This document shows positions 1 through 64,000 of a DNA stretch of 64,000 nucleotides, one piece after another. Within the stretch, counting starts at the first letter, position 1; each line of letters begins with the position of its first letter. This DNA is from Tethya wilhelma. Taxonomy: Eukaryota; Porifera; Demospongiae; Tethyida; Tethyidae. The position numbers and the translations under genes were made by a program. Location of the stretch: positions 1,170,369 to 1,234,368 of the forward strand of contig CAXIPT010000003.1 in NCBI GenBank assembly GCA_964030475.1, given 5' to 3'. The notes below the pieces were generated by a model. That model did no database searches. It saw only the letters and a list, made by a program, of their open reading frames with translations, and was not told the origin of the DNA.

Positions 1-510
1 TTCTATAATGTCAGTTCTGAGCCTACATTATATGGTGCACTGGCATACGATGCCACATGGGCACTTGCACTCGCACTGAACAGCTCTCTTGATGAGTTAG
101 AAAAAAGAAACATAACATTTACTAAAAAAGATCTCAAAAGACAGAGAGAAATCACTGAATTCATTAGAAGCAATCTGATGGATGTAGAATTTAATGGAAT
201 AGTTGGACCTGTCAAATTTGATACTGCCATTCGCTATCCTCAGAATGAAAGTTTTGATTTGCTTCAGTATAACAATGGTTCGGAGGAAGTTGTAATTGGA
301 AGGTATAAATTTGGAGAACTACAGCTCAACGTAACATTTGACGACTACAATCTTCAATTGAAGTATGATCATTTGAGTACTGGCATAGCTGTACCATATC
401 TTTTACTGGCTGTGATTGCTCTGTTGCTAACAGTACTGACCCATATTATCAATGTAACCTATCAAAACCACAAGTCGATAAAGGCTTCCAGTCACAAACT
501 AAACCACGTC
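1..510 (+). CDS. class C GPCR (GABA-B receptor-like), partial, both ends missing
   Basis: Reading frame 1 is open from the window edge to the gap at 511. It encodes the end of a Venus-flytrap ligand-binding domain (DATWALALALNSS, then FNGIVGPVKF, typical of the C-terminal lobe). The first membrane helix follows (PYLLLAVIALLLTVLTHII), then the intracellular stretch NHKSIKASSHKLNH that GABA-B-type receptors carry before TM2. Close similarity to the intact receptor at 3823-6078 supports the call. The start lies outside the window, and the 3' part is cut by the N at 511 and the following GA repeat. No cysteine-rich domain separates the flytrap from TM1, which favours GABA-B over mGluR architecture. 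The ligand cannot be inferred. Confidence 0.8.
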
Positions 511-511
511 N

Positions 512-553
<42 letters not shown>
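511..553. repeat. assembly gap followed by (GA)n microsatellite
   Basis: A single N is followed by about 40 bases of GA dinucleotides. The receptor coding frame stops here and INTS4 coding sequence on the other strand begins at 559, so this is a likely contig join. Confidence 0.9.
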
Positions 554-558
<5 letters not shown>

Positions 559-561
<3 letters not shown>

Positions 562-2453
562 GAGAATTGCCAACACTGTTTCTAGCTGATCATCTCTCAA
601 CTCCATCCTGGCACTGATCTGTCTCAGACTGTTGATGGCCTTCAGTCTCACCTCCTCTATCTCGTCGTTGAACATGTCCACCAAATAATCCAAACTCTGA
701 ACAGCAAACGAGTGACTAGAAGTAGAGAGACGGCAAATGGACTCCACTGCAGCACTGCGCACCTCTGAAGGCATCCATAGAAAAAGATTATTCTACTTTT
801 TTCCGCATAAAATTAATATGAAAATTGACCTACCCATGAATTCATCCTCAAGACCGTGCACAAAAGCACCACAGGCTCCAGCACTCATTAGGCTAATTTC
901 CCCAGGGTCCAATGCAATATTGTTCTGAAAGTAACACAAAAATACATTACAAACACAATACTAGCATTCACTTTCACAAACAACCCTCTCTCTCTCAAGA
1001 CTCACTGAAGCTGTTGAACTGTTTCCCCACTTTCTCCCCGAGTCCCAATCCATAGAGGTCCCGCCCCCTCCCTGGTGGAGTTCCCGCTGTCTCTCGTGGT
1101 CACTCTTGACCACCCTCAGATGAGACATGAGCTTCTTATCGAGGGTCTGAGCGAGGAACTTTGAGCTGACCGAAGTGAAGTCACCGAGGAGAGAGGTGGC
1201 TAGCGCTCTCACATGGACAGAGCTGTCGTTGACCAGATCACAAATCTTGATAAATGCATCGTCAAGGATACGGATATCCACTGAGTTGTCGTTCTTGAGT
1301 GGGATGGGCCTATGTGAGTGAGTGTGGGGTGAAAGGTGAGTGTGTGAAGGTGTGAGTATGTGAAGGTATGTGAAAAGTGAGTCTGTATTAAAAGTGTCTG
1401 CGAAGTGAGAGTGTATGTGGATTGATATCTGTCCATACCTATCAGTATAAGCTAGTCCAAGTGCCCAAACCAGTCTGATGGCCCACATCCTGACATCTTC
1501 ATTATCATCAACCAGTGCATCTGATGCCTGCATGCAACAGCAAGTCCACCCATCACAATAATGACCATACTATCGGATAGTGAGAAATTTTCGATGCAAA
1601 ATTTCGTACAAATCATTAAAAGCGCACCAGCCATATGGTGCATACTCATATTGCACATAATGCAAAAGTTAATTTTCGCAGTTTTAATTTTTGTATATTC
1701 AAACAGCATATAAAAAATACGAAAAATTTCCCGCTATACAGTATACCACTGAGAGTCATGAATAACACAACAAACCTTGGAGTAGACAGACAGAGATAAA
1801 GACAACTTTTCTTGAGAAATTTTGAACTGAATCATGTGTGTATATGGAAAAAAACCAATACATTCACAACATATCTTACAACCATCAACAACAATCATGT
1901 TGTCAGATGTTGTGAGCTCCCCTCACCAGTGCCTTGAAGGCGGCAGTCCTCACTCGGGGATCACAGTCACTGCAGCTGTCTTCCAAGATGGCCAAAGGGA
2001 GGTCCGAATCACTAGCCACATGATACAACTGACCGATCAGATTCAAGCATTCAACTCGGACACCATGATGAATGGCACGAATCATTTCCTGAGCACTGGC
2101 CAACACATCTTGACAAAGATTGGCCTATCAAGAAACCAAATTTGCTCTTTAAAAAAAAAACAATGTGCCAGAACTACAATAGTTTACCTCATGTGAAAAT
2201 TGGGTTACCAATGTCTGCAAGCATCTTAACGCCACTATCTTAATATCTGTGTTCTCTAATTAACCAAGAACGACCAGAGCAAAGTAATATTGACATAATA
2301 TGAATTCATCACAGCTCACCATGCTCAGTCATCTTAATAGCAAATTTTTGCATTCTTCTTAAAAACGATACGTCAATTTTGCTGCTGTCCACTTTTATAG
2401 CTACTAGTCCAACCAGCTGAATCAGCACAGAGCACACAGCCTCACAATGTAGT
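559..2453 (-). CDS. INTS4: Integrator complex subunit 4 (INTS4), internal fragment of seven exons
   Basis: Seven minus-strand exons with GT-AG borders and agreeing phases: 2320-about 2453, 2188-2255, 1927-2124, 1439-1527, 1006-1309, 834-924, 559-764. The product matches the HEAT-repeat part of INTS4. Diagnostic stretches are DPRVRTAAFKAL, LDKKLMSHLR, HERQREL, SGRKW, GACGAFVHGLEDE and LDYLVDMFNDEIEEVRL. In animals INTS4 is part of the Integrator cleavage module (with INTS9/INTS11) that processes snRNA 3' ends and attenuates RNA polymerase II in the nucleus. Neither the start nor the C-terminal part is present. The fragment stops at the gap on one side and abuts receptor coding sequence on the other. 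The exon at 2320-2453 is supported only by an open frame and matching phase. Confidence 0.82.
1570..1741. mobile_element. TA-target MITE in an INTS4 intron
   Basis: A 172-bp insert bounded by TA on both sides. Its right end (CCCGCTATACAG) matches the right end of the element at 57216-57432. Its left end is a degraded inverted version, and the interior shares AAATTTTCG/GCAAAATTTCG motifs with that copy. Confidence 0.6.
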
Positions 2454-3285
2454 CTATCGAAACTACAAGTCCATAAAGGCTTCTAGTCACAAACTAAACC
2501 ACATCATATTCATAGGATGCTACCTATTGATATTAGGCGTCATATTGCTTACTTTTGATAAAATGCTAGTGCTCTCTCTGACTCTCCATAGCATACTTTG
2601 CAACTTAGTTGATCACTTATATAATCTTGGACTCACGCTCATATATTCTACAGTCTGGGTCAAAACATGGCGACTCTACTTGATCTTCAAAGGCGATTCA
2701 ATTCCAAAGAAAAGGTTCTGGCTCAAAGATAGGGTTGTTGTTCTAATAATAAGTCTCTTTGTCTCTGTAGAACTGATAGTTATAATCATCTGGATGGTCA
2801 TTGCTCCACAAAAAGCTAAACCATATATAGTTCAGAAGCTTGGTAGCAATTCTGTTGAGGAACTGAATTTGGTTGTTGGTGTGTTTTGTGATTCTGTCTG
2901 GAGGTTGTACTTTTTATTCATTTTTACTGTCTACAAGGGACTCATTCTCTTTCTCTCTTTGCTGTTTGCAATTCTCAGTCGTAAGATTCACAAGAAAGAA
3001 TTTAAGACAAAAAATGTTATCTTGCTTGTCTATTTGCTGTCTCTCCTTTATGCTGTTGGAGTCCCAGTCATAGTAGTATTCAGTCTCAGACTGGATCACA
3101 GTTCCCATTCTATTGAATATGAACTTTATGGTGCCTTCTTTATTCTCACAGTGTATATTTGTTTAGGCGTCCTATTTCTTCCACCGTTACGACCTATAAT
3201 TAGAGAGAAATATTGTACACGTCAAGCAGCAAATGTATCTGCAACTAATTGTAGAAATGTGCAGCTAGACTTGCCTATACATTAA
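2442..3285 (+). CDS. class C GPCR (GABA-B receptor-like), C-terminal membrane domain fragment
   Basis: The open frame resumes receptor homology at RNYKSIKASSHKLNH, just before TM2, and runs to a stop at 3283-3285. It contains TM2-TM7, the loop motif KTWRLYLIFKGDSIPKK, the TM5-TM6 linker FAILSRKIHKKEFKTKN and the C-terminal PPLRPIIREKY. No ligand-binding domain or TM1 precedes it; INTS4 antisense sequence lies there instead. The overlap with the fragment at 1-510 differs at about 5 of 45 bases, so this is a paralogue or a divergent allele rather than a direct continuation. It may be a broken gene or half of a gene split by a misplaced contig. Confidence 0.75.
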
Positions 3286-3822
3286 GTAATAACTTAATTA
3301 TATAGTTCTAACATCGTACTGTGTATATGCATGTAGGGGTATGCACCATATAACTCTACTCATATATAGATCAATGATTCATGTAATTGATTGTCATTTT
3401 TTGTGGTATCTAAAATCAGTACTATACAAATGTCACAAGGAACTCTCACTAACTATCAATACTTAGTTGACTATTGATGTTTAGTTGACCATTAAGTTTT
3501 GTTTTGAGATATGTTGTATACCTAGATTCCTTAACTATGGTATGTGCATGCATGAGTAGGTTGTATGTTTCTTGGAATGGTTTTATTCAATGAATTTCAG
3601 ATTTGTACAATTATCCAGTGATAAACTTACCTTGTAATAATTGTAGTAGTTATTGAGATCATAATGTTAACCTTCAGGTATGTTAGATATTTTTACCTTA
3701 ATTGCATTACCTTAATTGCATGGTATGCAAAAATTAATGGCTGGTATTGCTTGAAAGTGAGAATATAAAAGTTTACAATTGCTGTTACTGTAGAGGAATT
3801 GGTTGACACATACAAACACTCA
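3286..3822. other. intergenic spacer between receptor fragment and receptor gene
   Basis: AT-rich sequence with no credible coding frame. It presumably contains the 3' UTR of the upstream fragment and the promoter of the downstream gene. Confidence 0.6.
3764..3770 (+). promoter_or_regulatory. possible TATA box of the receptor gene
   Basis: TATAAAA lies 53 bases before the chosen ATG at 3823. The spacing allows a short 5' UTR, but the region is AT-rich and the match could be chance. Confidence 0.22.
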
Positions 3823-6078
3823 ATGTTGTGTCTTTGGAAGGTGGTCAGTGTAGCAATAGTAAGTCTGGTTTTGAGTGGACACTGCTCATCTCAGAGGTGC
3901 TGTGATGGCAACGAAACAGACATCAAGACTATCAACATTCTTTTGGTGCTACCGTTCCAAGATCTGGACCCTCTTGGTAGAGAAGCTATTTACAATGATG
4001 GTCACGATATAGCACCAGCTGCCTATCTAGCTGTGGAGCAGATCAACAATCGAACAGACATCCTCGAAGGATACAAACTAGAACTGATTCGAAGTGATGG
4101 TGGCTGTAACATCAGAGAACGCACAATGGAAGGATTTGCTCAATACATGTTCAATAGAACGGTCCCTACAGCTGGTATCATTGGACCTACTTGCTTTGAA
4201 TCTTCAGAAACTATTGCTGCTCTAACAACTAGTCAAAGAGCGGATATTTTAAGTCTAAACTATTTTGAAGACCTGGCATATTCTGACGAACCAAATGCTT
4301 TTAGTCTCATTCAAACTAAACATTGCTTCAGTGAGATATTTTTTGAACTTGTGAAGGAGAAAAATTGGAGATATGTGGCACTCTTGTGTGGCATTGACGA
4401 AAGAGCTGAGTGTGAATCTCTCAAAGGAAAAGTGAACAGCTTACCAGAGTTTGAAATTGTCTTTACAGATGAACTGAATGATGACAAAATCCCCTTAGAT
4501 AAACTACAAAAGTCTTTTGCTAGAGTGGTGTTTGTCTTAGCTGGAGCTAGCATATACTCTAAACTGTTTTGCATAGCTTACCGTCAAAATATGACGTATC
4601 CCGACTATCAGTGGATTGTTTCTTACAAAAATAAAAATGACCAATTGTTTGCCACTTCTTTCAACTATGACGATGCGAACTACTACTGTTCTGTTGAGCA
4701 ACTTCACAAAGCATTTAACGGAAGCTTGATATTTTCAACAAGTATTGACTTAGATCACACTTTTTTAGGTATAAATTCGAAGCAGTGTGAAGGCCTCTAC
4801 AAATCTCAAGCTAAAACCTACAACATGTATAATATAACTTGTAAGCCTAAGAGTTCTAGAAGGAGATTATTGTATGATGCCACGTGGGCACTTGCACTCA
4901 CACTGAACAGCTCTCTTGATGAATTGGAAGAAAGAAACATAACATTCTCAGAGAAAGATCTCCCTAGACAGAGAGAAATAACCGAAATTGTGAGAAATCA
5001 TATGCCTATTGTAGACTTTGATGGAATTACTGGACACATTGAATTTAGTGCTGTAGATAAGTGTGCGAAAAACAAGACCCTTGAATTGTTCCAGTACAAT
5101 AATGATGACCTTATGAATATCGGAATTTATGATTTCAAAGAATTGCAACTTAACACCTCATTGAACGACTACAATTTTAGAATCCAGAATATTCATTTAA
5201 GTTTTGCCATCGCTGCACCGTTCTTCATTCTGACTTTGATTGCTCTGTGTCTCACTATCCCTGCTCACGTAATGAACATACTCTTTCGAAACCACAAGTC
5301 TGTAAAGGCAACCAGTCACAAATTGAATCACTTCATATTTGTAGGATGCTACTTAGTACTTTTCGGGCTTGTGGTATATACTTTCGATCATACTTTGGTG
5401 CTGCCATTGACAGCCCACTCCGTCTTGTGCAATCTGTTTACCAGTGTTCCAAACATTGGCCTTGTTATGATAATCTCCACTGTCTGCCTCAAAACGTGGC
5501 GACTTTACTCTGTCTTCAGGCGCAAGAGAATCCCAAGAACAAAGCTGTGGCTTAGAGATAAGTCTCTTGCTTCAGTCATTGTTCTCCTTGTCTCCGTCGA
5601 ACTGGCAATGATTGTCGTTTGGATGGCCGTTGATCCTCGAACGGCAAAGGAAGAAACAAGGGAGCTTGTTTTGGGGGAGGATCGTGTGCCTGTTATGATG
5701 GTGGATATCACTTGTTATTCCGATTGGACACTCCCGGTGTTGGTTGCAACCTGTTTCTATTTGGCAATTCTTCTCTTCTTCTCTCTACTATTTGCGATCC
5801 TCAGTCGCAAGATCGACCGAAAGGAATTTCAGACCAAGAACATTATCTTTCTTGTCTATTTGTTAACGATTGTCCTTTGTGTTGGAGCACCGGTGTATTT
5901 CATCCCCTTATTCTTGAGTGAATCTCCTGCTGTTCATTTCGTGACTTGGGGTACAATACTTAATCTAACAGTCTACACATTTTTGGCTGTTTTGTTCATT
6001 CCGCCAATAGTTCCAATAATTAGAGAGAAATTTCGAAACAAGAGGAAATTGTTGTCCTCGTTTACATCTAGTGTGTGA
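3823..6078 (+). CDS. class C GPCR, GABA-B receptor-like, complete and intronless
   Basis: 751 codons. The start is the ATG at 3823; the open frame extends upstream only to a TTG at 3799, which is not a plausible animal start. Residues 1-23 form a signal peptide (LWKVVSVAIVSLVLSGHCSS). A Venus-flytrap ligand-binding domain follows to about residue 445 (NILLVLPF, AVEQIN, GIIGPTC) with many N-glycosylation sequons. Seven membrane helices span roughly 458-735, with GABA-B-like signatures FRNHKSVKATSHKLNHF, KTWRLYSVF and the loop RKIDRKEFQTKN. No cysteine-rich linker or long tail is seen. It likely sits in the plasma membrane and couples to G proteins; such receptors usually work as dimers. The ligand is unknown. 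Two related fragments upstream show a local cluster. Confidence 0.9.
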   Translation: MLCLWKVVSVAIVSLVLSGHCSSQRCCDGNETDIKTINILLVLPFQDLDPLGREAIYNDGHDIAPAAYLAVEQINNRTDILEGYKLELIRSDGGCNIRERTMEGFAQYMFNRTVPTAGIIGPTCFESSETIAALTTSQRADILSLNYFEDLAYSDEPNAFSLIQTKHCFSEIFFELVKEKNWRYVALLCGIDERAECESLKGKVNSLPEFEIVFTDELNDDKIPLDKLQKSFARVVFVLAGASIYSKLFCIAYRQNMTYPDYQWIVSYKNKNDQLFATSFNYDDANYYCSVEQLHKAFNGSLIFSTSIDLDHTFLGINSKQCEGLYKSQAKTYNMYNITCKPKSSRRRLLYDATWALALTLNSSLDELEERNITFSEKDLPRQREITEIVRNHMPIVDFDGITGHIEFSAVDKCAKNKTLELFQYNNDDLMNIGIYDFKELQLNTSLNDYNFRIQNIHLSFAIAAPFFILTLIALCLTIPAHVMNILFRNHKSVKATSHKLNHFIFVGCYLVLFGLVVYTFDHTLVLPLTAHSVLCNLFTSVPNIGLVMIISTVCLKTWRLYSVFRRKRIPRTKLWLRDKSLASVIVLLVSVELAMIVVWMAVDPRTAKEETRELVLGEDRVPVMMVDITCYSDWTLPVLVATCFYLAILLFFSLLFAILSRKIDRKEFQTKNIIFLVYLLTIVLCVGAPVYFIPLFLSESPAVHFVTWGTILNLTVYTFLAVLFIPPIVPIIREKFRNKRKLLSSFTSSV

Positions 6079-6602
6079 GTGTGAGTTTCCATGTGTGAGA
6101 TAGACACACTGTTTCTTAATAATGTAAATTTTGTAAATACTGTGTTGAACTTCATTTTTTTTGTAAATTAAGTCATGTGAGAAACAGCTAGTTTTGTTTA
6201 TTTTTGTACATAATTTGTTGATTAGTATATTCATGTTGGTCATGTGCCGAAATTCAGCTTGTCCGTAGCTTAATGTACTATTTTTAGTGGCTAAGTGTCA
6301 TAAACCATTGCTTGGAATTTGTTGTAAAATTACACACAAACGTATAATGCGTGACGTTTTATGACATTCTATGACCTTTTGTGATGTGTTTTTGTTATGT
6401 TTCTAGTGAGATCTGGGTACCGAGTCCAGATACTAGCTCTGTGTGCATACGTGTATTGCGTGTTTGTCAACAAAAAACGTTACAAAACATTTTATTTTTT
6501 AGTAGCAAAACAGCGCTAATGTAGTGACACAATTCCTTCAATGTCATCTAAGTAAATGATTGGATATCTCATCATCTTATTCACCCCCTGCACCCCTTGC
6601 AG
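6079..6602. other. intergenic/intronic stretch before the first recognisable HERC1 exon
   Basis: No coding exon recognised. 6240-6270 resembles an arm of the foldback repeat at 15485-15908 (shared CATGTGCCGAAATT). 6382-6496 recurs inverted at 8542-8655. No HERC1 start exon could be found here. Confidence 0.5.
6382..6496 (+). repeat. 115-bp segment with an inverted identical copy at 8542-8655
   Basis: From TGATGTGTTTTTGTT to ACATTTTA the sequence reappears as its exact reverse complement immediately after the gap at 8541. Confidence 0.8.
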
Positions 6603-9600
6603 TCTGATGTTGAATCAGTCAACTCTGTGCTGGAGTACACTCCCAGTGGTGGGAGTAGCACCAAAAGGGAGAAGCTGTCTCTCGACTCTTCCCACCTCCT
6701 CAGCAACGGAGCTGTGGGAGATGAACAGGAAGTAAAAGAAGGTCAGCCATATGAATGAGTTATTGATGTGCAATGCGTTATTAATGTACCAGAGTATACT
6801 TTGTGTGTTGCATGAAGAAATTTGCATTAGCTTTGGCTGAGGTCTGTAGATCTGTATTTTTAGTGCACATGATGTATATGCTCAGTGGCTTAGTGGTAGG
6901 AGTGCTTGACTATTTTAACTAAGAAGTCCTGGGTTTGATTCCGGCTATTTTCCAAAAATTTTTTTTTTAATTTGTGATAATGTCATCCATAAAAATTTCC
7001 TTGGATAGAACATACTAAGTTAAGCTGATTAAGATGTGATAAGAAGCATTGATTACAAACAAGAAAACTTGCTATTAATACTTACATAAACACACTGCAC
7101 CTTGTATAATCCAAGTAAATGATTTAGAAGTCATATTCAGGCCCACACACACTCACTATAAATACCTCACACAGCCATCTACACCTGGGTCTCCCTCTGT
7201 AAGACCCTCCCCAGTGAGTATTCCCCAGTAACCGATGAAGAATCGGAAGATGAAGACGATCCACCCATTGATCTTGAAGAGGACGATCCTACCATAGCTC
7301 AGTGGAGCAGCTACAAGTCTGACTACCAGTTTCTCTGCCAACAGACTAAGTGCGTCAAGCAACTCACCTTGATGAAGAAGTCTTCGGAGGTTAAGAAGTG
7401 CGTGCCACAAGAGGCCACACCTCTCATAGCACTAGCTATGGGTGCCAGTGGGAATAGCACAGCAGAGAATATCTATGACCGTATGCTGGAGTTTGCAAGA
7501 TATAGAGGTAAAACATGTTCATGCTTTGACTTTTTACCACATTTTTATTTTCTTTGTTATGTTCTGCTTTTAATTCTTTATGTTTGTAGAGGTATGTAGT
7601 TTGATTCTTACAAAAATTTTCACTTTTCAATTGTGTCCTGCATTGTAATGTGTATGTTTTCATTAATTGTTGTTGTGTGTGATACTTGTTTGTGTTTGTT
7701 TCTTTGTTCTCTCTTCATTTTAGATTGGAACACGTGCAGTGATGAGGATGCCATTCCTCAGTTGAAGCAAGTGTCGTGTGCTGCTCTGGCTTGTCTCCTC
7801 AAACACACTGGACTCTTTGTCTATGCCTCCAGCACCAGGTAGGAGAGAGAGAATGAGAGACTGTAGTGATGTGTATAATTATCATTAAACGATCATTGAG
7901 TAAACACTTGTGGAGGAAGTCTTCATATATATAATACAGATAGCTTATCTGCTGCAATCTTCTGGAAGTCGTTATTCATACACACTTTGACTTAACTGTG
8001 TGCATTAATGTTATAGGATAATATTCTCATTCAATTCCCAAAGCTTTATTGCATGCTTATATAATTATTGTGGCTTAATATTGAGATGTTATCTTTGAAA
8101 TCAAGCATGCTTAATCACTGTTTACTCACTGCTAACTCTCTCTCCCTCTTTCGTTAGCACCAAGCCCAAGAAGAAACTGGTGGATGTCTACAGAGCTGTC
8201 TTCTCTCTCCGTCGTGAGGTCTTCACCAACAGACCCATCCCTAACTCCGAGGGAAACACCTCGCCCGAGGATAAGACCAAGTTTGAGCAGCAGTGCAATG
8301 GGATATGTGCCACCCTCATGTTCCTCATGTGCATACTGGACCCAGCTCTACCTGAGGAAACTGGTGAGTGTGTATTCACACTTCCACTGTACTAGTATGC
8401 ATGCTAAATATGCAAGCTAGTATACAAGCTTGTATACTACTAGTTTACAAGCTGGCATATCACAAATTTACAAGCTAGTACACAAGCTTCACAAGTTTGT
8501 ATACAAGCTAGCGAGCTATATTGGTTACACACACACACATNTAAAATGTTTTGTAACGTTTTTTGTTGACAAACACGCAATACACGTATGCACACAGAGC
8601 TAGTATCTGGACTCGGTACCCAGATCTCACTAGAAACATAACAAAAACACATCAATAAGTGCAGACGATGTTGGCCTAAGAAGCCCAGGCAGCTCCACCT
8701 ACCTCCACGGTCAGGTTGGAAGCTTGAAGGGACCTCAGAGATTGTTCTCACACCCTGAGATCAGAGATGATACCTCACCCTCTGCAGTTTCACCAATGGT
8801 AAGACCTAGAATAATGTATGCAATCTGTTTGGTGATCAGTGATCATAGATACTCGGCTTGTTTCCAGGCTCTCTCCTAATGAATATTAATATGCATGCTA
8901 ACTGCTGATGCAATAACTGCTAGGGAAAGATTGTGTCTGTATAGATCTATATTTTTTGTCTTTTTGTGTGCGTCTAGGACACTCCTGGAAAAGTTGTTCA
9001 TAGTTCAAGTGTTGATCCACCCCAGCAGACTGAGGATGAAGGTAACTATACTTTGTTTGCTTTGTTTTAGTTTTAAGAAGCTACGTGACATTGTATGTAA
9101 ATGTTCAATCGTGCGTGCTTTAAATATTTAACATAAACAAAGTTTCATGTACATGCTACCAGTCCTAGTTCTCAAGGCTAGGCACCTGAGTTACTTGGCC
9201 TTTTGCCAAATTCACTAGATACTTGCCTGAGCAGACATCAGGAGGGTTCCTTTAGGTTTGGGATTGTTAATTTGTAAGGATTAGACCACCATTGGCCTGG
9301 TGGCTTGTTCACCATTGACTCGGACTCCCAACCTATGGGTAGGCGGTTCGAGTCCCTCCAGTGCCACAGGTATTTGTTTCCCATTTTCTCTTTCAAGCTC
9401 TGCCTAGGAGTTAACTCGGCTCTACCCCAAAAAGTGAGGAGGTGAATTTCACCGCATCCTTCGGAGGGGATGTTATTTGCAGGCCCTCGTTAGCCATTGT
9501 GGTAAACCCGAAGGGGCACTTAAAAAAACAAAAAAAAACAAAAAAAAAAAAATTTGAATTTTCATACGTGAATATAGATTAGACTGTGTTCTCAAGCTGT

Positions 9601-12600
9601 ACGTACATTAACACATTTCCTACAGGATGGTCCCTGGCCTCTGTCAAACAGGCCCTCTCTCACTTGCGCTGGCAAAGGGATCGTCTTGACCACCTCCACA
9701 CCACGGTGATGCCCCCTGGAGGGGACCACCATGAGACCGCTCCCCACGTCAAGATCTGTACCATGATTGTCGACATCGTCAGTTTGGTGTTTTCGGTGAA
9801 ACAGGACCAAAGTGGTGATGACTATGTGTTGCCTGATTCATCGACCAAGTTAATGAATAGGGTTTGCCTCGTACGAGCTCTTATGGGACAACAAAGAAGA
9901 GCAATGGTAAGTTTTTTTTTAGTTTTTCATTGTCGATTCAAAGTACCTGCTTATCCATTTTACATGTGAATAAAAGGCTTTATAGATCTGTACACACTAG
10001 TAATTTACTCTTTTAATTTTCCATTTTTTCCCCTTACCCTTTTAGTATCGCTCAAATGCTCTTGAGAGGATCTTGGACTTCCTCTCTGAGTGTGAAGACA
10101 CTCTCTTGTCATCCTCAAGACTGATATTCTTGAGCTGTTGCCTCGACCACAACACACACTACTCAGTAAGTACTATCACACATGTACAACTTGGACTTTG
10201 TTATTGATAGATATTGCTTCATTTCAACACTTCCTACAAAGTCTTGCATGTTTGTATGCTCTGTTTTATTTGTGTAAATGGCATTGTTGAGTTGAACCCA
10301 CTTGTTAACATTTTACCCCTGCTAAACTCTTCTTTGAGCACGTGTTTTTGAAACAGTAAATTTTTTTTATACTGATGATCCTTACCAGATTACGTGGACC
10401 CGTTATGCTGTTATTATAGTGTTCCCTTCAATGTAGGACAATATTGTAGCTGCTCCCAGTGTTCTCCAGCACAAGGTGAAGTCTCTCAGTCACCGTCTCT
10501 TACAACAGATCATTAATAGAGTCTATACGCTGGACATCGCAAAGCTTTATGGTTAGTTTTTTTCCTTTTCTCCTCTGTAATAATTTATGTTCATGGCAAA
10601 CAGGGACTATAGCTAATGCGAAATGTGTAAGACTAAGCCAAGTCTTTTGAATCTTGTATTTAGCTTCATGAATTTGTTGATGTGAATGTTGAATAAGTTT
10701 TCCTCTTAGTTATTACTCTAGGTATTGCATACATTTTATCATCTTTCTTACACTAGATGCCTCTTCACTTGGTCTTCAGAGAGAGCTCCTCCTAGCTATC
10801 CAGTGGATCAACTTTGACCACCATCCCAGCGATCTTCAGCTCCTCTTCACTGGTGACCTCTACAACATCCTTACCTCTCTCTCGGGGGTCGTGACTTCTT
10901 GTGTTGCTGAGGATTTGCCCTCACCCTCATCCAGACTGGCCAGTAGGCTGAGACTATCTTGTGTGCTGGTTAGACAGCTCTTAGCTGTGAGAGTGGGGTA
11001 AGTAAGGCAGCATGTTTGTTGGCTTTTATTAGCACTGGTAGGTCATATTGGCTTGAAAGTGGTATCATTACAATCAGCATGAAGAGAGCTTTTAAAATAA
11101 TATCCATTTTGTATAGTTTTGTGTCTAAAGCCAAAATGGCCTATCCCCTGACTATAGTCCATGCTTTTTTCCAATTTTTGATCAAAATTGAGAATGTATC
11201 AAATTTGGTATCATTTGAAAGCTCTCTTCGTGCTGATTTCATTGGTACCAGTCCCAGCTATACTAATTTGTAAAGTGTTTGGTATAAATGAAAGTTTGTA
11301 TTATGCACATACAATTCACTTCATGCACTTCTTGGATTCTCCACACACAGGATGAATGCTGAAGTGTTGAAGACGTGGCCAGACATCCTCTCCATTGTCT
11401 CCAGTCATCTCTATGGCCAACTGGAAGGATTTGTTGCCATCAATGACGCCAGTATCGTCCAAAGATGGGAGGTATGATTATGTGCATGTGCAAGATTTGG
11501 TTTAATAGAAATTTAGCTCGCGAGGTAAACTTAAACTTTAAGGCTAGCTTGAGTCGACACACACACACACATGTAAGGCTCGAGAGTGTACTGTTGAAGA
11601 GAGGGAGAGTTTGCTGGGTGACTTCCTCAGATTTGTCAACACTCTCTCCGCCACTCATGACGTCATCCGGTCAGTCCTGGCCTCCGAGACGTGGTTCACT
11701 ACCCTGCTCAGGATTGTGGACATCGATACCTCAACCGGTACAGTCTATATATGTGCTGTAGTGTATGCTTTTTCTAATACCCTCTGCTGACTCCTATAAT
11801 GTGTACATTAATTTTTTAAATGAGGAAAAAATAATATTACTTTCATCATCTGTTTCAAATATAATGCTTAAAATGTGGGAAATTTCTGGTAAAAATCGTC
11901 AGTGTAATAAACTTAAGGTTATATGCAGTACATTATCTCATATGCTTTTATCATTGTATGTTATACAGGTATTCCTGTTGTTAGTTCTCTAAAGACCCGA
12001 CTCCTGGCTCTGCAAGTGCTGGGAGCCATCATGTCTGAGCTCTCAGAGACCACACCCAATGCACAGGCCAAGTGTGCCAAGGTAAAGGGGGGGGTGAGTA
12101 GTTTATATCGTATGCAAACATAATAAATGTACAGTAAGCTTATTAGCTACATGTATATGTAGAAAAGTTATGATTTAGCATAATAATGAATTCAGAGATA
12201 CTCATGCAGGTAAGCATATAAATTGCGTGGATGACATATAGTTCATTTTAATGTGATTGAAGTATTCAAAGTAAAAAAAAAAAACATTTGAGGAATAAAT
12301 GCAATTGCCTTGTATTACCGTATAGCTCCAAATTTTCGTGGTTCAAAAAGTTCGTGAAAAGTCTGTCTTTGCTGTTTTGAGCTAATTTTTGTGAATCACG
12401 ATCACTGAAATTTTATTGCCGATATACGGTTTTCTAAATTTACGTGGAGAAAATTTTCGTGATATACGGTCAAATCACGAAATTCACGAAAATATTGTAC
12501 CACGAAAATTTGGAGCTATACGGTATTTACTACCTTGTATTAATTTATTTTAATTTTTATATATGGAAATATACTGATCTGAACATTGATGATTTTTGAT

Positions 12601-15600
12601 TTCTGATAGGATGACAATTATATAACTCGACCGTGATGCATCTGTATAACCCTCTATGGACTTAAAATTAATTGTACATAGAATTTTGAGTTCTGCATGA
12701 CTTTTGCGTATATGCATTAATGCATACACATGCGATCACTTTTATGTATCATTTAAATTGAAGTTATTGAACACGTATAATAATATAATATTTATGATAA
12801 TTATGACAATTAGAACTAAAGTCCATCTGGTTTTGAGAATGCTGCCTTTTGTTTTGGAAGTGAAATAATGAGATTCATGCAATACTTTTCATATCGGACA
12901 AAATAGCTAACTTTTGACTGGTAAGCTAGCTGGTGTAGGAAGCTGGAAAAGCAACCAAAAGGTCTAGGAGAATGAACATTTTCTATAGATGGTATACTTA
13001 GAATTTTGAAATTGGTTGGATATTTAGAAAGTTATATTCAATTTTTTTCTACCGGCATTCTCAAACCAGATGGAAGTTGTTATGTATAATGTCAGCATTA
13101 TGTGCATTGATGGCCTGCCATACACCTGCAATCAGTGGACTAGCTGTCATGCAACCAGCCTTTCTTCCATGCAATGATTGATAATCCATTAATTGGATTT
13201 CAGGCAGATCTGAGTCAGTGAGTGGCGCAGTCAGTTTAGCTTTGATCTGTACCCCACCCTTACTTTTTGTTGGAAAACTATCATGATAATAATTGTTCCA
13301 TGGATACAAATTTTTAAGGTATACAATTGTATAGATATATAGCTCTATCCAGAACAATATCATGTTGAATACTACTGTATGACAACTAATGTGGTAATTG
13401 TTTCAGGCAAATTGATTACAGGCTCTTATGTAATATAATCACAGCAATACAAGTCGATGTATGATTGTTCCTGAACAGCGCATTCAACATAATTGCTTTG
13501 TACAACAATGCTACAAATTTTAAGCTTCCGTGCACTTATCAGTTGTAATTCTGCTGTAATGCTCAATTGAAATTAGCTCCCGAATGGTGTTAGTTCTCAT
13601 GCTGGGCTAAGTGTATGCTATTGTTTTTCAAATGGATTTCTGGCTTTTTTGTACAGCAAGGATACATGCATGGTTGTAATTTTAAGCTTCCATTCAATGT
13701 AAATTTGTATGAAAGCGTGTCTATACTATAGTTCGATACTGTTATTCATGCGCACGCAGTTGTATAATATTATATATACCGTAAATCGCAAAATTTTCGT
13801 GTCAACACCTAGTCTATGGAATCAATGTTAAAATGTTAATTTTATACCAACCAATTTACACGAATTGACATGTAGTCATTTCTAATTTCCACGCTACATA
13901 CAATTATAGTGGTCAAACAGCTTTGAGCAGTCTTTCTTGAACTCAAACCTACAAGATTTTGACTGGAGAACTAGCTTAGCCAACTGAGTAAAGTATAAAC
14001 TGACTGAGTTCTGGCCCTGTTCTACGCAGTACTACGTAGTTGCTCTCTAATGCAATCATATTTCCGTGCACCCAGATAGGTAACTTCCACTTGTAAGGAA
14101 CTTCCGAAGTTCAAGAAGTTGATCCTTGGCTCTAATTGCCAAGTATATCTTTGTATTTCTGGGTCTCTTATACATAAATTATATAGCCTGACAATCCTTC
14201 CATCCAGACTTGACAGTAATTTGACTACATCTGTCTGAATTAATTTTTGGTTCAATGAACATCAGATTCTGGCTCCCCTGAGCAGTTCCTTCTGCTGCTA
14301 TAGTGTGGATGAAAAAAAAAAAACACTGTGACAGCTGTGATCAGGGATAAGTAGCTTCACCCTACTCAATTATTGCATATTATTATGTTTCTAATTGCTT
14401 TGTGTTACAATGCTACATAGTGATAGCGATGTCAGACCTCTACAAATTCACCCGTTTTTCCGCAGAGTTTTTCTAAGTAATATGTAAATGTTCAAGTATC
14501 TGACGATAGTTATCCACGAGCGCTATCCAATGGTGCTTGTTACACGATCATACATAAAACTGTTGCAAAGCCACGCCCACCCAAAAATTTTCAATAGAAA
14601 CTTCCATACATACAATTATTGAGCTAGCGGTGATTCCGCGCAACCAATTTGCACGGTTTAGGTGTCAGCAGATAGCTCATTCATTGTCCCGTCCAACACA
14701 ATTTATTTCATGAGCGTACTTCAAGCACGAGTCGAGATATTTTTGATATACTAAACGTCTTCGGAGGTCTGATATCGCTAATAGTGATTGTATTTTTAAG
14801 CTTCCATGCACTTAGTACTGTATGTAAGATGTTCTGTAATGCTTCATTGTAAAGCTTCAATTATCATACGTACGGTAGTACGTATAGTAGAAATGGGCCG
14901 AATGTCCCATAGACACAATACAAAATGTTGGCCACCATAAAAATCTAGTCAAGCAAAACTAGACCTTCATGCAAAGTTGCTCAGAAGCTCTCACTGACAG
15001 ATTACCAACTGCATGCAAGTCTTAAAACTCACAAAAACTTTCCGCAGCACTCGTAGAGAGCGCTAGTGGGAAGCCACCATAGTGCCATTTTTGTTCATCT
15101 AACTTACTTACTTACTTACTTACGTACTGACTTCCTAACTGACTTACTTGAAAAGCATTTCCAGAGCGGAACCAGAATGTGTTGAGCCAACTTTGACAGC
15201 ACACTTTTCATGGGTACTACATTCCTTGATACTCGTTTTCATCATAAATAGGCCTAAACAAAAACTAGAAAGCTTTAAAACTTAGCGTATAAATTCATGT
15301 ACTACAATGCAGCCATCTTTGTGGGTAGAGTTCAAAGGTCATTCATTATCTTTGCACGTGGCATTATATACGCATACGCATTAGCTCCCTCTAGCAGTGC
15401 ATGTAGCTCCTACTCAAGCTTTTTGTAGGGACTTACCAGTCTCTGACAGTCTCCACACTGTAGTGTTGGAAAAAGTGAATGAACAAGTAGTAAAAATTTC
15501 AAAAAAATAAGTAGTGTAGGAATGGGCAGTGCGGTAAAAAGTATTGAAACAAGGCATGGTCTCAATTTCGGCACATGACTACTTCATTTTTATGTCCAAC

Positions 15601-18600
15601 TCTTGGCTGGTAATCCAGTTAAGTTATATACTTGTCTTTTATAGTTTACTCCATTATTTCAGTAGCCAAGTGATTAGCTATAATTATATTATAATGTACT
15701 GAGAAATTTGAACCAACTATGCAGTAATCTAGCTACGGTATTATTGTACAGATCATCGCAACACAATGCTGAAAATCCATAATTATAAGTGATCAAGAAT
15801 AAAAATGAAGTAGTCATGTGCCGAAATTGAGACCATGCCTTGTTTCAATACTTTTTACCGCACTGCCCATTCCTACACTACTTATTTTTTTGAAATTTTT
15901 ACTACTTGTATATATATATAATGGTGGTTTATAGTAGTAAACCTCAGTTAACATGGAACTGGTCTAATTGTCTGCCTTGAGTCAGAGGTCAGTACTTAGG
16001 TAAACCTCGTGGTCACTATAGGCATGGGCAATAGTCAAGTGCGTTCTCTCTACGTGTATTTTGCCAGTGAGTCTGTTTCTTGTCAATAGCCTGTCGATTT
16101 CTCACCCATCCCGCCCAAAACCCCCTTTACCTATAGTTTCTCTCCATATTGTGGGTGCCTAGGTGGGGTGTAAACTTGGGGGGTACCATTGCTGCATCAT
16201 GGCAGAAAAACATGACCGCTGATCAGGTGGGGCAAGCCCAGTGGAGTGCATCGTGGCACTGATAACATGGCATCTTGGCCAACTCTGACAATCCCTGGCA
16301 CCATGGCCACTGAGAATTATCCCTCCGGTACCCTGCCTAGCACCCGCCTTTCTTGGCCCAAAACAGCCTGTGCTACATTCCCTTCACGTAGTTGTTTGCG
16401 GCTCCATGAATTAAGGAGCATGTTAATATAGCTAGCTAAATTCAGCAAGATCAGGTTTAAGAACTTGTCCCGTGTGCTTTGCCTAGGTATGAGTAAGCTT
16501 GATTATTAATAATGTTACTGTGCAGGCATTACATCGATCAGCTGGCCAGTATAGTGCTCGCTTAGATATTATTGTGCACACGGTGCCTACTGAAAGTTAG
16601 TGGGGCTGACCGATATCATGACAATTAGGGTGTTATTATAATGTATTTGAGGCTCTAGTTAAGCTGTTACAATGTCAATTGAATTCTGAGAAAGAAAGAT
16701 ATCCTTGAAAAATTCTGGGACTCAGCTGGGAATCGAACCCAAGACCTCCTGATTGCTAGTCAGCTCTAGGTGCTCTTATATACCACCAAGCCACTAGCTG
16801 CATGAGTGCCTGTGGCATTGGAACATATTTAGTATTGTGATTTTTGCCAAATCAACCTCAAAAAACAAAGTTTAAGCTATCCAAAAATTTAACATGGTAC
16901 AGGTGACCAAAATATGGATTACTTATAAACATTGTAGTTTCACTTTTAACTGTAGATTCTCCTATGCTTTTTGTTAACTGACCATGACAGTATTTCTGTT
17001 GTAGTTTCTCTGCTAGGCCTCTCTTGTTGACAGTAGATACTCTCAAACACTCTAAAATGGACTCCCAACAGATTGGTGTCTTGGTATTCCCATCCAACCA
17101 GTATCCCAGCATCTCACTCAGTCGGCGATCAACAGATGGAAACATGTCTTCAATAGAACTGAGTTGAGGAAGTGGAATTTCCAATTGAACTCCAATTTCA
17201 TGCCACTTGTCTCTGGCTGGGGCCAGTTCTGTAACCAATGTTGCCAGATCCAAACCTGAAACATGCATGCAAGTTATTCTTTTAGTTGAGTGACTAAGAC
17301 CGAAATCAATGCACCATTCTCGTGAACAAACAAACAGTTCTGTGTTACCATGCAAGGGTCCAGGGTTTCTCTCCACATCTCCAGCTAGTAGGAGGAGCAT
17401 TGCCAGTAGCACTAGAGAGGACAGTTGGAGGAAGAATGAGACCACTACCATCATGAGACCAACAGTTGTCATAGTTTTCTTTTCTTGCTTCATACAGTTT
17501 CCATTCTTAACGCAATTTAAAATCACTGCAAATTATGTGAAATGTAAAGAACTGCAATGATGACTGTTGTGTAGAAAAACTTACATTCTGTGGACTTCAA
17601 GTCCTTCATTGACAGGGTAGCATACATGTTGCTAGTCTCTGGATCATAAATGACCTCACAGTCAGGTCCAAAGGTCAGCCAGAACAGGTCCATATGAGGT
17701 AGCTGCTGAGTCAGCATCCAGTGATGGTTGTCTTTGAGTCTTGAACTCCTGTGTTCTTGAACACTAAAGAACACCACTGTTATCACCATGGCAACATAGA
17801 GGAGGACAGTCAAAGAAGCAAATTGTAGTTGGCCCAAAGCACCATCATTTATGGTCAATTCTTGAGGAGACAAGATTACACAAGAATGGTTTTAAATCCC
17901 ATCATACGTACGGTAGTACGTATAGTAGGAATGGGCCGACTGTCCCATAGACACAATACAAAATGTTCATGCTCATACTACTCAAAGAGAAAGATAGCAA
18001 AGCCTTAAAACACATTTAGAGCCTCCCTTATATATAGACAATTTTCACAATGTATAAACACACAAATACACAGAAACTTCTTACAGCACTCTGGAGAAAG
18101 CACTGGCGAGAAGCCATAACAATGCAATTTTGTTTTCTTCCTAACTGACAAACTTGAACGCAATTTCCAGACAAACAGAAGGCATTAAGCCAATTTTGAC
18201 TGGATAGTGAGACTTCATTTCATCCAAAGTACGCCCTTTTGTACTCGTTTGGTGCCTAAAACTCAACAAATCAAATCTAAGCAGCTATTGAAACTCTGGT
18301 ATAAATGAAAGCACCAAGGTGCATAAGCCTCGGCACACTCACTGAACTAGCATGCAGAACTAAATATGTATGCATGACTTATGACCAGCACCATCCACTG
18401 CATGAGAGGTGTAGTCTGGTGTATCCAGACTATGAGAGGTGTCAGCCTAGCAAAATCAGTTCTAGCCTGCTGCAATTACTAAGGATGTACTGAGCTGTGG
18501 TCAGCCTAGTTATAATATTTAAATCTGTGTTTAGAATATACTTTTGACGCTTGTAGTACTTGCAAACTGAATGCTCAGCTGTAGCCAGCTACTGAGTATC

Positions 18601-21600
18601 TATGCCAGTCAGCCTGACAGGCATTGAGTACACAACTAACCTACTATGATGGGTACTTCTATACAAAATATTATCTCACTATATTCAATTTGCAATCAAT
18701 GAGTTACCTGTCCAAGCAGCTAGCTAAGCCAGCCAAACTCCAGTCCTTCTAGAAGTCCATGTCCATGATATGATTCAAGATCTACTGTTTCTAGATAACG
18801 CACACTACACGGGGTGGGATCAATAGGTGCGGTTTCGAAGCTAAGCGCTCAGAGAAGCACAAAAGCCTCAAATCTCAGAAACTACAGTGTTTTGCAAGAT
18901 TCTACACAACAAATTTCTAGATAATTTCGATTCATGAACGTAAGTACCTTCCGTTTGAACCATAGAGCGGCCATTCTTCAGATAATCTAGTAACAGACAG
19001 ACAGACACACACACACACAAAACGACTACCATAATCCTCTGCACGTGCCGAGGCTTAAATATGCTGTAAAAAGTGATGGAACAAGGCAAGTCTCTGATTT
19101 CGGCACATGACTACTTCATTAATTTTTTGTGGCTAAAGTTTACTCCATCTAATTTAGCCAAGTAATTGCTTGAATCATTGACCCAATAAGGCAATGAAGA
19201 NAAAACCATACATTAGAGTCCACCAGCTTCATGCCACCACATCCAGGTGCTGTGTTATTCTCAATTCTTACTGTACTATTAACACCAAATACTAATTCTG
19301 ATGATGCTGTTATGGAGACAGTCGAAGTATCTTTTGCTCCAGCAGTGATTGTGTTGTTTGAAATAAGCGTTACACTGTTATCATCAAGATATAATGCAGT
19401 TGTCTCAACTAACATTGCCATACCCGTGCTATTACTAATCTGTACATAGCCTTGAAATTTAACTTTGATTCTAGTATTACGTATGGTTATTAGTCCACGT
19501 AGTATACTGTTTCTTAACACAACCATCCTATTCTTTAAAATGTATAAGCTTTGTGTTAATTCATCATTGTGCAGCAGATTCAAGTTTGTCATGTATACTT
19601 GGTTACACTTTTGTACTATAACTTGAGATCCTTGTATTGAAATGTTTGCAATGGTTACCTCTTCCTCACCAAATTGAATTTTGAACAGTACACCTATTGA
19701 GTTTGTTCCAGTGTTAACAAAGGAAAGTCCTGATATGTTCATATATCGATTAGCGCATAAATGAAAGGTCACTCCTGGGTGCTCAATGACAGTATCTTTA
19801 GATCCAGATAGTTCAAGGTAGTACTTTCTATTTAATTCTGTATTAAAGCACTCTGTATCTACTCTATTGGTGGTACTTTCACTAACAAAATGTCTACCTG
19901 TTAAAAAATGTATTTCTAACCACTCACCACCATATGATTTGCGTTCACGAATGCTAATATTCAGTAAATCTTTAATTGTGTGGCACTCAACTGAATTTGA
20001 TGGGCAAAGTGTCTTGTTTGGAGCAATTGTAATGAATCTTTTGTTGCCAACATAGTTTTTTTCGATTTCATTCTTTTCTACTGATGCATTATAGCACACT
20101 ACAAATGTAGCACATATTGTCACGATCATATAAAGTAGCTGATTGCTCATGACAAACAACAAGACTTGAAGTAAGATAACTATCGCAATATTCTTCAACA
20201 TGCATGTAAGCTAACCTTGGGATCACTATAGATTATAAATTTATTGTAACTGGTAAGTATTCTTACAGATTAGCTTTGGGAAACTAGTGTTATTGAAAAG
20301 TTCAATTATGATTTAACCATACTTTTGAAAACAAAAGTCTTGGGAACTAATATAAGTGATTGTGCATGCAGTATACTCTCATGCAGAAGAGTAAACTGTA
20401 TAAAAAAAACTGTTGCATGATATTCTCTGATTATTCTATGTCAAATCACTCAACAAAATCAACACTCAGTATGCATACCTGTTGCTACCAGATTTGAACA
20501 TAGTTATGCAGCACAGACTGCATATACTTAGAGTTAATCACTGTTAAATGGTAACTTTTCTATGGATGCAATATTATTTTACTGAATCAGATAATCGTAT
20601 TTTATTATAGCTGTGTGAAACATTAAAACTTGTCACTTGCAGTGTTTGTATGAATTCATGTCATGCACCTTTCAATATAAAGTTCGAGGAAATAATTACA
20701 TCAGTTGCTATATGAATTGATTGTTGCGAGTATGATAATTGTATTATAAACTGCAATATGCTGAAACTGAAACTCAATCATTTTGAAACAGTAGGCAAAA
20801 GAGCATCCATTTTATTTTTCTATTTAGATTAGCGGAATACTCTCTATTTAGCATGCAGAAAGAGATTAATAACAGGAATAAAAACCAACAAATGAGACTA
20901 TAATATTATAATCCTTTGTTTATATGTTTTTGTAAGCCTGAAACATATTCAAGTCATGATGATGCTTAAGCAGTGTCACTGATAATTAGTTAGTTTTGTT
21001 TGACTTGTACCACATCTGCCAGTAGTGGTTCTTTGAGTTCAATTGAAGAGTGAGACACTGTATCAGTCAGTGTAGCCTGTTGACCCCTCAGTATGATGGT
21101 GAAAGTGGTTGGTGTCGATTGTCTCACACACGCCATCACTCTCTCCTTGATGCTGTGTTTGAGTCTAGCCCCTCTCCTAGTCTCAGTGATCCTCTCTGTA
21201 GCATGATAGATTACAATCAGAATGAAAGCTATGAATGCTATACTTGTGGATATGGTAGTAACCGCAGTTGAATTGGACTCAGTGTTAATCCTGTATATTG
21301 TGGAGGTTGAGAGTGCAATTGTGTTGAAGTAGAAAGACAATTCAAGGAGGTTGATCATCTTTGATCGATAGGGTCCCCCAATGAATTGGAAGTTCATTGA
21401 GAGACAAAGTACACTGATGGTTATAGCTAGCAGGTTGATGGAAGGATCACCACTGAAGTTGATGGTGAACACCAACAACAGTGCCACACGTACCAGCAAT
21501 AGCAGTCCAGTCCAGTAGCGATGTTTGGACTTGTAGGGACCTGTGTGGGCATCGAAAATGGGCTTGAATTTGTGCACCCAAAATAAGGCACGCTTGCAAG

Positions 21601-24600
21601 ACTTGTGTCTCTGTAGGCATTGTATTGTAGTGAGTGTGGTAGTGTAGGGAAGTGTGAGGATGACTAGTGTGAGAAGAGCAGCTATGAAAAGAGGGACGTG
21701 TTTTCCTTGAAGGAAGTCGATGTTTCCATCATAAAGCCACACCCTTCTAGTATAGCCGTCAGGATAGGTGATGGTAGTGGATAGAAAGACTGTGATGATG
21801 AGTCGAAGTAGCTTGACGTAGGAGAGAAGGAACAAGGTAGCCAACACTTGTACAGCATTGGTTCCGCTCCATCTGGAGACTGTAGAGGAGTAGTGAGAGG
21901 AGACTATGATGAGAGATACCAGGAGCCATATGTAAAGAGGAAAGAGAAATTGTAGCCACGTTTTAGTGTAGGCATCTAGACCATCATAGAAGCAAGTCTC
22001 CACCCCAAGGTCAAGGTTCAACCAAGCTATAAAGACATTGAGGAATTCAAAAGTGTTTGCTTGTTTAGTTGGAAAGAACACGGCTTGGTTTGCTCTGAGG
22101 ATGTTAGCATAGAAGATGAGTCCATTGATTGTTCCAATAGAGACAGTGAGGTCTAGAATTATCAGAAAGGCCACTATTAGAATGCCTGCTAAGATGAATG
22201 TTGGAACTATGAGCAGTACCCAAAGATTAGAGCATTTCTTACACCTTGATGTTCCAAAGACGTGACTGAAGTTGTTTCTACAAGCTCCACAGAGGATGAG
22301 AGATCGATCATAGTCACACTGATCTTGAGGGTTTTTCAGGTTGATGCTATTGTTTCTCTTGCAATAATCGAAAGGACAATTGGTATGAACCAGAATGCCG
22401 TACTTAGTATTGTGTAAGATATGCTCAGTTGTGGCATTTATCCATATTGTTCGAGGTTGATGTATCCAATAGTTACTTTCATTGCAAGTAACATCACTTT
22501 TGACTAGTTTAGGGTGACATGTACATTTATTATCTAGAGGTAAGAATCCCAGTGGACACTCTAGTAGCTCAATTGAGATTGTAAAATTTGAAAATAAAAG
22601 TACAAGCAAAGGTATCTGTAGTCGTTCATTTAGCTGTCTTGTTCTATTTTTGTAACATCTATTATGGCAGTAAATGGTTGGAATAGGAAGTGTTTTGTCT
22701 GTTTGTAAGTTGATTTTTTCCAAAGAATTTGAGGACAAAACTGTGTATTGTAGAGGAGAACAATTTCTACCTACTTTTTGTGTATTCTGACCTTGTTCAA
22801 ATTTTCCAATAGATTTTTGCATGTACTCTGCTAGTATTGTTGATGGGACAGTACCAAATCTTTGTCCAACAGCAACTGCTTCTAGCTTCAGTGTTTGTCC
22901 TGGGTATAGTGATGTGTTATAGTTTGTTATGTTGCAGTCTGGGGTTGAATTAGTGCACATGCATACTCGTACAGGATTGGATGATATCATTGAGAGATCA
23001 TTCATTCTGCTAGATTGAAAAGAAAGAAAATGTTGCAATTCACATTTATTTGGCCAATCAATCCAGCCACCATATATCTCATTGCCTGCAATGGTAGCTG
23101 TGTTATTGATAAAAAATATTGATTTAACATCTGTTTGTAGTCCTGGTGAAGGGCATAAACCTGATATTGACACTTTGGGTTTTCCACTTCTTATATAGTT
23201 TGAATCATGAATGTAGATAGCACCTCCTTTTTTTCCAGCTGTGTTATTTATAAATTGTATTTCCGTATCTTTTCTAAACAGAATTGTTGACATTTGATAC
23301 AGTGCTAATGCTCCACCATTTCCTTCACCTGTGTTCCCTGTAAAAATTAATGTTGAGTTATTGTAAAATGTTAGGTGAGATTTACCTTCCAACGTCATAC
23401 CACCACATCCAGATGCCATGTTGTTCTGGAATTTCACAGTGCTATTTTCATTAAGAAGAATGTGTGATTTCTCAAATATATGTACGATTGCTGTCTCTTG
23501 TACTTCAGTTAAATAAGTATTGTTTGAGATAATAGTTAAACTATTGACATCAAAGTGTACTTTACTTTCATAAACTTGCAATGCTGCACCATTGCGGTCA
23601 CGGATAGTTACATATTCTTGAAATTTAACTGTCTTGATGCGTCTAAGTACAACTAATGCTCCACATATTAAGTTATTAAAAATTGCTTCTTTACTTGTAG
23701 AAATCCATATGCTGGTTGGCACAAAACTATTTGATGTTACTTCAATAAGTTCAATTGGCAGTACAGTTGTATTTGTGATATGTACACTAGTACTCTTTGT
23801 AGCTGCAATCACTGATCCTAGAAATAGGATATTTTTTATTGTTATTTGCTCACAGCCAGTGGCATATATTCTTTGCATTCGTTTGAAAGTAAGACCTGTT
23901 ACATTAAGATAATTGATCTCTGTCATGCTAAAACGTATTCTTTTGTCATCTATAACAGGTGCAGCTGTAGATTCAACTTTCAACTCAGATAGCTCGACAT
24001 AGTATTTTTTGCGTACATGTAAATGTTGCTGAATTCTTTGATTAGTACTTGCTTCCCTCACAAAATGCCTGCCAGGTAAGAATTTAATTTCTAACCATCG
24101 AGCAGTTTCCATTTGGAGATCTTGCATAGTAATCAGTTCTTCAAAAGTGTAACACTTGACTGATGGGCACTGTGTCTTGTTGTCTGGAGTTACTACAATA
24201 ACTTGTTTCTCACCAGTATAGTTAACACTTTTAATGGCTGCACTTTCAGTATATACTGCAAATGTGGCAAGTACTGCCACGGTCTTGTACAAAATCCATC
24301 TACTCATGATTCATACAACAAACTAAGTTAACCAACTGACTTCGAAGTCTTGGGCATATAAAATAAGTTTTTGAAAACTCTTTGAGGAAATACTGTGTTG
24401 GGAATCATTTGTTTACAGCTTTTTCCTTCCCTTAACGAAAGCTTTAGAAAGTTGAATAGGATGTTGTTTAAACTTAATTTGTTTGTTTTCAGCTTTTTTT
24501 CCTATAAGGAAATTTTAAAAGAACTCTTATTCAAATTTTTTATTCCAAGATTAATTTGATTATTGTCTGATTATTGACAATATTGTGTAATTTCTGTGTT

Positions 24601-27600
24601 GCATTATCATAAACTACATGACTTGTTAGTAAAGTTATATAAAACTAACTGAAATTCAATCTTTAATCTACTTAACAAAACATTAATTTGCATCTGTACA
24701 CTAATAAGTCTGCACCATGTTTACAAAGACTACAGTTTTTGTACTCAGGTAGGTTAAGGCAGATCTACTAGCTTGCAGCTGCAAGTTATAGATGGTTTGT
24801 AATTGTTTGTAAATTGCTTGTAAAATGCTTGTTTGCTTACATAAACTAATGAATATTTAAATCGATTGTACAGTAAGCAATATTATATAGCCGCTTATCT
24901 ATTATACAAGCGATCGAAGTTAGCCACTAAAAGTTGCCGCCCGGCTACGAAAAATGATAGTTCTTCTATTCTTTTGGGGAGTTTTCTATTGAAATAGACC
25001 AGTAGTGATTAGATTTGACTGGAAACGGTGTCCAAAATATTCTATAAGAGCAACGTGAGCGTCTAAATCGTTAATTAGGTGTGCGTATGGCATTGAAATT
25101 GTATTTTATTATTAATATTTAGCTTGCGCTAGATTTTGTGCAGCGTTTCCAGTCAGAACAGCATTCTATGTGTTAATTACTTTCTACTGATATCAAATAC
25201 GTAGCGATTACAAAGCATTTTCGTAGCCGGAGACGGCAAATTAGCGGTTAAGGCAAATAAACTTTGACCCCCACTAATATTCATAACCAATTAGTGTATC
25301 CACGGTAACCATACATTATGAATATCTTTTACCACTATGCTATAAAGTAAACATAGTAGTATAGGCTCTCCAGTGATAGAATACAGTCACTGCTTCACTG
25401 AATAAAGTCATTTTTGACAGTATTAAACTACAGTGTTCAAACTGATCTGCCTTAACTGCCGGCCCTGAGTAGAAGAGCCTGACTGCATCTAATATAGCAT
25501 AAAATTCTATTAAGTCTTATAGTATGTGTGCATGCACTGCCATGTCTTGACATAATGCTAGTCATGCAGTCTGCTTTCAATCCTTCTTGACTTGCACCAC
25601 ATCTGCCAGTAGTGGTTCTTTGAGTTCAATTGAAGAGTGAGACACCATATCAGTCGGTGTAGCCTGTTGATCCCTCAGTATGATGGTGAGAGTGGTCGGT
25701 GTCGATTGTCTCACACACACCATCACTCTCTCCTTGATGCTGTGTTTGAGTCCAGCCCCTCTCCTAGTCACAGTGATCCTCTCTGTAGCATGATAGATTA
25801 CAATCAGACTGAAAACCACAAATGCTATACTTGTGGATATGGTAGTAACTGCAGTTGAATTGGACTCAGAGTTAATGCTGTATAGAGTAAGTAATCTATT
25901 GTCGGACACAACCTATATTCGGACGCCATTTTTAGCCTATACAGTAAGCATGACCATTTGTATTCCTATCATATAATAGTACTACTCTTCCTTAACAACA
26001 TACCTGGAATTGAATCAGTGGAGACGATGTCCTTTGTAGTTATGGCCCAAAATACAGAGGTGTCCAAAACCTCTCTATTCGGACATTTACCTCCATTTTC
26101 GGACAGTGGCTTTTATTTCACTTAGAAAAGGCTTGTTGACACAAAGAGTGTATTTTCACATAGCAGTATACTCTTCTACTTTCTACAATATAAAACTTAA
26201 CTTTTGCTAGTGAACTATCACGAAGTAAGAATCATTTACATCACCATAGGTCATGACCTCCATTATCGGACACATTCTCCAATAAGTACACATGCTTTTT
26301 TAGCTGTTTAGTGAATAGGGAAGAAACTGCTGGTCTTAAACTGCAGGAAACCAAGTAGAATTATGATCTTATTCATTTCCTTTCATCACATGGATGGTAG
26401 GATGCAGATTGTTTTACCATGTAAATTTAAATCTATGTACACATGTACAGTTAATATACTATTGCTGTATTCTATAGACTATTTTCTAAAGACATACAAT
26501 CTTAGGTTTAATATTTTATTTACCCCCATGAGATGAAACAAAATGAATAAAATCTGGGTACTTTTACATTTAGGACCAACGATACCTTTCCTTCTTCACT
26601 AAATAGCTAAAGGGCATACTTTGTTATTGGAGAATGTGTCAGATAATGGAGGTCATGACCTATGGTGATGTAAACGATTCTTAATTACTTCATGATAGTT
26701 CACTTGCAAAAGTTATGTTTTATGGTGTAGAAAGTAGAAGAGTACTACTATGTGATAATACACACTTTGTGTCTACAAGCCTTTTCTAAGTTAAATAAAA
26801 GCCACTGTCTGAAAATGGAGGTAAACGTCCTAATAGAGAGGTTTTGGACACCACTGTATTTTGAGCCATAGCTACGAAGGACATCGTCTCCACTGATTCA
26901 ATTCCAGGTATGTTGTTAAGGAAGAGTAGTACTATTATAATTATGATAGGAATACAAATGGTCATGCTTACTGTATAGGCTAAAAATGGTGTCCGAATAT
27001 AGGTTGTGTCCAACAATAGATTACTTACTCTATATCGTAAAGGTTGAGGGTATTGCTATATTCAAGAAGAAGGATAATTCAATGATGTTAATGATCTTTG
27101 ATCTATAGGGTCCCCCAATGATTTGAAAGTACATTGAGAGACAGAGTACAGTGATGGTTATAGCTAGCAGGTTGATGGAAGGATCGCCGCTGAGGTTGAT
27201 GGTGAACACCAACAACATGCAGTGCCACACGTACCAGCAATAGCAGTCCAGTCCAGTAGCGATGTTTGGACTTGTAGGGACCGGTGTGAGCATCAAATAT
27301 GGGCTTGAATTTGTGCACCCAAAATAGAGCATGCTTGCAAGACTTGTGTCTCTGAAGGCATTGTATTGTAGTGAGTGTGGCAGTGTAGGGAAGTGTGAGG
27401 ATGACTAGCGTGAGTAGAGCAGCTATGAAAAGAGGGACGGGTTTTCCTTGAAGGAAGTCGACGTTTCCATCATAAATCCACACCCTTCTAGTATAGCCAT
27501 CAGGATAGGTGATGGTAGTGGAAAGACTGTGATGATGAGTCGAAGTAGCTTGACGTAGGAGAGAAGGAACAAGGTAGCCAACACTTGTACAGCATTGGTT

Positions 27601-30600
27601 CCACTCCATCTGGAGACTGTAGAGGAGTAGTGAGAGGAGACTATGATGAGAGATACCAGGAGCCATATGTAAAGAGGAAAGAGAAATTGTAGACACGTTT
27701 TAGTGTAGGCATCAAGACCATTGTAGAAGCAAGTCTCCACTCCAAGGTCAAGGTTCAACCAAGCTATGAAGATGTTAAGAATAGTGTTGGCTTGTTTAGT
27801 TGGAAAGAAGACAGCTTGATTTGCTCTGAGAATGTTAGCATAGAAGATGAGTCCATTGATTGTTCCAATAGAGACAGTGAGGTCTAGAATCATTAGAAAG
27901 GCCACTAGTAGAATGCCTGCTAAGATGAAGGTAGGAACTATGAGCAGTACCCAAAGATTAGAGCATCTCTTACATCTTGATGTCCCAAAGACATGACTAA
28001 AGTTGTTTCTGTAAGCTCCACAGAGGATGAGAGAACGATCAAAGTCACACTGATCTGCAGGGCTTTCCAGGTTGATGCTGTATGTGGTCTTGATTCTTAC
28101 AGTAGTCAAATGGACAGTTGTTGATCAGAATACCATAGTCTCTGTGACTGTTTGTGTTGTTCATAGTATGTTTAAATGTTGCATTGATCCATTTTGTGTG
28201 ATGTCTGTTTATGGAATAGTTGTGTGTATTGCATATTTGACCATTGTTTACCAGTTTAGGGTGGCATGTACACTTATCTCCTATAAGTAGATATCCCAGA
28301 GGACATTCTAGCAACTTAGCTGAAATTATGAAGTTTGAAAACAATGTTTCTAACACTGCATGGTAATTCGGAAAGTAGTGATTTTACATCATTGGGACGA
28401 TTTTCATTTAAATAACATTTATAGCATCCATTATAATATATGTCTGGAATTGCTAGTGTGTCATCTGTATGCAGTTTTATTGTTTCTTTGGGATTTGACG
28501 AAATAACTGTATATTGTAGAACTGTACAATGTTTATTTACTCTTTGTACACTCTGACCTTGTTCAAAATTGCCATATGTGTTGTTGAGTTCTCTGTTACA
28601 TATTCAGCTAGTATTGTTGAAGGCACTGTACCATATCTTTGTCCAACTGCTACTGCTTCTATCTCCAGTGTTTCTCCTGGGTATAGTGATGTTTGGTAGT
28701 TGGTTATTTTGCAGTTTGGGATGCCATGCATTGTTACACATACACACACGTACTGGGTTAGATGATACTGTTGAAATATTTTTGAAATTGTTTAGTTGGA
28801 GAGCCAATAGTCCAGCAATACACCAACTATGGTAAGTTAATCTGTATGGCCAATCAATCCATCCTCCATATATCTCATCGCCTGCTTCTCTAGCTGTGTT
28901 GTTGATGAAGCGTATGGATGAAAATCTATATATTTTTGTTTCACAGTCTATTATTGGAAAAATTGGGTATCCATTTGTTATATACCCTAAATCATCAACA
29001 TATATGGCTCCTCCTCTTCTACCAGCTTTGTTTTCTATGAATTTTATTACAGGTCTGTTGGTTAAACGTGACAAACTAAATATAATCAGGGAATTTTGAT
29101 GAAGTGCTAGTGCTCCACCGTTAGCTTTTGCTGTGTTTTTTGAAAAAATAAGTGTTGAGTTATCACCAAACTGTAGAATAGAGTCCACTAGCTTCATTCC
29201 ACCACATCCAGATGCTGTATTATTCTGTATTCTTACTGTACTATTTTCATTGAAATATAACTTTGATTTCTCAGAAATTGACACAATTGAATTATCATTT
29301 GTTCCAGTTATGAATGCATTGTTTGAAATAACAGTTACACTGTTTACATCGAAATACAGTGCACTGCTCTTAACTAACATTGCCCTGCCTTTGTTTTTGC
29401 TGATCTGAATATAGCCTTGAAATTCAACTACCTTAGTGTTCTTAATGGCTAGTGATCCACTCATATAGTTGTTTAACACAACCCTCTTGTTGTCATTAAT
29501 GCTCAATCTGTGCATAAATTCACCTAAATTATTGTGGGGCATTTTTGAATTTGTGATATTTACTGTCATACAGCCTTGAATTTGGACTTGAGATTTGTGT
29601 GTTGAAACATTTTCAATAGTTACCTTCTGCTTTATTGCAATTATATTCAAATGAAAACCTAATAAACCTGTTCCAGTGTATACAAAGGAAAGTCCTGATA
29701 TGTTTGTATATTGATTGCTACGTAAAAAAAACTCTATTCCTGAGTGTTCAATAACTGCTTTTGTTCCAGATAGTTCAAGATAGTACTTCTTAATGAATGT
29801 TAATTCGCAATGATTTGTTGAACCAGAACCTACTTTTTTACTGGAATTGACAAAATGTCTGCCTGATAAAAAGTGGACTTCTAACCACTTAGTAGTATTT
29901 GAATTTTGTTCAAGGATGCTAATCTCCACTAGTTCATCAATAGTGTAACACTCAACTGGATTTAGTGGACACATTGTCTTGTTTAGAGCAATTGTAATAA
30001 ATCGTTTGTGGCCAGTATAGTTTCTTTCAATTTCATTCTTCTCCATTGATCCATTGCATACTACAAATGTAGTATATATTATCACAATTGTATACAATAC
30101 TTGATATCTCATGACTTTGAACCAAACTTCAAACTCTGATTTGAGAATAATTAATGTGAAACTCTCCAACAAGCAAGCTAAATTTCATTGCAAGTATTTC
30201 GGTACATGAAGCATGAAGCACTTAATTATTGTGTTTTGTTCATGCAGTAACAAAATTAATGTAGAATAGTAAATTGTTGCTATAAAATGATTTCCTTATA
30301 GCTTTATCTGGGGAGTTAATGTTGTTAAAAATTGTTATGTATAAGATTTGCTTAAGTTACAATGCCTTTTAATCTTTTGAGACTTATTAGTTATTGAACA
30401 CTATACTCTCAGAAGAGTAACTAAAAAAAAAATTAGGTTATTTTCACACACGGATTTCAAAATTTTTTTATATACTGTCTCTACAGATTTTTGAAGATCT
30501 CCTGGAGTTGATGTATCGCTGCATGTTCCTCTCTCCCGTCTCACAACTCCAATCGGGAATAAGATCCCCCGGAAATGACAGTGACCCCTCAGGCTCCACC

Positions 30601-32331
30601 CAGACCACACCCATTCCCCTCTCCATCGAACCCCCGATTGGGGACACTATGGTGACCCACGAGGGTAATGAGGCAATTATACAGGGGGCGGGAGTTGGGG
30701 ATGATGATTACGTCATCTTGAATACACCACTCACAAGTGGAGTCTATACGTGGAAGGTAGGAAGTTTCATATGTACATGTACGTAGATTTTTATGTTGAG
30801 CTTGCATATTCAAATTTACTAAGCTTGCTTTCTATGTTTTGATATAAAGGCTTGTTATCAAAAGGGGTTCCTCTGATGAGCTTGTGTGCAGTTGAGAACT
30901 ATTTCCACAGCATGATTAATGAGTAAATCAATGATATTTTGCTACCTGGGTTTATTAGGTTACTACTAGACAACTTATGTATGTAGTACATGTACACATT
31001 TGATATGTAGCATACATGTATAGATGTATGCCTTATCTCCTTCCCTTTTTGTATCCAAACCATTAAACAGGTCACTGTGACTGCTGAGGGTGAGACTACT
31101 GGAGTAATGGTTGGGGTGTCTCAAAATCCTCCTGCAGAATTTCCAGACAACTCGTGGTACTTTGATTTTGATTCTGGCCAACTTTATGAAGATACAGAAC
31201 CATCAGAGTTCAGCCTGGATGTAGCCAGGGGTGATAGTGTCACTGTGGAGTATGATACTCAGTTGAAGAGTTTTTCGATTCGTAAAAATGACGAAGATTT
31301 TAAGAAATGTTTCCGTGACGATGTTGCAATCGAAGGAAAGGATCTCTACCCCATAGTGAAGTTTTGTTCACCACCAAGAGTTGCTAAGGTACACACACTA
31401 TGTATAGTACATATATATGTACAACAAGTGAAAAAAACATTGAAAATGTAAAGAGACATAGGAATGGCCAAATCGTAAAAAAGAAAGCAAACAAGATGGA
31501 ATGGCTGTTTGAGTGTGTNCGCATTGTTTTGCAACTGACGTCAGGACAAATTTCTTGAATGAGCTTACTTGCTGAATCAATGTCATTGCTCATTCGCAAG
31601 TGTCTACACAGCAAAAAATTACTTGTTAAAATAACATTTTAAAATTGTTGTTTTAACTGAAACTGAGATGACATTATAAAATGTTAATTCTACGATGTTT
31701 TTTAAGAGTAAAAACTTGAATTTTTTTTGTAAATATGACCATTATTATTTTAAAACATGACAATTATGTAACTGTTACTTGCAATAATTTTTGCTAGTAA
31801 TTTCAACAGCTATAAGTATATTTGCAGATTATTAATGGTTAAAATATTAATCAATTAATGTTGAAATAATTATAAAAGTTGTGAATATGTATTATGTAGC
31901 TGTAAAACAATTGTTATCTGCTATTCTAACATTATTTTGGATATTGTAATATGTTATGTTACAGTAACAGTTATATAATATAATAATACCTTATGTTCCT
32001 CATACAAGTATGGGAGAGACTTTTGCTTACAAAGAAGCACACACAACAGTTTAAGTGCCAATTTTTCGTCATGATCATCATTTGCACCTCTGCCTGAAAT
32101 GATATTAATTTAGACATAATTAAAATATTATCATGATAAAAATACATAACAAATTGCATGCTAACCATTTTCCTCTTCTGCAATTAGTGCTTTAATGCTC
32201 TTAGTGGTCAGTGATTTTGCGTATTCCACAATAGCAGGAACCCATCTTGTCCTCCATTCTTTCACAGCACCTTTGAGAGCATTTTCAGTTTGCAGGATTA
32301 AATCAAGCTCCAGTTCTAGCTGTATCATAAA

Positions 32332-32411
<80 letters not shown>

Positions 32412-32737
32412 CACACACTCACAATAATATGCACTAAATAGCTTATAGATGTGTACATGCATGCTCACTGTTTGACGTGTATGAGTTACATAGCTGTGTG
32501 TAAAGCTTATTTTAGTCCAACACATAAATAAAAAGGAATTGACTTTTTTTTTTTTCTTTTATTTTTTGGTCTTGTTTGGGATTGTTAAAGTGTTAGTTGG
32601 GACAGCCAAATCATGCACAATAGCTTACGTATACAGTCACAATGGGTTTGTAAATAAACTGATCAATTAATGGTCACTGGGGACTAAAGAGCTAGCTCCA
32701 AAAAGTTTTTGATATTGAAATTTGTCTTTATGTTTTT

Positions 32738-32768
<31 letters not shown>

Positions 32769-32781
32769 NNNNNNNNNNNNN

Positions 32782-32852
<71 letters not shown>

Positions 32853-35800
32853 ATACACACACACACAGGTTCGTCTCTACCCCATTCTCCACACCTCAGA
32901 GAGACCTCAACTCCACCAAGATGAGAGGTCTGTCTCTGGCTACCCCCTCCTCAGTCCCACCTCCACCACCCTGGTACAGTCAGTGGTGGCCATACTCTAC
33001 CAGCTACAGACCAAGGAGCCTTGGTCCAGAGCTATCACACAGGTACTGTACATGCAGTATATGAACTATGAAATGACTGGAAAACTTTAGCAAGGGTGAA
33101 AGTTTTAATCTTTCCCCCTTAACTATGGATATACTGTATGTTATCACTTATCTTTGATCTTTTTGTGTTCAGGTAATCTCTAGTAAGTTCTCTGAGATGG
33201 ATGCTCTCATTCATCGTCTGTTGGACATTGAGGCTGAGATCAGTGCGTCAAATGAGTCAATGGTATCACCAATATCACTACTCATGACACAATTGACACA
33301 GGTTAGCATGCAAACTCAAATGTGATTCGTAGAATTATAAAGATGAGAGCAAACAAGTCAAAAAAACATTAGAAATGTAATGAGATATAAGCGATTTGGT
33401 GTTTGTAAAGATAAAACAGTTTGAATTTTTATGCCTATTCTAGTAATGAATATGCTCACAAGGTTCACAGTAAGGGATCAAACTAGGTACCCATGCATAC
33501 TGCAATAATTATGAGCATTAGCCATTTTTGATTTTCTTAAACTCTTCTAGAAACTAGTCTGGATCATCCTGCCATACTAGAATGAACCCATTTGCTCTCA
33601 ACCACCAGTTTGTGTGATATGATATATCCATACCTATCCACAGGTTGTATGGCCCTCCCTGGCTGTGGTAGGAGGTATTGATGCTGGTTTCTGTCTGGGC
33701 AGGTCTTGTATGATAGACACCAGTGGAGGAGAGCCAGTGGCAGCCACACTTGCTGGGATGGTACCTGACTCCGAGACAAGGGTCGAAGTTCAAGAGCTGG
33801 TCACTACAGATACTGCTAAAGTGAAGAAGAGGTAGGTACACACACACACACATATAATTATATGCACACTTAAACAGAGGGGGAAAAAGTTAAACTTAAA
33901 AGTTACTAAGCTTAAGCTTAGAAGTACAATTATTGATGGCCAATTCCCTTTTTTTTTAAATCGTGTGAAAGCTCTTTACATACTGTTTGTAATTGTGCTA
34001 GTCCCAGTTTCTAACAACCAAATATTGCTGTTGATTTGGAGCAGCTAGAAAGTAAATTGAATCAAATTGACAATTAATTGTACTAATTCTCTCTCAATTC
34101 TCAGGAAAGCGTCCCTCTCCAAGCTCCAGCTGATGTCCCAGACCCAGTTCTCCCTCCCTCTCATCTCAGAGAGACTCACCCCCTCCTCTCTCCTCAACCT
34201 GGCCCATCTGGCCGGCTACCTCGACTACGATCACAGTCTGCCTCACATCCTAGAAAGAGCACACCTAACCAACAAGGCTCACCACTCAAAGGTCAGTCAG
34301 TTAATATGATGTCGTTACTAAATTGGTGTATGTCTTATTGTGGCTATATACCATTGTGATCTCTGTGAATTATTTTCATTAAAGTTTATCAGTTGAAGTA
34401 TTCTTGACATAGTATTATGAATCAGAAAAAATATCCTTAGTTTCAATTATGACCAGTTGAATAAGCAAACCCCTTATTGACTTGTATTATGAATATCAAT
34501 CTGTTGTCTTCTATCTCCCATTTTCATAGGAGATTGTCAAGTGCTACCCCTACCATCAGTTGTGTTCCTCTCTCCTCCAAATGGCCGCCTCAAAGTCTCT
34601 CCACACCATCCTCTTTGATGAGTCGGCCATCAAACTACTCTCTTACCAACCTCCCTCCATTGAAGTCGTAGTAGCAGGTAAAAAAAAACATTTTAATCAG
34701 TTGCTTGTTTTGATTTGTGACTATATAGGGAGTAGCAGAATTTAAACTACTAGCTAAATTTTAAATTTACTAATCGTTTTGGCATCAACACCCATAGCCT
34801 AGCCTGTGTATTTACAGATGGATGAGTGTGCATGTTTACTTGAAAGATCTATGCTAACTTTTCACTCATAAAGTTTTTATTTGCTTGTAAAATTATAAAA
34901 ATTTTGTTGAAAATNATTATATGCACACTTAAACAGAGGGGGAAAAAGTTAAACTTAAAAGTTACTAAGCTTAAGCTTAGAAGTACAATTATTGATGGCC
35001 AATTCCCTTTTTTTTTAAATCGTGTGAAAGCTCTTTACATACTGTTTGTAATTGTGCTAGTCCCAGTTTCTAACAACCAAATATTGCTGTTGATTTGGAG
35101 CAGCTAGAAAGTAAATTGAATCAAATTGACAATTAATTGTACTAATTCTCTCTCAATTCTCAGGAAAGCGTCCCTCTCCAAGCTCCAGCTGATGTCCCAG
35201 ACCCAGTTCTCCCTCCCTCTCATCTCAGAGAGACTCACCCCCTCCTCTCTCCTCAACCTGGCCCATCTGGCCGGCTACCTCGACTACGATCACAGTCTGC
35301 CTCACATCCTAGAAAGAGCACACCTAACCAACAAGGCTCACCACTCAAAGGTCAGTCAGTTAATATGATGTCGTTACTAAATTGGTGTATGTCTTATTGT
35401 GGCTATATACCATTGTGATCTCTGTGAATTATTTTCATTAAAGTTTATCAGTTGAAGTATTCTTGACATAGTATTATGAATCAGAAAAAATATCCTTAGT
35501 TTCAATTATGACCAGTTGAATAAGCAAACCCCTTATTGACTTGTATTATGAATATCAATCTGTTGTCTTCTATCTCCCATTTTCATAGGAGATTGTCAAG
35601 TGCTACCCCTACCATCAGTTGTGTTCCTCTCTCCTCCAAATGGCCGCCTCAAAGTCTCTCCACACCATCCTCTTTGATGAGTCGGCCATCAAACTACTCT
35701 CTTACCAACCTCCCTCCATTGAAGTCGTAGTAGCAGGTAAAAAAAAACATTTTAATCAGTTGCTTGTTTTGATTTGTGACTATATAGGGAGTAGCAGAAT

Positions 35801-38800
35801 TTAAACTACTAGCTAAATTTTAAATTTACTAATCGTTTTGGCATCAACACCCATAGCCTAGCCTGTGTATTTACAGATGGATGAGTGTGCATGTTTACTT
35901 GAAAGATCTATGCTAACTTTTCACTCATAAAGTTTTTATTTGCTTGTAAAATTATAAAAATTTTGTTGAAAATTGAAAGTAAAACTTATATATCATTTAA
36001 GTGCTCTATTCCAGGCGACTATCAAGACAAGAGTGAGCTGGCTGTGGCGGTCAGGGACATCTTGAAGTGTCTTGCCGTCAGAGCTGTGAAGCCCTCCCCT
36101 CTCTGTCCCACCCTCAGGATGATGGAGCTAGAGAAGATCCACGCTGTACTCACTCACGAGTGCTTCAACTCTGTGGCTGAATGTAAGTGTATCAACTGCA
36201 GTACTTGCATACTATCATAAGGTGAAAAGTTGAAAAATTGGGAGCAAGCTGCTGCAATGCTTGTACTATAATATCAACTATGCACATATAGTACCGTAGA
36301 ATTATGATTCTAATTGAGGTTCTTCTCAATAGTTAATCATTTCTAAATCTTCATTGATCAATGTTTAAGCCTTTTAAAGTTGCTAGCTGGTAGGCTGTTC
36401 ATGAAGTAGCAAAAAAGGTTGCTGATATATGCCAGCTCCTCTCAGTAGCCAGGCCTGATAAGCCTACTGCCATTCAAATAAGAGTCAATTCAGTTTGCAA
36501 TTTCCATTAACTTTTTGCTGTTTGTAATTCATCCATGCTAGTATATTATAATGTAGATGCTCTTCAAAATGGAGACCATCCTGTGTCTCCCCTCAAAGAC
36601 AAGACCCCACTAACAGAGGTCACAGAGCACCCTCTAACACAGGGAGAATCGGCCGGTGAACTCTCACCTCCATCGCTGCCAGAAGATCCTTCCGAGAGTT
36701 CCCTCCCTGAGGAGGTGAGTGGGGAGGGAGCGGAGTCTGCCCCACGGCCCTCCACCCCTCCCATGGTACCAGTGCTGATGGACATGGGATTCTCAAGAGC
36801 TGAAGTCAATGTAGCGCTGGAGAGGTGAGAGCTTGAGTCACAATTTGTCTATCGAATTTGTCCAGTGTCCATTTCATGATTTATGGAGGATATTTCTAGT
36901 GCACATTGTTATATTGTGTGAGATAATCTTGGGGGGAAAATTCTGATACACACCACTGGAATTAAACCTATATAGGCACCTCCTGGTTACTAGTCCTAGT
37001 TGTTCGGATATTTTTGTTGACAGATAACAGCTTTCCTTGCATGAAGCTAATTTAATGCATCGAGCCTATATTTGTGTTACACACACACACACACACATCA
37101 GATGTGAGATTCCTCCTGGCACACAAGAAGAGGCCAGGATGCAGTTGATAGTCAGTTGGATCATTGACCATCCCAACGCTGTCTCAGAAGAAGAGGTATA
37201 CACACACCTTATGAAATCTTACACTATGTAGATCTTCATCTTTTATTGTGTTTTGTTGACAAAACCTGTCCCTTAGAACATTTTTTGTGTGAGTTTTTAA
37301 AGACATGGATTTCCCCTTTTTAATCAGGAGGAGTCCTTTCATTCTATTTTGGAAAGATTACCATTTTATGTAATTTTTTTTCTTCTTTACCCTCTCCCTC
37401 TCTCTCAGGCTCGTCTGGAGCAGTCCAGAGGGGATGTGGAGGCGGAGGAAGATCGAAGGAGACGAGAGCAGCAACAGAGACAGCAAGAGGAGGCAGACCA
37501 GTCGGCAGCAGCTGACGAGTTCCTCTCTATCGTGGGAGAGGTATGTGTAATTACATCATAATCATAGGAGGGAGTTTGTTGCATAAGATTTGATGTAGGA
37601 GAAGTGTGTACTTGTATAACACAGAGGAATAGGTTTTGTGGAGTAATGATGCATGTTTGAAATAGACTTTTCAGAAAAGTTAGCTTTTATGTGCAAAATA
37701 GATAATAAGTAATAGAAGATTTGTCGATTAAATTCTTTCTCTTTTTTTTTTGTATATTCTAACTAGATGTTTGACTCTACCACGCCCCCTAATTCAGAGG
37801 GTGTAGAAGAGAAAAAGAAAGACACCAAACATGCCTCTGATCTTCTGGAGGGACCAGACATTGATGATGATGGTACGAGTGTAACTATAGAGAGCTTGTA
37901 TGCATGTGCATGAAAATCCATGTTTTTTGCCTTTACAAACGATCCCAAACGTAAAGGAACCCTCCCAATGCCTGCTCAGGCAAAATCTCTACTAATAAAT
38001 AAAAAGCACAAGCCACTTCTAGTCTCAGAAGATATACACATGTATCACCATAGAGAGCAAGTGTGCATGAAAATTATGGTCTTATCTTTACCCAAACCTA
38101 TAAATGATCCCTCCCAATGCCTGTCCAATATGCAAGTGTAATTTATTGGCAAAAGCTCAACCCACTCAGATGCCTAGTCTTAGAAGACTTGCAGCTATTA
38201 AATAAATCTTGCCTCAAAAACTATATCTTTTGTATATTCACACTCACTTACACTGTAGTTCCTGACATCAGTCTGACTGGTCTCGATAGCTCCCCTCAGT
38301 CTCTCAAATCGCTCCTCTCTGCTCTGGGTCTCTCTCAAAAACGACCCACGCCTAGAAAATACGAATTCTCTGCTTCAGACCCAATGGGTGAGTCCCTGTG
38401 TAAGATGAATCGGGACAATGGTGACCCTGGTGAGGATGGTGACAAGAGTGAGGGTAGTGGAAGCCAGTCAAGTACCAACAAGGACCCAACTTCTTCAGAT
38501 ACTTTCAAACTAAGTACAGCTTGCAACGAAGTTCTTCAACAGGCTCAAAAGCTAAAATCCCTCGATGAAAGACTCACAGCCATCAGCAGAATTGCTTCCG
38601 CCACTCAAACTCTAGTTGCTCGTCAAGTAACAATGTTAGCAATTGCCTCCCTATCAGTTCAACCATCCTCCGACTTTATACAAAGCTTGCAGACGCTCGA
38701 TCTGGTCAACATACAATCTCTAGTACGTCTGCTTAGACTGGTGCATGCAGGTCGCATCGATGGCACACCAGGTAGTGTCTACAGCCTCAAAACACCTTCA

Positions 38801-40410
38801 AGCTTGCTACCGATCAAAGCTCTAGAGTGTCTCGGCAGTGCCATAGCTACTGTCATCACTGAGAATGGCTCCAGTGCTGGTTCACAACTCATGCAGTCTT
38901 GCTCACGTGATCTTTTGGCAGCTGCTGTAGGTGGAGCAGCTCTGTTACGCTCAAGCAGTCGCAGAAGACGAAATCGGAGAGACCGAACCGATAAAGATAA
39001 GGGTGTGAAATCGGATGTTACGATTCTTTCGAATCCCAACTTTTCCGTGTCTCAGAGCCTTGTGCAGACTTTGGCAGAAAGTACAGGAAAGATTGCCTAC
39101 AGTGCTAGCAGTGCTGGACTGCTACAGATGATAGATGCACTGGCTGCTTGTCTGTTCTCCTCCAAACTACAACCAGAGCATCGATTTTGGGCTCTTGAGC
39201 AACTGCTGAAGGTGTTTGCCAGTGCTGGGAGTGGAGCGAAGAAAGATCAGGGAGCCAAGGCACTGAAACCTCAAGGTAAAGTTGGACAGATCTTTAGTAG
39301 TATCATTTCGATATTACTGTTAAAGGCTACATTCCAATGCACCATAGCATGTATGTTGCATAAAATAATTGTATTGCGGTTTATTTTATTTTTCTTTCAG
39401 ACTTGGTGTCACCCTCTACATTAGACCACCTTACTGGACACAAGGGACAGGTATACACTGTATATCTAAATATTCAATTCAATTGTGTTGAATTAACACC
39501 TTCTGATTGTGAACTGTTCCATTTCAGATTATGGCCTGCTCAGAAAATAGCCGCGAAAAGAAGATTGTCAGCATGTACGTAAAAAAAACTTTTTCCCTGC
39601 ATTTTGTTCTTAGGTGACAACATTAGTTCACAATTTTAAGTTAACTCTCTGAGTCACACTCACACATATATACTCACACACACTCACACACTCACACACT
39701 CACACACTCACAGTGGTGAAGACAACAGTGTTATCCTATGGGACTTGGAAGCTGGTCTTGCTCGTCCCGAAACACAGCCCCTCCCATTTCCCACATCCTC
39801 TCCCGGTCCCTCTTCCCCAAGTGCCACACCTACCCCTGACCCCGCCCTCTCCTCACAAGAAGGACTCCTACTACCAATACTAGCACAAAGTGTGAGTATG
39901 GATACTTTTGTCATCTAAGTACTGTATATAAAAAAATTGTATACATGGTACAAATTTTCATCTTTTCACTGATTTCTATTCTAATGTGTTCAAATATAAC
40001 ACTAAAAAATTTTAACTTAGGTGTGTGTTTAATAACACCATACATAATTCTACAAAGAATTTTTTTTTCATCAATTTGTATAAAGTTTTAACCTACTAAA
40101 ATTTCCTATAATACAGTTTACCATTGCATGCATCTTTTGCCATCTCTCTGTTGTACAGTACAACCACAGTTGTGTCGGTGGAGCTGTGAATGAGACCCTG
40201 TGTGTGTGGAGAGTGAGAGACAAGAAGACAGTCACTCACACCTTCCCTGAACTCATCACCTCTCTCCAGTGGAAGCCAACACAGAAAGAAGGTATGCAGT
40301 CACTCATAGCTATATAGGCTATTAAACTGAGTACAGTGAAAAAGGCATAATTCTAGCATATTTTAGTAATATTAAAGAAGGATGTTTATGGGCAAAGTTT
40401 GTCTAAATCT

Positions 40411-40453
<43 letters not shown>

Positions 40454-41480
40454 GGTGAAGCCCCCCTCCTCCTGGTAGGACTGGTGGATGGAGGTGTGGT
40501 GTTAGTGGAGGTACTGAGAGCCAATGTCAACCTCTCACCTGAGATACAGACCACTCGAGTGGAACAATGGAGCAAAGGTATGTATAGCTGCAACTTGTTG
40601 AAAAATGATTGCTGTGATTGCTTAGATTATTGATATTATAGCATCTTATCAAGGCCAATTTTGCCAGTTTCTAAGCCCCCCCCTTCCCCCCATGCATCCC
40701 ATCACTCCCTCTCTCTCTCTCCTCAGGTGCTGTCAATTGTATCAGCTGGTCTGGTGATGGTTCAAAATTTGCCATCAGCTCCACAGCTGGTTGTGTTCAA
40801 ATCTTCTCAGGCAGTGGACGAGAGTACACACCAACCACTGAGATCAAGAACATACAGGTTAACAGATATACTATAGACCTGTGTGTTCGTGTATAGGCTC
40901 AATAGTAGCTTGTGCACTTAGCACCAGAAGTTTGTCTTCCAGGCTGCATGTGTGTGTGTTGTTGTCATGCTTTATCTTATGTGCATGCATGCTATTCTGT
41001 AGGTGACCTCTCTCTGTTGGAGTTCTGATGGATCGTTACTGACCACTCTACAAGATGATGCTACAATGAAGGTATGTGTTGTACCATAGGTATTTTGGTA
41101 GCAATATCGCAGCATGAAATAAACTTTCTTAAACTACCTGGTATTGATTCTGTCTCTGCATTCATATAGCTATGGAGTGTCAGTGAGGATGTTCCTGTCA
41201 TTAGACACTCATTTGACTCCTACCCCACTACCACTATGGTGTGGCACTCCCAAGTCAGTGAGACTGGAAACATGTTACTAGCAAGGTGAGTACCAGTGAT
41301 GGATAGCTACAGTAGCTAGTATACTATTTCCAGAAAAATACAGCCAATTTTACTTTTCTCAATGACTAAGATTTAGCATTTATTACGTATGTAAAAGAGA
41401 TTAGTTTTACTTGTAGATAAAAAGATTTCTATAAATCTATGTACTTACTATTAAGTTATACATTTTTTTTTGTTTTAATT

Positions 41481-41513
<33 letters not shown>

Positions 41514-44500
41514 CCTTTTTGATAACATTCTCTTCATACATGCAGTGGAGGTAAAGATGGAGTTGTTCATTTGTGGACTGTCCAGCAACAAAACCAAGCA
41601 TCTCCGTCAGATACGTCCGATAGCCCTCCTCCAACAACTGACCAATCAGATAAGCTCATTGTAAGTCATGTGACTGGCTTGGAAGGGCATGCCGCTCCGA
41701 TCACAAGCCTGGTATTTTGTGAGAGTGGTTCTCTCCTGGCATCAGGGTGTAAGGCAGGCTCAGTGAGGATCTGGGACCTCATGGTGAGTGCATGACATGA
41801 TATAGCTAGTTTATAGTCCTACAAATATTCTATTTTGAGTCTTTAGTTTAGTATTTAGGTTGAATACTCAGTTTAAAATGTCTTAGTATGTATGTCCATG
41901 AGTCTGAAGCTTAAGGTTATCTTCAAATGCGTGTACTGAAGACCTTTAAAACTTTTAGCAAACTAGTGACTTTTTTGTTGAAGTTACTGATCATGCTCTT
42001 GTACTTCAATTCATATAGAGGTGTTCTCTGTTGAAGTATGCCACACGGTCTGTGGGGGAGGTGGTCAACATGAGCTGGACTTCGTATGGACTGGCCATCT
42101 GCTACAAGAACACTACAGTATGTTAACATAACTATACATGCTCCATAGTTTTTGTATAAAAAGTTTGTGAAAAGCCTTTTTTTTCCTTCAAAGTGAAAAA
42201 TTCAGGCTCTCCAAATAATGCTCTCATAGATTTTTTTTTTTTTTTTTTATTATTAAGTGTGTACAATTCCATGGGAATTTTAAGATTTTATGATAATTTA
42301 TTCGATCAAAATTGTACATACACACATACATACTCCCACACACACTCAGTCCCTCTGTCTCCTTCCTCCTGGTCCCGACTACTACCTAGGGGAGCGCAGT
42401 GTCCACACCTGTCTCCCTATGCTCCACCAGTACTCCATCAGTGAGCCAGACAGAGCTCCTTGTCTCATGGCTCTGTTGAAGAACCTCCACATTGTCCTCC
42501 TGGACCAGTACCAGTATGAACAGGTATAGTGTGTATGAGTTAGTTATCATTGGAGTATATGAGCTGAGGTGATATAATTTAGTGTACTAGTTTTGCCGAG
42601 TTCTTGTTTCTTTGTTTCGGTAATCCTTGTTATTGATCATTGAGTTAAAGGTTTTTAATGATAAGCTTTTTTATGCTGTTTGTTTAAGGATTTTTATGGC
42701 CAAATTTCAAGAGTTTGCATAGCTAGGATGTATACTTTTACTTTTCCCTAATAATAAGACTGCAATAATATTAAATTCAACTGCTCTTTCTGGAGCGGAA
42801 AAGAGTTAATAAATGAATAAAACATTGTATAGAAAAACAAACATAAAATGTAACCAATAAAAACTTCCATCCTTGTATCTTCCCTTCCCTTCAGGGTGAG
42901 ATCTCCTCCTCCCATCAGCTGGTCCACTCTGAGTACCTCCAGCTCCTCACCTCACTGGCCGTGGGTCTCGGGCTCCACACGGTCCTCACTTCACCCCCTC
43001 ACCCTCCACACGTCACACCTCCACCCCCCACAAAGGAGTGGGTGTGGTTAGCAGACTTTACCCGCTCTGTACGAGTGGCCGAGTCCCTCACGAAACGATC
43101 CTCCCTCCCCAAAGACGTGGGATTCAAACTACCATCAGAGATACCCCCTACTGAGAAGTACCAGCCCACTGTGAGTACTATGGTTAGCCAATCTGAGTTT
43201 GGGTGTTTGTTATGACTCAAACATTAAAGTCATGACTTAAGCATTAAAGTCATGACCAATCATTAAAGTTATAACTCAAACATTAAAGTTTAAAGTAAAG
43301 TAAGCTTTAAGTAAGTTTAAGTAAAGTTTTAAGTATTACATTAAAGTAATGACTCAAGCATTAATCTTATGACCAATCATTAAAGTTACGACTCAAACAT
43401 TTTAATTTTATAACTCAATCAAGCTAACTACTTTTCTTCTCCCCTCAGGACAACTCTGTGTGGAGTCTTTCCATGGACCAGCAGATCTTGGAGTGGATGA
43501 GTGAGAGACCTCAGGACTGGTGGCAGAGGATATCCTCCGTGGTCTACACGTGGGGCAAGGGGTCTTGGAACCAGCTAGGTCACTCCACGAGAGAGAATGC
43601 CACACCAGCTCTGGTGGATGAGTGGAAGGATGTGCAACAGGTGGGGGTGTGAGTGTGTGGGTGTGTGGGTGTGTGGGTGTGTGGGTATGAGTGTGTGCAT
43701 GGGTATGTGTTTTTGATATTGTAATGTTTTTTTCTTGTAACACTCTTATTTGTGATTTTATGTGCCTTTTGAATGCTTTCAACTTATCTACTTATAACCT
43801 TTTCTCTCTCTCGTTTCTTATCTTTATCTCCTCAGATTGTTGCTGGGAGTTATTGTACGTATGCTGTCAAGTTTGATGGCAGTGTGATGTCAGTGGGGGA
43901 GGGATCTTATGGTCGCCTTGGACACGGAGGATCGGAGAACGAGACCAAGATGAGAGTCATCAGTGGACTACAAGGTGAGGGAAAGTGTATGTGTTAGGCT
44001 CTCATTACTTACATTGCTAGAGAGATCGAACAACTCTTAGACTATAAACTTTTATAGCCACGCATAAAATTTAATTGTTTTCCTCTTAAGATTTTCTTTC
44101 CTGTAGGTAGCTAACTAGCTAAGTAGAGAGCTAAATTATTTAGAATACACCTTCTCTTTGTGTTTGTAGTTTTGATAATTTTTGACAAGGCCATTACAAC
44201 ATATGTATGTATGTGTTTCTAAATGCTTACATTTGATGGCACTCATCCCTATCTCTCTCCAGGTATCCCAGTGGTCCAGGTGATTGGTGGTCCCAGAGTG
44301 AGCACTTCAACTGACGAGGGATTTGCTTTGGCCGTTACCGATACTGGGGACGTCTACAGCTGGGGGAAAGGGTACAAAGGTCGATTAGGTCACACAACCT
44401 CAGAGAATGTAAGGACACCCAAGATGGTTGAGGCTCTTGGAGGAAAAGATGTAAAGATGGTAAGAGAGTCGATTGTTTGCTTGATCACTGTCTTCATTCT

Positions 44501-44657
44501 TCCTAAGTGTATTAAAGGTGCTATTGCACGGAAGTTGTACGTGTAGTAATTTACACCGCGTAGTGAAGCCATAATGTGTGTAGAACAATATGCGTGTATT
44601 AAAATGTGCGACCACGTGCAGTTTGAATTTGAACGCTTACAAGACATTATGAGCAGN

Positions 44658-44721
<64 letters not shown>

Positions 44722-47700
44722 ATGCATTAGTCTCACAATTTGTATTGCTGAAGGGATTACGTACTTGTATGGGTATGGGTGACTCTAAAGATTTTCTTTC
44801 CTGTAACAGTAGCCTAGATAAGTTGTATTAAAAAGAATACATTACCTTAATAATGCATGTTTTTTCTTTTGGTGATTTTTGATCAGTGACTATTCTAACA
44901 ACACATTTCTAACATTACACTTCACTGAATTTCACTCATCTCTCACTCTCCATGCAGGTATCCCAGTGGTCCAGGTGATCGGTGGTCCCAGAGTGAGTAC
45001 TTCAACTGACGAGGGATTTGCTTTGGCTGTCACTGAAACTGGTGATGTCTACAGCTGGGGGAAAGGGTACAAAGGTCGATTAGGTCACACTACCTCAGAA
45101 AATGTAAGGACACCCAAGATGGTTGAAGCCCTCGGAGGAAAAGATGTGAAGATGGTAAGAGTGTCGCTTAATAGGTTGATTGCTATCTTCATTCTATGTT
45201 ACCTCAAAAGTGTATCTTCTCAATATGCAAGTCAATAATTTTAATATTCCCATCCTAGTTCACATATAGATAACACATGCACAGTTGTATGATTATTGCA
45301 AGCCTATAATCCACTGAACTTGTTATGTATAGTCCACATAGAGAGCAAAATTTTCTTTGTATCTGCATGTACATGTAGTAAAAATTCATAACTCAATAAG
45401 AAATTGCGGTTGTGATGTATCACATACATGACATTATGTTTTTTCTCCTCTCCTAGGTGGCTGGCTGTGACTATCACTGTGCTGCTGTCACTAGCAATGG
45501 TGTCCTCTACACCTTTGGTTCAAAGGAGAACGGGAAGTTGGGACATGGACGAGATGTGCCCTCGGGATCTGTTGGTCATGTGACCCAAGTGGAGAAGTTC
45601 ATGGATGCTGACGAACAAACTGAACTAGTGGACATCAAGATCGGATATGTGAGTGGAATGATCTGTAGTACACATTGTAATGCAGGAATTGTGAGCATGC
45701 ATGTAACTATTCGAGCATCATCCATATACTTTTAGCTTTGCACATGCATGAACCATTGCTGTATGGCCTTGTCTACAGTATTATAAATATTTAAAGCTTG
45801 GTATGTGCATGCCTGCATGCATAGGCAATGACAAGCTTGGTTTAAAAGTACTATTTAGAAAATTCATTGTATAAACCTCTTCAAAAACTATATTACACAG
45901 ATTTCAAAAACTGTATACCGTATAGCCGGAAAATTTGGCGGGGAATTAAATTTGGCGGATTGGCGGATGAGACTTAGTAGCGCCAAATTAAAATCCGCCA
46001 ATATTTAGTGCGTGTGCGTATACGTATATGCGTACGTACGCATATTGTGCACGTGATCGGCTCGCTCCGCCAAATTAAAATCCGCCAAATTCGAAGTTTG
46101 CTCAATCCGGCAAATTTAATTCTCGCCAAATTTTCCGGCTATACGGTATTACACAGATTTTTTACGTACCCTGCCCTTCAATCACTGATTTGTGATATTG
46201 CTTATGTTTGTAGGTGACATGTGGTCAGATGTTCACTCTGGCTCTCTCTGAGGATGGTAGCCAGGTGTTTGGGAGTGGCAAGTCTGACAACTGTGCCTTT
46301 GGAACTAGGGACATCTCAGGAGACCACTATCACTTCATGGTAGGATTTTCATGGAGTTAATGCCTAGACTAGCTGATTTCTATATGAACTTCAACTCCGT
46401 ATAAACTTGAGAAGTTTCAATTTCCACTTAAATTTTAAATTTAACAATCAGTATCATTACAGCATACCAATTTCCGTACTTTTTTTTTGTCCATTATCGA
46501 GCATTTTGAAAACTTCAGATTTTAAAAGTTATGATAAGTATTTTCTCTCTCTCTCTCTCTCTAGTTGTTGCCTCATTTGAGAGCCTTTGGTCCGTTTGTG
46601 AAGATAGCTTCTGGTAACAGGTACTCTGCTCTCATCAACGTTGAAGGAAAAGTCTGTGTGTTTGGTAAGTCACGAAATGTCTGATAATGCGTTTAATTTC
46701 TCAGATTGTCATTCTAACCTCGACCACAGTTCTGCAATGTATATAGTTTATATTTGCAAGGATGGCCCCCTGAATCCATGAAACTTTGATAGTTTTCCTT
46801 GTTAAGAGTTTTGTATTGTTTTTTTGTCAGTGTTAAAAGTTGATCCTTCACTCGCCCACAGGTAAACTGTATGACAGTCTTGGCCAAGGTGTAGACGCTC
46901 AGTACATTGCATTTCCCAATGATGAGAGAGTCATAGACATTGCCACTGCAGCCCAGTACATGCTTGCACTCACTGAGGATGGCAAGGTCTACTACTGGGG
47001 AAAACATCAGGTAGGAATTTTATAGCAAGTAAGTTTGGCAGGCTTAAAATCTGTCAAATTCCCATTTTAGCAAGATTGGCGATTTTAAATTTGGTGATTT
47101 AATTCTACATGCTGTTTATATGTGTGCACGTCTGTGATGGAAAACTGTTTGGCAATTTGAAGAATAATTCGCCAATTGGCAAATTTAATTCTTGAGCACC
47201 AAATTTACCCACTATGCACTACTTTATTGTCAATATGTGAGTCAAATCTTTATGACACACACATACACATTTTACTCATAGTATGGGGTGTCTAGTTCAG
47301 CCACTCAGTCAACTCCCAAACTAATGGATGCTCTCTCTGGCAATGGCCTCCAACAAATCTCAGCTGCTGTTCGTCACGGAGCTGCCTGTGACTCCCCTCC
47401 TCCAATAAAGGGAGTCAGTAATCTCACTGTGCCTAGTAGTGTGCCAGTGCAGTACTCGGCACTCAGAGATGTGCCTTGTGAGTCCATCCATGCAAGGTTG
47501 CTGCTCTTGAACCACTTCTCCAAGACTATCACTACATCGTGGAGACTGTTTAGCACTCGCTCTGAACCAAGGGTAAGTTGTATACAGTACTGATTATTAA
47601 TGCATGCATATAGTTTGTCAGGTGGACTGAAATTGTACACTTTAACCAGTAATATCTCAGGCTACGAAGGACATAGAATGCTGGGACTAGTACCATTGTG

Positions 47701-49173
47701 ATTAGCATGAAAAGATCTTTCAAATGATACCTATTTTCATATAGGTTTGATTTTGACCCAAATTTGAGAAAAATCCCTGAATTTTATCAAAATTGGCCAT
47801 TTTAGCTTTTGATACAAAACCTAATGAAATAATATCATTTGAAATCTCTCTTCATGCCAATCGCAATAGTCCAAGTCTTAGCTTCTAAAGACTCTCACAG
47901 CCTGAGATATTGTTGATCAAAGTTGTCATAGATATCTAGCATTGTTTTTTTATACATCAATAAATTGTTTCTTTCATTTCCAGGGGGACATGTCTCGGTT
48001 CTACATCAACCCTCTCTCTGACAGTTGCACCCGATCTCTCCTCTCCCCCATCTCCATCGAGGGGATGGTTGCCGGGGTGATGAGTAGAACCATGGTTACC
48101 AAGCAACACGGACCCACCATCAATGTGCAGAGAATATCACCAGAGTAAGCTCCTAGTAATAGCATAATAGACACTGTAATGTTTCCTTGGGAAGGGATGT
48201 CAAGCTTACTCTGTTGTCAATCATATGCTGTAACAGTTTCATTTTTGTTCTCTCTCTCTCTCTCTCTCTCTCTCCCTCTCTCTTCAGTGATCGTACCTCT
48301 AAGGTAGTATATCCTCAGATAGCCTCTCAGATCTTAGCAAAGGAGGCCAAGGAGTTGAGGTGTCACTCCAGAGCGTGGAAGGTCAACCTCCTTGGGGAGG
48401 GAGCAGATGATGCTGGGGGAGTCTTTGATGAGACCATAGCACAGATGTGTGAGGTAGGTTGGTGTACATGTCTAGGAAAAACTTTTAAATACTTAAGTGC
48501 TGTGCATACCTCCTAACCTTGTATGGCCATTAATGGGTTTGTTGACCAATGTTTGTTAGGTAGGGATGCTTCTTGAGATCCTTGATAAAAGTGTTTAGCT
48601 CTCCTGTCATTCTTTGATAGCCTTTACCGTAATATTTTCCTATTCTTCACTTTACAAACAAAGGAGCTAGAAAAAGGAGTGGTGAAGCTGCTAATCCAGA
48701 CTCCCAATGCTCGCAACAAGTGTGGCTTCAACACAGATCGTTTCGTCTTTGATCCCAGCTGTAGCTCTCCACGAGACATCAAACACTTGAAGTTCCTAGG
48801 AGTGTTGTTTGGAGTTGCCATGAGAACCAAGAAGCCTCTTGACCTTCACCTGGCCCAGCCAATGTGGAAGCTACTGGCTGGAATATCACTCACCACTGAC
48901 GACCTGGAAGAGGTAGGGGTTACATAGGGAATGTGTGCATGGATAGAGGGGAGACCCTGTAATTATTAGCACTTATAGTTGCTTACTATGGTATTGGTGA
49001 GCATCAATTGGAGAGTATAGTTTTGTGCACTAAAGCTATACATTGACTTAGTCAAAGTTTATTATTGTTTTCCCTTGCTGTAGATTGATCTGATGTTTGT
49101 TCAAACTATGAACAGTATAAGAGACATCCACAAGAGTGGCATCAGAGAAGAGGAGTTCTCAGAGGTACTGTAT

Positions 49174-49225
<52 letters not shown>

Positions 49226-50461
49226 CACATGCACAAAATTTGTTTATTAGTTTGTTGTTAATTTTTTTTTGTTTTTTGTTTTTGTTGTTTTTTATTCGTC
49301 TACATGAACATATCTCTCGATCCTTTCTCTCTTAAACTTTTAATCTCTTTTTAATACAGATGATTCCCATTGAGTTGTTTGAGGCTCAGAGTATCTCTGG
49401 TCAGTTTGTCCCCATTGTCCCAGGTGGGAGTGGCATCAAGCTCACCTATCAGAACAGGAAGGAGTACGTTGAGAGGGCACTTCAGTTCAGACTGCACGAA
49501 TTAGACCTACAGGTATTGCCATGAATGATGTATATGTATCTCTTATTTGGTGGACTAGATATATAGCTATCTATGTTATGGTCTGGTAAACTGTGAATAA
49601 AATCTTGAAAGCTTCTACTATTACATTTGCATGAATTCTGATGCCATAGTGCATGGACTGGTTACTGTTAAAACACTTTTTTAAAATCATATCAGCTTGA
49701 CAATCTCTCTCTCTCTCTCCCTCCCCCCTCAGGTATCAGCGGTCCGTGAGGGTATGTCCACCATTGTCCCAGTTCCTCTTCTCTCTCTCTTCTCTGCTAA
49801 GATGTTGGAGAGTGCTGTGTGTGGGAGTGAGGAGGTTGACCTACAGATGCTCAAGAAGGTTGTCAGGTAATGCAACTAACAATCATCACAAGCTTTGAAT
49901 ATGAAACAATCACTACATTTAGTAATACTGTTTTGGTAGTCTAAAATTTTTTACATTTTATACTTGTATATACTATATCAAAAACTTAGCCTATATGGCT
50001 ATTTTTTTTTTTTTTCATTTGTGCTTCTATTGGGTGTGAAGGTATCGTGTGTTTTATATATGGAATTGTCATTGTCCCCATTCATGCAGGTATCGTGATG
50101 GTACTGCTGAAGGTGACAGTGTCATTCAGTGGTTGTGGCAAACTCTAGACTCCTTCACCAACGAAGAGAGGATCCTCTTCCTGAGGTTTGTGTCTGGTCG
50201 TTCCCGACTACCACTGAGAGTCAGTGAAATACCACAGAGATTCCAAATATCAGTCTGCACTCAGGTAAGGATGGAGAGTGGGAACTAAGTTATCATGCGA
50301 TGGTTCCAAAATCTATAAGGTCTACATGAAAATTTTTCTCAAGCAAAGGATCTGTTCCTTCCTTTGTTTCTTATTCTACACGTACCCTTTGGCTATATCT
50401 TGGTTACCCCATGCCTCTTCATTTTTGAAGCTTCATCTCATTATTATTTACTCTCCCTCTT

Positions 50462-50498
<37 letters not shown>

Positions 50499-50700
50499 GT
50501 CCAATGACTCCCTTCCGACTGCTCAAACTTGTTTCTTTCAACTTCGTGTTCCAAGCTACTCCTCTCAGGAGATCTTAGCAGAGAGACTTCGCTACGCCAT
50601 TAGAAACTGTCGCAGTATTGACATGGACAACTACATGCTGAGGAGAAGTGGCAGTGACTATTATGATGACTCAGACTATGACATCTATGACTCAGATTAA
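6603..50700 (+). CDS. HERC1: HERC1-like giant HECT E3 ubiquitin ligase (5' partial, about 54 exons)
   Basis: Exons with consistent GT-AG borders and phases give about 3,200 codons. The order matches animal HERC1 after its first RCC1 domain: helical region, SPRY, conserved [14 protein letters not shown] block, UBA, low-complexity linker, WD40 repeats, second RCC1-like domain, C-terminal HECT. HERC1 is a cytoplasmic/Golgi-associated E3 that takes ubiquitin from an E2 onto its HECT cysteine; its RCC1 domains bind small GTPases or clathrin in vertebrates. Vertebrate HERC1 is about 4,860 residues, so about a third (N-terminus plus first RCC1 domain) is missing here. The first visible exon has a splice acceptor, so the start is elsewhere. 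Two exons are duplicated beside gaps (34105-35736; 44263-45154), and one 18-kb intron holds other genes. Exons are given in the block entries. Confidence 0.92.
6873..6952 (+). repeat. tRNA-like sequence (SINE head or tRNA pseudogene)
   Basis: TGGCTTAGTGG resembles a polymerase III A box. GGGTTTGATTCC, about 40 bases on, resembles a B box. A T-rich run follows. The anticodon arm does not fold cleanly, so a working tRNA is unlikely. It lies in a HERC1 intron. Confidence 0.45.
8542..8655 (-). repeat. inverted copy of 6382-6496 next to gap 8541
   Basis: Reverse complement of the segment upstream of the first HERC1 exon, ending within a few bases of the next HERC1 coding exon. It could be a genuine inverted duplication or a chimeric contig end. 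Confidence 0.8.
9285..9552 (+). mobile_element. tRNA-derived SINE with A-rich tail
   Basis: The tRNA-like head has an A-box-like TGGCCTGGTGG and a perfect B box GGTTCGAGTCC at 9346-9356. A body with the motif CTTCGGAGGGGATGTT follows, then an A-rich tail (9519-9552) interrupted by C. The body motif resembles central domains shared by several invertebrate SINEs (recollection, not a search). It is inserted in a HERC1 intron, same strand. Confidence 0.72.
11028..11268. mobile_element. foldback MITE, same family as 47651-47920
   Basis: Imperfect inverted arms: GTATCATTACAATCAGCATGAAGAGAGC at one end pairs loosely with GCTCTCTTCGTGCTGATTTCATTGGTACC at the other. The arms and the interior phrases AAAATGGCC and TTTGAAAGCTC match the element in the HERC1 intron at 47651-47920. 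Confidence 0.55.
12318..12523. mobile_element. 206-bp MITE with perfect 24-bp TIRs and TA target duplication
   Basis: The ends are CCGTATAGCTCCAAATTTTC and its exact inverse, continuing GTGG for 24 bp in all. TA flanks both sides. A duplicate of the surrounding intron at 61061-61080 lacks the element and has a single TA, which fixes the borders. The target and ends suggest mobilisation by a Tc1/mariner-type transposase; no transposase is encoded. Confidence 0.9.
12824..13076. mobile_element. possible foldback MITE
   Basis: CCATCTGGTTTTGAGAATGC near 12830 is mirrored by GCATTCTCAAACCAGATGG near 13055-13072, giving about 20-bp terminal inverted repeats. Target duplication not clear. Confidence 0.45.
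13077..14423. other. HERC1 intron sequence without recognised gene
   Basis: AT-rich. Two minus-strand open frames (13061-13363 and 14022-14255) resemble no family I know and have no splice or repeat context that would support them. A lone MITE-like end (ACCGTAAATCGCAAAATTTTCG) lies near 13779. Confidence 0.4.
14424..14780. mobile_element. 357-bp non-autonomous element, TIRs and 7-bp target duplication
   Basis: The left end TAGCGATGTCAGACCTC and the inverse of the right end match at 16 of 17 bases. The direct repeat ATAGTGA flanks both sides (14417-14423 and 14781-14787). No coding capacity. Target length suggests a hAT-like or related superfamily. Confidence 0.78.
14866..15300. repeat. dispersed repeat, copy 1 (copy 2 at 17898-18310)
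   Basis: The first about 75 bases (ATCATACGTACGGTAGTACG, then AATGGGCCGA and GTCCCATAGACACAATACAA) match copy 2 closely. Later blocks (GCACTCGTAGAGAGCGCTAG, then GAAGCCA) match more weakly. Contains a short ACTT tandem run near 15107-15125. Confidence 0.65.
15485..15908. mobile_element. foldback element with about 105-bp inverted arms
   Basis: 15485-15594 (CAAGTAGTAAAAATTTC through ATTTCGGCACATGACTACTTC) is repeated inverted at 15804-15908 almost perfectly, around a 200-bp spacer. Single-arm relatives occur at 19065-19130 and near 6243. No clear target duplication. Confidence 0.8.
16716..16800 (-). repeat. tRNA-like sequence (SINE head or tRNA pseudogene)
   Basis: On the minus strand, TGGCTTGGTGG (A-box-like) is followed by GGGTTCGATTCC (B box). 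Between them, a seven-base loop CTAGCAA sits on a four-pair stem and would read anticodon AGC. The acceptor stem does not pair, so a functional tRNA-Ala is unlikely. Confidence 0.45.
16983..17860 (-). CDS. partial transmembrane-2A-Death-domain gene (paralogue of 50996-58431)
   Basis: Three minus-strand exons with matching phase-1 junctions: 17585-17860, 17349-17525, 16983-17255. Exon 1 carries a membrane helix ([16 protein letters not shown]) and a conserved domain ([28 protein letters not shown]). Exon 2 carries a Leu-rich helix ending in the 2A motif [14 protein letters not shown]. Exon 3 is a Death domain ([34 protein letters not shown]). Its first helix exon, first Death domain, linker and ankyrin exons have no counterpart nearby, and repeats flank it. 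It is either a broken duplicate or a short gene whose last exon reads through to a stop near 16858. It lies inside a HERC1 intron on the opposite strand. Confidence 0.78.
17898..18310. repeat. dispersed repeat, copy 2 of 14866-15300
   Basis: Strong match at the start (CATCATACGTACGGTAGTAC, then AGGAATGGGCCGACTGTCCC), then patchy matches. It occupies the place where exon 1 of the Death gene paralogue would be expected. Confidence 0.6.
18311..19200. other. gene-free intron sequence with repeat remnants
   Basis: No coding exon recognised. An ACAGAC/AC microsatellite lies near 18993-19018, and a single arm of the foldback family at 19065-19130. It ends at the gap at 19201. Confidence 0.5.
19202..20150 (-). 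CDS. beta-helix multipass membrane protein A, N-terminal part (cut by gap)
   Basis: Open from a likely start at 20150 ([10 protein letters not shown]; an upstream in-frame ATG at 20201 is possible) to the N at 19201. It has a signal peptide and the domain shared with the intact gene at 20990-24307: [31 protein letters not shown], then beta-helix coils [10 protein letters not shown] and [12 protein letters not shown]. Many N-glycosylation sequons point to an extracellular location. The C-terminal membrane region is missing because of the gap, so whether the gene is intact cannot be told. Confidence 0.72.
20990..24307 (-). CDS. beta-helix ectodomain, multipass membrane protein B (intact, 1,105 codons)
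   Basis: Single uninterrupted frame from ATG at 24307 to TAA at 20990. Residues 1-23 are a signal peptide. About 40-410 is an extracellular region ending in right-handed beta-helix coils (repeated [33 protein letters not shown] patterns). About 415-690 is rich in cysteine ([47 protein letters not shown]), like EGF/ephrin-receptor-type modules. From residue 696 there are about 8-10 membrane helices ([60 protein letters not shown]). A roughly 70-residue basic then acidic tail follows. I recall similar unnamed proteins in sponges and cnidarians; function is unknown, and a surface receptor or adhesion role is inference. Three other copies lie in the window. Confidence 0.85.
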   Translation of the reverse strand: MSRWILYKTVAVLATFAVYTESAAIKSVNYTGEKQVIVVTPDNKTQCPSVKCYTFEELITMQDLQMETARWLEIKFLPGRHFVREASTNQRIQQHLHVRKKYYVELSELKVESTAAPVIDDKRIRFSMTEINYLNVTGLTFKRMQRIYATGCEQITIKNILFLGSVIAATKSTSVHITNTTVLPIELIEVTSNSFVPTSIWISTSKEAIFNNLICGALVVLRRIKTVKFQEYVTIRDRNGAALQVYESKVHFDVNSLTIISNNTYLTEVQETAIVHIFEKSHILLNENSTVKFQNNMASGCGGMTLEGKSHLTFYNNSTLIFTGNTGEGNGGALALYQMSTILFRKDTEIQFINNTAGKKGGAIYIHDSNYIRSGKPKVSISGLCPSPGLQTDVKSIFFINNTATIAGNEIYGGWIDWPNKCELQHFLSFQSSRMNDLSMISSNPVRVCMCTNSTPDCNITNYNTSLYPGQTLKLEAVAVGQRFGTVPSTILAEYMQKSIGKFEQGQNTQKVGRNCSPLQYTVLSSNSLEKINLQTDKTLPIPTIYCHNRCYKNRTRQLNERLQIPLLVLLFSNFTISIELLECPLGFLPLDNKCTCHPKLVKSDVTCNESNYWIHQPRTIWINATTEHILHNTKYGILVHTNCPFDYCKRNNSINLKNPQDQCDYDRSLILCGACRNNFSHVFGTSRCKKCSNLWVLLIVPTFILAGILIVAFLIILDLTVSIGTINGLIFYANILRANQAVFFPTKQANTFEFLNVFIAWLNLDLGVETCFYDGLDAYTKTWLQFLFPLYIWLLVSLIIVSSHYSSTVSRWSGTNAVQVLATLFLLSYVKLLRLIITVFLSTTITYPDGYTRRVWLYDGNIDFLQGKHVPLFIAALLTLVILTLPYTTTLTTIQCLQRHKSCKRALFWVHKFKPIFDAHTGPYKSKHRYWTGLLLLVRVALLLVFTINFSGDPSINLLAITISVLCLSMNFQFIGGPYRSKMINLLELSFYFNTIALSTSTIYRINTESNSTAVTTISTSIAFIAFILIVIYHATERITETRRGARLKHSIKERVMACVRQSTPTTFTIILRGQQATLTDTVSHSSIELKEPLLADVVQVKQN
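24308..25576. other. intergenic region between beta-helix genes B and C
   Basis: AT-rich, no coding frame recognised. It contains the foldback element at about 24919-25250 and otherwise presumably the promoter of gene B. Confidence 0.5.
24919..25250. mobile_element. possible foldback MITE
   Basis: TGCCGCCCGGCTACGAAAAATG at the left is mirrored by CATTTTCGTAGCCGGAGACGGCA at the right. A nested inverted pair GACTGGAAACG / CGTTTCCAGTC lies inside. Ends TTAGCC and GGTTAA are weakly complementary. Confidence 0.5.
25577..30112 (-). pseudogene. beta-helix multipass membrane protein C, disrupted by frameshifts and a transposon
   Basis: Collinear with gene B across its whole length, but broken. The ectodomain frame (start about 30112, [10 protein letters not shown]) runs to about 28740, where a CA-repeat expansion shifts it. 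Further shifts lie near 28570, 28350, 28090, 27525 and 27212 (a 4-base ATGC insertion). An 1.1-kb foldback element (about 25888-27030) splits the last membrane helices. The final exon piece 25577-25887 keeps the tail ending ADVVQVKKD. The first 450 codons remain open, so a truncated secreted product cannot be excluded, but the membrane receptor is lost. Confidence 0.85.
25888..27030. mobile_element. foldback transposon with about 445-bp inverted arms
   Basis: Arms 25888-26333 and 26590-27030 are inverted copies at roughly 90 percent identity by eye. The ends read GAGTAAGTAATCTATTG / CAATAGATTACTTACTC, flanked by TATA. Comparison with gene B (CTGTATATTGTGGAGGTTGAG, uninterrupted) fixes the insertion point. 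No transposase frame in the 250-bp spacer. Confidence 0.88.
30487..31388 (+). other. HERC1: HERC1 exons, SPRY domain
   Basis: Exons 30487-30756 and 31071-31388. The first follows exon 11969-12081 in phase across an 18.4-kb intron (CAK then [15 protein letters not shown]). The pair encodes a SPRY/B30.2-type domain: [70 protein letters not shown] domains bind protein partners, and the position in the chain fits vertebrate HERC1. Confidence 0.88.
31520..32319 (-). CDS. orphan minus-strand exons between two assembly gaps
   Basis: Exons 32166-32319 ([20 protein letters not shown], then [17 protein letters not shown]) and 31990-32093 ([20 protein letters not shown]) have GT-AG borders and fit in phase. 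A third candidate at about 31520-31606 ([18 protein letters not shown]) runs into the gap and does not fit in phase directly. I do not recognise the family. The piece is bounded by gaps at 31519 and 32769-32781, so it may be a contig wrongly placed inside a HERC1 intron or a real nested gene fragment. Confidence 0.5.
32336..32409. repeat. (AC)n microsatellite
   Basis: Almost uninterrupted CA/AC dinucleotides. Antisense GTG frames across it are artefacts. Confidence 0.95.
32742..32868. repeat. (AC)n microsatellite containing a 13-N gap
   Basis: AC repeats flank N at 32769-32781. The repeat end supplies the polypyrimidine-poor acceptor CACACACAG for the next HERC1 exon. Confidence 0.95.
32869..36182 (+). 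other. HERC1: HERC1 exons, middle conserved block
   Basis: Exons 32869-33042, 33173-33301, 33644-33831, 34105-34291, 34530-34677, 36015-36182, with an extra copy of two exons at 35164-35350 and 35589-35736. [19 protein letters not shown] matches the HERC1 block after [15 protein letters not shown] followed by [11 protein letters not shown] matches the segment before UBA. The extra exon pair totals 335 bases and cannot follow the first pair in frame (exon 34677 ends in phase 1, exon 35164 needs phase 2), so only one copy can be used. Confidence 0.85.
33857..35973 (+). repeat. HERC1: tandem duplication of 1,058 bp across gap 34915
   Basis: 33857-34914 and 34916-35973 appear identical, offset 1,059, separated by a single N. 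Most likely the two overlapping ends of adjacent contigs left unmerged. Confidence 0.92.
36557..37195 (+). other. HERC1: HERC1 exons, UBA domain
   Basis: Exons 36557-36824 and 37102-37195. After a Pro/Ser/Glu-rich stretch, [20 protein letters not shown] continues into [16 protein letters not shown]. This is the MGF-loop and three-helix pattern of a ubiquitin-associated domain at the same place as in vertebrate HERC1. A CA repeat (37079-37098) precedes the second exon. Confidence 0.85.
37409..39275 (+). other. HERC1: HERC1 exons, charged linker and helical block before WD40
   Basis: Exons 37409-37540 (Arg/Gln/Glu-rich, likely coiled coil), 37767-37872 and the long 38259-39275. The long exon matches HERC1 upstream of its WD40 repeats: [87 protein letters not shown]. 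It contains a basic run [13 protein letters not shown] that could act as a nuclear or membrane-contact signal (inference). Confidence 0.85.
39401..43170 (+). other. HERC1: HERC1 exons, WD40 repeat region
   Basis: Exons 39401-39450, 39528-39574, 39714-39891, 40159-40291, 40455-40577, 40727-40857, 41003-41071, 41170-41285, 41546-41783, 42019-42117, 42350-42523, 42895-43170. WD-like units include [10 protein letters not shown] ... [31 protein letters not shown], and [20 protein letters not shown] followed by SVRIWDLM. The last exons match the HERC1 linker before the second RCC1 domain ([40 protein letters not shown]). WD repeats form a propeller scaffold for partners or substrates. Confidence 0.85.
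40407..40446. repeat. (CT)n microsatellite
   Basis: TCTCTC run forming the polypyrimidine tract before a HERC1 exon. A T-rich run of about 30 bases lies at 41483-41513 in a nearby intron. Confidence 0.85.
44263..45154 (+). repeat. HERC1: duplicated RCC1 exon around gap 44657
   Basis: Exons 44263-44459 and 44958-45154 are both 197 bp, differ at several mostly silent bases (protein change Asp to Glu in AVTDTG/AVTETG), and share flanking intron motifs that have diverged more. A gap and a (GA)n run (44658-44720) lie between. Both need entry phase 1 and exit phase 0, so they cannot be spliced together in frame. Confidence 0.85.
45918..46146. mobile_element. 229-bp MITE with CCGTATAGCCGG ends, TA target
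   Basis: Terminal inverted repeats CCGTATAGCCGGAAAATTTG / CAAATTTTCCGGCTATACGG, flanked by TA. The interior is full of GGCGGAT / ATCCGCC inverted motifs. A longer flank word TATTACACAGATTT occurs on both sides (near 45891 and 46147). It lies in a HERC1 intron. Confidence 0.85.
47036..47225. mobile_element. decayed MITE of the GGCGATTTTAAATTTGG type
   Basis: Words such as TTGGCGATTTTAAATTTGG, ACTGTTTGGCAATTTG and CAAATTTACCC recur in 63590-63725. They resemble a degraded relative of the element at 45918-46146. Ends not resolved. Confidence 0.45.
47651..47920. mobile_element. foldback MITE with imperfect about 90-bp arms
   Basis: ATCTCAGGCT ... GATTAGCATGAAAAGATCTTTC at the left pairs with the inverse of GAAATCTCTCTTCATGCCAATC ... 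AGCCTGAGATAT at the right. Related to 11028-11268; both sit in HERC1 introns. Confidence 0.65.
47984..50700 (+). other. HERC1: HERC1 exons, HECT catalytic domain and stop
   Basis: Exons 47984-48144, 48288-48453, 48664-48912, 49084-49164, 49360-49512, 49733-49866, 50090-50264, 50500-50700. HECT landmarks: [25 protein letters not shown]-like [47 protein letters not shown], and [16 protein letters not shown] with the predicted ubiquitin-accepting cysteine codon at 50530-50532. The C-terminus [19 protein letters not shown] is HERC1-like and ends in an acidic Asp/Tyr tail. All catalytic parts look intact. An AATAAA lies at 50766-50771. Confidence 0.93.
49175..49223. repeat. (CA)n microsatellite
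   Basis: About 49 bases of CA dinucleotides in a HERC1 intron. Confidence 0.95.
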
Positions 50701-50765
50701 CGTATAGTGGCACTATTTATAGCAATAATTATTATCTTTTGAGTTATATGCATGCATATAATAAG

Positions 50766-50771
50766 AATAAA
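50766..50771 (+). terminator. HERC1: poly(A) signal candidate of HERC1
   Basis: AATAAA 66 bases after the stop, the first hexamer in the 295-bp tail-to-tail spacer shared with the ankyrin gene. Confidence 0.5.
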
Positions 50772-50995
50772 TATATATATATAACACAAATTTTATTGGT
50801 ATACTATATATAATCATAATAAAATAATCAGTAATAACACACTAAATAAAACACAAACTTTATAGACCAATATTGGTGTACACCTACATAATATTATACG
50901 AGCACTGTATATAACAAAAATAACTAATATTACAACATATGTACAATAAAGATTTAAAATTTAATATAATTATGCTTGGTACGTATCATCTATAG

Positions 50996-53900
50996 TTAAG
51001 TGACTAGATATTGAAAAAGGTGTAGGTGCCCAAAATGTTCTGCATAGCTGAGAGGAGTCATCCCAAACATATCAACTTTATTTGGATCATAGTCGTAAGG
51101 CTTTGAAGTGAGGAGTTTCACAACTTTAAGTTGTCCACCCATAGCAGCAAGATGGAGAGGAGTTTGATTGTGATTGTTAGTCACTGAAGGACTACACTTT
51201 ACATCATCAATCAAATACTTTACTATATCCATACGATCTGCTTTTGCTGCAAAGTGAAGAGGAGTGTTACCATTGGGTCCTGGAATATTTGGATGACACT
51301 TGAAGTTTTTGATGAAGACTTTTACTAAATTAGTGTGACCACCATTGGTTGCACAGTGAAGAGGTGTGATACCTGATCCATCCCTACAGGAAGGATCGCA
51401 ACCCTTTGAAACTAGGAGTTTCACAACTTCTAGTTGCCCGAACATAGCAGCATGATGAAGAGGTGTTTCACTAGTAGTGTTAGTCACTGAAGGGCTGCAC
51501 TTTGCATCATCAATCAAATACTTTACTATATCAATATGACCCATTTGTGCTGCAACATGAAGTGGAGTGTTACCCACAGGTCCTGGTATACAAGGATCGC
51601 ACTTTAACTGTTTAATGAAGAACGTGACTATATTCAAGTAACCCTTAGCAGCTGCACCATGAAGAGGAGTGACACCATTAATGTTTCTACAAAATGGGTC
51701 ACAACCTTTATCCAAACTGAGTAACTTGACAGCTTGTAGTTTTCCATTCATGGCAGCAATCGAAAGAGGAGTGACTTTATGTTTAGTCTCTTGTGAGGGG
51801 TTACAGTTGGCAATGTCAATTAGATAGTTTATTAGTTCTACATGTTCATATTTAGCTGCATAATGAAGAGGAGTCCATCCATTTTGACCAAGAACATTAG
51901 GGTCACACTCTAACTCGGTGATGAAGAATTTGACAACATTTAAGTGACCATAACGTGAAGCAAAGTGAAGAGGAGTGTCACTATCAACTCTAGCAGATGG
52001 ATTCCAACCTTTGTCTACTAGTAACTTAACAGCATCCAAATGACCATTTCCAGCCGCCAAGTGAAGTGGAGTAGCTTTATCTCTAGTCTCTTGTGAGGGG
52101 TTACACTTTGCAACATTGATCAACAATTTCATTACATTCACATGACCATCCAGTGCAGCAAAGTGAAGAGGAGTTCTGTTGTCCGTATTTTTATGACATG
52201 GATCACACCCTTTGTCTATTAGCAACTGGACAGCTTCTAGTTGACCATTAGCAGCAGCAATGTGAAGAGGAGTTGATTTATCACTAATCTCTAGTGATGG
52301 GTTACATTTTGCAACATTGATTAAATATTTTATCACGTCTACATGACCTTTTTGCGCTGCATAATGAAGAAGAGTCCAACCATTTTCCTTAGGAATGTTT
52401 GGATCACTTTCTAAGTTGGTGATAAAGAATTCCACTAAACTTGAGTGACCATAAAGTCTTGCATTGTCAAGAGGAGTGGTATTATTTATGTCTCTACATA
52501 ATAGATCACAACCTTTGTCTACTAATAGCTTGACAGCTTCTAATTGACCTTTTCCAGCAGCAATGTGAAGAGAAGTAGCTTTATCACTAGTCTCTTGTGA
52601 GGGGTTACATTTTGCAACATCAATCAAATATTTCATTACATTTACATGACCACCTTGAGCTGCAAAATGGAGAGGTGTCCAACTTCTTCGGCCAGTAATG
52701 TTTGGATCACACTTTAACTCTGTAACAAAGAATTTTACTATATTCTCACGACCATGCAAAGCAGCAAAATGAAGAGGAGTTAAACCATCACCATTTCTAC
52801 AAGATGAATCATAACCGCAGTCCAGTAATAGCTTGATGGCTTTGAGTTGACCATTTCCAGCAGCAATGTGAAGTATATTACTATTTGTTCGTAAAGGGTT
52901 ACATTTTGCAATGTCTATTAAATACTTCATTACATCCACATGTCCACCTTGAGCTGCATAATGAAGAGGTGTCCAATTTTTTCCTCCTATAATGTTTGGA
53001 TCACATTTTAAGTCTGTAACAAAGAATTTCACTATGTTCTTGTGGCCATTTTCTGCAGCGAAGTGAAGAGGAGTATTACCGTCATTATTTTTATCAGAAG
53101 GATCACAACCTTTGTCTAGTAGTAACTTGACAACTTCTAGGTGTCCATTTCCAGCAGCAATGTGAAGACTATTCTCTTTTAAGGGGTTACATTTTGCGAT
53201 GTCAATCAAATACTTCATTACATCCACATGACCGCCTTGAGCTGCATAATGAAGAAGTGTCCAACCTTTTTGTCCAGTAATGTTTGGATCACACTTTAAC
53301 TCTGTAGTGTAGAATTCTACTACATTCGCATGACCTTTTACTGCAGCAAAGTGTAGAGGAGCCATGCCATTAATATCTTTACAGAATGGATCACAACCTT
53401 TGCGTCGTAGTAACTTGACGGCTTCGAGTTGACCATGAGCAGCAGCAACATGAAGAGGAGTGACTTTGGAACGATTCTCTTGTGAAGGGCTACATTTTCC
53501 ACTGACAATTAAGTACTCCACTACATCCACATGTCCACCTTGAGCTGCACAATGAATTGGCATCAAATCTTTTTCTCCAGTAATGTTTGGATCACATTTT
53601 AATACTGAAATGAAGAATTTTACTATGTTTAAGTGACCTTTGCCAGAAGCAAGATGAAAAGGAGTGTTCCCAACGTTATTTCTACTAGCTATGTTACACC
53701 CTCTGTCTAATAGCAACTTGACAGCTTCTAGGTGCCCACTTCTAGCAGCTAGATGAAGAGAAGTTTGTCCCTCATCACTTTTTTGAGAAGGATTACATTT
53801 CGCACTGTCAATCAAATATTTCACAGTGTCCACGTGTCCCTCCTGGGCTGCACAATGAAGAGGTGTGAAACCAACTTTTCCTGAAATGTTGGGCTCACAG

Positions 53901-54532
53901 TTTAGCTTTTCAATGATAAACTTTACAATGTCAGTGTGACCTTTAAACGAAGCATAATGGAGAGATGTAAGCTCAAGTTCAGTTTTGTCAGTAATAATCT
54001 CATTGACATCATAATACTTCTCAAATTCTTTAGCTAGGTACTTGAATACGTCAAGATTTCCTCCAATACAAACAGCATGTAGTGGAGTGATACGGTAATA
54101 ACTTTTACCCTTATACATCGGATCAACATTTTGTTCAGATATTAGATATTTTACAATGTCAAGGTGTCCAAGCCGAGCTGCTAGGTGCAGTGGAGTTTCA
54201 CCAAAATTATTGATGGCAGAAGGACTAAACTGTTCAATTTCAACAAAACACTTCAGAACATCAAGGTGATGACCTTTAACAGCACAATGAAGAGCTGTGT
54301 TTCCCGACTGATCCTTTTGTAATGGACTGATTGAGGTACCTTGAGTATCCATTAGAATCTTAACCTGATCTAGTTTTCCATCAAGAGCTGCAATGTGTAA
54401 CGGAGTAGCTATTCCACGAGTTGTAGTCTGTTCCTGATCAAGTTGCTGTCGCTGAGCTTCATCGTAACTTTGGGTAGGTTCAAAGTCTACCTCAAGGTCG
54501 TAAGGATCAATGTCCATATCCTGATCTATATC
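50996..54532 (-). repeat. ankyrin array with about 300-bp higher-order period
   Basis: About 33 ankyrin units in one exon. In the middle they cycle as triplets: GWTPLHYAAQGGHVDVMKYL, then TPLHIAAGNGQLEAVKLLLD, then TPLHFAALHGRENIVKFFVT. Equivalent points such as the codons for ELKCDPNITG recur about every 290-303 bases (near 52706, 53001, 53290, 53593). This suggests expansion by three-repeat blocks. Confidence 0.85.
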
Positions 54533-57500
54533 CTACATATGAAATATGCATGTATTTGTATATGTCATTATAGTGATTTTACCAGACTATAAATATAATG
54601 ACATATAAGTATAATGTTATACATGTACATGACAATTATCATGACAAGTGTATACCGTACCTGTTTTGGCTCTGTTGATATACTTGTACCTTTTCCTGAA
54701 TCATGTACACTAGGTGAACCACCAGGTCCACCATCTGGTTTATCATCTCCATGGTGACCATCATCATCACCATCCTCATCCTGGTGACGAGGATATTGGT
54801 AGGCACCAGCAGAGATTTTAATAACTCCAAGATCTGCTAGATCTTCTTCTTGCTTAGAAGAGAGAGGGAATGTAATCTTATAGACTTGTTGAGGGAGTTG
54901 AAGTGTTAACTCTATACATCCTCGTCTAATAGACTTGAGTATTGGTAGCCAGTTTTCCAGATTCAAAATTTGAGCGATTGCTTTTACTAATTCTGTTAAC
55001 TGATCAAGTCCACATCCTTCATATTTTTTAGGATGCAATTTAACAAGGAATGAGGGCCAACCTTGAATAGTTACTCCCAAGTCTGGGGGACATTTAAACA
55101 CTGTTCGCTTTGCATACATCTTGAACTCTTTTTCATAATCTGTAAGGGCTTGCCTTAGTTCCGCTACTCCTTCTTCATTGACAAGACGTGTAATGATCAC
55201 TTCCACCAAACAATAATTAAAGAATGAAGAGTAATCACTTATTATTTTCATGGCATTTTCTATTGACTGTGCTGTTTGAAGTTGATCCTGAAGCTCTGCT
55301 TGTTGATCACACTGGCTATTAGGACGTAGCCAATTAACTTTTCTAAACTGAGATACACAAAACATAATATACTCAACAGTCTTTTTCTGCTTATTTAAAA
55401 AAAATTCTGTGATGTTAATCAGATTCTGGAATTTTTTAGTCATATCATCAAATTCCATACTAAGCTGAACTTTAATTAATTCTGCTTCTTCGGGATCCTC
55501 ACTGTAACTAGGTAAATCATCAAGGTAAGGAAAGCTGTATTTTGCTTTTTTGGGGGCTGGAAGACTTTTATCACTATCTTTAGTGCCACACGCATCATAA
55601 TTAGAATCAGCTGCACACAGAGCAATAAAAAAAGGATAATGGCATACAATTAATTGTTTATTGTTTACTTAAGCACAAAGCCTGCTTGACATCCAATTAA
55701 TTAAGCATTTTTAATTGTATGCAGCTGCAGTCACTGGGTCTTTTAAACTAACCATTGCAGTGTTTTTCCCATAGTTCTTCTGCTAGTCCTCTCTTGCTAA
55801 CAGTAGATGCTCTCAAACACTCTAAAATGGACTCCCAACAGATTGGTGTCTTGGTGTTGCCATCCAACCAGTATCCCAGCATCTCACTCAGTCGACGATC
55901 AACAGATGGAAACATGTCTTCAATAGAACTGAGTTGAGAGAGTGGAATTTCCAACTGAACTCCAATTTCATGCCACTTGTCTTTCGCTGGGCTGAGTGCT
56001 TCAGTTAATATCGCCAATTCCAAACCTGTAAGTTAGACAAACAACCAAATTATTTAATAATTATATGAAACTGTAAAATGCGAGTTACATTAGACTAAAC
56101 TAGCATGTATGACATTACAAGCCTTGTCGTCCTCACCATGAATTAAAGGTGCCCACAAACTTACCACTCTTATTCCCATGAAGAGGAGCTACATTGGCAG
56201 TAACAGACCTCACAGTCACTGAATCAGAGTCAAAGGATATTGGTCTTCTTCTCTTCTGAGGAAAATCTCTGGTAGCTACATGTATGAGAGCAAAGAATTA
56301 ACAGCATGCACGAATGCTAACACAGAACCTAACAAAAAAATCATATACTGAAATAATAATGATTGTAGATTTGCAGACAAAATAAATTAATAATACTTTA
56401 CTTACAGGATGACTGTAGACTTAAATCCTGCAACTTTAGATCTTGTAACTGGCAAATGTCTGTAGCAATTCCATTTTGACCAATTGACTGCAGAGCAACT
56501 ACTAAACTCTCCCAAGATCGTGGACCACTTAGTTTGGTTAGAACATCATCTTCCGCTCTAAGCCAGGCAGCAACCATGTCTCTTGGTAGTTCCTTCATAT
56601 ATTGTAGTTTGGAAAGATACAATCCTAGAGCTTGTCCTAATTCAATGATATGCTCTTTTTCCATAGCTTTGAGACACTGACACACAGCCAAATGATCCTT
56701 ATTAAATTCAAGCTCTAGAGATATAATAACATGCAGAGGTAAATAACAATGTTGTCATCTTGCAAGTTTGTGATTATACTATTCACCATGAAAGGGTCCA
56801 GGGTTTCTCTCCACATCTCCAGCTAGTAGGAGGAGCATTGCCAGTAGCACTAGAGAGGACAGTTGGAGGAAGAATGAGACCACTCCCATCATGAGATCAC
56901 GGGCAGTGGGAGGAGTCTGGTCATCTCGTTTTGCAGAGGAACATGATGAGGTACAAACACACCTCAAGACAACTGGAGACAATAGAAAAAACTTCATCAA
57001 AGAAACAGTACAACATTGTACATGTATGTATAAAAAAGACACACAAATACATATTTGAAAACTAAAATTCTCTTATCTTTACAAACAATCCCAACTAAAA
57101 ATAAGGTCCAGTAAAGGACTGATCTCAATGTTTGCTCCGGCAAATATATAGCTAGTATCACTGGTAAAAGACCGAGTCACTTAAATGCTTATAGCCTTGA
57201 GAACTAGGAGTGTTACCGAGTATAGCGGGAAATTTTTGTATGGTGCAAATTTTCGTATTTTTCGTATGCCGTTCGAATATACGAAAATTAAAACTGCGAA
57301 AATTTAACTTCCGCATTATGCATATACGAGCGCGCGCCGCGTATACGAAATTTAAAACTACAAAAAAATTTTCTGGTGCATTTTTAACAATTTATACGAA
57401 ATTTTGAACTACGAATATTTCCCGCTATACAGTACTTTGAAAGCCATAGAGGTCTAACCAAGAATGTACTTTAAATATTACAAATTGGCAGGTCGATACA

Positions 57501-58431
57501 AAGATTAAGACTATTTTGCATTGGGGGAGGGCCTGGGTATATATGAGGCTATATTCATGCGCCTGATAAATGCACACGTGACTGGAGGACCATGCACACA
57601 CACTTAAGTTAGGTGCCCATTTTCTGCACTCACAATCACACAAACATATGTACACACATGCATGCATGGAGGAGCATCATAATCATTAAACACATGACTC
57701 GATCAAGCACTACAATATCCGAGACAGTAACAATGGTCCCGACTTACATTCTGTGGAGTTCAAGTCCTTCATTGTCAGGGTAGCATACACATTGCCAGTC
57801 TGTGGGTCATAAATGACCTCACAATCAGGTCCAAAGGTCAACCAGAACAGGTCTAGATGAGGTAGCTGCTGAGTTAGCATCCAGTGATGGTTGTCTTTGA
57901 GTCTTGAACTCCTGTGTTCTTCAATACCAAAGAACATCACTATTATCACCATGGCAACATAGAGGAGGACACTCAGAACAGAAAACAGGGGTCGGCTCAA
58001 CAGATGGTTCATGAAAGAAGAGCTGAGATCAGCAGTAATTCCTTGTGGGAGTAGATTCAGTATACACAAAAAAATGAATACATCATACATGAATAAACTC
58101 AACACTGCAGTTTTTTTGATACAACTTAAAACTTTGGTGGACATAATTCTTTTTTATGCCTACCTCCATTGATGTATGGGCTGGTATTCAGTGTGTTAGC
58201 TCCTGGGCCATTGACCAGGTACATCATGATAGCCCAATACACTCTGTATAGCAGTGGTAGACACAGTAATACCATGGCAGGGTAGTAGCCCTTCCAGTCG
58301 CTAGATGGAGGAGGTGGAAGGTCACTAATAGGAGAAGAGGACTTGAGACTGGGTCGGGGTCTCAGCGGTGATCCTTTCCCGGCGTTCAGAGAACCCGTTA
58401 CCCCGCGCCAGTGCTCGGCGCTAATGGGCAT
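50996..58431 (-). CDS. three-TM / 2A / double Death-domain / ankyrin-repeat protein, eight exons
   Basis: Exons 58164-58431, 57748-58041, 56787-56972, 56406-56714, 56165-56275, 55753-56025, 54661-55610, 50996-54532. They sum to 5,928 bases (1,975 codons plus stop); the first six introns are phase 1 and the last phase 0. The start is the first in-frame ATG. TM helices lie near residues 55-80, 105-125 and 217-237; [11 protein letters not shown] and [17 protein letters not shown] form a conserved domain between. Residues 235-247 read [12 protein letters not shown], a canonical 2A motif predicted to break translation after Gly246. Death-like domains lie at about 250-350 (IIELGQALGLYLS, AAWLRAED, SWESLVVAL) and 390-480 ([21 protein letters not shown]). 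The region 481-796 is unrecognised, with an acidic/His end. About 33 ankyrin repeats fill 830-1975. A scaffold in innate or death signalling is inference. Confidence 0.87.
56803..56842 (-). other. 2A 'stop-carry-on' recoding motif (DNA for [14 protein letters not shown])
   Basis: Matches the DxExNPG/P consensus exactly, with the favoured upstream LLxLAG context. In known 2A sequences the ribosome fails to join Gly to Pro and continues, giving two proteins. The hydrophobic Leu-rich helix immediately before it would occupy the exit tunnel. Identical motif DNA lies at 17365-17404. Confidence 0.85.
57216..57432. mobile_element. 217-bp MITE, TA target, TATAGCGGG ends
   Basis: Ends CCGAGTATAGCGGGAAA and inverse of TTTCCCGCTATACAG, flanked by TA. 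The interior is rich in ACGAAAATT / AATTTTCGT. Same family as 1570-1741. It sits in the intron between exons 2 and 3 of the 2A gene. Confidence 0.8.
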
Positions 58432-58945
58432 GCTCAGAAAATCAGTGACACGGTTCAGAGTACGCAAACAAAGACAATCGCAGACACTGGTAGCCAATGG
58501 AAATACTGAGGACAACACAAAAGACTGTAGACTATTAGACACTCAGTTAGAGTAACAGTATTTATGTTCTACTCATACGCGACCAGCTTTGCAAAAAAAA
58601 GTGGGTGGGGTTGATATGAAATTCATTGGAAGTTGTTTACGCGTAAATCTCGGTGTCTTGTGTTATCAGCAAAAATATGAGGACTATAAATACATGTAGC
58701 TAGTTTACTATGAATATCCAATGTTGCTCCAAATAAGGTTTAGCTGTATCTGTGATGCTACATGCCATGGTAACTTGTGGAGACGTAAAATTTCGATTTT
58801 TAACCCCTTAGTCACCATAAATCAACCGTGAGGCCTGATGAGGATGAGGAACATCACAACAAATGCATCTGTCCATGAACATATTGCCTACTGCACTGAA
58901 GGAAGGCAACTCCATGCAGAGAAGACTATAGCAAGTAAGAGAGCT
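58432..58945. other. 5' flank of the 2A-Death-ankyrin gene
   Basis: The GC- and CpG-richer stretch 58340-58470 covers the first exon and 5' UTR; the minus-strand frame is open upstream only to a stop at about 58545. The rest shows nothing recognisable. The promoter must lie here, but no motif is clear. Confidence 0.4.
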
Positions 58946-60859
58946 AGTAGAGGAAAGTCAACCTCCTTGGGGAGAGAGCAGATGATGATGGGGAGTCTTT
59001 GATGAGACCATAGCACACACAGTGTGTGAGCTAGGTATAGGTGGTCAGTGTTTCTAATATGATATGAATACATTACTTTACTTCATGCAGTTCAATAAAC
59101 ATCTCCTATTTATCCAGCACTCTTAAGTCTTAAAAAGCAATAATATTCTATAGAGCTCTTATGACTTTACTTTGCATTAACATTACACAATATCCCATCC
59201 ACAGGAGCTAGAAAAAGGAGTTGTGAAGCTGCTCATCCAGACTCCCAATGCTCACAACAAGTGTGGCTTCAACACAGATCGTTTCGTCTTTGATCCCAGC
59301 TGTAGCTCTCCACAAGACATCAAACACTTGAAGTTCCTAGGAGTGTTGTTTGGAGTTGCCATGAGAACCAAGAAGCCTCTTGACCTTCACCTGGCCCAGC
59401 CAATGTGGAAGCTACTGGCTGGAATATCACTCACCACTGACGATCTGGAAGAGGTAGGGAATAGATAGGGAATGGGTGGATAGAGGGGAGACCCTGTAAT
59501 TATTAGCATGCATCAGAGTTAGTATTAATTTTGACTATATAGTATTTTGATGAGCATCAATTGGGATAACAAATAAATTTTGTTATTATGTCAAGTTATC
59601 TGTAGGTTCAAAGTTCAACATGATTAATGGTAGTATCTCTCTCTTTCTCCCCCTCAGGTATCAGCAGTCCGTGAGGGTATGTCCACCATTGTCCCAGTTC
59701 CTCTTCTCTCTCTCTTCTCTGCTAAGATGTTGGAGAGTGCTGTGTGTGGGAGCGAGGAGGTCGACCTACAGATGCTCAAGAAGGTCGTAGATGTATTTAG
59801 TCCAGGTCATCAGGTACATGATTTTACCACTTTAACGTTTTGTAGATACCTGATCCATCTTTCTAAGATTTCGTACTTGTACCTTCATTGTATACCCATG
59901 CAAAACAGAACATTAAATTTTGTGGATTACACACAATGGCATTTTCTATAAATTTGCATGAAAATTTTGACAATCCGCCTAATTTAATTCATTCCTGCTA
60001 ATATTTAGTCCTGTACGGTATGTTATGTATAGGGTTGTGTACATGTGTGCGTATCCTTGTTGCAAGCAGTGCATATGATTTTCATTCAAGGCCCTCTGTA
60101 GGTACGCAGATTTATTAAATTGTTGATCTTTACCAAACTTTTAGGCCCCTTTTATATACACGTATGCATTTTAGTATTATAAACACAAACTAAAGTATAC
60201 GGATACAGCATGCATCTACACGATACCTCCATAAATGCTTACCAAAACGTATACTTTTGTAAAGTGCAGAACTTAATTGGTAAACGAAGACAGCAGTAGG
60301 CTCGTGTGTTACTGTACAAGCAAAACACATGTAGACTTCAAAACTGTTAACTGGACTCGTGGGCCATTTTGTTGCATTTTACGGTAGCTTACAATCATCA
60401 TCTGTCTACCAAAATGTTTTTTCATCTTGCCAGTTTGGAGGCTTTTTTCCCTTGAAATCGAGAAAGCTAACTACACTCGTGACAGCTGGCAGCTCACACG
60501 TGCATTGTAACCGCATACGTGTGAACGCCCATTTTCATTTACTGTGTTCTAGTGTAAATGCCCTCTGTCGTCGTTTAGTACTAAACGCATACGTGTAAAC
60601 GAGGCCTTAATTTTTCAATTTCAGTGTTTACTAATTTGGGTCTTTGTAAACAATTGTCAATGAAGTAGAGGTTACATACTTAATATGTGTGTATATTATA
60701 GTTCTGTTGCTGTATTAATTGTACTCCGTTGTTGTACGTTGTACAAGTGTTCCTGTTGTTAGTTCTCTAAAGACTAGTCTCCTGGCTCTGCAAGTGCTGG
60801 AGGCCATCATGTCTGAGCTCTCTGAGACCACACCCAATGCACAGGACAAGTGTGCCAAG
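58946..60859 (+). pseudogene. HERC1: rearranged HERC1 exon copies
   Basis: 58946-59030 is a degraded copy of HECT exon 48288-48453 (reading-frame breaks, TGATGATGG for GATGCTGGGG). 59206-59454 is a near-identical copy of exon 48664-48912 ([20 protein letters not shown]). 59658-59786 copies exon 49733-49866, entered directly, skipping the two exons between. 60748-60859 copies the far-upstream exon 11969-12081 and is followed by a stop (GAGGAGTAG). Order and content cannot make a HERC1 protein, and the catalytic cysteine exon is absent. Intron pieces are copied too, so this is DNA-level duplication, not retroposition. Confidence 0.85.
59800..60740. other. gene-free stretch between HERC1 exon copies
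   Basis: No exon recognised. 59920-60020 holds words of the CCGCC/AATTTAATT MITE family ending CCTGTACGG-TA. The remainder is unremarkable AT-rich sequence with repeated ATACGTGTAAACG-type words near 60500-60600. Confidence 0.4.
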
Positions 60860-61235
60860 GTGAAGGAGGAGTAGTTCATATTGTATGCAAACACAGTATG
60901 CTTACTAGCTGTTTATGTAGCAAAATTATAATTAGCATAATATTATGATGAATTCAGGGATGTTCAGGTAAGCATATAAATTGCGTGGATGACATATAGT
61001 TCATTTTAATGTGATTGAAGTATTCAAAGTAAAAAAAAAATATTTGAGGAATAAATGCAATTGCCTTGTATTATTTACTACCTTGTATAATAAGTAATTG
61101 TATTAAATTATGCACACACTATTATAATTATGTTTGAATAAACTGCTAGTTTAAAATTACATATTATTATACTTGCTGTGAAAAACAACACACAATTACT
61201 TTAATTTTGCTGTGAGGTCATATGTTATGCATGAA

Positions 61236-61346
61236 TCATTCCTTCTTGATTTGCACCACATCTGCCAGTAGTGGTTCTTTGAGTTCAATTGAAGAGTGAG
61301 ACACCATATCAGTCAGTGTAGCCTGTTGACCCCTCAGTATGATGGT
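61236..61346 (-). pseudogene. beta-helix multipass protein D, last about 36 codons (cut by gap)
   Basis: Encodes the conserved tail [20 protein letters not shown] followed by LADVVQ and stops at 61236. It nearly matches genes B and C. The N at 61347 removes everything upstream, so the gene's integrity is unknown. Confidence 0.7.
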
Positions 61347-61347
61347 N

Positions 61348-62072
61348 AAAGGTTGTGAGACTAACGAAACTCACAGTCGACAGTATGTACACTTTATTAG
61401 ACTACACTAAATAATAGACAAGACAGCAACTTAGAAAGTAACTACAGCAAGATCATAATCATACTGTATGTATAAACAAACTAGGCAAAAAAATCCCCCG
61501 GGGAATACCCTACTTCTATATATGTACGCATGCGCAAACGCACAACGGATGCAGCGCGGTTACGTTATAGTTATACCATAGTAGTAGGGAATTATGGTTG
61601 ATAACCACCCAGAGCCCGAGGGCGCAGCCCGAGGGCGAGGGTGTGGTTATCACCATAATTCCCGTACTACTATGGTATAGGTATTATATATCCGTTCTGA
61701 TTGGTTGTTTGAGCTCATATGCCTAGTAACAAAAATACCCAGCAACGGTTATTTTTTCATTGTAGAACAAAAAACCTGCCTTGTCTTCTCTTGCAAGCTT
61801 GTAACGGGTTTCTTTTCTGACTGCAGCGTCATCTCAAAATAGGTAAGGGTCAATAGAATTACAAATGACGGCTTGACTTTCGCTAAAAATTGTCCAGAAA
61901 GCACAAATTTTGTATTGGAAAAGCAAAATGTTTCAGAAAAACTTCAATCTTGTATCAGAAAACTTCAATCTTGTATCAGAAAACACAAACTTGCTTTTAC
62001 TTTTCCAGAAAGCACTGAAATTTCTCTCTGCTATCACCGTCTAACGCAGCTATTGCACAATTACAAGGCACT
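61348..62072. other. gene-free repeat-rich stretch
   Basis: Sequence after the gap matches no gene I know. It contains a palindromic element at 61570-61685 and a sequence with repeated GAAAAACTTCAATCTTGTATCA words near 61937-61985. Confidence 0.4.
61570..61685. mobile_element. palindromic MITE
   Basis: TATACCATAGTAGTAGGGAA through TTGATAACCACCC is mirrored by GGTGTGGTTATCACCATAA through TACTATGGTATA around a loop of two AGCCCGAGGGCG words. Could form a long hairpin. Confidence 0.7.
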
Positions 62073-62080
62073 AGTTGTTG

Positions 62081-63249
62081 CGAGGGGTCCGAAACTCCCT
62101 TGAAATCTCGTACGCTACCTGCTGAAATCTCGTTTGAAATCTTGAAATCTTTGGAAATCTTGCTTGAAATCTCGAAATCTTTGGTCTCAGGGAAATTTGA
62201 AATCTCTGATTTGAGCACAAAGTTCGTAAACTTACCGCATACTTTTGTTTATGATTTGATCACGTGATCACCTGCTAACGTACGTACGTACGTACGTGGA
62301 TACCGACACTATGAAGCAAAGTTCTGAAGCACTGAAGCAAAGTTCTCTGATTGCAAGTTAGCTCCAGATGGCGACAAAGAAAAAATGGAATAATCAGGAT
62401 GTGTTCTTCTTGACAGAGAAACTGGTTGAAGTTTCAGGTCATTGCTAGCTACTGGCCAGTCTCTTGTCAGGACCGTCACCTCATGATGATGATATGGGGC
62501 AGAACTTTTGCAATACCATTTACTGAGTTCTTTTTTTTCTGAAATTATCCACACACCTAACATGAAACAATTCACTACAATATGTCTACACATTGTACCA
62601 TCTTTCTCCAAGAAGTCAGACTGTCTGATGTCCCCTGGCACAGAAAATGAATTGAAAATTTTTTGTACTCACACAGAAGCTGAGATATGCTTGGCTAATG
62701 GGTCACACCTCAACCTTTCCTCATATATAGTGATTAAGTTAAAGCTGTACTATGATGTGTTTGTATTTATTTCAGTATGGATGTTTATGTGCATTAATTT
62801 TATGTACAAGATGAGGTGACAGCAAAAATATGAACTTAAACATATAACAGTTATAATTTACAAGGCTGTTTTTTGATGTCTCATGTGTCTTGATATCAAG
62901 TTATAAATCTTGAAATCGCCGAAATTTTGCGTGAAATCTTAAAATCTTACGTGAAATCTTGAAATCTTATGTGAAATCTTGAAATCTGTCATGAAATCTT
63001 GAAATCTGCTGTGAAATTTTCAAAGAAATCTCGCATGAAATCCTGAAATCTGTGTGAAATCTTGAAATCTCTATGTAAAATCTTGAAATCTCTATGTGAA
63101 ATCTTGAAATCTTTCGTGAAATCTGAAAATCTTGAAATCTCATGTGAAATCTGGAAATCTTTGAAATCTCGAGTGAAATCCTGAAATCTATTCCAAATCT
63201 TGAGATTTCGAAATCTCGTACAGCATTTTTAGGAGTTTCGGACCCCTCG
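62081..63249. mobile_element. 1,169-bp hAT-like element with 18-bp TIRs and 8-bp target duplication
   Basis: Ends CGAGGGGTCCGAAACTCC and its exact inverse, flanked by direct AGTTGTTG (62073-62080 and 63250-63257). Inside both ends are runs of GAAATCTTGAAATCT minisatellite (62098-62215 and 62905-63225) in the same orientation. The middle has no transposase I recognise. An 8-bp duplication is typical of hAT transposons. Confidence 0.85.
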
Positions 63250-63257
63250 AGTTGTTG

Positions 63258-64000
63258 GGAGGAGTTTCCTGGGTGGTGCCAAATAAACTAGCGCTTGAGT
63301 CGAAGAAACAAAGCTTAGCACTGCATGAGTAAAGCAGTCTGCAGCACTGTAATGTTTTTCTTTTCTTAATCTGCTACACANAGTTAGGTAAACAAAAAAC
63401 ATGCATAAAGACAAAATCCAAAAGCAATAACTTTTGGGAGATATAGCACTTTTGTCCACCATTAATAGAACAGTTTATAAACTTATTGTGGCTGTATACG
63501 TGAGCTACTGTACATGTAAGGCCCACACACAAGGAGATCTTCAACAATCTATAAAGAGTGTGAAAATAATGCATTATGTGAGCATGATATTGGTGATCTT
63601 AAATTTGGCAATTTAATTCTGCATGCTGCATTGTTCATATGCTCGTGCCCATGCATATAAACTGTTTGGCAATTTTTAATTTGGCGATTTGCAGAATAAA
63701 AGGACAAATTTACCCCCTTTACGGTATTGGAAAAATAATAGTCTTTTGACAGTATTGTTTACTAGTCTCTTTATAGTTTCCCAAAGAGGTATGGCTAATT
63801 CTTGTAACTTATGGAATCAAGACAGCAAACAACACTGTTTACATTATGGAAATTTATAATAGATGTTGTCGAACATTGTTATTATATGTGTAAGATCTGC
63901 ATGAATTGTAACTAATTGAGAACTCAAGTAAACTTTACATTGATTAAACACAATTTAAACAGTGTTGTAAAGCTCCCAAAGACTTTGTTCCTTCAATTTA
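63258..64000. other. gene-free right end with gap 63381
   Basis: No coding exon recognised. 63590-63725 is a decayed MITE copy related to 47036-47225 (shared AAATTTGGCAATTTAATTCT, ACTGTTTGGCAATTT, ACAAATTTACCC). Confidence 0.4.

Follow-up and report, generated by a model that had tools for sequence, protein, structure and literature searches.

A probable StopGo/2A membrane cassette heading a Death/TRADD-N/ankyrin gene of the sponge Tethya wilhelma

StopGo/2A recoding has been described as largely viral, and its cellular use as rare (Li et al. 2026, PMC12846837). In the relevant passage of another article, cellular 2A is mentioned solely in the form of NLR proteins, with sea-urchin work given as the source (PMC11512398). 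For a sea-urchin NLR leader of this type, skipping was qualitatively estimated at 80% or so (Roulston et al. 2016, PMC4981915). Among sequences with LLLLSG-like hexapeptides, which end in (A/S/C)G before the Asp, a tested representative was active in vitro (PMC12846837), and translocation into the ER is able to inhibit 2A in some constructs (PMC2978324). None of the literature matches listed was recognisable as a paper on sponge 2A genes by its title or the start of its abstract; a survey of 2A sequences across eukaryotes by Rao et al. (2025) may report some. The "2a-like" of PMC5890393 is the ending of a gene name, not a 2A peptide.

The gene described here lies in a window of 64,000 nucleotides, the whole stretch of DNA analysed. 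As read from the frame and splice sites of predicted exons, it consists of eight minus-strand exons (58431-50996) with GT/AG introns that together form a single intact frame of 1,975 residues, confirming the agreement of exon phases given in the preliminary description. Exon 1 (58164-58431) encodes an N-terminal MPISAEHWRG motif, a basic tail and the first membrane helix, TM1 (about residues 51-73). Exon 2 (57748-58041) encodes TM2 (about residues 107-129) and a conserved segment (24 residues not shown here, then YATLxM). Exon 3 (56787-56972), which is of symmetric phase 1-1, encodes TM3 (about 214-240) and then the 2A/StopGo core DVERNPGP, the first 23 of whose 24 nucleotides occupy 56795-56817 of the minus strand. 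The predicted skipping site, Gly246|Pro247, leaves 246 residues of the frame on its N-terminal side and 1,729 on its C-terminal side. Neither exon 1 nor exon 2 had a Pfam match above the cut-off, and membership of a known family was set aside; the exon 2 profile returned only one row from the PDB (E 1.3).

The core agrees with the consensus (D/G/C/N)(V/I)ExNPGP and is in frame with coding sequence on either side in the predicted exons. Directly before it stands LLLLAG, a Leu-rich context with Gly just ahead of the Asp, as suits Asp-type cores. Shuffled sequences were expected to contain 0.00 instances of the motif pattern, and the 124.6-Mb source genome contains 78 DxExNPGP sites and none of the reversed pattern. 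Although the second residue is free in this pattern, it is Val or Ile at 77 of the 78 sites, and in 48 of the 49 cores that differ in nucleotide sequence. Shuffles, reversed-pattern count and Val/Ile bias together rule out a chance motif. As the gene structure rests on predicted exons, one might also suspect the gene model, but the probability that either motif or model is spurious is negligible in view of the intact frame and of the linkage to Death exons (51/90), intron phase (12/12) and core integrity (27/27) described below.

Among 14 paralogues, which, like those behind the linkage counts, are not independent of one another, pN/pS was 1.10 in the upstream loop, 0.39 in TM3 and 0.08 in the AG plus core. 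The value of pS was itself lower in the TM3/2A stretch (0.20 vs 0.52 upstream), and gene conversion or constraint at the nucleotide level may therefore contribute. The 2A motif noticed earlier in this gene is thus maintained, and its upstream context is of a class active in vitro elsewhere (PMC12846837). At least two LINEs in the same genome (L034 and L041) combine a 2A motif with endonuclease and reverse transcriptase, L041 having a PHD finger in addition. They could point to a relic that lacks working recoding, its exon either having been captured from a LINE with a 2A motif or being kept only as a hydrophobic leader. We consider this highly improbable, as no part is more constrained than the core, and all 27 copies retrieved by a search that did not use the core have it intact. 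The locus was also rejected as a retrotransposon fragment; LINE copies exist, yet their structure differs. Non-LTR retrotransposons bearing 2A were reportedly described by Odon et al. in 2013.

The arrangement had been presented as that of one gene. This holds for the gene itself, but with 78 sites the cassette is genome-wide rather than confined to a single gene. A second, identical core lies in the same window (17357-17379, minus strand) in a shorter paralogue that has exon 2 (about 17586-17870), the 2A exon and Death domain 2; exon 1, exon 7 and Death domain 1 were unmatched there in a scan for those parts. At least two loci (L043 and L049), in which DVExNPGP and NVERNPGP are consecutive motifs in that order, could yield three products. 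Downstream of other 2A copies are frames with NACHT (L036 and L043), COR, TPR and RIG-I-type domains, and frames of 1,088 aa (L042) and 499 aa (L052) that had no Pfam match. The same modules occur in public proteins that are not identical to this genome: the best-scoring match in the genome was 55% for P0001, with no row above 70%, and 77% for P0002, with no row above 82%.

In the paralogues, the order and strand of exon 1, exon 2, the 2A exon and the Death exon are kept. The TM3 exon, used as a query without the motif, yielded 27 rows genome-wide, all of them flush against an intact core. Of the 32 rows related to exon 1, 26 precede a 2A site on the same strand by no more than 8 kb and none has an opposite-strand site within 4 kb; 18 of the 23 rows related to exon 2 have a 2A site within 8 kb downstream. 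The intron between exon 2 and the 2A exon fits phase 1 in all 12 paralogues read, donor and acceptor being complementary. At 51 of 90 sites a related Death exon lies downstream at no more than 3 kb, on the same strand, against 1 upstream and, for the other strand, 0 and 1; the Pfam Death list (at least 150 rows, this gene's own domains not among the matches listed) was left out of this count. Counting against a leader, no 2A site lies within 8 kb of 6 of the 32 rows for exon 1 and of 5 of the 23 for exon 2, nor does a recognisable exon 1 or 2 lie within 5 kb upstream of 64 of the 90 2A sites.

The last figure, together with the length of intron 2 (about 775 bp), would suit a leader of the sea-urchin style, in which transcription usually begins a little before exon 3, with a Met before TM3, and the 2A sequence acts as a short N-terminal signal sequence; exons 1 and 2 would then form a small membrane-protein gene of their own or else serve as an alternative first part. 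Published NLR 2A leaders are N-terminal and 26 residues long (PMC4981915), and the class comprising L005, L006 and L010 could have such short leaders. A Met in the same position immediately ahead of TM3 is shared by 8 of the 14 paralogues and would permit a start inside exon 3; of the 35 residues that precede the core, the first 16 include a Met in 12 of the 14. However, no Met occurs in that stretch of L009 or L019, and both the complementary phases (12/12) and the same-strand sites after exon 1 (26/32) argue against this arrangement. We consider it unlikely, a separate upstream gene or a start inside exon 3 being disfavoured by the conserved phase and linkage. As was first proposed, exons 1-3 and the Death/ankyrin exons are very probably parts of one gene, their order, strand and intron phase being conserved among the paralogues. 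It is likely that the locus is one transcription unit of the sponge-type Death/TRADD-N/ankyrin family with a StopGo/2A N-terminal cassette, from which the membrane protein would be released first. Gene structure, conserved linkage and phase, motif constraint and domain order are the elements of this reading that the sequence supports.

Exon 4 (56406-56714) encodes Death-fold domain 1, whose six-helix Death fold places it in the Death superfamily; its sequence profile found no Death chain in the PDB. Exon 5 (56165-56275), a short basic linker of symmetric phase 1-1, gave a match at this locus only among the loci compared. Death domain 2, encoded by exon 6 (55753-56025), was found by Pfam Death at E 0.0015, short of the Pfam cut-off, and its profile matches FADD; the exon has 142 related rows. 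Exon 7 (54661-55610) had been called an unrecognised region. The exon encodes a helical part and then, at about residues 186-272 of its product, probably an RRM-like TRADD-N domain, which scores below the Pfam cut-off. The grade of probable was chosen because TRADD-N came at rank 27 in the fold comparison, tied with other RRM-like folds. The exon 7 sequence returned two rows from the PDB (E 0.74 and 1.4) and no TRADD, and Foldseek returned nothing under E 0.001 for either model. Exon 8 (50996-54532) contains an acidic lead-in, an ankyrin repeat array (32 Pfam Ank stretches) and the stop codon. Sponge TRADD-N proteins of the NCOA6 clade begin with one to three Death-like domains, as this protein does, and are marked by an RRM-like TRADD-N with a tiny-Ser/Cys motif at the beta2-beta3 turn; the C-terminal array fits their variable, often ankyrin C-terminus.

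The N-terminus contains six Lys/Arg residues and loop 1 contains one; basic residues lie just after TM2, and loop 2 overall has 8 basic and 12 acidic residues. By the positive-inside rule, TM3 would run from cytosol to lumen. With these charges, the Death/ankyrin part of an unskipped fusion would end up extracellularly or in the ER lumen, and the tethered fusion suggested earlier is probably wrong as a cytosolic scaffold.

Most likely, the N-terminal cassette, composed of two membrane exons and a third whose membrane helix ends in the StopGo/2A peptide, would be translated first. With Gly246 in the P site, TM3 would be at a distance of 8-32 residues from the peptidyl-transferase centre, still inside the exit tunnel, and the loop of 84 residues ahead of it is predicted to be cytosolic, so that the 2A peptide could act without a pull from the translocon. 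The ribosome would then let go of a 246-residue three-helix membrane protein and restart at Pro247, yielding a leaderless Death-Death-TRADD-N-ankyrin protein of 1,729 residues in the cytosol near the ER; if skipping failed, the fused protein would enter the secretory pathway. The two products might be equimolar, as first proposed. From these letters we infer skipping and its efficiency, the topology, the localisation of the products and a role in immunity or cell death. Skipping might instead be deliberately partial and regulated (stress, eEF2), a meaningful fused fraction working at the membrane or in the lumen. Partial partitioning of a sea-urchin leader has been described and stress control proposed (PMC4981915). 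The 14 core octapeptides at the 78 sites could also tune efficiency. However, the predicted topology would give lumenal Death domains, in a compartment not expected to contain the partners known for them, and the core varies little in the family, which suits a fixed, high efficiency; such a switch is quite unlikely.

Returning to separate products, we lean slightly towards the view that an animal lineage made StopGo a general gene-head cassette for cytosolic death or immune sensors. The symmetric phase-1 2A exon would have spread by duplication and exon shuffling before Death genes with ankyrin, NACHT, ROC/COR, TPR and RIG-I-type C-termini, each locus making a matched membrane protein and cytosolic sensor, and the sponge NLR-type proteins that carry a membrane-bound annotation may in part be separated pairs. 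If this is true, the tens of conserved, Death-linked copies in one animal genome would provide a natural system for investigating: why cells use StopGo; and whether skipping is a switch. Predicted transmembrane NLR architectures have been reported (PMC12909245); these could partly be two proteins, and sponge immune annotation could change.

Like the NLR leaders of Strongylocentrotus purpuratus, the cassette has a hydrophobic stretch followed by 2A at the head of a Death-containing gene, innate immune in the sea urchin, and the two share a D(V/I)ExNPGP core and an adjoining hydrophobic tract (PMC4981915). The sea-urchin leader has 26 residues, whereas 246 residues with three helices in several phase-1 exons precede the site in the predicted gene (L005, L006 and L010 look short). 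Downstream, the sea-urchin proteins have Death/NACHT/LRR (PMC4981915), whereas Death-Death-TRADD-N-ankyrin, without NACHT plus LRR, follows here; unlike in the sea urchin, NACHT, COR, TPR and RIG-I-type frames follow other 2A sites in this genome. The Amphimedon NCOA6-clade expansion is alike in its one to three Death-like domains, TRADD-N and variable, commonly ankyrin C-terminus (Kaur et al. 2021, PMC8195603). NPGP, skipping and signal peptide are all absent from the main text of that paper, and the 2A membrane leader is an addition relative to those proteins. Viral StopGo/2A sites have the same canonical octapeptide and Leu-rich hexapeptide with (A/S/C)G before the Asp, but, unlike the site in this gene, they separate parts of polyproteins (PMC12846837). 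The 2A-bearing non-LTR retrotransposons (L034, L041) share the core and a similar Leu-rich run; in these, however, the frame continues beyond the core (93 codons in L004/L034, 309 in L011/L041), endonuclease and reverse transcriptase adjoin it, and no good donor comes right after it. The best reading is a StopGo/2A leader related in kind to the sea-urchin NLR 2A leaders, with a multi-helix module and wider partners.

The eight exons of the gene (window 58431-50996, minus strand), proposed earlier from their agreeing phases, could be joined at GT/AG introns when the gene was rebuilt from the sequence, yielding a 1,975-residue frame with one stop, at its end. The 2A motif (core DVERNPGP) is in exon 3 and leaves 246 residues through the Gly and 1,729 starting at the Pro, the same lengths as in the preliminary description. 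Its three membrane helices upstream of the 2A site also held up, as three segments there reach membrane-helix hydropathy, and so did the two Death-like domains and the ankyrin array that follow (two Death-type domains and 32 Pfam ankyrin stretches). The "unrecognised region" between these is present, but it is now partly recognised, as helical plus RRM-like. Every one of exons 2-6 is phase 1 at both ends, as is characteristic of exchangeable exons. Exon 2 (57748-58041, minus strand) carries a strongly conserved segment after TM2, for which a search for family matches found none. HECT ubiquitin-ligase exons flank the gene on both sides (window 48589-50700 and 59181-60000, plus strand; Pfam HECT E 2e-7 and 1e-7); they are near-identical to each other by eye, which suggests a segmental duplication around the gene.

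The window holds two identical minus-strand 2A cores of 23 nt, at positions 56795 and 17357, where shuffles expect 0.00. The second (17357-17379, region 16858-17891) is accompanied by an exon 2 and a Death domain; an exon 1 match was sought in that region and none was found, and this copy could be a short gene of its own or only a fragment. In the whole genome searched (124.6 Mb, 204 contigs, the window being C3:1170369-1234368), the exact pattern DxExNPGP occurs 78 times and the reversed pattern 0 times. The free second residue is Val at 65 sites, Ile at 12 and Ser at 1, and is Val or Ile in 48 of the 49 distinct nucleotide cores. Widening the pattern to other first residues added 12 sites (1 match for its reversed control), 2 of which, both NVERNPGP (loci L043 and L049), were read directly. 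All 90 sites, retroelement copies included, were used for linkage counts, and for large families the genome-wide counts are minimum values.

To keep the core itself from contributing to matches, the last ten residues of the exon 3 product were removed before it was used as a query; all 27 rows obtained end exactly at the start of an intact core. Among 14 of 20 aligned family sequences, pN/pS was 1.10 in the preceding loop (overestimated, because the comparison was made without gaps), 0.39 for TM3 and 0.08 for AG together with the core. Synonymous change was low too in the TM3/2A stretch (0.20 versus 0.52 upstream), and gene conversion or DNA-level constraint may therefore also act there. Longer frames surround 4 of the 31 2A sites read with flanks: L052, and L004, L011 and L017, which are LINE-type by content or similarity. 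At the other 27, the first good donor is a phase-1 GT in 22, while the remaining 5 (L002, L008, L013, L016 and L022) have a weaker phase-1 GT, by eye, within 10 bases past the Pro codon; the first donor that scores well in L008 lies 35 bases further on and has a different phase.

Do exons 1 and 2 belong to the same gene as the 2A exon? Related genome rows numbered 32 for exon 1 and 23 for exon 2 (rows do not equal loci, because a few of them are split). Of these, 26 and 18, respectively, have a 2A site on the same strand within 8 kb downstream, and six and five have none there; within 4 kb, an opposite-strand site was seen for none of the exon 1 rows. Conversely, a recognised exon 1 or 2 lies within 5 kb upstream of only 26 of the 90 sites, and some other 2A classes have other leaders. 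The phases fit in all 12 paralogues (both window copies included) for which both of these exons were read: one base is left over at the exon 2 donor (T|GT in 10, of which two are weak, and G|GT by eye in 2), and two bases at the acceptor whose pyrimidine tract is richest (tying with another phase in L018 and L024). These paralogues are related copies rather than independent events. Speaking the other way, a Met at the same position just before TM3 in 8 of 14 paralogues makes a shorter product starting inside exon 3 possible. Taken together, the sequence comparisons support the gene structure, the family, the linkage, the phase agreement and the constraint.

With this gene's Death domains as queries, at least 150 and at least 142 Death-related exon rows were obtained; for NACHT domains there were 102 rows. 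Among the Death matches listed, no fewer than 51 of the 90 sites have a same-strand Death exon no more than 3 kb downstream, against 1 same-strand upstream, 0 opposite-strand downstream and 1 opposite-strand upstream; NACHT within 10 kb downstream was seen at 7 of 90 (controls, in that order, 2, 0 and 0). Counted from the domain side, among the matches listed, 42 of 142 and 12 of 150 Death rows have a 2A site no more than 3 kb upstream, as do 6 of 102 NACHT rows at up to 10 kb; these low shares mean that most rows are without the cassette (two membrane exons plus the TM3/2A exon). Pfam scanning of ten long frames from fetched loci, which are candidates for sharing a transcript with the 2A exon, detected ankyrin repeats (L046, L048), NACHT (L036), NACHT with sub-threshold LRR (L043), COR-A, with ankyrin and Death in a second scan (L049), COR-A under the cut-off with ZU5 (L038), sub-threshold Roc (L050), TPR (L037) and RIG-I_C-RD (L031), and had no match in L042.

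In L031 (3000-7166), the core is followed by a Death match, sub-threshold in the second scan (E 0.0028), by a region resembling exon 7 (E 1e-9, with a small set of fetched loci as database) and by the RIG-I C-terminal frame; it is possibly a RIG-I-like gene with a 2A leader. L049 (3001-3724) and L043 (3001-3870) have two successive same-strand motifs, 701 and 847 bp apart, DVERNPGP or DVETNPGP first and NVERNPGP second; both N-type cores are followed by a phase-1 GT, and the acceptor for that phase is the best one in L049 and only second best in L043. L052 (3-1499) is one uninterrupted frame of 499 residues in which hydrophobic segments are followed by SGDVETNPGP and that by a Cys/His-rich region (CPMCWTECKKPSRSHIIP); it has no Pfam match. 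Four DVETNPGP cores lie within 17 kb on contig C13. LINE-type elements bearing a core are L034 and L041 (endonuclease and reverse transcriptase, with a sub-threshold PHD finger also in L041) and, by similarity only, L047.

Among unnamed public proteins, P0001 matches exon 1 and P0002 and P0003 match the 2A exon. P0001 and P0002 reach 55% and 77% identity, respectively, in their best-scoring genome matches, and all their rows stay at or below 70% and 82%; these proteins therefore come from another assembly or from a part missing from the source genome. The single-exon leader of L042 (MPLWSVEDWRVRI...DIETNPGP) matches P0004-P0006, all with an intact core, and the opening motif MPxxSxExWR is common to exon 1 and the L038 and L042 leaders.

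From these data we infer skipping, a topology and a role in immunity or cell death. The LLLLAG run upstream of the core places it in the Leu-rich class, whose tested representative was active in reticulocyte lysate (PMC12846837). At skipping, TM3 would be inside the exit tunnel, 8-32 residues from the active site. A cytosolic position is predicted for the 84-residue loop before TM3 from the 6 Lys/Arg of the N-terminus, the single one of loop 1 and the basic residues that follow TM2, although the whole loop has 8 basic versus 12 acidic residues and each loop has a glycosylation sequon. The argument of De Felipe et al. (PMC2978324) is that 2A can be blocked when the residues 28-48 upstream are in the translocon; a cytosolic loop at these residues would escape this block. 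Without skipping, TM3 running from cytosol to lumen would take the Death/ankyrin part into the lumen.

L035 and L036 have a possible short leader of about 20 residues, starting MNFSY and ending DVETNPGP, that precedes a Death-like exon (by eye), with the NACHT domain also in L036; these are the nearest match to the 2A arrangement of sea-urchin NLR genes. The exocytic fate of unskipped fusions in the sea-urchin system (PMC4981915) agrees with the lumenal fate proposed here.
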